From contig JAAUPS010000005.1 of NCBI GenBank assembly GCA_012033015.1, positions 1 to 62,727 of the forward strand: a DNA stretch of 62,727 nucleotides. The letters are read 5' to 3'. This document shows positions 1 to 62,727 of this stretch, in pieces. This DNA comes from Phormidesmis sp. RL_2_1. Lineage in GTDB: Bacteria > Cyanobacteriota > Cyanobacteriia > Phormidesmidales > Phormidesmidaceae. Both the position numbers and the translations under genes were made by a program. The notes beneath the pieces are model-generated. The model searched no databases and was not told where the DNA came from. It saw only the letters and a list, made by a program, of their open reading frames with translations. The stretch's first letter is position 1, and the number at the start of each line of letters is the position of its first letter.

Positions 1-1154
1 GGGAAAACAACCGTCGGCGACGTTGTAGCAGGCTCCTTTGGCTGAGGCAAACTTGAGTGGGCAAAGTGCTGATTGGGAGTATTAAGCGCCAGCGATTGGG
101 ACGTTGTAGAGTTGGACGTTGTAGAGTTGGGTATTCGAGAGTTCGGTGTTCGAGAGTTCGGTGTTCGAGAGTTCGGTGTTCGAGAGTTGGGCGTTAGAGA
201 ATTGGGTTTAAGCGATGAAGAGAACTGGGTTGGCTGCCGCCAGGGAAGAGAAGGTTGATCGCCAACAGCATGGGAAATGACTGGCGAAGGGGGAAATGCA
301 TCGACATCAAGCTGAGGGGTAAAGGCTTTGGCGATCGCCAAAGCCTCGCTGGGTAAGTGATAGATGACGAGATCGGTTTTGGCGATACTTTTGGTAATAC
401 TGGTGGCGATCCAGTGGTGGTTTTGCGCAGGCGAGATTGCGCGATCGCACCTTCTCTCATCCTCCCTCTCGTTCCCCGTCTCATTCCCCGTCTCATTCCC
501 CGTCTCATCCGGATGACCCCAACTATCGCCAATGGCAAGCGGCGAACATGGCGCATCTTCCTCTGCTCCCACAAACTCTATCAGCCCAGAGCGTAGCCAG
601 TAGCGTCCGCCACTGGCTTGGGCGATTTCAGCGAGCGGTGTTCCCGCCGGAATTAACAGCTCTTTGAGATAGGGTATCCACTGCCTAAGCTGATGACTCG
701 GCTGACGGCGCAACCTTGTCAAAACTCTAAAAAATATCAGTCGCTCTCGAATTTGCGCCTGCTCCAACCAATAACAACGCAGCTTTGGATTGCTCTCAAA
801 CACTGGCTCCATAACAGATAGCGGGATTTGCGCCACTCGAACTGTCGAACTCGAAGCGACTGCCCGATAGGCAAAAGGCTGCGCGATCAAGGCATGATCT
901 CCACCAAAGCAGTGATCAATTTCTACCAGCTCAGCCGTAATCTCTTTATCACCAATATCTGTCAGCAAACGTATTCGCCCCTGACAAACGATAGTCACAA
1001 GCGTAGGGACATGGCCATCTTGACTGGCTATATCGACAGGAATCTCCTCTCCAAGCGAATAATGAGAGAAAGATAGCGATCGCACAATATCTTTAAGCAT
1101 CCACTCGTCATTGAGTGAGAGGAGTTCGGCTACCCGAGGGGCAACTGCAACCAT
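1..1154 (-). CDS. Cyclic-nucleotide-binding-domain-like protein, N-terminal part, running off the window start; possibly the N-terminus of a cNMP-domain/peptidase ABC exporter
   Basis: Minus-strand frame from ATG at 1154 (MVAVAPRVAELLSLNDEWMLKDIVRSLSFSHYSLGEEIPVD...GRIRLLTDIGDKEITAELVEIDHCFGGDHAL...) is open to base 1; the ORF track lacks it because no stop is inside the window. cNMP-binding-like jelly-roll pattern; low-complexity linker (NSRTP)n. Confidence 0.7.
   Translation of the reverse strand, partial: MVAVAPRVAELLSLNDEWMLKDIVRSLSFSHYSLGEEIPVDIASQDGHVPTLVTIVCQGRIRLLTDIGDKEITAELVEIDHCFGGDHALIAQPFAYRAVASSSTVRVAQIPLSVMEPVFESNPKLRCYWLEQAQIRERLIFFRVLTRLRRQPSHQLRQWIPYLKELLIPAGTPLAEIAQASGGRYWLRSGLIEFVGAEEDAPCSPLAIGDSWGHPDETGNETGNETGNEREDERRCDRAISPAQNHHWIATSITKSIAKTDLVIYHLPSEALAIAKAFTPQLDVDAFPPSPVISHAVGDQPSLPWRQPTQFSSSLKPNSLTPNSRTPNSRTPNSRTPNSRIPNSTTSNSTTSQSLALNTPNQHFAHSSLPQPKEPATTSPTVVF
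111..205. repeat. 15-bp in-frame tandem repeat encoding (NSRTP)n on the minus strand
   Basis: Repeated gttcggtgttcgaga units read directly. Confidence 0.9.
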
Positions 1155-1483
1155 ACATCTGACGCCAAAGAACCTTGCGTCAGCGAACTGACAGCAGAAT
1201 GGAGATGAACCATGGAACCCGTCTGATAAACGACGAAAGCAAATGTTAACTTTGCAAAAAAGAGTGATTAAGAAAGATTTCTGAAGCTAGCAATGACCCT
1301 CAGAAATATGGTGGGCTTCCTAGGGTTTGCCAGCGTCAAAATGCCTCTGAAACGAATCAAATAGAAGCACTTTGAGCGATCCGGACAAAAATTTTCGTTT
1401 TTTCGATTTCATATAAAGGGTATATCGGCTGTCTTGTTTTTCAACAGTTTGAGCAAGAGATTTGGCGCTCAAACTTTCTTATC

Positions 1484-1577
1484 TTTGTAGCCTGCGTTGC
1501 TTTGTAGTCTTCACATCTTTGTAGCCTGCGTTGCTTTGTAGTCTTCATATCTTTGTAGCCTGCGTTGCTTTTGTAAT
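1484..1577. repeat. 34-bp tandem repeat, about 2.7 copies
   Basis: tttgtagcctgcgttgctttgtagtcttcayatc repeated. Confidence 0.9.
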
Positions 1578-2009
1578 CTGCCGGTATCTTTCGTAGCTTG
1601 TACACCTTGGCCCATCAGATATTGAAAAAAGAAAAGTGACACTGAGGCAGCAGGAACAAGAGAGCGACAAGATATCGAGAGGTATCTTGATATCGCTTGG
1701 ATATCGAAAGAGACTTGAGCGCAAATGTTCAGACACTGACGCTAGAGGATAGGGGCCAAGGCTCACGTGAGTTCAGGTATAAAGGTCAAACATGAGGAAA
1801 ATGTGAGGAATACGTAGAAATAGGCGTTATTTTTAGTATTTTCGAGCTTCACATTTATGTAAATTTACGGTAAAGGCGTAGCGCTCTTGGCCGTGAGACA
1901 GCAAATCCCCCGTACATTTACCAGTAACTTGCCAGCTATTCAATAACTATTGACCAGCTATTGAAAGGGTGCTTGTAACAGAACATATTAAGTAATTCTG
2001 ATGAAGCAA

Positions 2010-2118
2010 GGCTACTTATCAGTGGACTACTTATCAGTGAGCTACTCATCCGTGGGCGACTGAATTAAGTGAGCTACTCATCAGTGGGCTACTCATCAGC
2101 GGGCGACTCATCCGTGAC
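2010..2118. repeat. ~16-bp degenerate tandem repeat
   Basis: ctactcatcagtgggc-type units repeated upstream of the 2198 ORF. Confidence 0.8.
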
Positions 2119-2197
2119 AAGTACAAGCGTCATGGATGACACTTGCCACCTTGAATGAGATCTCAATTGCCCGTGGTTCACCCTCAAAATTTTTCTG

Positions 2198-3094
2198 ATG
2201 ATGAGATTTCCCAGACGGCTCAGCGGCAAAATCTTAGCGGCTACCTCTCTATCGATAGCATCCTTTTTTTCAATCCAATCTGTCCAAGCCGCTAGTCTAG
2301 CCAAGTCCTCAGGCGAGTTTGCCTTTAGTCGCTTTAGCAGCACGCCCCTATTTACAGATGCAGATAGCCAGACTTTGACCCTGACCACTGGTGATGACAG
2401 TGAGGCAGAAGCAAATGCCGATGCCCTATTCGAAGTGTTTCCGACGATTAATGCTGCAAACGTTATCTCTAATTTTGCTTTTAGCTCAGAGGTTGCGAGC
2501 AGCGCTTCATCACAGAGCACGGCCACCGTCATTGGCAGCTTTTTCGTTGAGGATGACGAAACTTTCAGCTTTGACTTTACCGGCCTGATTCACTTAGCGA
2601 CTGCGGTAGATAGTCTGAGGGACACGGCTGAAGCTGCTTTAGCCACTCAATATTCTCTCTTCGGTCAGAGCGATGCTGCAGCAACGCCCGTTGAAATAGA
2701 CTTTTTTGCGATGTTTGGTCAGCTCAGTACACCGAGTGACATGGATAGCTTTGGCTTGGATAACAGCGATGCGGTGATGTTCGAGTCGCTAGAGGTGACG
2801 GATATGTTTGGCCCTGTAGCCACGAAGGAGAATCTCTCTATTGAGGTTTCGGGCCGCTACGAGCGTCTCTTTAAAGCAGCGACTACCCTCACTTTAATTG
2901 AAACCAAGCAAGGACGTGCCTTTGCCCAAAGTAAAAGCGCTACTGATATTCCAGAGCATTCTAGTCCGTGGGTTTGGCTATTGGGCACTGCTGGTGTGCT
3001 GGCACTGAGCCGCCAGCAGAAAATCAGAGCATTACGGATGCTTGAAGAGCAACCGGCAGACACCAAGCAAACGGGCACTCGATACATTGCATAA
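2198..3094 (+). CDS. Secreted protein with signal peptide and PEP-CTERM-like C-terminal anchor
   Basis: N-terminal hydrophobic signal ending VQAAS; C-terminus IPEHSSPWVWLLGTAGVLALSRQQKIRAL resembles a degenerate PEP-CTERM motif (PEP-like + TM + basic). Confidence 0.6.
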   Translation: MMRFPRRLSGKILAATSLSIASFFSIQSVQAASLAKSSGEFAFSRFSSTPLFTDADSQTLTLTTGDDSEAEANADALFEVFPTINAANVISNFAFSSEVASSASSQSTATVIGSFFVEDDETFSFDFTGLIHLATAVDSLRDTAEAALATQYSLFGQSDAAATPVEIDFFAMFGQLSTPSDMDSFGLDNSDAVMFESLEVTDMFGPVATKENLSIEVSGRYERLFKAATTLTLIETKQGRAFAQSKSATDIPEHSSPWVWLLGTAGVLALSRQQKIRALRMLEEQPADTKQTGTRYIA

Positions 3095-3165
3095 ATACAT
3101 TGTGTAAGTACATTGCATAAATACATTGTGTAAGTACATTGTGTAAATGCATTGCATAAACAGAT
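3088..3165. repeat. 13-bp tandem repeat, about 6 copies
   Basis: tacattgcataaa/tacattgtgtaag units alternating just after a stop codon. Confidence 0.9.
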
Positions 3166-3296
3166 ATACCGCTTCATATGCTATACGAATTACTTATAGT
3201 GTCATTTTAGAATTGACATTTTACATTTCATAACAATCACGCCAACATAAGGACATACATCAGCGCACGATAGCCTCGTTGCACAGGAGAAGTCCT

Positions 3297-5033
3297 ATGG
3301 TTGCTTTGATCGATTCGCCCCGTAACTTGCACGCTCAGGGGCGCTTAACCTTACAAACCGCTGAAATTGCCGCTGAGACCACAGCCTTCAGGTGTCTCGA
3401 TTGGGATCGCGATCGCTTTGATATTGAATTTGATCTTAAAAACGGCACGACCTATAACTCTTTTCTCATTCGTGGTGACAAAACAGCGCTCATCGATACG
3501 ACACATGCCAAGTTTCGCGAACAGTACTTAGCGTATGCCACCGAGAATATTAATCCATTTGAACTGGATTATCTGATTGTGAACCATACTGAGCCTGACC
3601 ACAGCGGCCTGATTAAAGAGATTTTGGCCTGGGCACCTCATGTGGTGGTAGTGGGCTCTAAAGTGGCCATTCAGTTTCTTGAAAACATGATTCATCAGCC
3701 CTTTGAGACGATGGTGGTTAAAAGTGGTCATGAATTGGATTTGGGCCAGGGCCACAAGCTGTCGTTTGTCTCTGCACCTAACCTGCACTGGCCCGATACG
3801 ATCTTTACCTATGATGCTGGCACGCGCGTACTTTACACCTGTGATGTGTTTGGGATGCACTATTGCGACGACTTTCTTTTTGATGAAACACCCCATTTAC
3901 TCGAAGCTGATTTTCGCTATTACTATGACTGCCTCATGGGCCCCAATGCCCGCTCTGTATTGATGGCACTCAAGCGCATTGACAACTTTGAGGTAGACTT
4001 GGTTGCCACTGGGCATGGGCCATTACTGCGCTACCATCGCCAAAGCTGGATGGAGAAGTATCGCCAGTGGAGCCAAAATCAGGTACAGACCGAAACGTTT
4101 GTAGCGCTCTTTTATGTAGAAGAGTATGGCTACAGCGATCGCATTGTCAAAGCTATTGCCGAGGGCATCAGCAAAACCGGGGTCGCCGTTGAGCTAGTGG
4201 ACATGTCGGTTGCCGATTCCCATGAGGTGCGAGAGTTAGCCCATAGTGCTGCAGGGATTGTGGTCGGGATGCCGCCTCAGCTCGATCAAAACGCCGCGAT
4301 GCATCCGGCCTTGAGTACGCTGCTGACCAGCGTGAATAGCAAACAGAGCATGGGACTGTTTGAAACCGGCGGCGGTCACGATGAGCCGATTTATCCTGTG
4401 CGCAACCGCTTGCAGGCCATTGGCCTGAAAGAAGTGTTTCCACCGATTGCGATTAAAGACACACCTAGCCAATCAACCGATCAGCTTTGCTATGAAGCAG
4501 GAATTGATTTGGGCCAGTGGCTGACTAGAGATAAATCGGTTCAACAAAGCAAACAAATAGATGCCCACTTAGATCGAGCCCTAGGGCGAATCAGCAATGG
4601 GCTGTATATTGTAACGGCCAAAAAAGGTGACTTATCGAGCGCGATGATTGCCTCCTGGGTGATGCAAGCCAGCCTTGAGCCATTGGGTGTTGCAATTTCT
4701 GTCGCCAAAGATCGCGCGATTGAAATGTTGTTACACGGTGGCGATCGCTTTGTGCTCAACGTTTTAGAAGAGGCCAACTATCAACCGCTGATGAAACACT
4801 TTCTCAAGCGGTTTCCACCAGGGGCAGATCGCTTTGCCGGAATTGACACCTATCCGGCTAACAACGGTTCTCCCATTTTGGCAAAAGCCTTGGCTTACAT
4901 AGAATGCGAGGTCAGCAATCGATACGAATGTAGTGACCATATGATTGTGTATGCCACGGTGAAAACCGGTCGAGTAGCCAAACGAGATGGGCTGACAGCC
5001 GTGCACCACCGCAAGGCCAGCAACCATTACTAA
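3297..5033 (+). CDS. flv3: Diflavin flavoprotein, canonical metal-ligand type (Flv3-like)
   Basis: Lactamase-like domain with HTEPDH di-iron ligands, flavodoxin domain, C-terminal flavin reductase domain; RBS aggagaag before ATG 3297. Confidence 0.85.
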   Translation: MVALIDSPRNLHAQGRLTLQTAEIAAETTAFRCLDWDRDRFDIEFDLKNGTTYNSFLIRGDKTALIDTTHAKFREQYLAYATENINPFELDYLIVNHTEPDHSGLIKEILAWAPHVVVVGSKVAIQFLENMIHQPFETMVVKSGHELDLGQGHKLSFVSAPNLHWPDTIFTYDAGTRVLYTCDVFGMHYCDDFLFDETPHLLEADFRYYYDCLMGPNARSVLMALKRIDNFEVDLVATGHGPLLRYHRQSWMEKYRQWSQNQVQTETFVALFYVEEYGYSDRIVKAIAEGISKTGVAVELVDMSVADSHEVRELAHSAAGIVVGMPPQLDQNAAMHPALSTLLTSVNSKQSMGLFETGGGHDEPIYPVRNRLQAIGLKEVFPPIAIKDTPSQSTDQLCYEAGIDLGQWLTRDKSVQQSKQIDAHLDRALGRISNGLYIVTAKKGDLSSAMIASWVMQASLEPLGVAISVAKDRAIEMLLHGGDRFVLNVLEEANYQPLMKHFLKRFPPGADRFAGIDTYPANNGSPILAKALAYIECEVSNRYECSDHMIVYATVKTGRVAKRDGLTAVHHRKASNHY

Positions 5034-5039
5034 ATCCTC

Positions 5040-5166
5040 ACGATTCAACAGCCATAATTCAACCACCATAATTTAACAGCCATAATTCAACAGCCATAAT
5101 TCAACAGCCATAATTCAACCACCATAATTCAACAGCCATAATCCAACAACCATAATTCAACAGCCT
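5040..5166. repeat. 14-bp tandem repeat, about 9 copies, between flv3 and flv1
   Basis: cagccataattcaa-type units repeated. Confidence 0.9.
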
Positions 5167-5208
5167 AACAACTCATCTATAAATCTCACAACCTTTACGG
5201 AAAGCATT

Positions 5209-7101
5209 ATGGTTTACTCTCTTTCCGATCCGCTAACAGCAGATCTTTCAAACTCATCTATATCCACTGCTGAAACGCCTGAAACCTCCTCTACAAAAAT
5301 CTTGTCAGGACGCTCTGCAGAAATCTCTACAACAACACCTTTAGACATGGCCCCAATCACTCGTGATCGCGATGTGCAGATAGCCCTGATCGGAGAACAC
5401 ACCTTGGCGATGCGATCGCGCACTTGGGATCGGCTCAAATTTGAAATAGAGTACAACCGTCGCCAAGGCACCACCGCAAATGCTTATCTGATTCGCAGTG
5501 ATCGCACCGCCTTGATCGATCCTCCCGGTGAATCTTTCACTCAAATTTATCTCAACGCCCTGAAGCCGTACCTACAGGAAACACCACTCGACTACGTGAT
5601 TGTCAGTCATGTCAATCCTAACCGCATGGTCACCTTGGCCGCCTTAATGGCACAAGCGCCCAAGGCTGTCATTATCTGTTCTCGACCAGCAGCACAAGCG
5701 CTGAAAGCAGCCTTTCCCGAATGGCCAGAGGAGCGCATTCAGGCCATTCGACCACCCCAAGCCAGCTTAGACTTGGGCCAAGGGCACTGCCTGCAGCTCC
5801 TCACTGTGCCGACCCCCCGCTGGCCCGACGGTCTGTGGACGTATGATTTGGCCACTCAAATTCTCTTCAGTGACAAATTTTTTGGCACCCATGTCTGCGG
5901 CGATACTGTATTTGATGAAAATTGGCGGCAGTTAGAAAGTGACCGGCGTTACTACTTTGATTGCCTGCACGCGGCCCAAACGAAGCAGGTAGAAGCTGCG
6001 CTCGATCAAATAGAAAAACTATCGCTGAGAAGCTTGGCACCAGGTCATGGCCCCATCGTATGCTACAGTTTGAGCCGCCTGCGAGATGACTACCGGCAAT
6101 GGTGCCAACAGCAGCAACAGCAAAGCCTACAGGTGACGCTGTTGTATGCCTCCGCCTATGGCAATACCGCTGTTTTAGCCAATGCGATCGCCCAAGGGCT
6201 GATCGAATCCGGCATTGCCGTTACATCGGTAAACTGTGAAACCAGCGATCCGGCGAAATTAACCCAAATCATTGAGGCGAGTGACGGTTTCATCATCGGT
6301 TCACCGACTTTGGCCGGTCACGCCCCCGTACAGGTACAAACGGCCTTGGGTATTGTCCTCTCATCGGCAGTGAAAACTAAGCTAGCAGGAGTTTTTGGCT
6401 CCTATGGCTGGAGCGGCGAAGCCATAGATTTAATTGAACAAAAACTGAAAGATAACAACTATCACCTTGGTTTTGAAACCTTGAGAGTGCGCTTTAGTCC
6501 GGATGAAAACGCGCTAGCAGCCTGTCATCAGGCGGGCACTGAGTTTGCACAGCAGCTCAGAAAGCACAAGAAACGGCAAACACCTCGTCAGTCTGTCACT
6601 GAAGTGCAAGCAGGCCGCACCGAACAAGCAGTGGGCCGAATTATCGGCTCACTCAGTGTGCTGACGACACATCGAGAGGCTAGCGAAACCTCCTCACAAG
6701 AGAATCGCCACAGCGGTATGCTGACCACTTGGGTTTCTCAAGCGACGTTTAATCCGCCCGGTCTCATGATGGCCGTCCCCTTAAATCAAACCACCCAAAA
6801 CTTATTTCGGCCTGCGGCCCCGTTTGTGCTTAACCTATTGAAAGAAGGCCGTACGGTGCGGCGGCACTTTCAGCCAACTGCTGCTGACAATACCGATCCA
6901 TTTTCCCAAGTTGCGCATCGACCTGCTAACAACGGCTGTTTGATTTTAGAAGATGCACTAGCCTATGTAGAGTGCACCGTGGAGCATTGGATGGACTGCG
7001 GCGATCACCGGCTGATTTACGCGCGGGTAGACTCGGGCGATGTCTTAGAAGCCACTGGTGTGACTGCAATTGAGCACCGCAAGTCGGGAAGTCAATACTA
7101 G
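5209..7101 (+). CDS. flv1: Diflavin flavoprotein with substituted metal ligands (Flv1-like)
   Basis: Same three-domain architecture; HVNPNR replaces HTEPDH; RSRTWDRLKFEIEY...GTTANAYLIRSDRTALIDPPGESF. Confidence 0.85.
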   Translation: MVYSLSDPLTADLSNSSISTAETPETSSTKILSGRSAEISTTTPLDMAPITRDRDVQIALIGEHTLAMRSRTWDRLKFEIEYNRRQGTTANAYLIRSDRTALIDPPGESFTQIYLNALKPYLQETPLDYVIVSHVNPNRMVTLAALMAQAPKAVIICSRPAAQALKAAFPEWPEERIQAIRPPQASLDLGQGHCLQLLTVPTPRWPDGLWTYDLATQILFSDKFFGTHVCGDTVFDENWRQLESDRRYYFDCLHAAQTKQVEAALDQIEKLSLRSLAPGHGPIVCYSLSRLRDDYRQWCQQQQQQSLQVTLLYASAYGNTAVLANAIAQGLIESGIAVTSVNCETSDPAKLTQIIEASDGFIIGSPTLAGHAPVQVQTALGIVLSSAVKTKLAGVFGSYGWSGEAIDLIEQKLKDNNYHLGFETLRVRFSPDENALAACHQAGTEFAQQLRKHKKRQTPRQSVTEVQAGRTEQAVGRIIGSLSVLTTHREASETSSQENRHSGMLTTWVSQATFNPPGLMMAVPLNQTTQNLFRPAAPFVLNLLKEGRTVRRHFQPTAADNTDPFSQVAHRPANNGCLILEDALAYVECTVEHWMDCGDHRLIYARVDSGDVLEATGVTAIEHRKSGSQY

Positions 7102-7134
7102 CGGGCCAATCTAGCGGGCCAATCTAGCGGGCTA
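7098..7134. repeat. 13-bp tandem repeat, 3 copies, including the flv1 stop codon
   Basis: tagcgggccaatc x3. Confidence 0.9.
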
Positions 7135-7203
7135 AAACTTGGCAGGTCATGACTAGCAGCAGTGCCGGTACAATTGCGTTGGCCCCAACCAACAGTCAAG
7201 CCA

Positions 7204-8088
7204 ATGTCAGCGCCTTCTTCTTTTTTTGCGAATCGAGTTGCGGTGATTGCTACCATGCACCACAAAGAGCAGGCTATAGCGCCGCTAGTAGAATCTGCTT
7301 TAGGTGTTAAAACGCTTGTGCCCACTGACTTTAACACTGATGCATTTGGCACCTTTACCCGCGAAACTAAGCGCCCTGCCGATCAGCTTATGACCGCCCG
7401 GTTAAAGGCAGAAGCTGCGATGAAGCTGACCGGGACAACTTTAGCGATCGCCAGTGAAGGCAGCTTTGGGCCTCACCCCCAAATTCCCTTTGTCGCCTGC
7501 AACCGTGAACTAGTTGTCTTGTGCGATCATCAGCATCAGTTAGAAATCGTCGGTGAGGTGCTCTCTAACGAAACTAATTTTCAAAGTCAAACTGTTCGCA
7601 GCGCCCAAGAAGCATTGGCATTTGCCCAATCGATTGGCTTTCCTGAACATGGTGTTGTGGTGATGCAAGCCTCTCAAGCAGAACCCCAAACGGCTATTGC
7701 CAAAGGCATCACCACAGAGGCTGATTTAGTTCAAGCAGTGAACCTAGCCCTAGATCAATCTTTAGCGCTAGAGCCAGCGCTCCAAGGCAAAGTGCATCTC
7801 GAAACCGATATGAGAGCGCTTTATAATCCCACTCGGATGAATGCGATCGCCCAAGCCACTCAAGATTTACTGGCCAAAATTTCGCAGCCTTGCCCTCACT
7901 GTCACTATCCTGGGTTTACCATCGTCCAACGCCGTCCCGGCCTGCCTTGCAACCTTTGCGGTGCGGCCACCCTGCTGACACTATCTGTTCTCTATCGCTG
8001 CCAACACTGCCAATTTCAACAAGAGCAGCCCTTTCCAGATTCAGTTCAATTTGCCGACCCGGCACGTTGTTTTTACTGCAACCCTTAA
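7204..8088 (+). CDS. DUF6671-like protein with C-terminal zinc-ribbon cysteines
   Basis: RVAVIATMHHKEQAIAPLVESALGV...; CPHCHYPGF...CNLCGA...CQHC...CFYC. Confidence 0.6.
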   Translation: MSAPSSFFANRVAVIATMHHKEQAIAPLVESALGVKTLVPTDFNTDAFGTFTRETKRPADQLMTARLKAEAAMKLTGTTLAIASEGSFGPHPQIPFVACNRELVVLCDHQHQLEIVGEVLSNETNFQSQTVRSAQEALAFAQSIGFPEHGVVVMQASQAEPQTAIAKGITTEADLVQAVNLALDQSLALEPALQGKVHLETDMRALYNPTRMNAIAQATQDLLAKISQPCPHCHYPGFTIVQRRPGLPCNLCGAATLLTLSVLYRCQHCQFQQEQPFPDSVQFADPARCFYCNP

Positions 8089-8184
8089 AGTAACAAAGAC
8101 TATGATATAGGTGAAGCCCAAACCGATCCAAACTGATCCAAACTGATCCAAACTCATAGAGACTTTTACAAGGAAGATTCTGTC

Positions 8185-8436
8185 ATGAAATCTGAAGATA
8201 ACAGCTCAAATCGCCAGACTTGGAGAAACATCGCTAATCAATTTGGCTTAGGTGCCTTAGTCGGGCTGATGCTAGCGTGGATTCCGCTAGCCATATCTAT
8301 GCCTGATTGGGCCGCTTGGAATATCACAGCTTCAGTCGCCCTCGTTTTGCTATGCGGAACCTTATCGGCTCTCTTTGGCAAAAGATTTTTAGCTGCCCTG
8401 ATGAGCTTGCTAGAATCGTTTCCACCCATTGCCTAA
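8185..8436 (+). CDS. Small two-TM membrane protein
   Basis: 83 aa with two hydrophobic segments; aagga upstream. Confidence 0.6.
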   Translation: MKSEDNSSNRQTWRNIANQFGLGALVGLMLAWIPLAISMPDWAAWNITASVALVLLCGTLSALFGKRFLAALMSLLESFPPIA

Positions 8437-8570
8437 TGGCTCATCAGCCCACCTTACACCCACCTTCGGCAGCTCTTTCAGCTTTCACCGCTAATGGTTT
8501 TATCCCCTTTTCCATCAGACACATTATTCGTAGTCATATTATCTACAAACGCAGAAGGAGAAGAACTACC

Positions 8571-8897
8571 ATGGAATGGTATGTTGATGCGCTCAATAAA
8601 TTCTGTGATTTTAGCGGACGCTCCCGCAGAACAGCCTTTTGGATGTTTACTCTAATCAACACACTCATCACACTTGCGATTCTGCTGCTAGAAGCCTTTC
8701 TCTCGACACCAGCTAGAGTCTCTTCTATCTACACCATTGTCATGTTCATCCCTTGGATAGCCGTAGCTATTCGCAGGTACCACGATACTGGCCATAGCGG
8801 TTGGTGGATATTTTTACCTTTGGCAAATCTCATTCTTTTGGTCATCAATAGTCAGCCAGGAAGGAACAGATATGGAGAGAATCCCAAAGGCCGCTAA
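8571..8897 (+). CDS. DUF805 family membrane protein
   Basis: MEWYVDALNKFCDFSGRSRRTAFWMFTLIN...RRYHDTGHSGWWIFLPL is DUF805-like; RBS aaggagaag; the listed ORF starting at 8307 is an upstream extension. Confidence 0.85.
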   Translation: MEWYVDALNKFCDFSGRSRRTAFWMFTLINTLITLAILLLEAFLSTPARVSSIYTIVMFIPWIAVAIRRYHDTGHSGWWIFLPLANLILLVINSQPGRNRYGENPKGR

Positions 8898-8981
8898 ACA
8901 AGGCCGCTAAACAAGGCCGCTAAACTTTGGATGAGCAAAAATCTCTTCGTCCTAAGCCTCTTCGTCCTAAACCTCTTCGTC

Positions 8982-10670
8982 CTAGGGCAGTAGGTCTACT
9001 TGGGTCGCGTATACCTTGCCTTCGATGTACTGCACTGACGCTGAAACCCTAGAGCCGCGCTCTAATTTGTCAAAAATATCAGCGTTGATATACTTCTGGT
9101 GAAACAAAATATCTTTACTGCCATCGTCAGGCGCAATATAGCCATGAAAGTTTCCCGGCTTTAAGGTAAACAAAAGCTTGACGACGCCTCGCTTAATCAG
9201 TGATTCATCCAAGCTGTGTGTAGCCGGTAGCTGTTCTGATAAAGGTGTTTCTTCTGTTGGGATGTCTTCTGTTGGGATGTCTTCTGTTGGGATGTCTTCT
9301 GTTGGGATGTCTTCTGTTGGGACAGTCTCGATCTGATTGTCTATGGTCAAAGCATCTTCAGTCCAAGAATCTTCGGTCAAAGAATCTTCAGTCGGAGCAT
9401 CGGGCTCCTCTTCTTGCAAACCTGCGTTAGCGGAGGCAATAGACCAAGGGTAAGGAAGCGCCTCTGCTTTATCTGCAACTGAAGTTTTGCTATCCTCTTG
9501 AACCGGCTCAGCCGTCAAAGGTATGGTGGCAAAAGGGATCTCTGCAGGCTCGGATATTGCTGTAAAACTAGGCTGTTGTTCTACAGATTGTTCATCAATC
9601 TCAGGATCTGGTGCGATCGCATCTGTAGACGCACTAAACGCACTAACCTCCGTCGTCGCTGGTGATTTTGCAGTCTCTTCTGGCGATGCTATAGCCGCTG
9701 CTAAGGGCTCTGAGACCTCTTCTGAAACTGGAATGGTCTCTTGTGTAGAAAGAGATAACTGAGTATCAGCGAGCAGTGGCGCTTCTGGCACATCTGAGGC
9801 TGCGCTGGCTGCGGTTTCCTTCTCTAAGTCGGCGCGCGTGGGGATTTCGCTCTCAATAATATCAAAGCTAAAAAGTACCACTTGTTCTACGGTCTGCTCT
9901 GATTCTACGGTCTGCTCTGATTCTACGGTCTGAGCTGATTCTACGGTCTGAGCTGATTCTACGGCCTGCTCTGATTCTACGGCCTGCTCTGAGAAATCTT
10001 CAGATACTGAAACGGCATTTAGCGTTTGCGGCGCTGGAGAAACTGGCTCAGGCTCAATTGCTGGCAAAAGATCATGAATGTTGGGGAGCTGATCGTCTGG
10101 CTGTAACTGATAACGACCTGAATCATCTAGCGCTGATTCGCCTTGAACTAAGCCCTCTAGGACTGAATCATCTAAGACTGAATCATCTAAGACTGATTTT
10201 GATCCATCGGTCGCTGCTTGCTGGGTTGATGGCGATAAAAGTGTTGAAACCTCTTTTGGAAAGCTGGGCGCAACGGGCTTATCACCAGACACTGCAGCAG
10301 TCGCAGCATTTACACGTCTGTGAGTATCGACGGTATCAGGAGCCGAGGTCTGCTCACTTGTTGGGGATATGGCACTACCGTCTGCGGCTAGGCTGCTTTG
10401 AGCTGGATGATCTGGCGCTAGATTATCCACTTTTAAAGAGATGGTGCCTCTCGAAGAGATAGGGGCTTTGGTCGTCGCATTCACTCTCTCTGCATCACGG
10501 CCTGCGGCAAGTCGAGCGGTGAATTTATTGAGCGGCTGCTGGATCGGTGCTTCTAGTTCATCGACAGATGGTAACTGAGCGGAGCGGGCACTATGGCTAC
10601 GCTGCCCGCTCAAAGCACGCAGCACCTTCTGCAATCGATGTAGTAGCCAATTCATAAACCGTTTCAGCAT
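8982..10670 (-). CDS. Large acidic, repeat-rich (probably disordered) protein with C-terminal cold-shock-like domain
   Basis: Low-complexity repeats (PTEDI)n and (QTVESE)n; C-terminus KRGVVKLLFTLKPGNFHGYIAPDDGSKDILFHQKYI...GSRVSASVQYIEGKVYATQVDLLP resembles a CSD. Confidence 0.65.
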   Translation of the reverse strand: MLKRFMNWLLHRLQKVLRALSGQRSHSARSAQLPSVDELEAPIQQPLNKFTARLAAGRDAERVNATTKAPISSRGTISLKVDNLAPDHPAQSSLAADGSAISPTSEQTSAPDTVDTHRRVNAATAAVSGDKPVAPSFPKEVSTLLSPSTQQAATDGSKSVLDDSVLDDSVLEGLVQGESALDDSGRYQLQPDDQLPNIHDLLPAIEPEPVSPAPQTLNAVSVSEDFSEQAVESEQAVESAQTVESAQTVESEQTVESEQTVEQVVLFSFDIIESEIPTRADLEKETAASAASDVPEAPLLADTQLSLSTQETIPVSEEVSEPLAAAIASPEETAKSPATTEVSAFSASTDAIAPDPEIDEQSVEQQPSFTAISEPAEIPFATIPLTAEPVQEDSKTSVADKAEALPYPWSIASANAGLQEEEPDAPTEDSLTEDSWTEDALTIDNQIETVPTEDIPTEDIPTEDIPTEDIPTEETPLSEQLPATHSLDESLIKRGVVKLLFTLKPGNFHGYIAPDDGSKDILFHQKYINADIFDKLERGSRVSASVQYIEGKVYATQVDLLP

Positions 10671-10800
10671 TGCGGCTGGCCCCTAATAAGCTTTCACATA
10701 AACTTTAGCCATGATGAATAGCGTGAGAAAAATCGTCAAAGCAAAAAGTCGTCAAAGCTATATTACCAGTCGTTAGGGTACGTAAGGTTTACGTCTAAAG

Positions 10801-10946
10801 CTCACCATGTATAGCAAAGTAAGGGTATAGCAAAGTAAGGATGCATTCTTACTTTGCGCTAGTTGAGTTAGCCGCTGCTCGTCAAGGCTTATAGCGTTGG
10901 CGTAGCCTCTCCGAGGAGAATTACCATTGTCCTACCTAGCTCGACA
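10801..10946 (-). repeat. Copy A of dispersed palindromic intergenic repeat family
   Basis: Shares ctcctcggagaggctacgccaacgct and the gcaaagtaaggatgcattcttactttgc palindrome (10830-10857) with copies near 14950 and 33930. Confidence 0.8.
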
Positions 10947-11130
10947 GAAGCTCTAGGCCGCAGGAATACAGTAAAGGGCCAGTAGGGTTGCACCGCCTAG
11001 TTCGTCTGCGATCGCAATCGCTAAAGGCGGCCAAAACCCGGTACTGTCGAGCATCAGCGACACAAAGCCCATACATTAGGCAATCATTAGACAAATCATT
11101 AGGCAATCATGAATAGCCAGCCCCTTCCCC

Positions 11131-11583
11131 CTAGGAGGCTGGCCCTGCGGGCATGAGGCCACTGTCTAAAAAGGTGAGCAAAGCTTGCTGATGGGGCTTG
11201 CCGAGCGATCGCACCTGGGCCAACTTCTCTGAATACTTCTGGCCTGCGACAATCTCATCAACTGAAAACAACGCCAAATCTTGACCTTCATTCAGCACGA
11301 GTTCTGTAGTCGGTACCGTTAGCTCACCGTAATAGTAGTAGCGATGAATTTTACTATCGGCAGCCTCTCGAAACAGCGTGAGCTGAGGGGGCACATAGGC
11401 AATCTCTTCCATCAGCTCGCGCCGCAAACCCATCGCCGTATCCTCCCCTGGTTCTATATGCCCGCCAAAAAAACCCCAAACACCAGGATGAACAATATGC
11501 GGCACATCATCCCGCAACTGCATGAGAAACTGACCTTCTCGATACAAAATGGCCAAAGTCACTTTTACCAATGGTTCACTCAT
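11131..11583 (-). CDS. NUDIX hydrolase
   Basis: GHIEPGEDTAMGLRRELMEEIAY Nudix box. Confidence 0.9.
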   Translation of the reverse strand: MSEPLVKVTLAILYREGQFLMQLRDDVPHIVHPGVWGFFGGHIEPGEDTAMGLRRELMEEIAYVPPQLTLFREAADSKIHRYYYYGELTVPTTELVLNEGQDLALFSVDEIVAGQKYSEKLAQVRSLGKPHQQALLTFLDSGLMPAGPAS

Positions 11584-11663
11584 GCTGAAAATTCCTAAAA
11601 CAGATTCAGTCAGTTAGGTTCGGTTAAGTTCAGTTAGGTTCAGCTAGGGTCAGCTAGGGTCAG

Positions 11664-13031
11664 TTAGTCAGGACACAGGAAATCAGCACCTTCATTCACC
11701 TGCACCACACCACAACCGGCATAGTCCCCTGCAGGGGTAAGACCAGGGCGAAACAGCAACACCGATTCAGCCCCTGACGCCGTCCCCTGACGCACAAACA
11801 AAACGCCATCCCAGTAGTTCATAGCTTGAATACTCGCAAACCCATAGCTAGCGAATTCAGTAGGCGGCGGCGTCACTGACACAGCCGCTAGGTCACTTCT
11901 ACCAGGAAGCTGAGTGCGATACAGCCCATAGCTACCGCTCTCACTGGGAGAGATCACAAACACCGCTGATTGATCGACATCTGCGCAAGAATCTAACAGC
12001 ACAGGTATGGCCACATTTCCGGTCGTCTCATCCACTGCTGGCTCACCGACCACCCGCTGCGCGGTCATTGTCTTTTGACCAACCAAGCTAAAACTTTCAC
12101 AGTCAAATGCATTGACAATATCAATCGTCCAAGCGCTACCGGCAACGGCAACGACATTAGAAGCCCCACTAGGCCAATCTAAGCGAATGGCTTCGCCATT
12201 GTTGATGGTGGTTGCAGTGGGAATGCTCGCGGCAACCGTTGAATCAGCCTCTGGTGCGGGCGGCGAAGGGGTTGCACTCGGTGGGACAACGGGAGCGGCT
12301 GGCGGCGGGGAAGCCTGGGCAGTTGTCGAAGCTGGGTCAGTGGAAAACGCTCGCGGCGCTGTGGGCCTAGAACCATCGGCAATATCAAAACAGTTGGCCC
12401 CTGAACCTTCAGCGATGCGGCCATTATTAGGGCCTAGGGCAACGCCGAGTTGATACAAATAATACTCTCGATAGGGCCACTGCTGCGTTTGATCGCAGGT
12501 ATCATCCAAGCACACACACACATACACCGGCACATCGGCATAATAGCCACGCCACTCAGCAATGATTTCATCAAGGCCAACGGCTTCGTCTTGAGCGTAG
12601 CGGGCAGTAGGTGCTATAGGCGTAGCGGTAGATTGAGCAGATTGGGCCTGGGCAGATTGAGCCTGGGCAGACCTTGGCGAAAGGGCCTGGGGTAATACAG
12701 CTAAAGCGGTAGCTAACGAGGTGCCAACCAAAAGCCTGCGAATGACGCTGTATGCCTGAATGCTTTGGGCGGTTTTTTGAATTTTAAAAAGCTGGATTTT
12801 ATGAAGTGCCTGAACAGAAAACAACTTTAAAAAACTATCTGAGAAAAAACCATCTGAGAAAAAACCATCTGAAAAAAAACTATCTAAAACAGGATGCCAT
12901 ATCATTGGTAAGACGCGATCATGACGATCTTCAAGCGGGTTGAACACACGGAAATTTGGAGGGCAAGATTGTCGGAAAAACGGCAGAGAAAACGGTTTAG
13001 CAAATTTAAAAGAAGAAGAGATATAGATCAA
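11664..13031 (-). CDS. Secreted hypothetical protein, paralogous N-terminal domain shared with the neighbouring ORF (start uncertain)
   Basis: Signal-like segment ending SAQA; domain PTARYAQDEAVGLDEIIAEWRGYYADVPVYVCVCLDDTCDQTQQWPYREYYLYQLGVALGPNNGRIAEGSGANCFDI. Confidence 0.6.
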   Translation of the reverse strand: MIYISSSFKFAKPFSLPFFRQSCPPNFRVFNPLEDRHDRVLPMIWHPVLDSFFSDGFFSDGFFSDSFLKLFSVQALHKIQLFKIQKTAQSIQAYSVIRRLLVGTSLATALAVLPQALSPRSAQAQSAQAQSAQSTATPIAPTARYAQDEAVGLDEIIAEWRGYYADVPVYVCVCLDDTCDQTQQWPYREYYLYQLGVALGPNNGRIAEGSGANCFDIADGSRPTAPRAFSTDPASTTAQASPPPAAPVVPPSATPSPPAPEADSTVAASIPTATTINNGEAIRLDWPSGASNVVAVAGSAWTIDIVNAFDCESFSLVGQKTMTAQRVVGEPAVDETTGNVAIPVLLDSCADVDQSAVFVISPSESGSYGLYRTQLPGRSDLAAVSVTPPPTEFASYGFASIQAMNYWDGVLFVRQGTASGAESVLLFRPGLTPAGDYAGCGVVQVNEGADFLCPD

Positions 13032-13120
13032 AAATATAGAAATCAGAGACAGAAATCAGATCCAAAATCAGAAAATATAGATCCAAAAAAGCAGAAACTT
13101 TTAGAAACTTTTAGAAACTT

Positions 13121-13552
13121 TTAAGGAGAGTCACCTGCTTCGATATCAAAACAGTTAAAGCCGTTGCTTTCACTAACGGCTGCATTGTTAGGGCCAAGGG
13201 CAACCGCTAACTGGTACTGCGTGAAGGATCGAAAGGGCCAAATAGAATCATCTCCACAAGTGAGGGCAGTGCAGGTGCAGGCAAAGACTGGAATATCAGG
13301 ATAGCGATCGCGCCACTCATCAATAATCAACGCCAAATCAACATCTTCACCCCGCGCGTAGCGAACCGTCGGCACCTGATTAGGATTTCTCACCGCAGCA
13401 GCGCTATCCGACTGCGCCTGAGCCGCTAGCACCCAGCCTAAAGCCCAGCCCCCCAGACCGCAGCCTGCTAACACCGAGAGCCAACGCACTGCTCTATTGA
13501 CCGCTCTATTGACCGTGACCATGACCATGACCCCAATGATTTTTGCCCGCAT
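13121..13552 (-). CDS. Secreted hypothetical protein, short paralogue of the 11664-13031 product
   Basis: PTVRYARGEDVDLALIIDEWRDRYPDIPVFACTCTALTCGDDSIWPFRSFTQYQLAVALGPNNAAVSESNGFNCFDI aligns with the neighbour. Confidence 0.65.
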   Translation of the reverse strand: MRAKIIGVMVMVTVNRAVNRAVRWLSVLAGCGLGGWALGWVLAAQAQSDSAAAVRNPNQVPTVRYARGEDVDLALIIDEWRDRYPDIPVFACTCTALTCGDDSIWPFRSFTQYQLAVALGPNNAAVSESNGFNCFDIEAGDSP

Positions 13553-13874
13553 TTTTACCCATAAGATTCAGATTACTGAGTTTCTGAACCCTTGCGCAAG
13601 TTCACCGGCCCCTTGACTTGCTCGAATGTCAGGCAATGGTTCGTAACGTAGCAATTTTTTTCAATATATGGGCACATTAACGCCAACGAAGTCGAACACT
13701 GTTTCGAGCCTTGGATAGCCCTTGTCCAACTGAGTAACGATCTAAGTGATTGGAACGTTGCTTGAACAGTCGCTTTTTCTACAAAATGAGATAGCTCCTC
13801 AACCGGTATTTGAAGCGCTCGGCCAACGCTACCATAAAGTGCTCATCGTGAATCAGCAGTGAGATAGCCAACAA

Positions 13875-13910
13875 GCAGCCCCTAGATGAAGCATAGGGGC
13901 TGTTTTTTTT
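13875..13910 (+). terminator. Rho-independent terminator on the + strand
   Basis: CAGCCCCTA-loop-TAGGGGCTG followed by TTTTTTTT. Confidence 0.8.
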
Positions 13911-13946
13911 GGGCTAACCGACGACGGATATATGACGAGTCTAGGA

Positions 13947-14876
13947 CTAGGACAAAATTTGATCATCTAGGGAAAAATCAACCGCTGCTTGCTTGAGCCC
14001 GTTGACGAGGTAGTCGTTTTCAAATGAGTCTCTAAGGCCGTCGATCAGGCTAAATTGAGGCTGCCAATTCAATTCAGCTTTAGCTTTACTGATATCGGTG
14101 AAAAAGTGTTGCACCCGCATGGGGAAGGCTTTGCGCTTGCCAAAGTCATATTGATCGGCGTCGTAGTGAACGATATTGATAGCGCTGGGATCTTTGCCAG
14201 CAGCTTGAGCACAAGCACGGGCAAGACCGTCAAAGGTAACGGCCTTGGGGCCGGAGATGTTGTAAATTTGGCCGATGGCGTTGGGATTGTTGAGGATGCT
14301 GACCATCGCTGAGGCGAGGTCTTGGCAGTGACCGAGGTGAGTGAGTGCCATGCCGCTGCCGGGGATAGGAATGGGCCGATCGCTGACGAGGCGATCAAAG
14401 AACCATTGCTCTAGGGGGTTGTAGTTTTGGGGGCCATATATATAGACGGGACGCACAGATGTGAAAGGAACGCCTTGGGCTTGGAGATAGTCTTCGGTGT
14501 GAAATTTGCCTTTGTGGCGGCTGTTAGGATCGATGGGATCGCCCTCAAAATGAGGCATTTGGTCGCTTTTAGCATAGACGCCTGCTGAGCTGACGTAGAT
14601 AAAGTGTTGGAGTTTGTCTCGGTAAAGCTCGACTAGCGGCTGCGTGTGAACGAGTTCGCGGCCGTTGTTGTCGAAGATGGCATCAAAAGATTGGTTGGCC
14701 AAAGCGGATTTTAGGGCTTCTGGTTGTGTGCGATCGCACACAATCGTCTCCACACCCATCACAGGAGACGGATGATTGCCTCGGTTGAGCAACACAACCT
14801 CATGGCCTTGAGCGACCAACTGCTGCGTCAGATAGACCCCGACAAATCGAGTACCACCGATAACTAAAATACGCAT
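13947..14876 (-). CDS. NAD-dependent epimerase/dehydratase, CSP41-like
   Basis: MRILVIGGTRFVGVYLTQQLVAQGHEVVLLNRG Rossmann motif; downstream resembles cyanobacterial/plastid CSP41 family. Confidence 0.8.
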   Translation of the reverse strand: MRILVIGGTRFVGVYLTQQLVAQGHEVVLLNRGNHPSPVMGVETIVCDRTQPEALKSALANQSFDAIFDNNGRELVHTQPLVELYRDKLQHFIYVSSAGVYAKSDQMPHFEGDPIDPNSRHKGKFHTEDYLQAQGVPFTSVRPVYIYGPQNYNPLEQWFFDRLVSDRPIPIPGSGMALTHLGHCQDLASAMVSILNNPNAIGQIYNISGPKAVTFDGLARACAQAAGKDPSAINIVHYDADQYDFGKRKAFPMRVQHFFTDISKAKAELNWQPQFSLIDGLRDSFENDYLVNGLKQAAVDFSLDDQILS

Positions 14877-14949
14877 GACTTCTGCTTCCTCGCGAACCGC
14901 TTACTCACTATCTGCTTACTCACTATCTGCTTGCTCACTATCTATAGCT

Positions 14950-15018
14950 TCTATCGAGTGAGTTAGGACAATAGGCTCACCATGTATCGCAAAGCAAGGA
15001 TGCATTCTTACTTTGCAA
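14950..15018 (+). repeat. Copy C (short) of dispersed palindromic repeat family
   Basis: tcgagtgagttaggacaatag plus gcaaagcaaggatgcattcttactttgc palindrome (14989-15016). Confidence 0.75.
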
Positions 15019-15134
15019 TATGACCTGCGCTCTGATTATCTGCTTTATTTGCCTTATCTGCTGAATCTGCGCTGATGAGGATAACCTGTCACTTGTCGGC
15101 GACCTCACCCAACACTCTGGCCTGATGCCCGACA

Positions 15135-15195
15135 CTCTATGACCTAAAGCGCCAAGACCTAAAGCGCCAAGACCTAAAGCGCCAACCTGTAAAGC
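15135..15195. repeat. 15-bp tandem repeat upstream of chlH
   Basis: gacctaaagcgccaa x3. Confidence 0.9.
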
Positions 15196-15649
15196 CGCGC
15201 ATTATAAAACGATCTCAAAAAAGTTGCACAGGTGAATGGAGTCACTCTCAAAAGCACAGCTCGACCTTGAGAGCCGTTGAAAACCTTTGACAACCGCTTA
15301 ATACTTTTAAGTTGTGCAAACAAAACCTTGAGAAGACACTCAGCAGAATCAAAACATTTGTTTACAAAGAGATCAAGAAAATATGTCAATTTGTGTCACA
15401 TGAGGCTGAAAAGCCTTGTTATGACTGGCTTTTCTGGTAAAACTTTACTTAGGTTTAGATTATGTTTGAAAGCCAAATTGTGTATGACAAAAAATGTCTA
15501 TACTTCAATCCAATCGTTTTGTAAACAATTGTTTCGTTTTTTCGAGACGGGTTTCTCACGAGAAGCAGGATTTTGCCAGCTCTAAAAGCACCAGCTCTAA
15601 AAGCAATATAGAAGCAATATAGACATCTCACTGTAGGAGTTCATCGCGC

Positions 15650-18600
15650 ATGTTCACTCAAGTTCGGCCCACTGTCAGGCACATCGTTCCCCAGGATTTG
15701 GGCGATCGCGCCTTGGTTAAGGTGGTGTACGTCGTCCTAGAGCCCCAGTATCAAAGCTCTTTGTCGGCTGCCGTACGTTCTATCAATGACCACAATTCTC
15801 AGCTCGCTGTGGAAATTAGCGGCTACCTCATCGAGGAACTGCGCAGCGAGGAGAACTACGAGGCGTTTAAGCAGGATATTGCTGAGGCCAATATCTTTAT
15901 CGGCTCATTGATTTTTGTCGAAGAGCTTGCCGAAAAAGTAGAAGCGGCAGTCAAGCCCCATCGCGATCGCCTAGATGCAGCCGTGGTTTTTCCCTCCATG
16001 CCTCAAGTCATGCGCCTCAATAAGCTCGGCAGCTTTAATATGGCCCAGTTAGGCCAGTCCAAAAGCGTGATTGGCGACTTTATGAAAAAGCGCCGCAAAA
16101 AGCAAGGCAGCGGCTTTGAAGATGCCATGCTGAAACTACTGCGCACCCTGCCCAAAGTGCTGAAGTACTTACCGGTCGAAAAAGCGCAGGATGCCCGCAA
16201 CTTTATGCTGAGTTTCCAGTATTGGCTCGGTGGATCGGCTGAGAATTTAGAAAACTTCCTGCTGATGCTCTCCGATAAATACGTCCTCCCCGAAAACTAT
16301 GAAGGAACATCTGCAGCGGCATCGCTGAGCTATGAGCAGCCCGTCACCTTTCCAGACATTGGCATCTGGCATCCGCTAGCGCCCGTGATGTTTGAAGATC
16401 TTAAGGAATACCTCAACTGGTACGATTCTCGCAGCGATATTCCTGCGATCGCCCGCAATCCTAAAGCCCCCTGCGTGGGTATCGTACTGCAGCGCACACA
16501 CCTGGTCACCGGCGATGATGCCCACTACGTTTCGATTGTGCAAGAACTAGAGTACAAAGGTGCCAGAGTCATCCCCGTATTTGCAGGCGGGTTGGACTTT
16601 TCTAAACCGGTCGATGCCTATTTCTTTGATCCTTTAAACCCGGCAGAAGCCATTGTCGATTCTGTCGTTTCGCTCACGGGCTTTGCCTTGGTGGGCGGGC
16701 CTGCTCGCCAAGATCATCCCAAAGCCATTGAGGCACTGCAGCGGCTCAACCGCCCTTATATGGTGTCTTTGCCCCTAGTCTTTCAAACCACAGAAGAGTG
16801 GCAAGCCAGTGACCTTGGCCTGCACCCGATTCAAGTGGCCTTGCAAATGGCCATTCCAGAACTAGATGGTGCCATTGAGCCGATTATTATGTCCGGTCGT
16901 GACGGGTCAACCGGTCGAGCCATCACCCTGCAAGATCGGGTCGAAGCCATTTCAACGCGATCGCTCAAATGGGCTCGCCTGCGCAAGCTGCCTCGCGTCG
17001 ATAAAAAGCTAGCCATTACCGTCTTCAGCTTCCCACCGGACAAAGGCAACGTGGGGACAGCCGCCTACCTCAACGTATTTGGCTCCATTTTCCGAGTGAT
17101 GCAAGAGATGAAAGCGCAGGGCTACACCGTTGAAGAACTGCCTGAAACCCCTGAAGCACTCATGCAATGGTGATTCACGATGCCCAAGCGCAGTACAACA
17201 GCCCCAACTTAAACATTGCCCACAAAATGTCGGTCGCCGAGTACGAAGCCCTCACCCCTTATTCTGTTCGATTAGAAGAAAACTGGGGGCCACCTCCAGG
17301 CCAGCTCAATACCGATGGTCAAAATTTGTTGGTGTACGGCAAAACCTTCGGCAATGTGTTTATCGGCGTACAGCCTACCTTTGGCTACGAAGGCGATCCG
17401 ATGCGGCTGCTATTTTCTCGTTCGGCTAGCCCCCACCATGGCTTTGCAGCTTACTACACCTACCTAGAGAAAATCTGGAAAGCAGATGCGGTGTTGCACT
17501 TCGGCACCCATGGCTCTCTCGAATTTATGCCCGGTAAGCAAATGGGGATGAGTGACAAGTGCTACCCCGACAACCTGATTGGCAACACCCCAAATTTGTA
17601 TTACTACGCGGCTAATAATCCTTCTGAGGCGACGATTGCCAAACGGCGCGGCTACGCAGAGATTATCAGCTACCTCACCCCACCAGCAGAAAATGCTGGG
17701 CTGTATAAGGGGCTCAAAGAACTCAGCGAGCTCATTGCCTCCTATCAGACCTTAAAAGACGGTGGTCGAGGCATTCCGATTGTGAATGCGGCGATTGAAA
17801 AAGCGCGGCAGGTCAATCTTGATAAAGACATTGCGCTGCCGGAAGCGTGCGGTGAACTCACCCTAGAGGAGCGCGATACGTTAATCGGCAAGCTCTACAT
17901 TAAGCTGATGGAGATTGAATCTCGCTTGCTGCCTTGCGGATTGCATGTGGTGGGTGAACCACCAACGGCTGAAGAGGCGATCGCAACGTTAGTGAACATC
18001 GCCAGTCTTGACCGGGTAGAAGAAGGTCAAAAAAGCATTCAACGCATCATTGCCGAGAGCATGGGCCGCGATATTAACGAGATTTATCGCAACAGTGATG
18101 TCGGTCAGCTCGAAGATGTTCAAACCCTGTTCGAGATTACTGAAGCGACGCGCGCAGCCGTGCGAGCCATGGTAGAAGAACAGATTAATGACGATGGCCG
18201 AGTATCTGCAAAGTCGATTCTCTCGACGTTTAACTTTGGTGGCAGCAAAGCCGTGTGGACGAAAGCCCTACATGAGCTAGGCTACGACAAAGTTGAAGAC
18301 GAATCCCTGACTTCCCTGTTTGAATATTTGCAATTCTGCCTGAAGCAAGTTGTGGCCGATAACGAGCTAGCGGGTTTGCTCAGCGCCTTAGATGGCGAAT
18401 ATGTCCTTCCTGGCCCCGGTGGGGATCCCATTCGCAACCCGGATGTATTACCAACAGGGAAGAATATTCATGCCCTCGATCCGCAATCGATTCCGACCTC
18501 TGCAGCGGTCGATTCTGCCAAGATCGTAGTGGATCGCTTGATCGCACGGCAAAGAGCTGAAAACGACGGGGCCTACCCTGAGACCATTGCCACCGTGCTG

Positions 18601-19644
18601 TGGGGCACCGATAACATTAAAACCTATGGTGAGTCGTTGGCTCAAATGATGTGGTTTGTAGGCGTCAAACCTGTGCCTGACTCCCTAGGCCGGATGAACA
18701 AGCTTGAGCTGATTGCACTTGAAGATCTCGGTCGTCCTCGCATCGACGTTGTCATCAACTGCTCAGGGGTATTTCGTGATTTGTTTGTCAATCAAATGGC
18801 GCTGTTAGATCGGGCTGTCAAAATGGCGGCTGAAGCAGATGAGCCACTAGAGATGAACTTTGTTCGCAAACACGCCATGGCCCAAGCTGAAGAGTTTGGC
18901 ATCACATTGCGCAATGCGGCAACTCGGATTTTCTCGAATGCATCGGGCTCTTACGCAGCCAATGTCAACTTGGCTGTAGAAAACAGCAGTTGGGAAGAAG
19001 AACAAGAACTACGCGATATGTATTTGGCTAGAAAGTCTTTTTCTTTCAACTGCGATAATCCTGGTGTGATGGATGAGTCTCGTGGTTTGTTAGAGGCCTC
19101 TCTCAAAACAGCCGATGTGACCTTCCAAAACTTAGACTCTTCTGAGATTTCGCTGACAGATGTATCCCATTACTTTGACTCTGATCCGACCAAAGTCGTT
19201 GCGAGTTTGCGAGATGATGGCAAAAAGCCAGCCTCGTTTATTGCCGATACCACCACGGCCAATGCACAGGTGCGATCGCTCTCTGAAACCGTCCGCCTCG
19301 ACGCCCGCACCAAAATGCTCAATCCCAAGTGGTACGAAGGAATGCTCGCCAACGGCTACGAAGGTGTGCGCGAAATCTCCAATCGCCTGGTTAACACCAT
19401 GGGCTGGTCAGCTACAGCAGATGCTGTCGATAACTGGGTGTACGAAGATACCAACGACACCTTCATCAACGATCCTGACATGTGCAAGCGACTGATGGAT
19501 TTAAACCCCAACTCCTTCCGCCGGATGGTGACCACATTGCTAGAAGTGAACGGTCGCGGCTACTGGGAAACCAGCGATGAGAACATCGAGCGCCTGCAGG
19601 AGCTGTACGAAGAAGTCGAGAACCGCATCGAGGGCATTGAATAG
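15650..19644 (+). CDS. chlH: Magnesium chelatase subunit H (ChlH), broken by a one-base frameshift near 17168
   Basis: ORFs 15650-17173 and 17167-19644 together give 507+825 aa, close to full-length ChlH; junction ...[28 protein letters not shown].. is continuous if one base (e.g. G) is restored. Confidence 0.93.
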
Positions 19645-19697
19645 GCACCAGAGAATAGGTACCAGAGCTGAGATTAGCCACCCGTAAGCTATCAACG

Positions 19698-19732
19698 ACC
19701 TCGTGAACTGAGCCTGATTCAGTTCACGAGGT
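19698..19732. terminator. Strong hairpin downstream of chlH
   Basis: Perfect 14-bp inverted repeat ACCTCGTGAACTGA-gcctgat-TCAGTTCACGAGGT; no clear T tract. Confidence 0.5.
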
Positions 19733-19789
19733 GATTGCTGTTGATGGGCAGCAGCTAGGGACGAGCAAAGCAGGGACTTAGGCCATAGG

Positions 19790-19866
19790 CGTGAGACACA
19801 GGACTTAGGCACAGGACTTAGACACAGGACTTAGGCACAGAACTTAGGCACAGGACTTAGACACAT
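19790..19866. repeat. 13-bp tandem repeat
   Basis: gcacaggacttag / acacaggacttag units. Confidence 0.9.
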
Positions 19867-19883
19867 CGGTATAGACTCAACCC

Positions 19884-20324
19884 ATGTATAGACGAAATTT
19901 TTTAGGCCACGCTCTAACGCTATGGGGCCTTGCGCCCATTGTGGCAGCACCATCCTATCTGTATCGAAATAGTCAAGCTGAAGTAGTTGGGAGTCAGGCG
20001 GTGCTAGAAGCATTTAAAAACCGACAGTCAAATGTGATCGTCGAAAATGTCGCCGGAGCAGTGGAAGCGGTGCTACCGGATGATGTAGAAGGTTCACGGC
20101 ATCAGCGGTTCATTGTTCGCATTGGGCGTGAACAAACGCTGCTGATAGTGCACAACATTGATATCGCACCAAGGCTCAGCGGTTTGCAAAAAGGCGATCG
20201 CGTCATCGTCAAAGGCGAATACGAATGGAACGATCGCGGCGGGCTCATTCACTGGACACATAAAGATCCGCTAAGCACCCACGAAGACGGCTGGATTGAC
20301 TACAGAAACGTACGCTATGAATAA
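19884..20324 (+). CDS. DUF3465-like exported protein
   Basis: [57 protein letters not shown]. Confidence 0.7.
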
Positions 20325-20473
20325 ATCATGGTGACTCATCGGTTAGTGAATCGAATGGCAGATCTTTAAAATTGCAGATCTTTACCTCAGCGACCAGAGG
20401 TAAAGACCATGGTCTACTATGGAAAATTGATCCATATAACTTCTATCGGTTTGACGACCCCTGCGCAATAGCT

Positions 20474-21882
20474 ATGAGCAAAGGCACCCTTTTTGACAAA
20501 GTTTGGGACGCACACACCGTCGGCACATTGCCCTCGGGCCAAACCCAGCTCTTTATTGGGCTGCACCTGATTCATGAGGTGACTAGCCCCCAAGCTTTTG
20601 CCATGCTAAACGAACGTAAGCTGAAGGTGATGTATCCACAGCGCACCATCGCCACCGTCGATCACATCGTCCCGACAGAAGATCAGTCCCGGCCCTTTGC
20701 CGATCCGATGGCAGAAAAAATGATGGCGGCATTGGAGGCCAACACCAAAGCCCACGGTATTCGCTTTTTCAATGTGGGCTCTGGCAAGCAAGGCATTGTG
20801 CATGTGATTGCCCCTGAACAAGGGCTGACACAGCCTGGAATGACGATTGCTTGCGGCGATAGTCATACCTCTACCCATGGGGCTTTTGGCGCGATCGCAT
20901 TCGGCATTGGCACCAGCCAAGTACGCGATGTGCTAGCTTCTCAAACCTTAGCCCTGGCCAAACTCAAAGTACGCCGAATCGAAGTCAACGGAGAGCTGCC
21001 CACTGGCGTCTACGCCAAAGACGTAATTTTGCATATCATTCGTAAGCTCGGAGTCAAAGGGGGCGTGGGTTACGCCTACGAATTTGCTGGCAGTGCGATT
21101 GAGAGCCTCTCCATGGAAGGCCGCATGACCTTGTGCAACATGTCGATTGAAGGGGGTGCCCGCTGCGGCTACGTCAATCCCGACCAGGTCACCTACGACT
21201 ATATCAAAGGCCGTCATTTTGCCCCCAAGACCATGCTTGGGAACAGGCCATCACCTGGTGGGACAGCCTACGCAGTGACGCCGATGCTGACTACGACGAC
21301 ATAGTCAAATTCGCTGCCGCCGATATTTCCCCCACGGTGACTTGGGGCATTACACCAGGACAAGGCATTGGGGTCAATGAAACAATTCCCACCCCAGAGA
21401 CCATGCCCGAAGACGAAAGACCGATTGCCGAAGAAGCCTACCGCTACATGCAGCTCTCACCTGGGGCCCAAATCGCAGGCACCAAAATCGACGTGTGCTT
21501 CATTGGTAGCTGCACTAATGGACGCATTAGCGATCTGCGTGAAGCGGCCACCATCGCTCAAGGGCGTCAGGTGGCAGCAGGGGTCAAAGCATTTGTTGTC
21601 CCCGGTTCTGAACAGGTCAAAGCGCAAGCCGAAGCAGAAGGACTCGATCAAATCTTCATTGCGGCTGGCTTTGAATGGCGTGAACCCGGCTGCTCGATGT
21701 GCTTAGCCATGAATCCCGATAAGCTACAGGGCAGCCAGATCAGCGCCTCATCCTCTAACCGCAACTTTAAAGGCAGGCAGGGTTCTGCTTCAGGCCGAAC
21801 CCTGCTCATGAGTCCGGCCATGGTGGTTTCTGCAGCGGTCACAGGCCAAGTCACCGATGTGCGTCAGCTTGCACCCGTTTAA
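20474..21882 (+). CDS. leuC: 3-isopropylmalate dehydratase large subunit, broken by a one-base frameshift near 21230
   Basis: [16 protein letters not shown]...[24 protein letters not shown]; frame change after [10 protein letters not shown], continues [26 protein letters not shown]...[10 protein letters not shown]...[10 protein letters not shown]. Confidence 0.93.
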
Positions 21883-22139
21883 AACGCTCTCCATAGCCCT
21901 TGCAGAAAAGTTCTAAAGATTTCCTTTCCCTTAACCTTCTCTTCCCTTTTGGTTAACAACTAAATTCAATGATTGCCATACAGTCAATGAGTGCTTAGGC
22001 GTGAGTGTCTCGTTACGCTATCAAGTTCAGTGACAGCCCGTATGTTGGCCAGCGCACATTTCACTCAAGTGCCCGAGCGATAGGTTCAGGCGATCTAAGC
22101 AAAGACTAATCCATTCACTGCAAATGGGGTAACTTCGTT

Positions 22140-22823
22140 TTGTCTCTGGTCACTTCTGCGCCCGTTTCCAACGCTCAGTTTGTCTCACTACTTGAACAGC
22201 TTTACCAAGAGCGATCGCTCATTACCTACAGCGCCAGTCAAAACATTCCTTCCCAGCGCCAATGTCTCTACATCATTTGCCGAGGCATTGTTCAACTCCA
22301 TACCATCCATGCCGATGGGAGTGAAACCATCGTCGGCCTCTGCGGGCCTTCCATGGCCTTTGGCAAATATCTCAGTACGGTCGAGCCGACTTGGGCTACA
22401 GCCCTCGTTGAGACCGACCTGCTGCCCCTCAGCATTAGTGAAATTGAGGCTTCTCCAGCACTGATGGCAGGCCTTTTCCCTCAAATCGTCCGGCGATTGC
22501 AGCAGTCAGAAGCATGGCTAGCGATTTCGGGTAAGCGCCTAGTCGCCGATCGACTGCGTGGACTGCTGATTCAAATTGCTCAAGACTTTGGCCATGTCGA
22601 GCCGAGTGGTGTGCGCATCAAGCTACGCCTTACTCACCATCAACTTGCGACCATCATTGGCACAACTCGGGTGACAGTCACACGGTTACTGCGTGACTTT
22701 AGAGCAGAAGGCTGGTTAGATATCCGTCATCGGCAGATGATGTTGAGTCCTCAAGTCGTTGGCCTCACCCATCACGACAGTTCTACCAGTAAGTTGAAAA
22801 CGACCCCAGCTAAGACCGCTTAA
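22140..22823 (+). CDS. Crp/Fnr-family transcriptional regulator
   Basis: cNMP-like domain followed by HTH LTHHQLATIIGTTRVTVTRLLRDFRAEG. Confidence 0.85.
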   Translation: MSLVTSAPVSNAQFVSLLEQLYQERSLITYSASQNIPSQRQCLYIICRGIVQLHTIHADGSETIVGLCGPSMAFGKYLSTVEPTWATALVETDLLPLSISEIEASPALMAGLFPQIVRRLQQSEAWLAISGKRLVADRLRGLLIQIAQDFGHVEPSGVRIKLRLTHHQLATIIGTTRVTVTRLLRDFRAEGWLDIRHRQMMLSPQVVGLTHHDSSTSKLKTTPAKTA

Positions 22824-22909
22824 ACCCAGCAGCATCTTAGGCGACAGCTCAGAACAAGCGTTGACACGCTAGGGTCGCTTTGGGGCGATTTACCCTCTTA
22901 CTCGCCCTC

Positions 22910-23083
22910 TTACTCACCCTCTGAAGATTGAGCCGCGTCGATAATTGTCGTTACCAGTTGAAAGGCCCAGCCGCACAAAGCGACGAGCAACAGGAGTGTT
23001 AGCGGAGCCAATCCGGCAAACGGAAAGGCAATGACCAGCAGAATACATAGCAAAATAACAACTCGCACCAGATCGTTATTCAT
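22910..23083 (-). CDS. Small (57 aa) hydrophobic protein
   Basis: MNNDLVRVVILLCILLVIAFPFAGLAPLTLLLLVALCGWAFQLVTTIIDAAQSSEGE read on the minus strand; below the ORF-track length cut-off. Confidence 0.45.
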   Translation of the reverse strand: MNNDLVRVVILLCILLVIAFPFAGLAPLTLLLLVALCGWAFQLVTTIIDAAQSSEGE

Positions 23084-23273
23084 AAGTCAGCTTGGGGTTT
23101 TATCTGTGACAGAAGCTATAGGTCATTTTAACTTGTAGGACATTTTAGCTTGTCCTTTGAGGAGCCGCCGTTTGATAGCTGTGGCCATATGGCCAAGCTC
23201 AGGATGCTTGCTTAGCTTGGCCATAAATTAGCTTGGCCGTAAAACAGTGGCCTAATCTGTGGCAATTGACCAC

Positions 23274-24359
23274 CTATTTCACCACAGTATCAGCGCGCTC
23301 AATCACGGTATCCGGCAAGGTGATGCCCATCTCTGCTGCTGCCGGGAGATTGATAAATAGCTTGATGCCCTTGGCCAGTTCCACAGGTAAGTCACTTGCT
23401 TTATCCCCTCGAAGTACCTTGAGTACCATCTCACCTGTTTGGCGACCCATGGCGTAATAGTCGAGACTGATACCAGTAATCGCACCGCTTTTTACCCCCT
23501 CAATACCACCAGCAAACACAGGCACATCATTGTCTCGCCCGACCTGAGCCACCGCTGACACTAGGGCCAAACCTACGACCGAATTGCTCTGGCCATTTCT
23601 CTGGCTATTACTCTGGCTATTACTCTGGCCATTATTCTGGCCATTATTCTGGCTCTGGAGAACATAAATCGCATCCACCGAACCTATCATGCTGCGCGCC
23701 AACTCAATAGCCTGCTGGTCGGCACCCACTATGACCTCTTTAACCGTGATAAAGCCCTGTTCAGGGGCCTGCGCTCTAATCAAGTTTAATAGGTTCACCG
23801 CATTACCTTCTGTAGCGCTATAAACCACGCCAAGTGTCTTTGCTTCAGGCAAAACCTCGCGAATCAGAGCAATAGACTGCTCGACAGGAAAAGCATTACT
23901 AACGCCGCTGATATTGCGATTAGGTTTCTCTGGCGCTTCTATCAGGTTTGCGCTGACTGGATCGCTAACAGCCGAGAAAATAACGGGTATGTTTCCGGCA
24001 GCATTGACAGCAGCTTGGGCCATCGGGGTTGCAATAGCAACTATTACATCTGGCTTGGCGGCTGCATACTTGCTGGCAATTTGCGCGGCGGCAATTGGAT
24101 TGCCCTGACTACTGAGCCACTCCCAGCGCAATGTACTATCTGCTGTATATCCTGCTTCTGCTAGGGCATCTTCTAAGCCATCGCGGATTTGATTGAGCGT
24201 AGGCTGGTTTATAAGCTGCATCACCGCAACAAACGGCAGCCTATCAGCACCGCCAACCGTCTGCGCCGAATTGCTGCAGCTTATCAAAATTGCCCCTAAG
24301 GCGCTTACCCAAATGATTAGGGCAAAACTAAATAACTGAATACAGTTCCTAGGCAACAT
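23274..24359 (-). CDS. ABC transporter substrate-binding protein (pfam04392-like lipoprotein)
   Basis: Lipobox-like ILISCSNS; AAAKPDVIVAIATPMAQAAVNAAGNIPVIFSAVSDPVSANL; internal N/Q-rich repeat. Confidence 0.8.
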   Translation of the reverse strand: MLPRNCIQLFSFALIIWVSALGAILISCSNSAQTVGGADRLPFVAVMQLINQPTLNQIRDGLEDALAEAGYTADSTLRWEWLSSQGNPIAAAQIASKYAAAKPDVIVAIATPMAQAAVNAAGNIPVIFSAVSDPVSANLIEAPEKPNRNISGVSNAFPVEQSIALIREVLPEAKTLGVVYSATEGNAVNLLNLIRAQAPEQGFITVKEVIVGADQQAIELARSMIGSVDAIYVLQSQNNGQNNGQSNSQSNSQRNGQSNSVVGLALVSAVAQVGRDNDVPVFAGGIEGVKSGAITGISLDYYAMGRQTGEMVLKVLRGDKASDLPVELAKGIKLFINLPAAAEMGITLPDTVIERADTVVK

Positions 24360-24560
24360 AGCAAGATCTAAGCGTTCGCTGCTCTAGCAGGTTGATCACC
24401 TAACAGGTTGATCGTCACAAAAATGCGCCATGACGCAATGGGACGAGCGATTGAAAAGATAACAATATTTCTTGCAGGGTAGCCTAATACTACAACGTTC
24501 ATTCTTAAAGACATGAGGATGACGAGACTTAATTAATATTGCTTGATTTCGGTACTTATC

Positions 24561-25022
24561 ATGTTCTTTCGCTCTGCTGTCGATCCTTGGTTTTATGGGC
24601 TGGTTACTGCGCTGCAACTGGTTTTACTGCGGGCCATTATTCCAGCGCTCATGGGCACTAATTCTACAGTTGTAGTCCTGACAATAGCGGCGATCGCAGC
24701 CATCGTTATCATTCCGACTTGGCTGCTGGTGGCCACTTACTATCGCGTAGATTCTGCCATCCTCAGAATTCAGGCAGGCCCATTTTTCTGGTCGGTGCCG
24801 CTCGATCAAATTCGCTCGGTCACTCCTACCCGTTCTTGGCTTGGCTCACCCTTGTTTTCAGCGGCCCTATCGGTTAATCGCCTCAAGATTGACTATGGGA
24901 GAGAGCGCTTCGTTTTTGTTTCACCCAAAAACAGAGCTGCTTTTATGGAAGCTATCGGCCACCAGCCGGTCAATATTGGCCATCGTAAAGTGCCGAATCC
25001 TTTTTCCCTCGGTGAGCATTAG
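24561..25022 (+). CDS. PH-domain membrane protein
   Basis: Two TM segments then YYRVDSAILRIQAGPFFWSVPLDQIRSVTPTRS...FVSPKNRAAFMEAI. Confidence 0.65.
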   Translation: MFFRSAVDPWFYGLVTALQLVLLRAIIPALMGTNSTVVVLTIAAIAAIVIIPTWLLVATYYRVDSAILRIQAGPFFWSVPLDQIRSVTPTRSWLGSPLFSAALSVNRLKIDYGRERFVFVSPKNRAAFMEAIGHQPVNIGHRKVPNPFSLGEH

Positions 25023-25111
25023 ATGGCATGAGCATTAGATGGCATGAACATTAGAGCTAATGGGTAATGCGACCGGCACAGGCCCTTAGCAACCCGTGTT
25101 TCTCTGCACCA

Positions 25112-26788
25112 TCAGTCTCCTCCATACTGAGCTTTTAGCTCAGCTACCCGCTCATCGTCAATTTTTTGGATCAGTACTGGTGGCACGTCAAAGGCACGTC
25201 CCGCCTGGAGAATTGTTAAATCAGCGGCCTCTGCCATGTTGCTCGATCGCTCTTGGTCTGTGAGCTGCAGCGCATCACAGATATGCTGAGCAGTGTTGGG
25301 AATAAAGGGGGCTGAAACCACAGCGTACAGACGAATGAGGTTAATGCAGGTGCGGATCACAACAGCCGCTTCGTCTTTGTCTTGCTTAAAAAGTGTCCAT
25401 GGCGCACGCACGTCAATGTATTGATTACCTGCCGACCATAGGGCATTGAGAGTTTCGGTGGCTTTCCGAAATTCCATGTTGTGCAGGTGCGATCGCAATT
25501 CCGCCACCAGCCCCTTGCACTTAGCCTCCAGCTCAGCTTCTACCACGGTAGGCTCTCCGCCTGCTGGCAATGCATGACCAAAGCGCGACGCCGTAAATTT
25601 CAAAATCCGGTTGATAAAATTGCCAAAATTATCTGCTAGATCCTTATTGACCTTGGTTTGAAACTGCTCCCAAGTGAACGCCGAATCAGCAGACTCTGGT
25701 GCCGACGCCATCAGCATATAGCGCCAATAGTCCGCTGGTGCTATTTCCAGAGCCTGATCGAGAAACACCCCGCGCTTAGAACTGGTGGAAAACTTCCCAC
25801 CGTAGTAGTTCAGCCAGTTAAACCCCTTAATGTAGTCCGCCATTTTCCACGGCTCCCTGGTTCCCAAAATGGTCGCAGGCCACATGATGGTATGAAACGG
25901 CAAATTATCCTTCGCCATAAACTGCGTGTAGCGCACATCGTCAGCGTTATACCACCAGCTTTTCCAGTCTTGGCCCGTTTGCTCTCCCCAGCTTTTGGTC
26001 GCCGACACATAGCCAATTGGCGCATCAAACCATACATAGAAAACCTTATCTTCAAAACCTGCCTTAGGTACCGGCACCCCCCACTTGAGATCACGGGTAA
26101 TCCCTCGACTTTGCAAACCCTCATCGAGCCATTTCTTGGCAATCGACTTCGTCAGGTTTGGCCAGTCCGTTTGCCCTTCGACCCAGGTGCGCACCTCATC
26201 ACTGAGTTTGTCGAGCCGTAAAAACAGGTGCCGACTCGTACGCACTTCCACCGCAGTACTGCCTGACACTGCCGATCGCGGCTCAAGCAAATCAGTCGGG
26301 TTTAGCATTTTAGTGCAATTCTCACACTGATCGCCCCGTGCCCTGTCATAGCCACAGTTAGGGCAAGTTCCTTCCACATAGCGATCCGGCAAAAAGCGCT
26401 CATCTGTAATCGAATAAACCTGACTAATTTCGCGCTCTTCAATAAATCCGTGCTGATCCAAACTACGGTAAAAATCCTGCGTCAGTTGCCGCTGTGCCAA
26501 CGACGAGGTACGCCCAAAATAATCAAACGACAGCCCAAACTTTTCATACACCTCCGCCTGCCGCTGATACTGCCGCGTGCAAAAGTCAGCCACATCGAGA
26601 CCTTCTTCTAGTGCCGCAATTTCAGCCGGTGTCCCATGCTCATCTGTGCCACAGATATAAAGAACCTCCTCTCCTTCCTGCCGCAAAAAACGAGCATATA
26701 CATCTGCAGGGAGCATCGAACCGACCAAGTTGCCCAGGTGTTTAATCCCGTTGATGTAAGGCAGAGCGCTGGTGATGAGATATCGCAT
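25112..26788 (-). CDS. metG: Methionine--tRNA ligase
   Basis: ITSALPYINGIKHLGNLVGSMLPADVYARF; KFSTSSKRGVF signature; Zn cysteines CPNCGYDRARGDQCENC. Confidence 0.95.
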   Translation of the reverse strand: MRYLITSALPYINGIKHLGNLVGSMLPADVYARFLRQEGEEVLYICGTDEHGTPAEIAALEEGLDVADFCTRQYQRQAEVYEKFGLSFDYFGRTSSLAQRQLTQDFYRSLDQHGFIEEREISQVYSITDERFLPDRYVEGTCPNCGYDRARGDQCENCTKMLNPTDLLEPRSAVSGSTAVEVRTSRHLFLRLDKLSDEVRTWVEGQTDWPNLTKSIAKKWLDEGLQSRGITRDLKWGVPVPKAGFEDKVFYVWFDAPIGYVSATKSWGEQTGQDWKSWWYNADDVRYTQFMAKDNLPFHTIMWPATILGTREPWKMADYIKGFNWLNYYGGKFSTSSKRGVFLDQALEIAPADYWRYMLMASAPESADSAFTWEQFQTKVNKDLADNFGNFINRILKFTASRFGHALPAGGEPTVVEAELEAKCKGLVAELRSHLHNMEFRKATETLNALWSAGNQYIDVRAPWTLFKQDKDEAAVVIRTCINLIRLYAVVSAPFIPNTAQHICDALQLTDQERSSNMAEAADLTILQAGRAFDVPPVLIQKIDDERVAELKAQYGGD

Positions 26789-27040
26789 ATATAGGGAGAT
26801 ATTGAGCGTCAGTAGTGAGCGAGAGCGAAATGCTGATTTTAACCTGTTTAAGACTATTCGTGATTAGACTCATTGGACGAGTTGACGACATTTGGCATGA
26901 TTGGGCCAACGGCCTACACAGCGGCTTGAAGCAGCCCTCGCTAAGCTGATACATTACCTGCACCGACCGCCGTGCATCGCCATCTCTATCGCTTTTTTCC
27001 CGCTTGATTCTCGCTGGCCATCTCTTCTAAAAAATAACCC

Positions 27041-27835
27041 ATGGCAGACAATCCATACCCTGAGCAAATTGATGCATTAGATCTAGGCTCGGAGCAAAAG
27101 CATTATTTAACAGAGCGCTGGCTCGATCAGTATGCTTGGTTTGAAAAGCGAGCGGGCACTATGCAAAAGTGGTATCGCCGCCTGCGGCTGATTGTAGTCG
27201 TTGGTGGTGTGCTGATTCCTGGCCTAATAGCTTTTAGGTTTCCGGAGAATGAAGGCACCCAAGCGCTGCTAGAACCTGAACCCAATGGCACGGAAATGGC
27301 AATGGTGCAGTTGGTGGCGACTAGCCCATGGAGTTGGCTGAGCGATCCTGATGAGGTGAAAAACTTTTTTGTTTTTATCATCAGTTTAGTCGTGGCCGTA
27401 GCCGCTGCGATTGAAGAATTTTTTAACTTTGGTGAAAAGCATCGTAACTATCGCAAAGCGGCCGAACAGATGAAAGGAGAGTACTGGAAATTTACGCAGC
27501 TTTCCGGCCCCTACAGCAAATATCAAACAGACACAGCAGACTATCCTACCGCTTTGAAGTCAGCCTACCTATCTTTTGTACAGCGAATAGAACAAATCAT
27601 AGAAGATGACGTGAGCAGCTTTATCACGCTAGCAGATGAGCAGCTCGCTGAAGACAATCGCCAAATTCAAAAGACCCTGCAAGAGACGCAGCAGGCCGTA
27701 GATAAGCTGAATCACGAGCTGAATCGGGTGACGCTGCAGATGCAGGCGATCGCACCACCGCTGGAACCCGAGACAGAGGCACAGCCTATCTCTGAGGAGA
27801 CTTCTGGCATAATCGCCGCCCCTCCAAACCCATAG
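27041..27835 (+). CDS. DUF4231 (SLATT-like) two-TM protein
   Basis: YLTERWLDQYAWFEKRAGTMQKWYRRLRLIVVVGGVLIPGLIAF...FFVFIISLVVAVAAAIEEFFNFGEKHRNYRKAAEQMKGEYWKFTQLSGPY. Confidence 0.75.
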   Translation: MADNPYPEQIDALDLGSEQKHYLTERWLDQYAWFEKRAGTMQKWYRRLRLIVVVGGVLIPGLIAFRFPENEGTQALLEPEPNGTEMAMVQLVATSPWSWLSDPDEVKNFFVFIISLVVAVAAAIEEFFNFGEKHRNYRKAAEQMKGEYWKFTQLSGPYSKYQTDTADYPTALKSAYLSFVQRIEQIIEDDVSSFITLADEQLAEDNRQIQKTLQETQQAVDKLNHELNRVTLQMQAIAPPLEPETEAQPISEETSGIIAAPPNP

Positions 27836-27969
27836 CTTTGATCGCTTGGCTGAGGTACAGCATGTTGGCTGAAACCATGACGTGACAACGGGCCAAGCAA
27901 TGCGCGTATGCCGGATGCATCCTTACGTTGTCTAGGTGAGCATTCCTTCTTGTTTCCTTACGCCCTCGG

Positions 27970-29348
27970 TTACATCGAGCGTTCTTGAGATTCAGCCCAT
28001 GTCAACTGTTTTTTCCATGCCGGCAGATTGTCCTTCGCCTGTTGATACTTTTTTCTGTCACTGCCCTCAATTTCTGCAGGAATGTTGTCAGGGGCATTTT
28101 CCAGCAGCGCAATGCCCCTGCGCCATGAGGTAGCCGATTGCTTCCAATCAGCCGGATTGTTACTTTGAGCTGCTGTCTTGGCAAATTCTGTGGCACACAC
28201 TGCTTTTTGGATGGCATAGTACCAAGGACTATGGCGATGATATTTTGTTGCCCAATAGAGCGCTGTTTCGTAGTTTTGCTGATTGGCCAGCACTTGATCG
28301 TGAAAGCTAACCGTTGGCTCAACTGCGTTGAGGCGATCGAGCGATCGCTGACGCATCTCTAAAATATGCTTCCATTCTGCTGGTGTATCGGCAAACGTCG
28401 CCTCTGGATTGCATTGTTTTTGTTTGCCTGCAGGCGTTTTTGGATTGGGCTGCTGATCTAAGAAAAAGCTTTTCTGTAGTCATACATCGCAGAGGTAAAG
28501 ACTTGACGATTCGTATATTCAAGGTGTCGGTTTTGCACTCGGAGGCGCAGGGGGAGATAATCGCGGTTGTTGTCGAGCATCACCTTGAGGGGAGCGGCAG
28601 CATTTTCCCAAAGTTCTTCAATGCGCCGCCACTGCCGATCAGATTTAACGCTATCCCAAGGTTGGGCATTGGCTTGCACGGTGAGTTCTAATGCCTCAAC
28701 TTCAATGTCTTCGGCTGTAGATAATGCTGCCTGCACGTCTTCGCGTTGGAGTACCTGTGGTGGCGGCGGCTGAGGCGGTACGCATCCTCGCAAAGATGCG
28801 ATCGCTAGAGCCACAGCAACCGCCCCTAAGCCAACAAAAGCAAGGCTTCTTCTGCGCTTTTCAGCCAAGCCTCGATCTGGTATGCGGCCTGGGCCGCCGC
28901 TTGCTCTACTCGCTGTACTTGCCTTTTCAGGTGCGATCGCAGGATCCCTAGCAGGACTACCTTTAACACCCAAATTCTTCAGCAGTAACGGAAAACCCGC
29001 CTCGAAGTCCGCCGACAAATCAACATATTGCAGCCTTCTGAGGCGAAACGGAATCTCACATTTGCCACACAAGACCGGAATCACCTGCTTCGATTCGTCC
29101 AGCGCATAGGACACCTCATCCATCACATTGTCAGAGTCAACGGAGGTTTTCGATAGCAGTACCATCAACCCTTGGGATGATTTCAAAGCAGCCTGAACGG
29201 CTTTATCCCAGCGATCGCCAGCCGGAATATCGAGCTGATCTATCCATAGGTTCACCCCTTCAGCGCGTAACCGCTCCGCTAGCTTTAGGGCAAATGCCTC
29301 ATCCGCCCGAGAATAGCTTACAAAGTAGGTCAGCGGTGCCGATGCCAT
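27970..29348 (-). CDS. TIR-domain protein with TM segment and helical C-terminal region, one-base frameshift near 28465
   Basis: N-terminal TIR YFVSYSRADEAFALKLAERLRAEGVNLWIDQLDIPAGDRWDKAVQAALKSSQGLMVLLSKTSVDSDNVMDEVSYAL; TM LAFVGLGAVAVALAIASL; ...YDYRKAF then +1 frame FLDQQPNPKTPAGKQKQCNPEATFADTPAEWKHILEMRQRSL... to 27970. Confidence 0.8.
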
Positions 29349-29620
29349 TGCTCTAAGATTGATAATCCAACTGATGGTTCAACTGGTAGTTCAACTGATC
29401 TTCAAGGACACCCAACCATTCAGCCCAGCCATTTGGCCCAGCCATTTGGCCCAATCATTCGGCCCAACCATTCGGCTATAAGGCCCAGACAGAGCGGCTC
29501 AATTCCACCTAGGCCCCAATATCCAATATCTAGGGCAATTTTACGCTAGATCGGTGTAAGCTATGGGCACTTCAGCCCTCACTGTTTGATCTCTTTACCT
29601 CTGGTTGATGTTTGAGCGCT

Positions 29621-30553
29621 ATGAATGAGCTTCTCCTCGCCGTTTATATTTTGGTTGTGCTCTATGTCTTGTATCAAATGGCACTGTCTTTAGAAAAGCA
29701 ACAAGAAGCCAAGGTCATTATTGGTTTAGACGAAGCATTTTTAGAAGAGCAAACAGTTCGTCAGCTTTCTATGCAACCCGGCGCTAGAAACATTCGTGCC
29801 AAAGTGGAGAAGGTGGGATTTGGGAAAAACAAATTCTCGGTGCTGGCCTTTACCTTTGAGCAAGCCCCGCCCATTCCCATCCCCCCTAAAGATTTGGAAA
29901 AATGGGAAAAAGATGGCATGACGCCGCAGCAGGTGAGCCAGAGAAATCAAGAATGGAGTAAAGAAAGAATTTCAATTCAGGTACTCCCCGTTGGCGAAAA
30001 AAAAGCTGTCCTGATTCCTTTTTTGTCAATTGATGTGAAAAACAAAACGCGCGATCTTCAAATTCATCTCGATTGGGACTACAGCTCAATCGAGATGTTC
30101 GGGCAGGGCAATCGAGTCATTCGCTCAACTTCAAATACCTTTAGAGATTTATCCCAGCCTCAAATCTTTGGTACCGTCAACCCCAATAGAGTAGTGCGCT
30201 TCGATGTCAATATTGAAAGAAACTATACCCGCGATCCACAAACGAACCAGCTTAAGCAACCCATGCCCTTGGCTAACTTGGAGCAAAGGCTAGCATCAGC
30301 CAAGCTCACCGACCCCACCTCTACCGAAAAAAATATCGAACCCCTGTATGGCCTAGATCTGATGGTGAGAATCAAAGGCACCGCTGAGCCCGACAACAAA
30401 ATGATCAATTTGCTTGTGCCCTTTGCCTTCAACTTAGAAATTAAGGTCGATCCACCGGCTTTTCCGCCGTTACGTTGGTTCCTACGAGTCTTTGGGGCCA
30501 ATCGGGAAAAGGGCAGTTGGCTGTGGGGAACGACCAAAGAAGGCGCGCAGTAA
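29621..30553 (+). CDS. Hypothetical membrane-anchored protein
   Basis: N-terminal TM ELLLAVYILVVLYVLYQMAL; no family recognised. Confidence 0.5.
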   Translation: MNELLLAVYILVVLYVLYQMALSLEKQQEAKVIIGLDEAFLEEQTVRQLSMQPGARNIRAKVEKVGFGKNKFSVLAFTFEQAPPIPIPPKDLEKWEKDGMTPQQVSQRNQEWSKERISIQVLPVGEKKAVLIPFLSIDVKNKTRDLQIHLDWDYSSIEMFGQGNRVIRSTSNTFRDLSQPQIFGTVNPNRVVRFDVNIERNYTRDPQTNQLKQPMPLANLEQRLASAKLTDPTSTEKNIEPLYGLDLMVRIKGTAEPDNKMINLLVPFAFNLEIKVDPPAFPPLRWFLRVFGANREKGSWLWGTTKEGAQ

Positions 30554-30607
30554 AGCCTTCACCACCAAAGCCGCAAAAGGGTCTACATATCTCATACACT
30601 ACAGATA

Positions 30608-31007
30608 TAGAGCTGGCTCAGTGGTTGCGGAAATAAAAAGAGGTGAGTCGCCCTTTTTATTTTTGAGGAAAGTCCGGGCTCCCTAAAAGCCAAACTTGCT
30701 GGGTAACGCCCAGTGCGGGTGACCGTGAGGAGAGTGCCACAGAAACATACCGCCGATGGAAAGTCTGACTTTCACAGGCAAGGGTGCAAGGGTGCGGTAA
30801 GAGCGCACCGGCAGCATCGAGAGGTGCTGGCCAGGTAAACCCCGGTTGGGTGCAAGGCCAAAGGAGCGACGGTTGGCTTTTTACCAGCTCCGCAAAAGCG
30901 CGCCGCTTGAGGCGTCTGGTAACAGGCGTCCCAGATAGATAACCACCTTATGCTGACAGCGTAAGCTAGAGGCATGGGAACAGAACCCGGCTTAGGTCCA
31001 GCTCTAC
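30608..31007 (+). ncRNA. rnpB: RNase P RNA
   Basis: GAGGAAAGTCCGGGCTCCC, ACAGAAACATACCGCC, GGTAAACCCCGGTTGGGTGCAAGG, AGATAGATAACCACC, ACAGAACCCGGCTTA; terminal pairing tagagctgg/ccagctcta. Confidence 0.95.
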
Positions 31008-31121
31008 CTCATTTTTTGGCAGCGTTTTACAGTCTGCGTTTTACGGCGTACGTTATTACGGCGCGTTTTACGGTGTACGTTTTATTGGTTCTGTTTTACT
31101 GGTTCTGTTTTACGGTTTGCA

Positions 31122-31949
31122 TTGGTTGAGCTGTCCATGGTCGATACGTATCACGCTTTAGACAAACTCGATAAGCTGCTTTTGCAGTTTGATATTCCAG
31201 CAGGTCAGGTCAAGGGCAATTTGCTGAGGCTGGCGCTGATAGATATTTCTTGCTCAGCAACAGAAAATAACGAAAAGCTGGAGTTTTTGGGAGATGCGGC
31301 GCTGCGCTTGGCGGCGGCTGAGTTTTTAATGGAGCACTACCCTGAGATGCCGTTGGGGGAAATGTCAGCGATTAGATCGCATGTGGTGAGCGATCGCATC
31401 CTAGCAACGATTGCCAAGCATTACCATTTAGGCGATTACCTTCAGCTTTCTAAAAGCGCCCAAGGTGACAAAGCAGGCACCGATTCCCGCTTAGCTGACA
31501 CCTTAGAAGCTGTTTTGGGGGCTTTGTATTTGAGTGCAGGCAACCTCAGCCTCATTCGCCCTTGGCTTGATACGCACTTAGAGCGGCTGACCAACGAGCT
31601 CAAAACTGACCCGGCCAAGCAAAACTACAAAGCTGCGCTGCAAGAGCTTACCCAGTTACATTGCAAAGCCTTGCCGACTTACAAAGTGGTAGAAATCAGT
31701 CAGGTACACGGCGATGAAGAGCGCTTCTTAGCCCAAGTTTGGTTTCAAAATAAATCATGGGGGCAAGGCAAGGGACGCTCCCGCAAAATGGCTGAACAGG
31801 CAGCCGCCCAAGTGGCCTTTGATGATTTGCGGCAAGCACTGAGCCAACCTGTAGCGCCACCGCCCACTGCACCGCCCACTGCACCACCGACTGCACCGCC
31901 CACTGCACCGCCCACTACAAAACCCACTGCAACCGAGGCATACCAGTGA
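31122..31949 (+). CDS. rnc: Ribonuclease III
   Basis: NEKLEFLGDAALRLAAAEFL signature, dsRBD-like C-terminal part, (PPTA)n tail. Confidence 0.9.
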   Translation: MVELSMVDTYHALDKLDKLLLQFDIPAGQVKGNLLRLALIDISCSATENNEKLEFLGDAALRLAAAEFLMEHYPEMPLGEMSAIRSHVVSDRILATIAKHYHLGDYLQLSKSAQGDKAGTDSRLADTLEAVLGALYLSAGNLSLIRPWLDTHLERLTNELKTDPAKQNYKAALQELTQLHCKALPTYKVVEISQVHGDEERFLAQVWFQNKSWGQGKGRSRKMAEQAAAQVAFDDLRQALSQPVAPPPTAPPTAPPTAPPTAPPTTKPTATEAYQ

Positions 31950-33010
31950 GTCAACCAGTCGATTCACAGCAGCTTCAGCCGATTGATTTGGCGTTGTTCG
32001 GGGTGGGGCGTTGGGGTACTCATTTGCTGCGCAACTTTTTGGTGCATCCGGCGATTCGGCTGAGGGCTGTGGTCGAAGCTTCTGCTGAACGACTAGAGGC
32101 GATCGCGCCTGATTTAGATGACACGATCGCGCTGTTTACCGATTGGCAAGCAGCCATGCAGCTAGAGGGACTGATGGCGGCGGCGATCGCCACCCCTGCT
32201 GCCACCCACTACGAACTGATTAAAACCGCTTTGCACCGAGGGCTCCACGTTCTGGCGGAGAAACCCCTCACTTTAGATACCGCTAGCGCTCAAGCCCTGT
32301 GTGATTTGGCCAAACAGCAGCAGCGACAGCTTGTCGTTGACCATACTTACCTCTTTCACAGTGCGGTGGCTGCAGGCAAAGTTGCGATCGCAGACATCGG
32401 CACCCCCCGCTACGGCTATGCCACCCGCACCCACCTCGGCCCTGTTCGCCGCGATGTCGATGCCCTGTGGGACTTAGCCATTCACGACATTTCCATCTTC
32501 AACCACTGGCTAGGCGAAAGCCCAGTGCAGGTACAGGCCCAGGGCAGTTGCTGGCTACAGCCCCAAGTCAAAACCGCGCTTTCTCCCCATGGCCTAGCTG
32601 ATGTGGTGTGGTGTCGGTTGCAATATCCCAGTGGATTTCAAGCCACCATTCATCTATGCTGGGCCAACCCCGATAAGCAAAGGCGGCTTTGCGTTGTCGG
32701 CTCCAGCGCCACCTTGATTTTCGACGAAATGAACCCAACCCAGCCCTTGATTCAACAACGGGGAGATTTTGCTGAATCTGATGGCTGGTTTACACCGCAA
32801 AATGTGGCCACAACCCCTCTCGATGTCCCATCTTCTGAGCCTTTACGCAACCTCTGCGATCACTTTGTACAGTGCATCCATAGGGCGCAGTACTCAGCAC
32901 GTTCCTCAGGCCAAATCGGCAGCGATTTGGTGTCTATCCTAGTGGCGCTCTCAGCCTCACTCAACCGTGAAGGCCAATGGATATCCTTACAACCTACGCA
33001 CTGTGATTAA
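31946..33010 (+). CDS. Gfo/Idh/MocA-family oxidoreductase
   Basis: IDLALFGVGRWGTHLLRNFLVHP; GLHVLAEKPLTLD. Confidence 0.9.
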   Translation: MSQPVDSQQLQPIDLALFGVGRWGTHLLRNFLVHPAIRLRAVVEASAERLEAIAPDLDDTIALFTDWQAAMQLEGLMAAAIATPAATHYELIKTALHRGLHVLAEKPLTLDTASAQALCDLAKQQQRQLVVDHTYLFHSAVAAGKVAIADIGTPRYGYATRTHLGPVRRDVDALWDLAIHDISIFNHWLGESPVQVQAQGSCWLQPQVKTALSPHGLADVVWCRLQYPSGFQATIHLCWANPDKQRRLCVVGSSATLIFDEMNPTQPLIQQRGDFAESDGWFTPQNVATTPLDVPSSEPLRNLCDHFVQCIHRAQYSARSSGQIGSDLVSILVALSASLNREGQWISLQPTHCD

Positions 33011-33117
33011 AGTGCCTGTATTACGGTGCCAGTATTGAGGTGCCAGGATTACGGTGCCAGATGATAGGAGTACTAGATGATGGGATTGCTATATGAAGTA
33101 GGAGATAGACGATCACG

Positions 33118-33897
33118 ATGCAGCCACAGGTACTGACGCCAGAGATGAGTCAAGCAGCGCTTTCTGATGTGCGCTTAGTCGCAACGGATATGGATGGGAC
33201 GCTAACGACGGGCGGTGAGTTTGCGCCGGGGCTACTGCAAGCTTTTGCACGGCTGCAAGCACACGACATTGAGGTGATGATTGTCACAGGGCGCTCGACT
33301 GGATGGGTGAGTGGCTTAGTTAATTATTTGCCTGTCGTGGGTGCGATCGCCGAAAACGGCGGTGTATACATCAGCAAAGCTAATCTTGAGCCGTTGATTT
33401 TGCCAGATATTCCCCGTATGGGCAGTCATCGCGATCGCCTATCAATGATATTTGAGCGGCTCAAAACGCGCTATCCCCAGCTCCAGCCATCGGCAGACAA
33501 TCCCTATCGGATCACCGACTGGACGTTTGACATTGGCGAACTCAGCGCAACCGACATCGATTGGATTCGCCAGACCTGCACCGACATGACCATGGGCTTT
33601 ACCTACAGCACCGTGCAGTGCCACCTCAAAATTGACCGGCAAAACAAAGCCGCAGGACTAATCAAAGTTCTACAGCAGCAGTTTCCCAAGCTATCGGCCA
33701 CAGAAATTATCACCGTCGGCGATAGCCCCAACGACGAAAGCCTGTTTAATCCCGACTCGTTTCCCCATTCGGTTGGGGTAGCCAATGTCGCTCACTATTT
33801 ACCGGCGCTCGCCTACGCACCGACCTACCTTACAACGGCAGCCGAGGGAGAAGGCTTTATCGAACTCGTAAACCGGTTGGTAGAAAAAGCCCGATAA
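33118..33897 (+). CDS. HAD-superfamily hydrolase (Cof/SPP-like)
   Basis: VRLVATDMDGTLTTGGEF; ITVGDSPNDESLF. Confidence 0.9.
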   Translation: MQPQVLTPEMSQAALSDVRLVATDMDGTLTTGGEFAPGLLQAFARLQAHDIEVMIVTGRSTGWVSGLVNYLPVVGAIAENGGVYISKANLEPLILPDIPRMGSHRDRLSMIFERLKTRYPQLQPSADNPYRITDWTFDIGELSATDIDWIRQTCTDMTMGFTYSTVQCHLKIDRQNKAAGLIKVLQQQFPKLSATEIITVGDSPNDESLFNPDSFPHSVGVANVAHYLPALAYAPTYLTTAAEGEGFIELVNRLVEKAR

Positions 33898-33929
33898 CGC
33901 GCCTTATGGCTGGTGCCGGATGGATATAG

Positions 33930-34086
33930 CTGCTGTCGAGTAAGTGAGGACAATAGTCATTCTCCTCGGAGAGGCTACGCCAACGCTAGAAGCCTTGAGT
34001 AGCAGCGGTGAGACCCTGCGTCGCTTCGCGGCGCTAAGGAATGCTCACCAAGACGAAGTCAGAATGCATCCTTACTTTGCTATACC
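33930..34086 (+). repeat. Copy B (longest) of dispersed palindromic repeat family
   Basis: tgtcgagtaagtgaggacaatag...ctcctcggagaggctacgccaacgctagaagccttgagtagcagcggtgagaccctgcgtcgcttcgcggcgctaaggaatgctcaccaagac...agaatgcatccttactttgctatacc. Confidence 0.8.
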
Positions 34087-34246
34087 TGTAGTCAGTAGCA
34101 GACTGCCGAAATCAAGCGGCATCGGTAGCAGACTGTAGCATTAGCAAACTGTAGCATTAGCAGACTGTGGGCTAGTATTTTAGCTACGTCTGTCGGTAAA
34201 CTTTATCCTAATCTTGAACTGCCCAACCTACACCTGAACTTTAACC

Positions 34247-35697
34247 ATGGCTTCAGTTTCACCCTCTTCCTTTGTCGGCAAAGATATTAAATTTGGGACG
34301 GATGGCTGGCGAGGTATTATCGCGGCTGATTTTACCTTTGAGCGTGTAGGCAAGGTAGCAGCTTTGGCAGCGCAGGTGTTGGAGGAAACCTACGGCAGCA
34401 ATCGTGGTAAAACGGTGATTGTCGGCTACGATCGGCGGTTTTTGTCGGCTGATTTTGCCCGGTATGCAGCAGAGGCGATCGCCGCTGCCGGATATGAGGT
34501 GAAGCTATCTGAATGCTTTGCGCCGACGCCTGCTTTTAGCTGGGCAGCATTCGACCAAAAGGCATTAGGCGCTATCGTGATTACAGCGAGCCATAACCCT
34601 GCTGCCTACAACGGACTCAAGATCAAAAGTGCTTTGGGAGGCTCAGTCCCCCCTGAGGTCACTGAAAAGGTAGAAGCAAAGCTAGATCAGCCCCGGCCCC
34701 AAGCGGATACCCCTGGTAGTATTACCCTGTTTGACCCTTGGCCGAGCTATTGCACGGCGTTGCAGTCCATGGTGGATATTGAAGCGATTCGCTCAGCCGT
34801 GAGTGATGGCAAGCTGACGGTGTTTGCCGAGGTGATGCATGGCGCGGCAGCGACGGGGTTACGCAGGCTGCTAGAGCAAGAAATTTATGAAATCAATGGG
34901 GAGGCCGATCCACTGTTTGAAGGGGGCGCACCTGAGCCATTGCCAAACTATATTCCCAAGCTGTTTGAGGCGATCAAAAATAAGACAAATAGTGGCCTGA
35001 CGGTAGGGCTCATCTTTGATGGCGATTGCGATCGCATTGCCGGGATGATGGTAGGGCTAATTTCCTCAGCTCCCAAGTGCTCATTCCCATTTTGATGGAG
35101 CATTTGACTCAGCGCCGGGGGATGAGTGGGGAAGTGGTCAAAACCATTAGCGGCTCCAACCTATTTCCGGCCCTAGCAAAACTGTACGGCCTACCTCTCT
35201 ACGAAACGCCAATTGGCTATAAATATATCGCCGATCGCATGTTGGAAACTCAGGTGCTGATTGGCGGTGAAGAGTCGGGTGGCATTGGCTATGGCCACCA
35301 TATTCCTGAGCGAGATGCGCTGCTATCGGCGCTGTACTTATTAGAAGCTGTGGTGAAAAGCGGTCAGGACTTTGGCGAACTCAATGACTCGCTGCGATCA
35401 CAAACGGGCTTTAGCTCCGCCTATGACCGGATTGATTTGCCGTTGGCCAGCATGGACGTGCGCGCCAAGCTATTAGACGCGCTGCAATCGAGTACGCCGC
35501 ATGACGTCGCGGGTAAACCGGTCACCAACTGTCTCACCATTGACGGCTATAAATTCAATTTAGCGGACGATAGCTGGCTCCTGATTCGCTTTAGCGGAAC
35601 AGAGCCCGTGCTGCGGCTATATTCTGAAGCAGCAACCATAGAGCAGGTACATGAGATTTTAGCTTGGGCCAAAGACTGGGCGACCTCGGTAGGCTAG
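34247..35697 (+). CDS. Phosphoglucomutase/phosphomannomutase, one-base frameshift near 35047
   Basis: KFGTDGWRGIIAADFT, TASHNPAAYNGLKIKS, FDGDCDRIAGM then frame change to DGRANFLSSQVLIPILMEHL... ETPIGYKYIADRML. Confidence 0.9.
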
Positions 35698-35733
35698 CTG
35701 CTGGCTGCTGCTTGGCTGTCGCCTGGTAGCGGG

Positions 35734-36666
35734 TTATCTGGTGGCGTAATCTAGCAGGAGCTTACTGATTAAGGTAGTGGTGACGGCAATAAAAATGGGC
35801 TTGATGACCTTGGCCCCTTTTTGGGTGGCAAACGTTGCGCCTAAAAATGAGCCGATGCCCACGCCAAAGGCTCCGGCCAAACCCTTGGGATAGTCAATCA
35901 TGCCGGTGGTGGCAAAGGTGGCTAACGCGATCGCATTGGTCAGCAGGTTTAAGACCTTAGCGGTGCCGGTAGCACGCAAAAAGTCGAGCGGCCAAAGAGA
36001 AAGCAGCACAAAGACTAAAAAGACACCCGTACCGGGGCCAAAGAAGCCATCGTGAAAGCCGATAAGACAGCCAAAGAGAATGCTGAGAACAATACGTTTA
36101 GCACGCTGTTGATTGGCAGGTTGTTGATTGGCAGGTTGTTGATTGGCACGCTGTTGATTGGCACGCTGTTGATTGGCAGGTTGTTGATTGACAGGTTGTT
36201 GATTGGCAGGTTGTTGGTTGATATATGGCGAATTGGCAGGTTGTTGTTGTTGCTGGTGAGCTGCTAAATTTTGCGGTGGGTCACTTTGAGCTATCCCACG
36301 TTTGGTCATACCAAAACCAGGATTGAAAATCACAAACAGGGTAATTGCCACCATCAGTACAATCACGAGAGGTTCTGCCCAAGTGTTGGGCAATAGGCCG
36401 ATACTACGGCTACCAGCATAGCCCCCCAGCAAAACCGGAATGCCCATGACTGCACAGGCACGAGCGTCAATTTGTTGAGATTGGGCAAATTTGAGTGAGC
36501 TGGTGAGTGCGCCAAAGGTGCCACACAGCTTATTGGTGGCGATCGCACTGCTCACCGGCAGCCCTGTAAATAACAATCCTGGCAGCATAATCAGACCACC
36601 TCCGCCTGCGATCGCATCGACAAATCCAGCAGCGAGGCCGATAGCGAAAATCAGGATCAAGAGCAA
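35734..36666 (-). CDS. Sulfite exporter TauE/SafE-family permease with Q/N-rich repeat loop
   Basis: GLAAGFVDAIAGGGGLIMLPGLLFTGLP; internal (NQQPA)n from 15-bp repeats. Confidence 0.9.
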   Translation of the reverse strand: MLLILIFAIGLAAGFVDAIAGGGGLIMLPGLLFTGLPVSSAIATNKLCGTFGALTSSLKFAQSQQIDARACAVMGIPVLLGGYAGSRSIGLLPNTWAEPLVIVLMVAITLFVIFNPGFGMTKRGIAQSDPPQNLAAHQQQQQPANSPYINQQPANQQPVNQQPANQQRANQQRANQQPANQQPANQQRAKRIVLSILFGCLIGFHDGFFGPGTGVFLVFVLLSLWPLDFLRATGTAKVLNLLTNAIALATFATTGMIDYPKGLAGAFGVGIGSFLGATFATQKGAKVIKPIFIAVTTTLISKLLLDYATR

Positions 36667-36682
36667 ATCAAGTACCTAAAAT

Positions 36683-36956
36683 GGGTATCAACTTAAAGCG
36701 GGACAGAAGGGTCTGGCAAAGAGGTATCAATAAGCACATCAAATAAAAAGCGCTGCGGCCAAGCCCAGAGCCGTGTATCGTCACCCTAACAAGTTTCAAA
36801 CAAGGGTACGATGACACTCAGTATAAGAGCCCGCAGCCAAAAAGTCGCCTAAGATGCTAGCCCACGTCGGTGAGTTGCCTATGCCTTGGCAGTCATCTAA
36901 ACTCCAGCGACCAAAACCTCTATACGCAGACGTTTTCCTGCCTTAAGTTGATACCC
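36683..36956. mobile_element. 274-bp MITE-like deletion derivative of the DUF6399-type IS found at 59347-61087
   Basis: TIRs GGGTATCAACTTAAAGCGGG and (rc) GGGTATCAACTTAAGGCAGG; left ~150 bp matches rc of about 60940-61087, right ~100 bp matches rc of about 59347-59450. Confidence 0.85.
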
Positions 36957-37190
36957 AGTGAGGTTAGTAACGGCCCACTCGAAGGTTTGAACAACAAATT
37001 GAAGAAGCTAAAACGGCAGATGTACGGTAGAGCTAGCTTGGAGCTACTCGCCAAGCGATTCATCATGGCTGCATAGCCCGCAGGGAAAGCATTTTCTCGG
37101 ATCACCAAAAGCTTGGAAGAGCCCTTTGCTATTGACATCTGATAAACCCCCATGGTGAAAAATCTCAACTCACGGCCAGACGTAGCCGCT
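36957..37190 (+). pseudogene. Transposase C-terminal remnant (ISL3-like)
   Basis: VSNGPLEGLNNKLKKLKRQMYGRASLELLAKRFIMAA* only; no upstream part. Confidence 0.6.
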
Positions 37191-37545
37191 ACTGTAGATG
37201 ACAACGAACGCTAGCGAGTAGCTGACTAAAGCGAAAAGGCTTGGTGATGTAGTCCGATGCGCCTAAGTTCAAACTCTGGCGATGTTCTGCAGTGCCATCG
37301 AGAGCGGTGACGACAATAATCGGCGTTTTACTGAATTGGCTACGCATCTTGACGAGTATGGCCCATCCGTCAACCTCTGGCAGATTTATATCTAGCAGAA
37401 TCAGGTCAAACTGCCCAGATAGTGCCATTTCTATCGCTGAGCGCCCATTGGTTGCAACCTGAGTTTGGTAACCTGCTTGTTTCAAGCCCTTGCTAACAAA
37501 TGAGGCAATTCGGACTTCGTCTTCTGCAATTAGGATATTAGCCAC
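37189..37545 (-). CDS. Response regulator receiver domain only, probably 3'-truncated
   Basis: NILIAEDEVRIASFVSKGLK...LILLDINLPEVDGW...DYITKPF; no output domain, ends at the transposase remnant. Confidence 0.8.
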   Translation of the reverse strand: MANILIAEDEVRIASFVSKGLKQAGYQTQVATNGRSAIEMALSGQFDLILLDINLPEVDGWAILVKMRSQFSKTPIIVVTALDGTAEHRQSLNLGASDYITKPFRFSQLLASVRCHLQ

Positions 37546-37668
37546 AGGGGAGATTCATTGGTAATTGTTTAACTGAAAAGGCAAGTTCAATGGTCTCAGC
37601 CTGAACCGACTTTTCTTTACCTTGGTCTCTCTATCTAAGAGCAGTGTGAAGAGTCCATGAGAAAGTTC

Positions 37669-38340
37669 TCATGAGGGCATCCGATACCCCATGCCTCGAA
37701 CGGTCTCAATGAGGTGAGCGCCTAGCTTCTTACGCAGGTAGCCCACGTAGACATCGACTACGTTAGAGCCAGGTGCATAATCATAGCCCCAGACATGGTC
37801 TAGTAGCTGTTCGCGGCTCATTACTTGATTAGAATGACGGATAAACGTCTCTACTAGCGTGAATTCACGGGATGAAAGTTCAACAGGCCGATCGCTGATG
37901 GTGGCCAGACGGGTTCGAAGATCTAACACTAGCTCGCCGCAACTGAGCACACAATCTTGACTATCGGACTGAAGCGGGCGGTAAGTTCGGATGCGCGTGC
38001 GAACACGGGCTAGCAGCTCCTCAAACCGAAAAGGCTTAGTGACGTAGTCGTCAGCACCTAGCTCAAAACCATTGACTTTGTCCTGCACATCGTCGCGGGC
38101 AGTCAAAATAATGATAGGCGTGCTGCAACCCTGACCGCGTAACTCTTCTATAACTAATAGTCCGTCCTTACCAGGCAAACCTAAATCAAGCAAAATGAGA
38201 TCAAAGGTATCATCTAGGGCGAGGAGGATGGCTTCATGGCCCGTAGGTACGATCGCCGTCGTAAACCCATTCGCCTTAAGCCCTTTCTCCACAAAGGTCG
38301 CCACCCGCAGTTCATCTTCAGCAATTAGAATACGACTCAT
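37669..38340 (-). CDS. OmpR/PhoB-family response regulator
   Basis: Receiver domain plus winged-helix C-terminus LSSREFTLVETFIRHSNQVMSREQLLDHVWGYDY. Confidence 0.95.
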   Translation of the reverse strand: MSRILIAEDELRVATFVEKGLKANGFTTAIVPTGHEAILLALDDTFDLILLDLGLPGKDGLLVIEELRGQGCSTPIIILTARDDVQDKVNGFELGADDYVTKPFRFEELLARVRTRIRTYRPLQSDSQDCVLSCGELVLDLRTRLATISDRPVELSSREFTLVETFIRHSNQVMSREQLLDHVWGYDYAPGSNVVDVYVGYLRKKLGAHLIETVRGMGYRMPS

Positions 38341-39878
38341 ACGCCAGCAGTCTCCTGCACCTGAGACAAAAGCGTTTTTGCTGTCGCCAGCCGTTTTGAA
38401 ACAGATTGGCGTGGCAATGACAGCGTGAATGTAGTTCCTTCACCCAAACGACTTTCTAAGGTGATACCTCCTCCATGTGCCTGTGCGATCGCTTGCACAA
38501 TCGATAGTCCCAACCCCGAGCCTTCCGAACGGCGCTGAGCGTACTGTACTCGTGCAAAGCGCTCAAAAATCCGGGTTCGATCTGCCTCCGGAATGCCCTC
38601 GCCCGTGTCTTGTACCCAAAACTCTACTCGCTCACCTTGGTCGCGGCAGCCCAAGGTAATCTGGTCGGTGGTGCCAGTATGCTGCGCCGCATTATCCAGT
38701 AAGTTCAGCAGTGCGCCTGTCAGCCGCTGATAGTCGGCGACCACCTGCCCCTGTGTTTCAATTTGCAGTCGCCAATCACGCTCAGCCAGGGTGCGGGCCT
38801 TATTATACAGCGCCTGAGTAAAAGCCGGAATGCTAATGACTTCTGGCTGCAAAAAGTCCGCTCGCTCTGCCTTCATCAGCAACACTAAGTCATTCACTAA
38901 GCGACCCATACGGTCCAGCTCGTTCATAACGATATCAAGCGCTTCTGCTTGCTCTTCGGGATCGTCGCCCATCAGCTCTAGATGACCTTGAATGATGGTA
39001 ATAGGGGTTCGTAGCTCGTGTCCGGCATCGTTGATAAAGCTGCGCTGGCTATCGAAGGCAGTTTGAATGCGGTTCATCATGGCGTTAAAGACGTTCGACA
39101 GTTCTGCTAGTTCGCCCGTACCCTGCACCTCGATGCGTTGGGTTAGATCCGTTTCGGTGATGCTGCGAGCCGCTGCTGCGAGCTCTTTGACTGGGCGTAG
39201 CAGCCACCCCGTACACAACCAAGCTAGTAGGAAGGCCGTAGCAATCAGGCCAGCAGCCACCTTGCCAAAGATAAAGACACCTGCCATCGCTTCCTGCCGC
39301 TCTCCGGCAGATGTATGGGCAATGACAAACTGGCCGCGCAACTCGCCATCTACCTGCAGCGGCTGCACCACGTAGAGCACTTCGCCCGCTGCTGGATCTC
39401 CAGAAGGGCGACTGCTGAATGTGTAATCTTTAGTCTCTAACCAATCTGCTAACACAGGAGAGTCAAAACCAATGGCAGCCGGAAGCGCAGGTGGGTTAGT
39501 ACGCTGAATCTGGCTGTCCAGAATAAAAATGAAGTAGTTATCGTCTTCGGGATTGTACTCGGATACAAAAGTATCAACCACCCCACTCAAGCTTTCCAGG
39601 GTAGGAACAGGTGACTGTTCCCAGTCAGCGTAAATCTCTTGAAAGTTTTCTATCTCTTCGGTAAGATCTTCCTCGACCCGGATATTGACTTCGCTAAACA
39701 TCAGCGCTCGGAAAATAGGAATCGAAAACCCCACCGCCGTCAGCATCAACGCCGCATAGAGCAGCAGAATGTGGGTACGAGCTTCGTTTAGCAAACGACT
39801 GATGCTTATTCGTCTCACGCGAGTCCTCGTCAAACAACACTGGCCGCGATGCAATAGTATCTTCAGACAAGATGCCAT
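38337..39878 (-). CDS. Sensor histidine kinase with HAMP domain
   Basis: HAMP ELAAAARSITETDLTQRIEV; H-box FINDAGHELRTPITIIQGHLEL; ATPase boxes. Confidence 0.95.
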   Translation of the reverse strand: MASCLKILLHRGQCCLTRTRVRRISISRLLNEARTHILLLYAALMLTAVGFSIPIFRALMFSEVNIRVEEDLTEEIENFQEIYADWEQSPVPTLESLSGVVDTFVSEYNPEDDNYFIFILDSQIQRTNPPALPAAIGFDSPVLADWLETKDYTFSSRPSGDPAAGEVLYVVQPLQVDGELRGQFVIAHTSAGERQEAMAGVFIFGKVAAGLIATAFLLAWLCTGWLLRPVKELAAAARSITETDLTQRIEVQGTGELAELSNVFNAMMNRIQTAFDSQRSFINDAGHELRTPITIIQGHLELMGDDPEEQAEALDIVMNELDRMGRLVNDLVLLMKAERADFLQPEVISIPAFTQALYNKARTLAERDWRLQIETQGQVVADYQRLTGALLNLLDNAAQHTGTTDQITLGCRDQGERVEFWVQDTGEGIPEADRTRIFERFARVQYAQRRSEGSGLGLSIVQAIAQAHGGGITLESRLGEGTTFTLSLPRQSVSKRLATAKTLLSQVQETAGV

Positions 39879-40224
39879 TGAAAAACGCTATCGAAAGTAT
39901 GGGGCAAGCTTCTCTAAAAAGTAAAACGGTGCAGTGTAGAAAAGTATACAGCTATGCCATTTCAGAAAGTGTCTACCGATAAAGACGCCGTGGCGCGCGC
40001 TCGTTAGGGAAAATAAAGCTATTTTCATCGAAATCGACGTAGATCGGGCTTTCAAGACAGTTCTTTATCTTTATAAAAAAGTTTGATGAAGCGGTTCGAG
40101 CTATAGAAATCAGCGGTTTGAGCGATTTCTAATACGCGGTTCATGAAAGCTTTCTTATCTACGGTTTCAAAAGCAAGAAGTTAGCCAAACCACTTGCAGC
40201 GATTGAAGCTGGCCTGTTAGCGAA

Positions 40225-40245
40225 AGAGCTTTCTAAGAAAGCTCT
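40225..40245. promoter_or_regulatory. Short perfect hairpin upstream of the glycosyltransferase cluster
   Basis: AGAGCTTTC-TAA-GAAAGCTCT. Confidence 0.35.
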
Positions 40246-40420
40246 CATGAAGAAGCTCTTATTCAATTTTCATTGCTGTCTTAATCCAGCCAGAGATATT
40301 GAAGCTAACAAGTTTCAAGTTGCCCTGCTGATTGAGGAAGCGGGCTGCTGTCTGAGGCTCGACGGGCATTGCACCGCTGCGCTCCACCAGACCTCTACCG
40401 TCTTCTTCTGGAGATCTGTT

Positions 40421-41641
40421 ATGAAATTGATGGTTTACTCCCACGATGCCTTCGGGCTGGGCAATATTCGTCGGATGCTGGCGATTTGCCAATACTTGCT
40501 TAAGACCTTACCTAAGGTCTCTATTCTGGTGGTTTCAGGATCTCCGGCATTGCACAGTCTGCGCCTACCGGAGGGGTTGGACTATATCAAGCTACCTTGC
40601 TTGGGGCGAGACACCTCTGGGCGGCTCACAGTCAAGTATCTTAAGAGCCTGCCGGAAGACGTTGTGAGATTGCGATCGCACCTCATCCTCACCGCCGCCG
40701 CTCACTTCCAGCCCGACCTACTGCTAGTAGACAAAAAGCCAGAAGGACTGCGCAACGAGCTACGCGAAACCCTGGGCTATCTCAGCCGCCACTGTCCACA
40801 GACCAGGCGAGTGCTGCTGCTGCGCGATATTCTCGATACCTCCGAAGCCACCATTCAGCAGTGGACAAAGAACAACCATTACCAAATTACTCAAGAGCAG
40901 TATGACCAGGTGTGGGTAGTAGGCACAAGAGAGATCTTCGATCTACCAAAGGAGTATCGCTTTCCCCTACCACTGCGACACAAGGTTCGCTTTTGTGGCT
41001 ACATAAACCGGGAGCTAGGACAGATGGCGCGTCCGGTGCTGCGGCAACAGCTAGGGGTGCAGCCCGAGGAACCGCTGGTGGTGGTAACGCCGGGGGGCGG
41101 TGGCGACGGCTATGCAATGGTTAAGGCGTATTTAGACGCGATCGCATCTCACCCTTCTCCTCCTCAGACGGTCATCATCTCTGGCCCGGAGATGTCTACG
41201 CAAGAACATCAGACACTATCTGACCAAGCAAACGCTTGTCCAACCGTTCAGATGCTGGCGTTCACCGACGACCTGATGAGCTATTTGAGCGCGGCAGATG
41301 CGGTCGTTGCGATGGGTGGCTACAACACCACCTGCGAACTGCTTACCCTACGCAAGCCCGCCATCCTGATTCCGCGCATTTGCCCGGTACAAGAGCAGTG
41401 GATTCGCGCTCAGCGGTTGGCCCAGCGCGGACTCGTTCAGGCCATTCATCCTCAACGGCTGACGTCTCAGCGACTGCTAGCGGCTCTGCAAGTGGCCCTG
41501 CGATCGCCACCGCCGCCATCCTTCCGGCTAGACGGTCTACCTTGCATAGCTGAGCTGACTGAGGCACTGCTGCGATCGCCTGCGCCCCTTCCGACAACTT
41601 TGAATCTAACGGTATGTCCAGCGCAGTTAGAAATGGCCTGA
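40421..41641 (+). CDS. MurG/GT28-like glycosyltransferase
   Basis: MKLMVYSHDAFGLGNIRRMLAICQYLL; MGGYNTTCELLTLRKPAILIPR; RBS ggaga near ATG 40421. Confidence 0.75.
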   Translation: MKLMVYSHDAFGLGNIRRMLAICQYLLKTLPKVSILVVSGSPALHSLRLPEGLDYIKLPCLGRDTSGRLTVKYLKSLPEDVVRLRSHLILTAAAHFQPDLLLVDKKPEGLRNELRETLGYLSRHCPQTRRVLLLRDILDTSEATIQQWTKNNHYQITQEQYDQVWVVGTREIFDLPKEYRFPLPLRHKVRFCGYINRELGQMARPVLRQQLGVQPEEPLVVVTPGGGGDGYAMVKAYLDAIASHPSPPQTVIISGPEMSTQEHQTLSDQANACPTVQMLAFTDDLMSYLSAADAVVAMGGYNTTCELLTLRKPAILIPRICPVQEQWIRAQRLAQRGLVQAIHPQRLTSQRLLAALQVALRSPPPPSFRLDGLPCIAELTEALLRSPAPLPTTLNLTVCPAQLEMA

Positions 41642-41682
41642 TCGACATCTATTGACTATCGACAAAAATTCTAGAGGAACTT

Positions 41683-42982
41683 ATGACCCCCCCCCATCGG
41701 TTTTCTGGTTAAAACCTTTCCTAAACTCTCGGAGACATTCATTCTCAATGAGATTTTAGAACTTGAACGGCAGGGCATGAACATGCATATCTTCTCGCTG
41801 CGCAACCGCACCGATCGCTGTGCCCATCCTGGCGTTGCCCAAGTGAAATCACCCGTTACCTACCTGCCGACAATGCTGCCTAACTTCGATCCAGCAGCAG
41901 AGCAGCAGCTCATCGCAACCCAAATCAAGCTGTTTCAGCAAGATTCAGCAACCTATCTCAAGGCACTGGAATTTTATCTTAGCCGCCACGAAGAACGCCA
42001 ACTGCACGAGTTTATGCAGGGCGCTTACCTAGCCGACCAAATACGGCAGTTAGGCATTACCCACCTGCACGTTCACTTCGCTAACATACCGACTGCTACA
42101 GCAGAGGTTGCTCAGTTCTTTTGTCAGGTGTCATACAGCATCACGGCTCATGCCAAAGATATTTATCTCAGCGATTCGGTGGCCCTAGATCGGCGCATCT
42201 CGAAGGCAGAATTTGTACTCACCTGCACCGACTTTAACCGTCGATATCTAGAAAATCTTTCCACCTCGCGCACGCCCATTCATCTGTCTTATCACGGCCT
42301 GGATTTAAGCCGTTTTCAGCCTCGACCTGAAGCGTCAAAGCTCAAGGATTCAAGCACAATTCCGCTTATCCTTAGCGTTGGTCGCTTCTGTGAGAAAAAG
42401 GGCTTTCCCTATCTGCTAGAAGCCTTAAGTACCTTGAAGAAGGTTGGCATTCCCTTCCGCAGCGTCATTGTGGGTTACGGCGAGCTAGAACAACAAATTC
42501 GTGAGCAAATTGTTGCTTTAGAGTTATCAGAGCAGGTCACGATTGCTGGCAAACTCACTCAGGACGAGCTGATTGATTACTACCATCAGGCGGATACTTT
42601 TGTGTTGCCCTGTGTTGTGACTGATAAAGGCGATCGCGATGGTATTCCCAACGTACTGCTCGAAGCAATGGCAATGGAGCTGCCGGTTGTCTCTACAGAC
42701 ATTTCTGGTATTTCCGAGATAGTGAAGACAAATCACAACGGTGTGCTAGTGCCTGAAAAAGATGCCTTGGTGCTATCGCAAGTACTAGAGTCACTGCTAC
42801 GCCAGCCCGAACTTCGTCTCCAGCTTGGCAAGGCGGGCCGAGAGAGCGTGTTAGCACAGTTTGGTCTTACTCAAAACGTCGGTCCAATAAAAGACTGGCT
42901 CCTACAGGCGGTTAAACAACCGCTAAAACCACAAACAAAAGTCTCTGTACTGAGCGAACTGCTAGCCGCAGCAACCGCATAG
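41683..42982 (+). CDS. GT4-family glycosyltransferase, N-terminus out of frame at a C9 homopolymer
   Basis: RBS agaggaac; ATG A(C)9 then IGFLVKTFPKLSETFILNEILELERQGMNMHIFSLR continues in the frame of ORF 41777-42982. Confidence 0.8.
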
Positions 42983-43068
42983 ACGCAGCAACCGCATAGA
43001 CAAAGACCAAACTAACCAGCCAGCAGAATCTGTCACCTACAACATGGTTGCAACAACAGAATTTCACT

Positions 43069-44229
43069 ATGAAAACACTTCTTTTTTACTGTCAGCACAT
43101 TCTCGGCATCGGTCATCTTGTTAGGAGTATGGCGATCGCCCAAGGACTGACAGACGAGTTCAACGTTTATTTCGTCAACGGCGGCGAAGTCATCCACGGC
43201 TTTCCCATTCCTGATGGCGTAGATGTCATCAACTTACCCGCCATCAAAACCGATCCGGACTTTCGCCAGTTGCAGGTGCCCGAGGGATTTACTGATGTAG
43301 AAGCAACACTAGAGTATCGGCGAGATATGTTATTGGAATTGTGCGATCACATCCGCCCCGACGTAGTCATAACCGAGCTATTTCCCTTTGGTCGCCGTCG
43401 CTTCTCCACCGAGCTAATTCCTCTACTAGAGCGGGCGAAGTCTTACGGTGCAAAGATTAGCTGTAGCCTGCGTGATATCGTCGTCACCAAGCAAGACCAG
43501 GCCCGTCACGAAGCTAAGGTTTGCAAACTCATGAACCGTCACTTTGATCAACTCCTGATTCATGGCGACCCAGCCCTAGTCCTGCTAGAGAACAGTTTTT
43601 CTCGGGTCAGCGATCTTGAGTGCGACGTTCGCTACACCGGCTACGTCGTTCCTGATGCGAATCGCCTGTTTGAGCCTAAAACTAGCCACGATCCGCCAGT
43701 GATTCTCGCTAGCGTAGGCGGCGGTCGCTTCGGCCACGAGTTGTTAGACTGCGTTGCTGAAACCTGTCGTTTCTTAGAAGACAAGATACCCCACCAGATA
43801 CAGATGTTTACCGGCCCCTTCTCTCCAGACGAAGTATTTAACCGGATGCAGTCTGCCGCTCAGCGCTGCTTGAACCTAACGGTAGAGCGCTATACGCCTG
43901 ATTTGTTGACCTACATGTCAAAAGCCGATCTCTCTATTAGCATGGCAGGCTACAACACCACTCTAAATGTCTTGCAAACTGGCGTTCGCGCGCTACTTTT
44001 GCCCTTCACTGGCAATGACGACCAGGAGCAGCGTCTACGCTCTAAGCGGCTAGAGAGTCTAGGTATCGTTCGCGCCATTGACCCCGAACAACTCAATCCC
44101 GTCCAGCTTGGACATAGCATTCTCGACATTCTCAATACACAACCCACTCAGCAGTTCTTCAACCTGCATGGGGTCGAAGGCACAACAGCGCGAGTCAAAG
44201 AGCTCGTTAAGCAGCCAGCAATGGTTTGA
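43069..44229 (+). CDS. MurG/GT28-like glycosyltransferase, paralogue of 40421-41641
   Basis: MKTLLFYCQHILGIGHLVRSMAIAQGL; SMAGYNTTLNVLQTGVRALLLPF. Confidence 0.75.
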   Translation: MKTLLFYCQHILGIGHLVRSMAIAQGLTDEFNVYFVNGGEVIHGFPIPDGVDVINLPAIKTDPDFRQLQVPEGFTDVEATLEYRRDMLLELCDHIRPDVVITELFPFGRRRFSTELIPLLERAKSYGAKISCSLRDIVVTKQDQARHEAKVCKLMNRHFDQLLIHGDPALVLLENSFSRVSDLECDVRYTGYVVPDANRLFEPKTSHDPPVILASVGGGRFGHELLDCVAETCRFLEDKIPHQIQMFTGPFSPDEVFNRMQSAAQRCLNLTVERYTPDLLTYMSKADLSISMAGYNTTLNVLQTGVRALLLPFTGNDDQEQRLRSKRLESLGIVRAIDPEQLNPVQLGHSILDILNTQPTQQFFNLHGVEGTTARVKELVKQPAMV

Positions 44230-44281
44230 CAGTTCAGATCAAATCGAATTTCCTTTGTTCCTTACTTCTATTTTTTAAGTT

Positions 44282-45475
44282 ATGAAATCTCCAAAAGTTT
44301 GTATCACTTCCCTAGAATTTCCACCCGACGTGGGTGGGGTCGGCGAATCCGTCGCCCGCATTACCCAACTACTTCAAGACGTAGGCTACGAGGTTCACGT
44401 TGCCGTCTTCCACTCCAAGCAGCGCAAAGCCGAAGGCTATCACCGCTCTGCTTGTAACACAACCGAGCAAGAAGGTATCTTTGTTCATCGCTTAGAGCCT
44501 GCTAGCCGCTCTAACGATGCCATCGTTCAAGATCACCGCAGCGAAGTATATTTCCAGCTCAAGCAGCTTCATCGCGCTCATCAGTTCGATCTATTCCACG
44601 CATTTTTCATTAACGAAACGGGCTTTCTCACTACGCTGCTAGCCAAAGAAGAAGGCATACCCATCATCAACAGCGTACGAGGCAGCGATCTGCACAAGCA
44701 TATCTTTAGCCCCAAACAGTTCAGCCAAATCACCTGGACGCTAGAAAGTTCTGATTGGGTGACCTTTGTTAGCCGCGACCTACAAAAACGTGGTCAGGTC
44801 ATGGTGCCGAGCCTCTCTTTCAAATCCACCGCTTTCTTAAACTCAATTCAGCCAGTAGATTTCTCGAACCTACCTCAGCCAAAGCTGGCAAACCAGCTCA
44901 AAGGGTTAGTCGTCGGCTCAGTCGGTCGCTTCCGCGATAAGAAAGGACTGGAATATCTGCTCGATGCCTGTAGCGACCTCGCTCTACAGATACCGCTGAC
45001 GCTGTTGTTAGTAGGTGACTTTGCCGAGCGCGAACGTCTCTATTGGGAAGCGGCCATTGAAGCCAGCGGCATGGCCGAGCGCACCGTCCTTACGGGCATG
45101 ATTCCTCGGGAAGAGGGACTAGCGTATTTGGCTTACGTAGATGTGTACGCAATTCCTTCTTTGCACGATGGCTGTCCTAACGCTCTGCTAGAAGCCATGC
45201 TCTCAGGCAAAGCTATCGTTGGTAGCAGCGTTGATGCTATCGGCGAGATTTTAGAAGAGGGCAAAAACGGATTAGTTGTGCCCCCTGGCAACAGCACGGC
45301 CCTTAAAGCGGCTCTTCTTACTCTGGCAAGCTCGTTTGAACTGCGCAATGCCTTTGGCAAAGCTGCTCAAGACACAGTTTATCAGAAGCTGTCGCCCGCT
45401 GTTGAAAAAGCAAACTGGGCCAGGGTTTATCAAAAAGTGCTGATGGATATTCCGGCTTTGGCAATCGCCGTCTAA
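44282..45475 (+). CDS. GT4-family glycosyltransferase
   Basis: CITSLEFPPDVGGVGESVARI; VGSVGRFRDKKGLEYLLDA; PSLHDGCPNALLEAMLSGKAIVGS. Confidence 0.9.
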   Translation: MKSPKVCITSLEFPPDVGGVGESVARITQLLQDVGYEVHVAVFHSKQRKAEGYHRSACNTTEQEGIFVHRLEPASRSNDAIVQDHRSEVYFQLKQLHRAHQFDLFHAFFINETGFLTTLLAKEEGIPIINSVRGSDLHKHIFSPKQFSQITWTLESSDWVTFVSRDLQKRGQVMVPSLSFKSTAFLNSIQPVDFSNLPQPKLANQLKGLVVGSVGRFRDKKGLEYLLDACSDLALQIPLTLLLVGDFAERERLYWEAAIEASGMAERTVLTGMIPREEGLAYLAYVDVYAIPSLHDGCPNALLEAMLSGKAIVGSSVDAIGEILEEGKNGLVVPPGNSTALKAALLTLASSFELRNAFGKAAQDTVYQKLSPAVEKANWARVYQKVLMDIPALAIAV

Positions 45476-45568
45476 AACATGCTCCCATTCTAACGCGACA
45501 TTATTAATCCGCATTTCTTCTAACCTGATCTCTTCTACCTATATCTTTTTCACGTGGAGGTTCTTCCT

Positions 45569-46651
45569 ATGACTGCAACGCTAACTTCCCCTAGTTCATT
45601 TCTAACTCAGCAGCAAGCAACCCCTCGCATCACAGTTTTAGTCTCGCCCAGAGAACGCTTCAGCTACGCTCGCACATCACTAGAAAGCATCTACGAGCAC
45701 ACGCGCGTTCCCTTCGAACTGGTGTATGTAGACAGTGGCTCGCCCAAGTCGGTACAGAAATATCTGCAATCTGCCGCTGCCGAAAGAGGATTTACACTGC
45801 TACGGACGGAGCATTTTCTCTCTCCCAATCAGGCTCGAAACCTGGGACTAGAACAGGTTAAAACCGACTACGTTCTATTCGTTGACAACGATCTACACGT
45901 TTCACCCGGCTGGCTAGAACAGCTCTGGAAGTGCGCTCAAGAAACCGACGCCACCGTCGTCTGTCCGCTGACCTGTATCGGCCAGCCACTGCACGAAATA
46001 ATTCACCTAGCTGGAGGCGAAGCCCGAATTGAACAGCTCGACGATGGAGAGAAAACTCGGCGCAAAGTTCATGAAAAGCATTATTTTGTGAACCGCCCAG
46101 TAGCCGAAGTGCAAGATCAGCTTCACCGCCGACAGTGTGAATTTGCAGAGTTTCACTGCATGCTGGTTAAGCGTGAGATTTTCGATCACATTGGTTCACT
46201 TGATGAAAATCTGCTGAGCACTCGCGAACATATCGATTTTTGTATGACGGTGGCAAACACAGGTGGCACCCTCTACTGCGAACCTGCTTCTGTTGTTACT
46301 TATGTACCAGATGTTCTCTATCGCTGGTCAGACTTGGCTTACTTCATGCTGCGCTGGAGCGATACTTGGGAAGTAAAGAGTCTCAAACATTTTCGCAAGA
46401 AGTGGAACTTGGAGAAAGACAAATACTTCAAGAAACGCTACCGTCGCTTAGGCCACCGCCGTCACGCTGCTTTTGTAAAGCCGCTAATTCGTAAGCTTAC
46501 CTTTGGCCGATCTGTTCCCTGGTTAGAGAACTGGATTGTTAAACAAGAGCGGCGGTTGAATAAAATCATTGCCAATCGCTACAACCAGCGCGAAGAACAG
46601 ATTGAAAAAATAGGTTTCAGTAGCGAGCAAACCGCAGTCAAAAAGGTATAG
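45569..46651 (+). CDS. GT2-family glycosyltransferase
   Basis: ITVLVSPRERFSYARTSLESIYEHT...VDSGSPKSV...YVLFVDNDLHVSPGWL. Confidence 0.9.
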   Translation: MTATLTSPSSFLTQQQATPRITVLVSPRERFSYARTSLESIYEHTRVPFELVYVDSGSPKSVQKYLQSAAAERGFTLLRTEHFLSPNQARNLGLEQVKTDYVLFVDNDLHVSPGWLEQLWKCAQETDATVVCPLTCIGQPLHEIIHLAGGEARIEQLDDGEKTRRKVHEKHYFVNRPVAEVQDQLHRRQCEFAEFHCMLVKREIFDHIGSLDENLLSTREHIDFCMTVANTGGTLYCEPASVVTYVPDVLYRWSDLAYFMLRWSDTWEVKSLKHFRKKWNLEKDKYFKKRYRRLGHRRHAAFVKPLIRKLTFGRSVPWLENWIVKQERRLNKIIANRYNQREEQIEKIGFSSEQTAVKKV

Positions 46652-46654
46652 AGT

Positions 46655-48524
46655 ATGGCTAAGCGCAAATCATTCATAGTATCGCTGCCGGGTCTACGCC
46701 GAATTGTGCGTCACTTTCGGCCGCATATTCGTCCTCAGTTTCGGCTGCTATTAGGCGCGTTTCTGGCGCTGATGAGTGAAACGGCAATGCGGTTGCTGGA
46801 GCCTTGGCCGCTAAAGATCATTTTTGACAGAGTGATTCTGCCGTCGGGGTTTAGTATTCACAGCCACAATATTGAGTCATTATCGGGGCTGTCGCCGCTG
46901 GTGGTCTTGAGTTTTCTGTCGGTGGCGCTAGTGCGATCGCACTCGGACGTGGCGCAGCGGCCTACTTCAGTACAGTGGGTATGGCAGTAGCGGCAACGCA
47001 CATCATGTCGAACATTCGCGCTGAGCTATATGACCATATTCAACGGCTGTCGATGTCGTTTCACACGCGAGCGAAAAGCGGCGATTTGATCACTCGCGTC
47101 ACCTACGATATTGAACGGCTACGAGAAGTAACCGTAGTAGCGGCCCTACCGCTAGTGAGTCACTTTCTAACCATGTTTGGCATGGTGGGTGTGATGTTTT
47201 GGATGAATCGAGAGCTGACGCTAATTGCGATCGCAGTTCTCCCCCTCTTTGCACTCACCACTACCACCATGTCTCGCAAAATTCACAAAGTGGCCCGCCG
47301 TCAGCGCCAGCGAGAGGGTGCAATGGCCGCCTCCGCAGCAGAAGCAATCGGCGCGATCAAAGTTGTTCAGGCGCTTTCTTTGCAAGATTTCCTTGGTAAA
47401 TCTTTTGCGAAGAACAACAAAAAAGCCTAAAAGAGAGCGCAGAAACGCAGCGACTGCGAGCAGGACAAGAGCGGCTAGTAGAGATTTTGGTGGCCGTTGC
47501 GCAAGCCGTGGTTTTGTGGCGCGGCGTACAGCTTGTGCTAATGGGTCAGGCGACACCGGGAGATCTTCTGGTGTTCTTTACCTACCTAAAAGTAGCCTTC
47601 AAGCCTATGCGCCAGCTCGCTAAATACACTGGGCAAATTGCTAAGGCGATCGCTTCGGGCGAGCGCATTATTGACTTGTTGGAAAAAGTACCTGACGTGC
47701 GCGACTCGAAGGGGGCTCAGATTGCTCCGGCCTTCCGAGGTGACATCTGTTGCGAAAACGTCACCTTTGCTTACGGCTCCTACGACTCTAGCCAGAGCGC
47801 GCTGCGCGGTCTATCTTTCCATGCTCAGCCAGGAGAACAGATCGCAATTGTCGGGCCTTCCGGCGGCGGCAAGTCAACGCTAGTGAGCCTACTGCTGCGC
47901 TTCTATGACCCCATCGAGGGCGGCGTTCGCATTGATGGGCATGACATTAGAGAATATACGCTCGCTTCTTTGCGTCAGCAAATCAGCATCGTGCTACAAG
48001 ATAGCGTTCTATTTTCTGCTAGCGTACGTGACAATATTGCCTACGGCGCATTAGGGGGTAAAGCTAAAAAGATAACAGATGAACAAATTGAAGCCGCCGC
48101 CCGACTTGCGAACGCTCACGAGTTTATCACTCAGCTTGCCGACGGTTACGAGACCATCTTAGGCGAACGCGGCTCGACCCTCTCAGGTGGCCAGCGTCAG
48201 CGCATTGCCATTGCCCGCGCCGCCATCCGCAACGCACCAATTGTCATTCTTGACGAACCCACGACCGGGCTAGATAGCGTCAGCGAAGCCGCCGTGAGCG
48301 AAGCGCTTAACCGACTGACCCAAAATAAGACGACTTTCTGGATCTCTCATAATTTACGCACCGTTCAGCAGGCCGACAAAATGCTCTACATCGAGCAAGG
48401 TCGCATATTAGAGCGCGGTACTCATACCGAACTGATGCGCAGAGGCGATCGCTACGCCAAGCTCTATCGCCTTCAGGCTAAAGCAACTGAGTACCCGCAG
48501 CCTTACCTATTGAATCCAGCATAA
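46655..48524 (+). CDS. ABC exporter (fused permease/ATPase), two one-base frameshifts (about 46932 and 47408)
   Basis: Three consecutive ORFs together give TMD plus NBD: Walker A GPSGGGKST, LSGGQ, Walker B IVILDEPTTGLD; frames rejoin as SVALV-AIALGRGAAAYFSTVGMAVAAT and LGKSF-EEQQKSLKESAETQ. Confidence 0.9.
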
Positions 48525-48529
48525 CCACT

Positions 48530-49636
48530 ATGACCTCTTCTACGCGCATCATCCTTGTCCGCCACGGACGCAGTACCTACAATGACCAAGGCCGCTATCA
48601 AGGCAGCTCTAACCACGCGCTCCTGACGCAAAAAGGTATTGAGACGGCTTGCCAAGTAGGACAGTCTCTGCGCCATGTTCCTATACATGCGGTCTACAGC
48701 AGTCCCTTACGCCGCGTCACACAAACGACCGACACTATTCTACGCGAGCTAGGCACAGGCCCCAAAGCGCTCTCAATTGACGAAAACTTAAGAGAAATCG
48801 ACTTGTCGAATTGGGAGGGGCTCTCTTACCAACATGTCAAAGAACAATTTGCTGAAGACTATCGCTGCTGGCAAGAGCAGCCTCACGAATTTGAGCTAAC
48901 GCGTCTTCAAGCCCAAACCAGAGGAAGCACCGCCGCTGTCACTGAGGTCAAATACTACCCTGTACGATCACTCTATCAGAGAGCGCAGCAGTTCTGGCAA
49001 ACAGTGCTTACTCAGCACGCTGGGCAAACGGTTCTCGTCGTTAGTCACGGCGGCACTAACCATGCGCTCATTAGCACAGCGCTAGGGCTTACGCCCGAAC
49101 ATCACCACCGACTACAGCAGTCTAACTGCGGCGTTAGCATCTTAGAATTCACAAATTGGCAGGTACAAATTCAACAGCTCAACTGTACAGCGTCTATCAA
49201 AGAGACTTTGCCTAAGCTCAAGGCGGGTAAGCAAGGTCTCCAATTGCTATTAGTAGCAGAAGAAGCGCTTTCAAAAGATCGCGCTCATACGCTTGCAGAT
49301 CGGCTAGCGGCGATCGCCCCCAACTTTTGTCTCGCCAGCCGTGAAGATCTAGCCCGCAAGCTTTTACAGCGCTGCCCGACAACGCTACAGCTCGCCACCA
49401 CCAAGGCCAGCTTTTTACTGGATTGGCAGCAGAGCTTGGAACAGTCTGTTCGCCACCAAAGCAAGTTGATTACCGGGATTGCGATCGCACCCACTCGCAG
49501 CATTCAAACCCTCCTGATGCAGACCCTAGGCGGTCAGGCTCAGAACAGCTCTCAGATCCGCGTCGAATCGGGCAAGCTTAGCGTCGTTCACTACCCATCT
49601 GCCCACCGTCCGGTTGTCCAAGCTATTAATTTTTAG
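48530..49636 (+). CDS. Histidine phosphatase-family protein with C-terminal extension
   Basis: IILVRHGRSTYNDQGRYQGSSNHALLTQKG; VVSHGGTNHALI. Confidence 0.9.
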   Translation: MTSSTRIILVRHGRSTYNDQGRYQGSSNHALLTQKGIETACQVGQSLRHVPIHAVYSSPLRRVTQTTDTILRELGTGPKALSIDENLREIDLSNWEGLSYQHVKEQFAEDYRCWQEQPHEFELTRLQAQTRGSTAAVTEVKYYPVRSLYQRAQQFWQTVLTQHAGQTVLVVSHGGTNHALISTALGLTPEHHHRLQQSNCGVSILEFTNWQVQIQQLNCTASIKETLPKLKAGKQGLQLLLVAEEALSKDRAHTLADRLAAIAPNFCLASREDLARKLLQRCPTTLQLATTKASFLLDWQQSLEQSVRHQSKLITGIAIAPTRSIQTLLMQTLGGQAQNSSQIRVESGKLSVVHYPSAHRPVVQAINF

Positions 49637-49713
49637 CCGTTAGGCTCTCTCTCGTTCTTTCTTTTACCTTCTTGCTTTTATCATCAGCGATCGCTTACAG
49701 GAGAAATACCCAT

Positions 49714-50736
49714 ATGTCTACGATTTTAGTGACCGGAGCAGCCGGATTCATCGGCTACCACGTTACCCATCAGCTTTTGCAGCAAGGCCACAAGGTAATA
49801 GGCATTGACAATCTCAATGCCTATTACGACGTGAGACTTAAGCACGACCGGCTTGCTCAGCTTTGGCCTTCCACTCGATTTATCTTTCAACGGATAGACA
49901 TCGCCGACCGCTCAGCAGTGGAGGCTCTTTTTACCCGCTGGGCGCCTGAACAGGTTGTCCACCTCGCGGCCCAAGCAGGGGTGCGCTATTCACTACAAAA
50001 TCCCCATACCTATGTCGATAGCAACTTAGTAGGCTTTGTCAACATTCTCGAAGGTTGCCGTCACCACCAAGTACAGCATCTAGTGTTTGCCTCTTCCAGC
50101 TCAGTTTATGGGGCCAATCGTCAGATACCTTATGCCGTTGAGCACAACGTAGATCGTCCTATCAGCCTCTACGCTGCGACAAAGAAGGCCAACGAACTGA
50201 TAGCTCATTCCTACAGTCATCTTTATGAGCTGCCCGTAACAGGGCTGCGCTTTTTCACTGTGTATGGTCCTTGGGGTCGTCCGGACATGGCTCCCTTCAA
50301 GTTCACAAAAGCCATTGTAGAAGGGCGCACAATTGACGTGTACAACTATGGCCGGATGCGCCGCGACTTTACTTACATCGACGATATTGTTGAAGGCGTT
50401 CTTAGAACACTTGCTCAGATTCCTCAACCCAACATCACTTCGTCTGTTGCAACACAAGATAGCCACGCGCCTTACCGTATATACAATATTGGCAACGGTC
50501 GCCCCATAGAGCTAATGCGTTTTGTTGAGGTTGTTGAAGATGCCCTTGGCATGAAGGCACGTAAGAATCTAATGCCCATGCAGCCTGGTGATGTACTAGA
50601 GACTTACGCCGATGTCACCGCGCTTAAAGCAGCCATTGGATTCGAGCCGAAAACGAGTCTAGAAGAAGGAATCGCTAAATTTGTAAGTTGGTATCAATCG
50701 TATTCTTCCTCCATTGACTTACCGCTGACGGCTTAG
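49714..50736 (+). CDS. NAD-dependent epimerase, UDP-glucuronate epimerase-like
   Basis: MSTILVTGAAGFIGYHVTHQLLQQGHKVIGIDNLNAYYDVRLKHDRL; YAATKKANELIAHSYSHLY. Confidence 0.9.
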   Translation: MSTILVTGAAGFIGYHVTHQLLQQGHKVIGIDNLNAYYDVRLKHDRLAQLWPSTRFIFQRIDIADRSAVEALFTRWAPEQVVHLAAQAGVRYSLQNPHTYVDSNLVGFVNILEGCRHHQVQHLVFASSSSVYGANRQIPYAVEHNVDRPISLYAATKKANELIAHSYSHLYELPVTGLRFFTVYGPWGRPDMAPFKFTKAIVEGRTIDVYNYGRMRRDFTYIDDIVEGVLRTLAQIPQPNITSSVATQDSHAPYRIYNIGNGRPIELMRFVEVVEDALGMKARKNLMPMQPGDVLETYADVTALKAAIGFEPKTSLEEGIAKFVSWYQSYSSSIDLPLTA

Positions 50737-50869
50737 ACACGAGCTTGACTCTGTCCTTAAGGGTGTAGGAAGCTGCGCGTATCACCAGTCTTCATACGGT
50801 GGTAGTCCATTTTAGTAAAGGATAGAGAAAATATCGTTGGGGTCGTTCCCTATCATCTTTTCTCTGATC

Positions 50870-51640
50870 AAGCGATTGTATTCATAAATGAAATTCCAAA
50901 TCGCGCCGACATGGTTCTCTAACTTTTTGGAGAAGGAAAGTGTTTTTCTCACTAACCGCAATACCCGTTGTCTTAGTGAGCATTCCTTAGCGCCGCAAAG
51001 CGACGGAGGGTCTCACCGCTGCCTCAAGGTGTTGTTGAATCCTTCGATATCGCTCGTCAAGCCGCTATCTTTGCCAACAGCCCGATGCCGCTTAGCGAGA
51101 ATCACCATCTCGTAGGCTGCCCAATAGTCTGTGTAGACAACGACAGCACATTGCCTGTACACGGCAGGGATGGATTGCCACCATGAGCGGGCTGATGCTC
51201 TCGAGCGCTCGCCGATATGGCAGCCCATCACTTCTCGAGTGGCGGCATCTATCGCCAAACCAGACTCACTGTTGATTGCCTTTGTCATCCACAAACGCCC
51301 ACAACTCATCCATCTGCACCTTTAGCTTGCCTTGGGCCTTAGGCGTGACTTGTGCGACTTTAGGCACCCATTCATAGCCAGTATTCACAGAGTCCTGAAG
51401 CCAACTTTCTGAAACGCCAGTAGCCCCAGAGATGCCTGCCAGCGGGATTTTCTCTAGCAGCAACAGATCTATTAAGCCCAGTGTATTTTTGTCTTTCGGC
51501 TGCCATTGCGGGTCTTCCACAAATTGACGGCCGCAGTCTTTACACTTGTAGCTTTGTTTAGCTCGTCGGTTCAGACCATTTTTGATGATGTCATGGGAGC
51601 CGCAGGTCGGGCAGGTCATTTCTGGTTTCATTGATGTCCC
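50870..51640 (-). pseudogene. IS1-like transposase, decayed; one partial dispersed-repeat copy inserted
   Basis: CPTCGSHDIIKNGLNRRAKQSYKCKDCGRQFV (InsA-like) ... MDELWAFVDDKGNQQ* ... DAATREVMGCHIGERS..TLRQR | ~45-55 bp insert | LRLVRKTLSFSKKLENHVGAIWNFIYEYN. Confidence 0.85.
50975..51033 (-). repeat. Copy E (partial) of dispersed palindromic repeat family, inside the IS1-like gene
   Basis: rc cagcggtgagaccctccgtcgctttgcggcgctaaggaatgctcactaagac matches about 33996-34048 nearly base for base. Confidence 0.85.
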
Positions 51641-51992
51641 GAGAATTCTGTGCCAAGTCTCAGCGCACCTCTTCAGTGGTTGAAGTTCAGTGTTGAAGTT
51701 CAGTGGTTGAAGTTCAGTGGTTGAAGGCCGCCATGGCTATCTATCCAAGCTTCACCATGCCCGTCGTGGGTTCTCTGAACAGTCGCTCAATGTGCTCACT
51801 ATCATTCATAATTTTGGCCTCAAACGATAATACGATGGCACCACCGCTGCACAACGCCTATTTGGGCACGATTTTTCTGACCTATTTGAATGGATGCTAG
51901 CCCACGTCGGTGAGTTGCCTATGCCTTGACAGTCATCTAAACTACAGCGGCCAAAACCTTTATATGCAGACGTTTCCCGCCTTAAGTTGAGA
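51641..51992 (+). pseudogene. 3' remnant of the DUF6399-type IS
   Basis: EFCAKSQRTSSVVE [14-bp repeats] VEGRHGYLSKLHHARRGFSEQSLNVLTIIHNFGLKR*YDGTTAAQRLFGHDFSDLFEWMLAHVGELPMP parallels 59357-59854 product; degraded end ccgccttaagttgagacc. Confidence 0.85.
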
Positions 51993-52047
51993 CCTGAATC
52001 GAGGCAATAGAATCTCGGAAATAGAATCTTAGAAGCGTGAGGTCTCG

Positions 52048-53526
52048 TTATTGTAACGCGGCCTGCGATTTGAGAATATTGCCTAATATTTGCAGACCGC
52101 GCTCAGTCTCGGCGGCAGGTAAGGCAAAGTTGAGCCGCAAAGCCGGATAGCCCTGTTGCGGCGGGAAGAAAGCAGCCCCTGAGCCCACCAAAACTTTTTG
52201 GGCGGCGGCAGCTTGGCATATGTCGCTTAAGGCAAAGTTGTCGGGCAGTTGCAGCCATAAAAAAGTGCCTCCGGCAGGCACTGTCCAGGTGACAGCAGGC
52301 GGAAGATAACGGCTGAGCCCTTGAAGCATGATATCTCGACGTTCGCGATGCAAAATTCGCATGTGATTGAGCCGTCGGCGATAGTGGCCCGACGCTAAAT
52401 ACTCTTTAACAATCGCCTGAGAGGCGGCTGAAACATGAAAATCGTGCAGCAGTTTACGCTCAGTTAGGGCCTTACGATGATGCTCGGTAACGGCCATGTA
52501 GCCTACCCGTAGCCCCGGCATCAGCGTTTTAGAAAAAGTACCCACATAAATCACCTGCGCTTGGCTATCAAACGCTTTAATCGGCGGCGGGGTAACATCA
52601 AAACTCAGTGGTTCGTAGGCATTATCCTCTATGACCAAACAATCGTACTGGGCAGCGAGAGCCAACAGCTTTTGTCGATGCTCAACCGACGTGGTTATAC
52701 CCGTGGGATTATGCAGCGTGCTCATGGTGTAAATCAGCTTAGGGCGGTGACTGGCTAAATACTGAGCTAGCAGATCCAAATTCATCCCCTGCGGCGTCAT
52801 GGGTATGCCAATGATTTGGGCCCCCCGCTGTTGCAGACTTGAAAGAAAACCGTGGTAGGTCGGCGCTTCTACCACGACCCAGTCACCCGGCTGCACCCAG
52901 TATTCGACCAAAAGAGAAAGTGACTGCATAGAGCCACTGGTGACAATAAGATTCTCACAAGACACTTCTAAACCTTGTTGAATCAGAATTTGAGCGATAT
53001 GCTGGCGCAGATTCAGATCGCCTTGGGGATGCCCCAGATCAAAGAAAGTGGGGGCCTCTTTCATGGCACGGCGGGCAATTCGCTGGAGATCTTCTAGCCC
53101 GCTGGGCGGCGGAAAGCCTAAGCCAAAGTCGATGCAGTCTGGCTGGGTGTGCGATCGCAGCGAAGCCGCGTAGATTTTGGGGAAATCGTTGATGCTATGG
53201 GTAGGGATGATAACGGCTTGGGCAGGGTTAAAAGCAGAAGGCAGTAGCGGCTTTTGTGGGGCACTCACGCGCGCTTCCGGCGGATTAATAAAGTAGCCTG
53301 CACCTTGCTTGGCTCGCACCAGCCCATCCGCTTCGAGCACACTATAAGCCTCTAAAACAGTGAGTTTATTCACCTGGACGGTATGGGCCAAGGTGCGAAT
53401 AGAAGGCAGTTGGGCATGGGGCAATAGGCGACCAGTGTGGATGAGGTGCCCAATGCGATTACGTATTTGCAAATAAATCGGTGTTTTCGCCTGACGATCC
53501 AAAGGAATCTTCATCTTGAGCGCCAA
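52048..53526 (-). CDS. MocR/GntR-type PLP-dependent aminotransferase-like regulator
   Basis: GntR wHTH QIRNRIGHLIHTGRLLPHAQLPSIRTLAHTVQVNKLTVLEAYSVLEADGLV plus aminotransferase fold with GTFSKTLMPGLRVGY. Confidence 0.9.
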   Translation of the reverse strand: MALKMKIPLDRQAKTPIYLQIRNRIGHLIHTGRLLPHAQLPSIRTLAHTVQVNKLTVLEAYSVLEADGLVRAKQGAGYFINPPEARVSAPQKPLLPSAFNPAQAVIIPTHSINDFPKIYAASLRSHTQPDCIDFGLGFPPPSGLEDLQRIARRAMKEAPTFFDLGHPQGDLNLRQHIAQILIQQGLEVSCENLIVTSGSMQSLSLLVEYWVQPGDWVVVEAPTYHGFLSSLQQRGAQIIGIPMTPQGMNLDLLAQYLASHRPKLIYTMSTLHNPTGITTSVEHRQKLLALAAQYDCLVIEDNAYEPLSFDVTPPPIKAFDSQAQVIYVGTFSKTLMPGLRVGYMAVTEHHRKALTERKLLHDFHVSAASQAIVKEYLASGHYRRRLNHMRILHRERRDIMLQGLSRYLPPAVTWTVPAGGTFLWLQLPDNFALSDICQAAAAQKVLVGSGAAFFPPQQGYPALRLNFALPAAETERGLQILGNILKSQAALQ

Positions 53527-53798
53527 AGAAGGTGCCCTTTTAGCCTATCGGATTTTTCAAACCGCCCTCTAGTACAGTTATCAGAACTTTAGCTAGACCA
53601 CTTTTAATCATCGAACTGTTCTAGTCAAAGTTCTTCAAAGCGTACCTTCCGAGTAACGCGTCGTAGCAGCCATAGTAAAAGCGCCGTGATATTCAACCTC
53701 AGCATGATCCTCAACCTCAGCGATATCACACCCAAAAGACACCCTAGACCATACTCCATCAGACCATACGCCATCAGACCATACGCAAGACAGAGGCA

Positions 53799-54140
53799 AT
53801 GACCATCATGAATTCTCCTTTTTCTTCTGGTTCACTAGAAGCAGAATTTCAGCAGGTGGTACGTCAAGGCTCATGGGCACGAGACTCACGAGCTGCAAAG
53901 ACGACACACCCACAAACACTCATCCCTCAGCCTAGCAAGGGATTAGAATCATGGCTAAAGCAATTAGGCAAACATATCGTTGATTTTCTCACTGGCCAAC
54001 CGACGCTTGCCATTCGCCCACAACAACTTGCGACCGGGCAAGTTCAATGGATTGTCTTCAATCCCCACGATAATAGCCGTCATGTGTTCACTTCTGAGCA
54101 GGCACTGCGAGCTTGGCTGGAGGCACGGTACTATCAATAA
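53799..54140 (+). CDS. Hypothetical protein
   Basis: 113-aa ORF, no family recognised. Confidence 0.5.
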   Translation: MTIMNSPFSSGSLEAEFQQVVRQGSWARDSRAAKTTHPQTLIPQPSKGLESWLKQLGKHIVDFLTGQPTLAIRPQQLATGQVQWIVFNPHDNSRHVFTSEQALRAWLEARYYQ

Positions 54141-54233
54141 TGCTCAGCTAGCACGGCTTAACTGGCACGGCTTAACCCATCAGCGCCCATCATTCAGACC
54201 TAGCAGATCAAGCCTTTCGGAGATAATGTGACG

Positions 54234-55121
54234 ATGGAAATCACCATAACGCAGGTAGATGCGTTCACTCATAAACCTTTTGCGGGCAATCCTGCGGCGG
54301 TGTGTGTGACGTCTGAGCCGTTATCTAATGAGCTGATGCAGGCGATCGCACTAGAAATGAATCTCTCTGAAACTGCTTTTTTGTATCCCATAGCCGGGGG
54401 ATACCATCTCCGGTGGTTTACCCCCCATATCGAAGTGGATCTGTGCGGTCATGCTACATTAGCAAGCGCCCACGTGCTCTGGAGCGAAGGCCATTTAGCC
54501 AATGGCGAAACCGCTCGATTTAACACCCGCAGTGGCTGGCTTAGCGCCACCCAACAAGACGGTTGGATTGCAATGAATTTTCCACTTCAACCTGTTCATA
54601 CAGCCCAAGCCATACCAGCGTTAATCAAGGCTCTTTTCAGCCAGGAGAACGGCAACCAAGATAGCGGCAACCAAGAGAACATTCGCGCTGTCGCTAAAAA
54701 TGACACCAACTATCTGATCGAGCTATGCTCCGAACAAGCGCTACGTGACCTACAGCCAGACTTCAGTGCAATGAGTCAATTACCCGTCCAAGGGGTGATT
54801 GCTACAGCCAAAGCAGAGCGTGAACCAGTTGATTTTGTCAGTCGCTACTTTGCACCTGTAGTCGGCATCAATGAAGACCCAGTGACCGGTTCAGCCCATG
54901 CCTCACTTACACCCTACTGGCAAGCAAAATTGGGCAAGTCCGCCATGCTAGCGCATCAGGTATCGGCCAGAGGCGGTGTGATTCGAGTAGAGATCATATC
55001 AGCGGCAGAAATAGCGCCCGGTGAGGCGGCTGGCAAAACAACAACAGAAGATCGCGTCAGTATCAGCGGTCAGGCTGTGACCCTGATGCAAGGAACACTA
55101 TTTGTTGCGAATTATCAATAA
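54234..55121 (+). CDS. PhzF-family protein
   Basis: QVDAFTHKPFAGNPAAVCV; LSETAFLYP; FTPHIEVDLCGHATLASAHVLW; EDPVTGSAHASLTPYW. Confidence 0.92.
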   Translation: MEITITQVDAFTHKPFAGNPAAVCVTSEPLSNELMQAIALEMNLSETAFLYPIAGGYHLRWFTPHIEVDLCGHATLASAHVLWSEGHLANGETARFNTRSGWLSATQQDGWIAMNFPLQPVHTAQAIPALIKALFSQENGNQDSGNQENIRAVAKNDTNYLIELCSEQALRDLQPDFSAMSQLPVQGVIATAKAEREPVDFVSRYFAPVVGINEDPVTGSAHASLTPYWQAKLGKSAMLAHQVSARGGVIRVEIISAAEIAPGEAAGKTTTEDRVSISGQAVTLMQGTLFVANYQ

Positions 55122-55263
55122 ACCAGTCGAATTAGTGTAGCAAATATCACACTTTGTAGTCTTAAACCGTCTCAAGACATACATTTTCATGACAATAGAA
55201 AGTGCTATTTGTGACCTAGTACTTTTTTTAGACCCAGCGGGACTATGCCGTCAGGGTGTTGCC

Positions 55264-56703
55264 ATGTCTTTTAAAGGATACGATCCGGGTGATTTTTATG
55301 ATGAGCTGTTTACTGAATCGGGCACGCCTCGTCCCGAAGCGGCAGTTCTCATTGAGCGGATTGAGTCACTGTCCATGGAAAACCTAATGCTGCGTCAGCA
55401 GGCCGCCCAAAACACCCTGTTCAAAATGGGCGTGACATTTAATGTGTACAGTGATGCCCAAGGTGCAGAAAAGGTTTTCCCTTTTGATGTGGTTCCTCGG
55501 ATTATTTCTGGTAGAGATTGGCAGTGGTTAGAACAGGGCTTACAGCAAAGAATCATTGCCCTGAACTGCTTTTTAGATGATATTTACAATGAGCAAAAAA
55601 TTATTGCCGATGGGATTATTCCACGGGCGACGGTAGAATCGGCATCTGGTTTTTTGCCGCCTTGCAAGGGGCTAAAGCCGCCTCAAGGGGTCTGGTGTCA
55701 CATTACCGGCACCGATTTGGTGCGTGATCGCCAAGGCAGTTGGTACGTCCTTGAAGATAATCTACGCTGCCCGTCAGGCGTTTCCTACGTGCTCGAAAAT
55801 CGCACGGTGATGAAAAGCTCTTTTCCCAGCCTATTTGAAGCACTGGATATCAAGGCTGTTGATGACTATCCGGGGCAGTTGCTAGAAACGCTGCGAGGGC
55901 TAGCACCAGACAATATTAGCGATCCCATGGTAGTGCTGCTGACACCTGGTTCGTTTAATTCTGCCTATTTTGAGCATTCTTTTTTAGCGCAGCAAATGGG
56001 TATCACCTTGGTCGAAGGCTGCGATCTGGTGGTGGATGATGGCTATGTGAAAATGCGCACCACCAAAGGGCTGTGCAAAGTCGATGTGATTTACCGACGG
56101 ATTGATGATGACTTTATTGATCCGATGGTGTTTCGAGCTGATTCGATGTTGGGCGTGCCCGGTCTGATGGAGGTATACCGCCAAGGCCGAGTAGCCATTG
56201 CAAATGCACCGGGCACTGGCATTGCAGACGACAAACTCGTCTATGCCTACGTTCCGCAAATGATTCGCTACTACCTAGATGAAGAACAGATTATCCCCAA
56301 CGTACCTACTTACTTTTGTGAAGATGAAAAACAACAAGCGCACATCCTGGCCAATTTAGATTCGCTAGTCGTCAAAGCAACCGATGCCTCCGGTGGATAT
56401 GGCATGTTGATTGGCAGCCAATCTTCCAAAAAAGAACAAGACGAGTTTGCTCAAAAAATTAAAACCAATCCTCGCGGCTACATTGCCCAGCCGACCCTTT
56501 GCCTCTCGCGCGTACCAACATTGATCGATCACTCTTTTCAAGGACGACACGTCGATTTGAGGCCCTTCATTTTATATGGCCAAGAAAAAACCCCTTACGT
56601 CAATCCCGGCGGCCTCACCCGCGTCGCCTTAAAAGCAGGCTCACTCGTCGTCAACTCATCCCAAGGCGGCGGCAGCAAAGACACTTGGGTCGTCAATACC
56701 TAA
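55264..56703 (+). CDS. Circularly permuted ATP-grasp protein (start 55264 or 55189)
   Basis: YDPGDFYDELFTESGTPRPEAAVLIERIESL; GTDLVRDRQGSWYVLEDNLRCPSGVSYVLENR. Confidence 0.9.
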   Translation: MSFKGYDPGDFYDELFTESGTPRPEAAVLIERIESLSMENLMLRQQAAQNTLFKMGVTFNVYSDAQGAEKVFPFDVVPRIISGRDWQWLEQGLQQRIIALNCFLDDIYNEQKIIADGIIPRATVESASGFLPPCKGLKPPQGVWCHITGTDLVRDRQGSWYVLEDNLRCPSGVSYVLENRTVMKSSFPSLFEALDIKAVDDYPGQLLETLRGLAPDNISDPMVVLLTPGSFNSAYFEHSFLAQQMGITLVEGCDLVVDDGYVKMRTTKGLCKVDVIYRRIDDDFIDPMVFRADSMLGVPGLMEVYRQGRVAIANAPGTGIADDKLVYAYVPQMIRYYLDEEQIIPNVPTYFCEDEKQQAHILANLDSLVVKATDASGGYGMLIGSQSSKKEQDEFAQKIKTNPRGYIAQPTLCLSRVPTLIDHSFQGRHVDLRPFILYGQEKTPYVNPGGLTRVALKAGSLVVNSSQGGGSKDTWVVNT

Positions 56704-56757
56704 CGCCTTTCCCTTGCCCTATTGCCTCTTTCCCTCTCTCCTTTCTAAAAATCTCCC

Positions 56758-57750
56758 ATGCTCAGCCGCGTCGCCGATTCTATCTACTGGCTTAACCGCT
56801 ACATTGAGCGGGCCGAAAATGTTGCTCGATTTGTTGAAGTCAATCTCAATCTTTTGATGGATAATCCGGTGGGTGTTACCCAACAGTGGGAGCCCTTAAT
56901 TGCAGTGACTGGCGATCGCGATCTTTTTGCAACACGCTATGGCGAAGCGACCTCCCACAACGTCCTTAACTTTCTCACCTTTGACAGCCAATCGCCCAAT
57001 TCGATCCGCTCTTGCGTGCGTGCGGCCCGAGAAAATGCCCGTTCTGTACGCGAGACCATTTCTTCAGAAATGTGGGAGCAAATCAATGCTTTTTACCTGA
57101 TGGTGGAAGCTGCCGCCACTGATAAGCCCGATGATATTCGAGAGGTGTATGACTTTTACGCCCAAGTCAAAATGGCCAGCCATCGCTTTGTTGGGGTGAT
57201 GAATGCCACAGCTTCTTGGAATGAAAGCTGGCATTTTGGCCAGCTCGGGCGGCTGCTAGAGCGTGCGGATAAAACCAGCCGAATTTTAGATGTTAAATAT
57301 TTTTTGCTGTTACCTTCGGTCAAAGCGGTAGGCTCACCGTTAGACAATCTGCAGTGGATCTCGTTGTTGAAGTCCGCGAGTGCCTATGAGATGTATCGTA
57401 AAGTAGAGCACACCATATCACCGACTAGCGTGGCCAGATTTTTGATTTTTGATCCTCACTTTCCGCGCTCGATTAAGTTTTGCCTATGTCGCGCGGAAGA
57501 ATCTCTGCGAAAAATTGCAGGCACCGATGAAACGCAGACGCTGCCAAGCGAAAGGGCGTTGGGCAGGGTGCGTGCTGAGCTAGAGTACGTGACGTTTGAG
57601 GAGATATTTCAGCAGGGGCTGCACGAGTTTTTGGATAACTTACAGCTTCAGATCAATCAGGTGGGCGATCGCATCTACACTGACTTCATTGCCATGCCGC
57701 CTTCTGTGCCGCTCTCTACTGCACTCCCTGTTGTCAGCGGCCAGGAATAG
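56758..57750 (+). CDS. Alpha-E domain protein
   Basis: MLSRVADSIYWLNRYIERAENVARFVEVNLNLL. Confidence 0.92.
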   Translation: MLSRVADSIYWLNRYIERAENVARFVEVNLNLLMDNPVGVTQQWEPLIAVTGDRDLFATRYGEATSHNVLNFLTFDSQSPNSIRSCVRAARENARSVRETISSEMWEQINAFYLMVEAAATDKPDDIREVYDFYAQVKMASHRFVGVMNATASWNESWHFGQLGRLLERADKTSRILDVKYFLLLPSVKAVGSPLDNLQWISLLKSASAYEMYRKVEHTISPTSVARFLIFDPHFPRSIKFCLCRAEESLRKIAGTDETQTLPSERALGRVRAELEYVTFEEIFQQGLHEFLDNLQLQINQVGDRIYTDFIAMPPSVPLSTALPVVSGQE

Positions 57751-57759
57751 CCCCTACGT

Positions 57760-58653
57760 ATGCACTACTGCATTAACCATAAAACAGCCTACCGCTACAG
57801 CGCACCTGTCACGCTAACCCCCCACCTATTGCGGCTGTGTCCTCGCAGTGACGGGGCACAGTGGCTCCACAAGTTCGAGAGCACGATTTCGCCTGAACCC
57901 ACTGAGCAGACTTATTTTTTAGATGCCTATGGGAATACCTGTTTGCAGGTTACTTTTGGTGCGCCTTTGGCAGAGATGGTCATTCACACGGTCAGTGAGG
58001 TCAGCACGACCCGCCACAATCCGTTTGACTATATCGCTGAGCCTTGGGCGGTGCAGTTTCCAATTGACTATCCCAGCGGGCTGGTGAGTCAACTACGGCC
58101 TTACTTGGAGTGGCCTTTAGGGTGGGGGGCTGATGATGCGATCGCACCTGAAGTGATTCATTTAGCGCAATCGATGATCCAAGAGGCAAATGGCAATGTG
58201 GGCTATTTTTTAACGCGATTGGTGCAACTGATTCCGCAGCAATGTGACTATCAGCAACGCTTGCACGGCCCGCCCTACGCAGCGGCGATCACACTCCAGC
58301 AAAAATCTGGCACCTGTCGAGATTTTACCGTGCTCTTTATGGCAGCTTGCCGCGCCGTTGGGCTAGCGGCCCGGTTTGTCAGCGGCTATCAAGAAGGTGA
58401 CTTAGAGCAGGGGTGTCATGATTTGCACGCTTGGGCAGAAGTCTACATTCCCGGCGGCGGCTGGCGGGGATTTGACCCGACGTTAGGCTTGGCTGTAGGT
58501 GACCGACATGTTGCGATCGCGCCGCCGTTGCGCCTCATCAAGCAGCACCAGTATCAGGCACCCTTAAACCAGGGCAAATCGTCCAAACAACCTTGGAAAG
58601 CGACATCAGCGTCAAGCTTCAATCATAAACACGCAAAAGTCTGGTCACCTTAA
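57760..58653 (+). CDS. Transglutaminase-like family protein
   Basis: KSGTCRDFTVLFMAACRAVGLAARFVSGY; HAWAEVYIPGGGWRGFDPT. Confidence 0.92.
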   Translation: MHYCINHKTAYRYSAPVTLTPHLLRLCPRSDGAQWLHKFESTISPEPTEQTYFLDAYGNTCLQVTFGAPLAEMVIHTVSEVSTTRHNPFDYIAEPWAVQFPIDYPSGLVSQLRPYLEWPLGWGADDAIAPEVIHLAQSMIQEANGNVGYFLTRLVQLIPQQCDYQQRLHGPPYAAAITLQQKSGTCRDFTVLFMAACRAVGLAARFVSGYQEGDLEQGCHDLHAWAEVYIPGGGWRGFDPTLGLAVGDRHVAIAPPLRLIKQHQYQAPLNQGKSSKQPWKATSASSFNHKHAKVWSP

Positions 58654-58786
58654 ATCTGGCCATCTTAAAACTAGCCACCTTGAAACTAGCCGCTAATTTT
58701 TTTAACAGAATCAAAGGAATAAGTCCCTGTGATACCCTTGATTAAGTAATCGCCTACTTCAAAGTTACCGCTTTGGAGCGATTTTT

Positions 58787-58860
58787 CGGGATGTGGCGCA
58801 GTTTGGTAGCGCACTTCGTTCGGGACGAAGGGGCCGTGGGTTCGAATCCCGCCATCCCGA
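58787..58860 (+). tRNA. tRNA-Pro (anticodon CGG)
   Basis: CGGGATG...CATCCCG acceptor, CTTCG-TTCGGGA-CGAAG anticodon arm, GTGGGTTCGAATCCCGC T-arm. Confidence 0.95.
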
Positions 58861-59346
58861 TTTAGCTAAAACCCAATATACACAAGCGTTTTGGGTTTCA
58901 CCTGAAGACTTCCAAGCCTCTGATTCCTGCTGGCAGAGCCTAACGAGATTAGGTGCTTTTAGCCGTTTTTAGCGCTAATATTGGTAGGAAAATTGGTAGG
59001 ACGATGAGTAAATCATTTCCCAAGCCGACTACTGCTGGACGGACCTCTTCAGCTAGCCAGCTAGCTAACAATGGGCTTGTCAAAATCGAAAATGACGACG
59101 GTAGATTGCGCCTTCGGTTTAGCTATGGTGACAAGCGCTATGCGATGGCCATCGGCCTGCCCGATTCTGCCATCAACGACTCGTCGCTCAGAAAAAGGCA
59201 TCCCAAATTGAGCTAGACATTGGCTACGGCAATTTTGACCCGACGCTAAAGCGGTATAAACCGCCGAAGGGCGGGAAAAAGGCTTCCGAAGCACAGGTAG
59301 CTGGTCTATTCCAAAAGTTCATGCAGGAACAGACGAAAGCAAAAGG

Positions 59347-61087
59347 GGGTACCAGCTTAAGCCGGGAAAACTTCTGCGTATAAGGATTTCGGCTGATGTG
59401 ATTTAGACGACCTGCGAGGCATAGGCAACTCACCGACATGCGTCAGCGTCCATTCAAATACATCAGGGAAATTGTGCCCGAACAGGCGCTGTGCCGCGGT
59501 CGTGCCATCGTCTCGTTTAAGGTCAAAATTATGAATAATAGTGAGTCCACTGAGCGACTGTTCAGAGAACCCACGACGAGCGTGATGGAGCTTAGATAGA
59601 TAGCCATTGCGGCCCTCAACCGCTGAGGAGGTGCGTTGATACTTGGCACAGAATTCTCGACACCAGAGCACCCATCGCGCTCGTTGAGAATCTTCCAGTT
59701 CTAGGGTGAGGTCGTGCTCAAGGAGTCGGTCAAACGCATCGCTAGCCGCGTCCTGGTAGCGCCTTTTGAGCAAGGGTTGTCGGGTTTTATCAGACTGCTG
59801 TGTCCAATAGACCCAAGGCAGTAAGGCGCTGAGCACCCAGTTGCGAACCGCCACATCTTGGGTTTGGCCATCGAGGCAGGGTCACCCATTGCTGCCAAGC
59901 CTCAATCGCTTGAGTAAACGAAGTAATCTGCGCTTCAAAGCTGTCAATTGCCGGTTGCGCTTTTTGTGCGCCATAAGTCGGGGCGAGATTCCATAGGCGC
60001 TGTAAGGGGGAGGCTAAGTGAGTGAGAAGTGCCCTTTGGGTTTGCCATTGCAGGCTATCGAGGGTAAACGGATGGATCGTTTGGCTGATGTGCTCAAGCG
60101 CTTCGTGGTAGGTTTGTTCGTCTTGTTGTACCTGTTGTAGCGCTGCTTCGTTGTTCTCTATCAACGCTTGTAATGGCTTTCTGTCAGCATCCTTACGGCT
60201 CTTGTTGAGTTGTTGTCGAAGCTTGTCTTGCTGCTTATTCAGCGCCGCTACCTGCTGTCCGAGTGAGCGGCCCATCGGCTGACCTAAAGCTTGCAGGGCA
60301 TGAAACAAATCGGCGACACTGACACAGCCTAATCCTGATACGGCCAGCTTCACTAGGGCTCTGGCACCATCGCTAACCAGATAATGGCACTGCCAGGAAC
60401 TGCTCTGCCACCACCGGTTTACCTGTTCCATCCAGGTGGCGTAGGTGCGGTTCTCGCATTCGGTTTCGATAAAAATATAGCCACTGCTCAGTTCTAGCAG
60501 CACTAGTACCGGCAGTCCGAAAAAGGTTTCGTCGGCCCCAACACAGATACCCTGACCTTCGGCAGGTACGCAGTGCTCTGCTTGGGCTCTCTCGTAGTCC
60601 ATCACCGCTCGGTTCATACGTTGCTTGAGTTGGCGCAGCGCACTGGCCGAACTCGCCACATGCGTATTCAAGTGCATTGCACAGATGAACTCCGATAGAC
60701 TCTCGGCGCCCACCCCTTGCTTGATGCCAAAGTAGTATACGGTGCCGAATACCAGCCGTGCCAGCCACTGACTGCCTGCTGCAGTCTCCCAAAAGCTCGA
60801 TTCTGGGTACTGGTTGCGGCGCCTTATGGCCTGTCGATGACGATGGACGCTGCTTTTACTGATACCGGTCGTGACGGCGATCTTTCTGAGCGTCTGTCGT
60901 ACATTCGCTTCGACACAAGCGGCAACTTTCTGGCCCCGCTCTCTTATACTGATCATCATGTACCCTTGTTTTCAACTTGTTAGGGTGACGATACATGGCT
61001 CTGGGCTTTGCCGCAGAGCTTTTTGTTTGACGTGCTTATTGATACGTCCTTGATAAGCACTTTTTGTCCCGCATTCAGTTGCTACCC
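59347..61087 (-). mobile_element. DUF6399-type insertion sequence, 1741 bp, TSD GCAAAAGG
   Basis: TIRs GGGTACCAGCTTAAGCCGGG / rc GGGTAGCAACTGAATGCGGG; identical 8-bp flanks GCAAAAGG at 59339-59346 and 61088-61095; transposase ORFs 59790-60959 and 59357-59854 (frameshifted). Confidence 0.88.
59357..60959 (-). pseudogene. Transposase of the DUF6399-type IS, frameshifted near 59880
   Basis: HTH-like SKSSVHRHRQAI...VGADETFFGLPVLVLLELSSGYIF...LVSDGARALVK...; C-terminal part in another frame: VRNWVLSALLPWVYW...SSAVEGRNGYLSKLHHARRGF. Confidence 0.8.
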
Positions 61088-61198
61088 GCAAAAGGACTGG
61101 AAAAAGGTAGTCTTTGCCGCTACGACGCTGTGTAGTGACCCCCAAATTTAGGACAGCGCTGAGAGAGAGTAAGCTGTAGTCCATAGGGGGCAAGTATC

Positions 61199-61498
61199 AT
61201 GTCAAACAAGCAAAGAAATTACAGTAGCGAATTCAAGGCGAAAGTCGTCTTGGAGGTCGTTAGCGGCCAGCGCAGCGTCAGCGAGGCGAGTCGAGCCCAC
61301 AAGGTTCATTCATCCGTGATCAACCGCTGGCGTAACGAATTTCTTAAACAGGCTCATTTGGCCTTTGGTGGGAAAGGTGTGGGAGAAGATTCAGCCGAGC
61401 GCATAGCAGAGCTAGAGCGGATGATAGGGCGCTTAACGATGGAGCTAGCGGTGGCAAAAAAAGCTTCCGAGTTGTGGAGCCTGAGCGGAAGCGAATGA
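61199..61498 (+). CDS. IS3-family transposase OrfA
   Basis: NYSSEFKAKVVLEVVSGQRSVSEASRAHKVHSSVINRWRNEFL HTH. Confidence 0.9.
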   Translation: MSNKQRNYSSEFKAKVVLEVVSGQRSVSEASRAHKVHSSVINRWRNEFLKQAHLAFGGKGVGEDSAERIAELERMIGRLTMELAVAKKASELWSLSGSE

Positions 61499-62328
61499 TG
61501 ATTGAACAGCTCAAAGGCGAGTATCCAATCGAGGTGATCTGCGAGGTGATTGGCTACAGTCGCAGTCGCTACTACTATCAGTCCAGGGCGGACAAGCCAT
61601 CAGCAGAGGCGGTGTTGAAAGACGCGATCATTAATGTGGCGGGCCGCTATCCAACCTATGGCTACCGACGGATGACGAAGCAATTGCAGCGAGAGGGCTG
61701 GAATGTCAATCACAAGCGTATCAGTCGTCTGATGCGGGAACTGGGACTGTTGGCCAAAAAACGGGTGAGGCGCAAACGAACGACCAACAGTGTTCATGGC
61801 TACAAGCGCTACCCAAACTTGGTAAAACAGCTGGTGGTCGTTCGCCCAGAGCAGGTGTGGGTAGCAGACATCACCTACATCCGCTTAAAAGAGGAGTTTG
61901 TGTATTTGGCCGTGCTGATGGATGTCTTTACACGCAGTATCCGAGGCTGGCATTTGGATAGAACGATGGAAAAGAGTCTGACCATAACCGCCTTAGAGAA
62001 AGCCTTTGAGCGTTATGTTCCAGAGATTCATCATTCAGATCAAGGCGTTCAATATGCTGCCAATGACTATGTCAGAATGTTGGAGGATAAAGCCATAGAA
62101 ATCAGCATGGCTGGAGTGGGCAAAGCCTATGAAAACGGCTATGCTGAGCGACTGATGAGAACGATCAAAGAGGAAGAAGTTGATTTGTCGGAGTATCGCA
62201 ATTTTAATGAGGTGTATGAGAGAATAGAAGCGTTTTTAGAGGAGGTGTATATGAAGAAAAGAATTCATTCCTCTTTGAGCTATTTGACGCCTAGTGAATT
62301 TGAAGCAAAGTGGAGGGAGGAGCAGTAA
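61474..62328 (+). CDS. IS3-family transposase OrfB (DDE integrase core)
   Basis: VWVADITYIRLKEEFVYLAVLMDVFTRSIRGW...HHSDQGVQYAANDY...NGYAERLMRTIKEEEVD; A7G slippery site at 61456-61463 in the OrfA/OrfB overlap. Confidence 0.92.
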   Translation: MEPERKRMMIEQLKGEYPIEVICEVIGYSRSRYYYQSRADKPSAEAVLKDAIINVAGRYPTYGYRRMTKQLQREGWNVNHKRISRLMRELGLLAKKRVRRKRTTNSVHGYKRYPNLVKQLVVVRPEQVWVADITYIRLKEEFVYLAVLMDVFTRSIRGWHLDRTMEKSLTITALEKAFERYVPEIHHSDQGVQYAANDYVRMLEDKAIEISMAGVGKAYENGYAERLMRTIKEEEVDLSEYRNFNEVYERIEAFLEEVYMKKRIHSSLSYLTPSEFEAKWREEQ

Positions 62329-62727
62329 TTATCCAAAGGTGATACGAGTAAGTCTAGACTCGCTATTGCCTGATTTTACTGTCCAAATTCAGGGGTTCAC
62401 TTCACTGTGCTAAAGCATTTGGAAAAGTTCTTTAGTCGAAAAGAGGCTGAATCTGTTAATGAGACAGATGCTCGGGCCTTTGCAGAGTACCTACACGCAA
62501 GAGTCTCTGAGCGCTCAGTTAAGGACTACATCATTTTGGTACAGTCTTGCTGGAGCTGGGCAGCGGAAGCTGTACCAGAGAATCCTTGGCAGTCGGTTTT
62601 GAAACAGATAAAACCTGCGCCCAAGCAGAAGGTGAAGCCGTTTACGGCTGAGGAGGTGCAGCGGATATTAGAGGGGTTTGGGTGCGATCGCCACTATCAG
62701 CACTACGCCGATTTTGTCACTTTCCTT

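Follow-up and report, generated by a model that had tools for sequence, protein, structure and literature searches.

A gene of the DUF4231/SLATT family and a gene for a membrane-anchored TIR protein lie tail to tail on the chromosome of the cyanobacterium Phormidesmis sp. RL_2_1, and we tentatively read the pair as a pared-down cyanobacterial TIR-SLATT death module without an LSDAT (TRPM-type SLOG) gene. This reading draws on the intact TIR fold with a glutamate (E78) at the putative catalytic position, the two transmembrane (TM) helices of the DUF4231 protein, the association of the two families in cyanobacteria, the adjacency of the genes in their own genome, and the published literature on TIR-SLATT neighborhoods. 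The window analyzed here is a stretch of 62,727 nucleotides of contig JAAUPS010000005.1 (source contig C170), from a genome of 5.56 Mb in 436 contigs with a completeness of 95.7% and a contamination of 7.0%.

The DUF4231/SLATT gene occupies positions 27041 to 27835 of the forward strand and encodes 264 amino acids arranged as an N-terminal helix, two TM helices, a coiled-coil helix, and a disordered proline-rich tail. Burroughs et al. are said to have named SLATT in 2015 after its SMODS and SLOG partners. The protein exceeds the curated cut-offs of both Pfam DUF4231 (E = 4.5e-25, 88.5 bits versus 24.7) and NCBIfam SLATT_1 (89.5 bits versus 41), and its two TM helices are followed by a long helix, bearing out the initial annotation of a two-TM DUF4231 gene. 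TM helix 1 (residues 50-68; 27188 to 27244; hydropathy 2.12) lies inside the predicted helix 17-64, and TM helix 2 (residues 106-124; 27356 to 27412; hydropathy 2.41) ends in a conserved AxEEFF motif, with V118, A119, A123, E125, E126, F128, and G131 forming conserved columns around it. The AlphaFold2 model (pLDDT 80.8) has helices at residues 17-64, 103-155, and 168-237 and yielded no significant fold match in the PDB. For the pair, the PADLOC hits were limited to TIR models of a generic kind and to SLATT, the latter weakly. The closest relative of the DUF4231 protein is in Leptolyngbya sp. BC1307 (G058), and the two form one clade with a long stem. SLATT proteins have been predicted to be membrane effectors that answer ADPr-derivative signals (PMC9503650). 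That they open pores upon a nucleotide signal is likewise a literature prediction for the family.

The TIR gene lies on the reverse strand (28458 to 29348) and has an open frame of 296 amino acids comprising a TIR domain, a linker, one TM helix, and the beginning of a helical stalk. The TIR domain (residues 9-122; 28983 to 29324, reverse strand) matches TIR_2 with E = 3.6e-29. The predicted structure is a confident TIR fold, with pLDDT mostly >90 across residues 1-126, that reaches TM-scores of up to 0.87 (target length) against solved TIR domains; the nearest structures include the TIRs of Hydra TRR-2, SPARTA, and SARM1. In alignments, E78 (codon at 29115 to 29117, reverse strand) falls in the 'xxE' column where cyanobacterial TIRs have their conserved glutamate, and it also lines up with that of the CRISPR effector Cat1; we take this to be the catalytic position established for SARM1-like TIRs. 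The residue on which the earlier proposal had been staked beforehand is thus present, and with both the fold and the glutamate in place the protein may be an NAD+-cleaving enzyme. Its single TM helix (residues 168-186; 28791 to 28847, reverse strand; hydropathy 2.29; predicted helix 168-185), which agrees with the earlier description of a TIR protein with a TM segment, is preceded by KRRRS, and by the positive-inside rule the N-terminus is probably cytoplasmic. Short degenerate direct repeats (CCCAACCATTCGGC-like) are found upstream of the gene, at 29411-29476 of the window.

The initial annotation had also described a single TIR-TM-helical protein, and on this point the reading frames contradict it. 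The TIR frame stops at 28458 to 28460 after 296 residues, and the frame that is open through the helical part (27970 to 28476, reverse strand) is another one, with its upstream stop at about 28480; the break region between the two frames (28458 to 28476, reverse strand) contains short homopolymer runs. The C-terminal part is similar to helical repeats found in other cyanobacterial proteins (best match 6.5e-7); the stalk of the TIR protein weakly matches the profile of these repeats, with hits at about 3e-5 to two of those proteins. This shared sequence similarity suggests that the TIR part and the helical C-terminus were once joined. The C-terminus had gone unrecognized in the initial annotation, which holds for Pfam, where no credible match was obtained (DUF3500 fell below the cut-off), but not for its similarity to these repeats. 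Three of the four repeat-sharing proteins are likewise without a Pfam match, and the fourth matches DUF1574/GDSL only. An exact count of repeats (R1, R2, and R3 across stalk and C-terminus) was dropped because the pairwise scores were weak (best p = 0.04). In the proteins inspected (L062, L080, L081, and L064), a membrane anchor or lipoprotein-like leader stands before the repeats, which, in agreement with KRRRS before the TM helix, places the helical-repeat C-terminus probably outside the cytoplasm.

Several other genes of this contig are interrupted in the same manner. Those for a chlH-type Mg-chelatase (window 15650-19644), a leuC-like aconitase (20372-21882), and a phosphoglucomutase (34247-35697) are each split over two frames, and the chlH open frame is 516 aa long in the window versus an intact 1337-1373 aa in six of six congeners. 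A genuine break in a gene essential for photosynthesis would be surprising, so the chlH break is better explained by indel errors in the contig, and the break in the TIR gene is, by the same token, probably an assembly indel rather than decay. If it were real, the TIR-TM part would stay translatable without the outer domain.

The two genes converge across a gap of 134 bp (27836 to 27969) between positions 27835 and 27970, in keeping with the tail-to-tail layout noted earlier, and as convergent genes they are not part of one transcript. A shared terminator in the gap was considered and rejected, since no terminator-like site is listed inside it and site counts equal those of a shuffled control. 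The pair is adjoined by metG and by an open reading frame for an uncharacterized 313-aa protein (window 29612-30553). The latter is kept in all six congeners, lies upstream of rnc in the compared loci, and has no Pfam match. Both flanking blocks, metG and the 29612 ORF-rnc block, are conserved but far apart where they occur on one contig (G058 and G057), with 116 kb between them in G058, suggesting that the pair's spot is a rearranged junction. In the genome G055, the region upstream of metG holds, by inspection, a restriction-like gene and one for a methyltransferase. A foreign composition of the pair was rejected, as GC content ranges from 0.46 to 0.56 over 22-34 kb with no step at the pair, as was a viral origin, the viral contig collection containing no relative of the window DUF4231. 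Across its 5.56 Mb the genome encodes a single DUF4231 protein and three TIR domains, one of which is nevertheless encoded next to the DUF4231 gene (chance about 0.0016), and with so few copies the adjacency is unlikely to be accidental.

Conservation of this particular pair is limited. Of the six congeners, G058 alone carries the DUF4231 gene (about 59% overall, 66-68% over the domain), and no TIR or LSDAT gene was found near it in a 19-kb neighborhood (about 9 kb around); by inspection, hsdM-, hsdS-, and hsdR-like genes lie just upstream. The G058 gene lies about 170 bp behind hsdR of this type I R-M locus (L060:566-9738). The TIR protein has no close relative in the six congeners and no full-length relative in 291 genomes of the class, where matches cover the TIR domain and at most the TM region. 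A genome-wide search of the window's genome for LSDAT (PF18171) gave no match; at 95.7% completeness, a missed copy is possible but unlikely. The co-conservation on which the initial annotation had made its proposal depend therefore fails for the window pair and its orthologues, and it is seen at the level of the families, in 17 of 32 clusters.

These clusters come from two sources. An order-level set of 21 DUF4231 loci was chosen by DUF4231 similarity alone, and nine of them lie within 5 kb of a TIR gene. Scanning genome contigs with a query alignment in which some loci were known beforehand to neighbor TIR genes gave 79 DUF4231 loci, and these together with the order-level loci form the 32 clusters at 70% identity. 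Within 5 kb, TIR genes are present in 17 clusters and LSDAT genes in 18; one or the other is found in 26, both in one locus in eight, and neither in six. The TIR background, 2.31 domains per Mb, comes from 64 genomes belonging to the order, none of them Nostocales, and leads to an expectation of about 3% per 15 kb, and the association has a P of about 1e-6 even at fivefold TIR density. In eight clusters the TIR gene is on the same strand within 350 bp of DUF4231, and the convergent arrangement of the window recurs in only one other locus (L189). A TM helix follows the TIR part in 22 of 32 partner TIR proteins, and one scanned partner has an extracytoplasmic-type CHASE2 sensor, suggesting the same plan as in the window TIR protein. 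In three loci (L124, L133, and L135) the genes share a strand in the order LSDAT-DUF4231-TIR; in L124 and L135 the TIR is followed by WD40 repeats, and L133 is cut off by the end of its contig. Measured against them, the window has the TIR gene within 5 kb and no LSDAT/SLOG gene nearby. In many Nostocales loci (L183-L220) an LSDAT gene is directly upstream of DUF4231, some with a TIR gene downstream.

The strongest new lead comes from loci other than the window pair. DUF4231 is fused to peptidoglycan-active domains (GH19-like, phage lysozyme, or C39) in 10 of 32 clusters, and an M15-type peptidase gene is often near the fusion genes; no description of such fusions was found in the literature searched. 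They suggest a lysis output, and the loci are possible TIR-triggered self-lysis cassettes. The fused domains are C-terminal in proteins of 460-800 aa (L116, L117, L119, L146, L159, L178, L190, and others), and several of the genes have neighbors encoding an M15 peptidase and a multi-TIR protein. Five tandem TIR domains are encoded in L117 (5520-10061), L119, L120, and L121, divergent to a DUF4231-GH19 gene; in L117, the one scanned, a CHASE2 sensor domain follows the five TIRs.

Most simply, the window pair can be read as the published TIR-SLATT scheme minus its separate SLOG sensor. A TIR enzyme anchored in the membrane, its TIR domain facing the cytoplasm and its helical-repeat part lying outside, would respond to a cue from infection or envelope stress by cleaving NAD+ to produce an ADP-ribose-type signal. 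In response, the two-TM DUF4231 protein would oligomerize in the membrane and permeabilize it, which, following the published SLATT prediction, would kill or arrest the cell. The immunity role and NAD signaling first proposed for the pair may apply to it. If the scheme is true, TIR-SLATT signaling extends to cyanobacterial chromosomes, and a receptor-like TIR protein could connect membrane killing with a cue from outside.

Our preference for a pared-down module stays tentative because several observations weaken it: the genes are convergent, no LSDAT gene was found in the genome and no orthologue of the full TIR protein in the genomes searched, the TIR gene is frame-broken as sequenced, and such genes also cluster in islands without partnership. 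It is quite conceivable that two independent genes share one variable spot, the TIR protein being a lone NAD-consuming effector and the DUF4231 protein acting alone or with another system. Their separate upstream regions would fit this, as would the closest DUF4231 relative, which stands beside hsdR of a type I R-M locus without a TIR or LSDAT gene, the rearranged junction between the metG and rnc blocks, and the restriction-like gene and methyltransferase of G055. Independence is harder to reconcile with the adjacency of the genome's only DUF4231 gene to one of just three TIR domains, and with the strong family-level association across many clades.

A decaying TIR pseudogene, leaving no working module at the locus, is improbable: decay would account for the break after residue 296 and for the shifted frame of the C-terminus, but chlH, intact in the congeners, is broken in this contig as well and the leuC-like and phosphoglucomutase genes are split too, pointing to contig indel errors, and the TIR domain, E78, and the TM helix are undamaged. 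We give similarly little weight to membrane-stress or developmental cell-death signaling in place of phage defense, in which the TIR protein would sense the state of the envelope and DUF4231 would execute. The receptor-like topology of the TIR protein and the related loci with a CHASE2 sensor and peptidoglycan-cutting domains are in its favor, whereas the literature ties the TIR and SLATT families mostly to conflict systems (PMC9503650, PMC7159879). On balance, we regard the window pair as probably real, though only a modest variation on the TIR-SLATT theme.

TIR-SLATT neighborhoods have already been described in firmicute phages (PMC9503650), and SLATT genes accompany TIR effectors in GTPase-centered systems (PMC7159879). 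The window pair resembles the phage pairs in having a TIR gene beside a two-TM SLATT gene, and differs from them in being chromosomal, cyanobacterial, and convergent, with a TIR protein that has its own TM helix and a helical-repeat part. A two-TM SLATT protein is also shared with the RTasSLATT/DRT reverse-transcriptase systems; however, no reverse transcriptase was found beside the window DUF4231, and the match is weak (E = 0.001). In Thoeris, the SLOG domain of type I ThsA reads the TIR product, and type II ThsA responds via a macrodomain (PMC12948488). The combination of a TIR enzyme with a second protein as effector recalls ThsA/ThsB, but no SIR2, SLOG, or macrodomain protein, and hence no ThsA-type effector, lies beside the pair, and the window TIR matches the ThsB and ThcB4 models weakly, ThcB4 far below the cut-off. 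The cyanobacterial LSDAT(SLOG)-DUF4231(-TIR-WD40) loci (L124, L133, L135, and others) share with the window the same DUF4231 family and a TIR protein with a TM helix; unlike the window pair, they have LSDAT and operon order. TRPM2 joins an LSDAT-type domain to an ADP-ribose-gated channel. A rather unlikely reading, by analogy, would make these loci a split TRPM2, in which the TIR protein makes an ADP-ribose-type signal, LSDAT senses it, and the two-TM DUF4231 protein acts on the membrane; the lysozyme, GH19, or C39 domains fused to DUF4231 in many species would turn it into a self-lysis device. The window pair would then be a stripped two-gene version, in which DUF4231 receives its signal from the membrane TIR protein with no LSDAT in between. 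This comparison set is more interesting than the window pair itself, since the LSDAT-DUF4231-TIR operons would offer a directly testable bacterial counterpart of ADP-ribose-gated TRPM channels.
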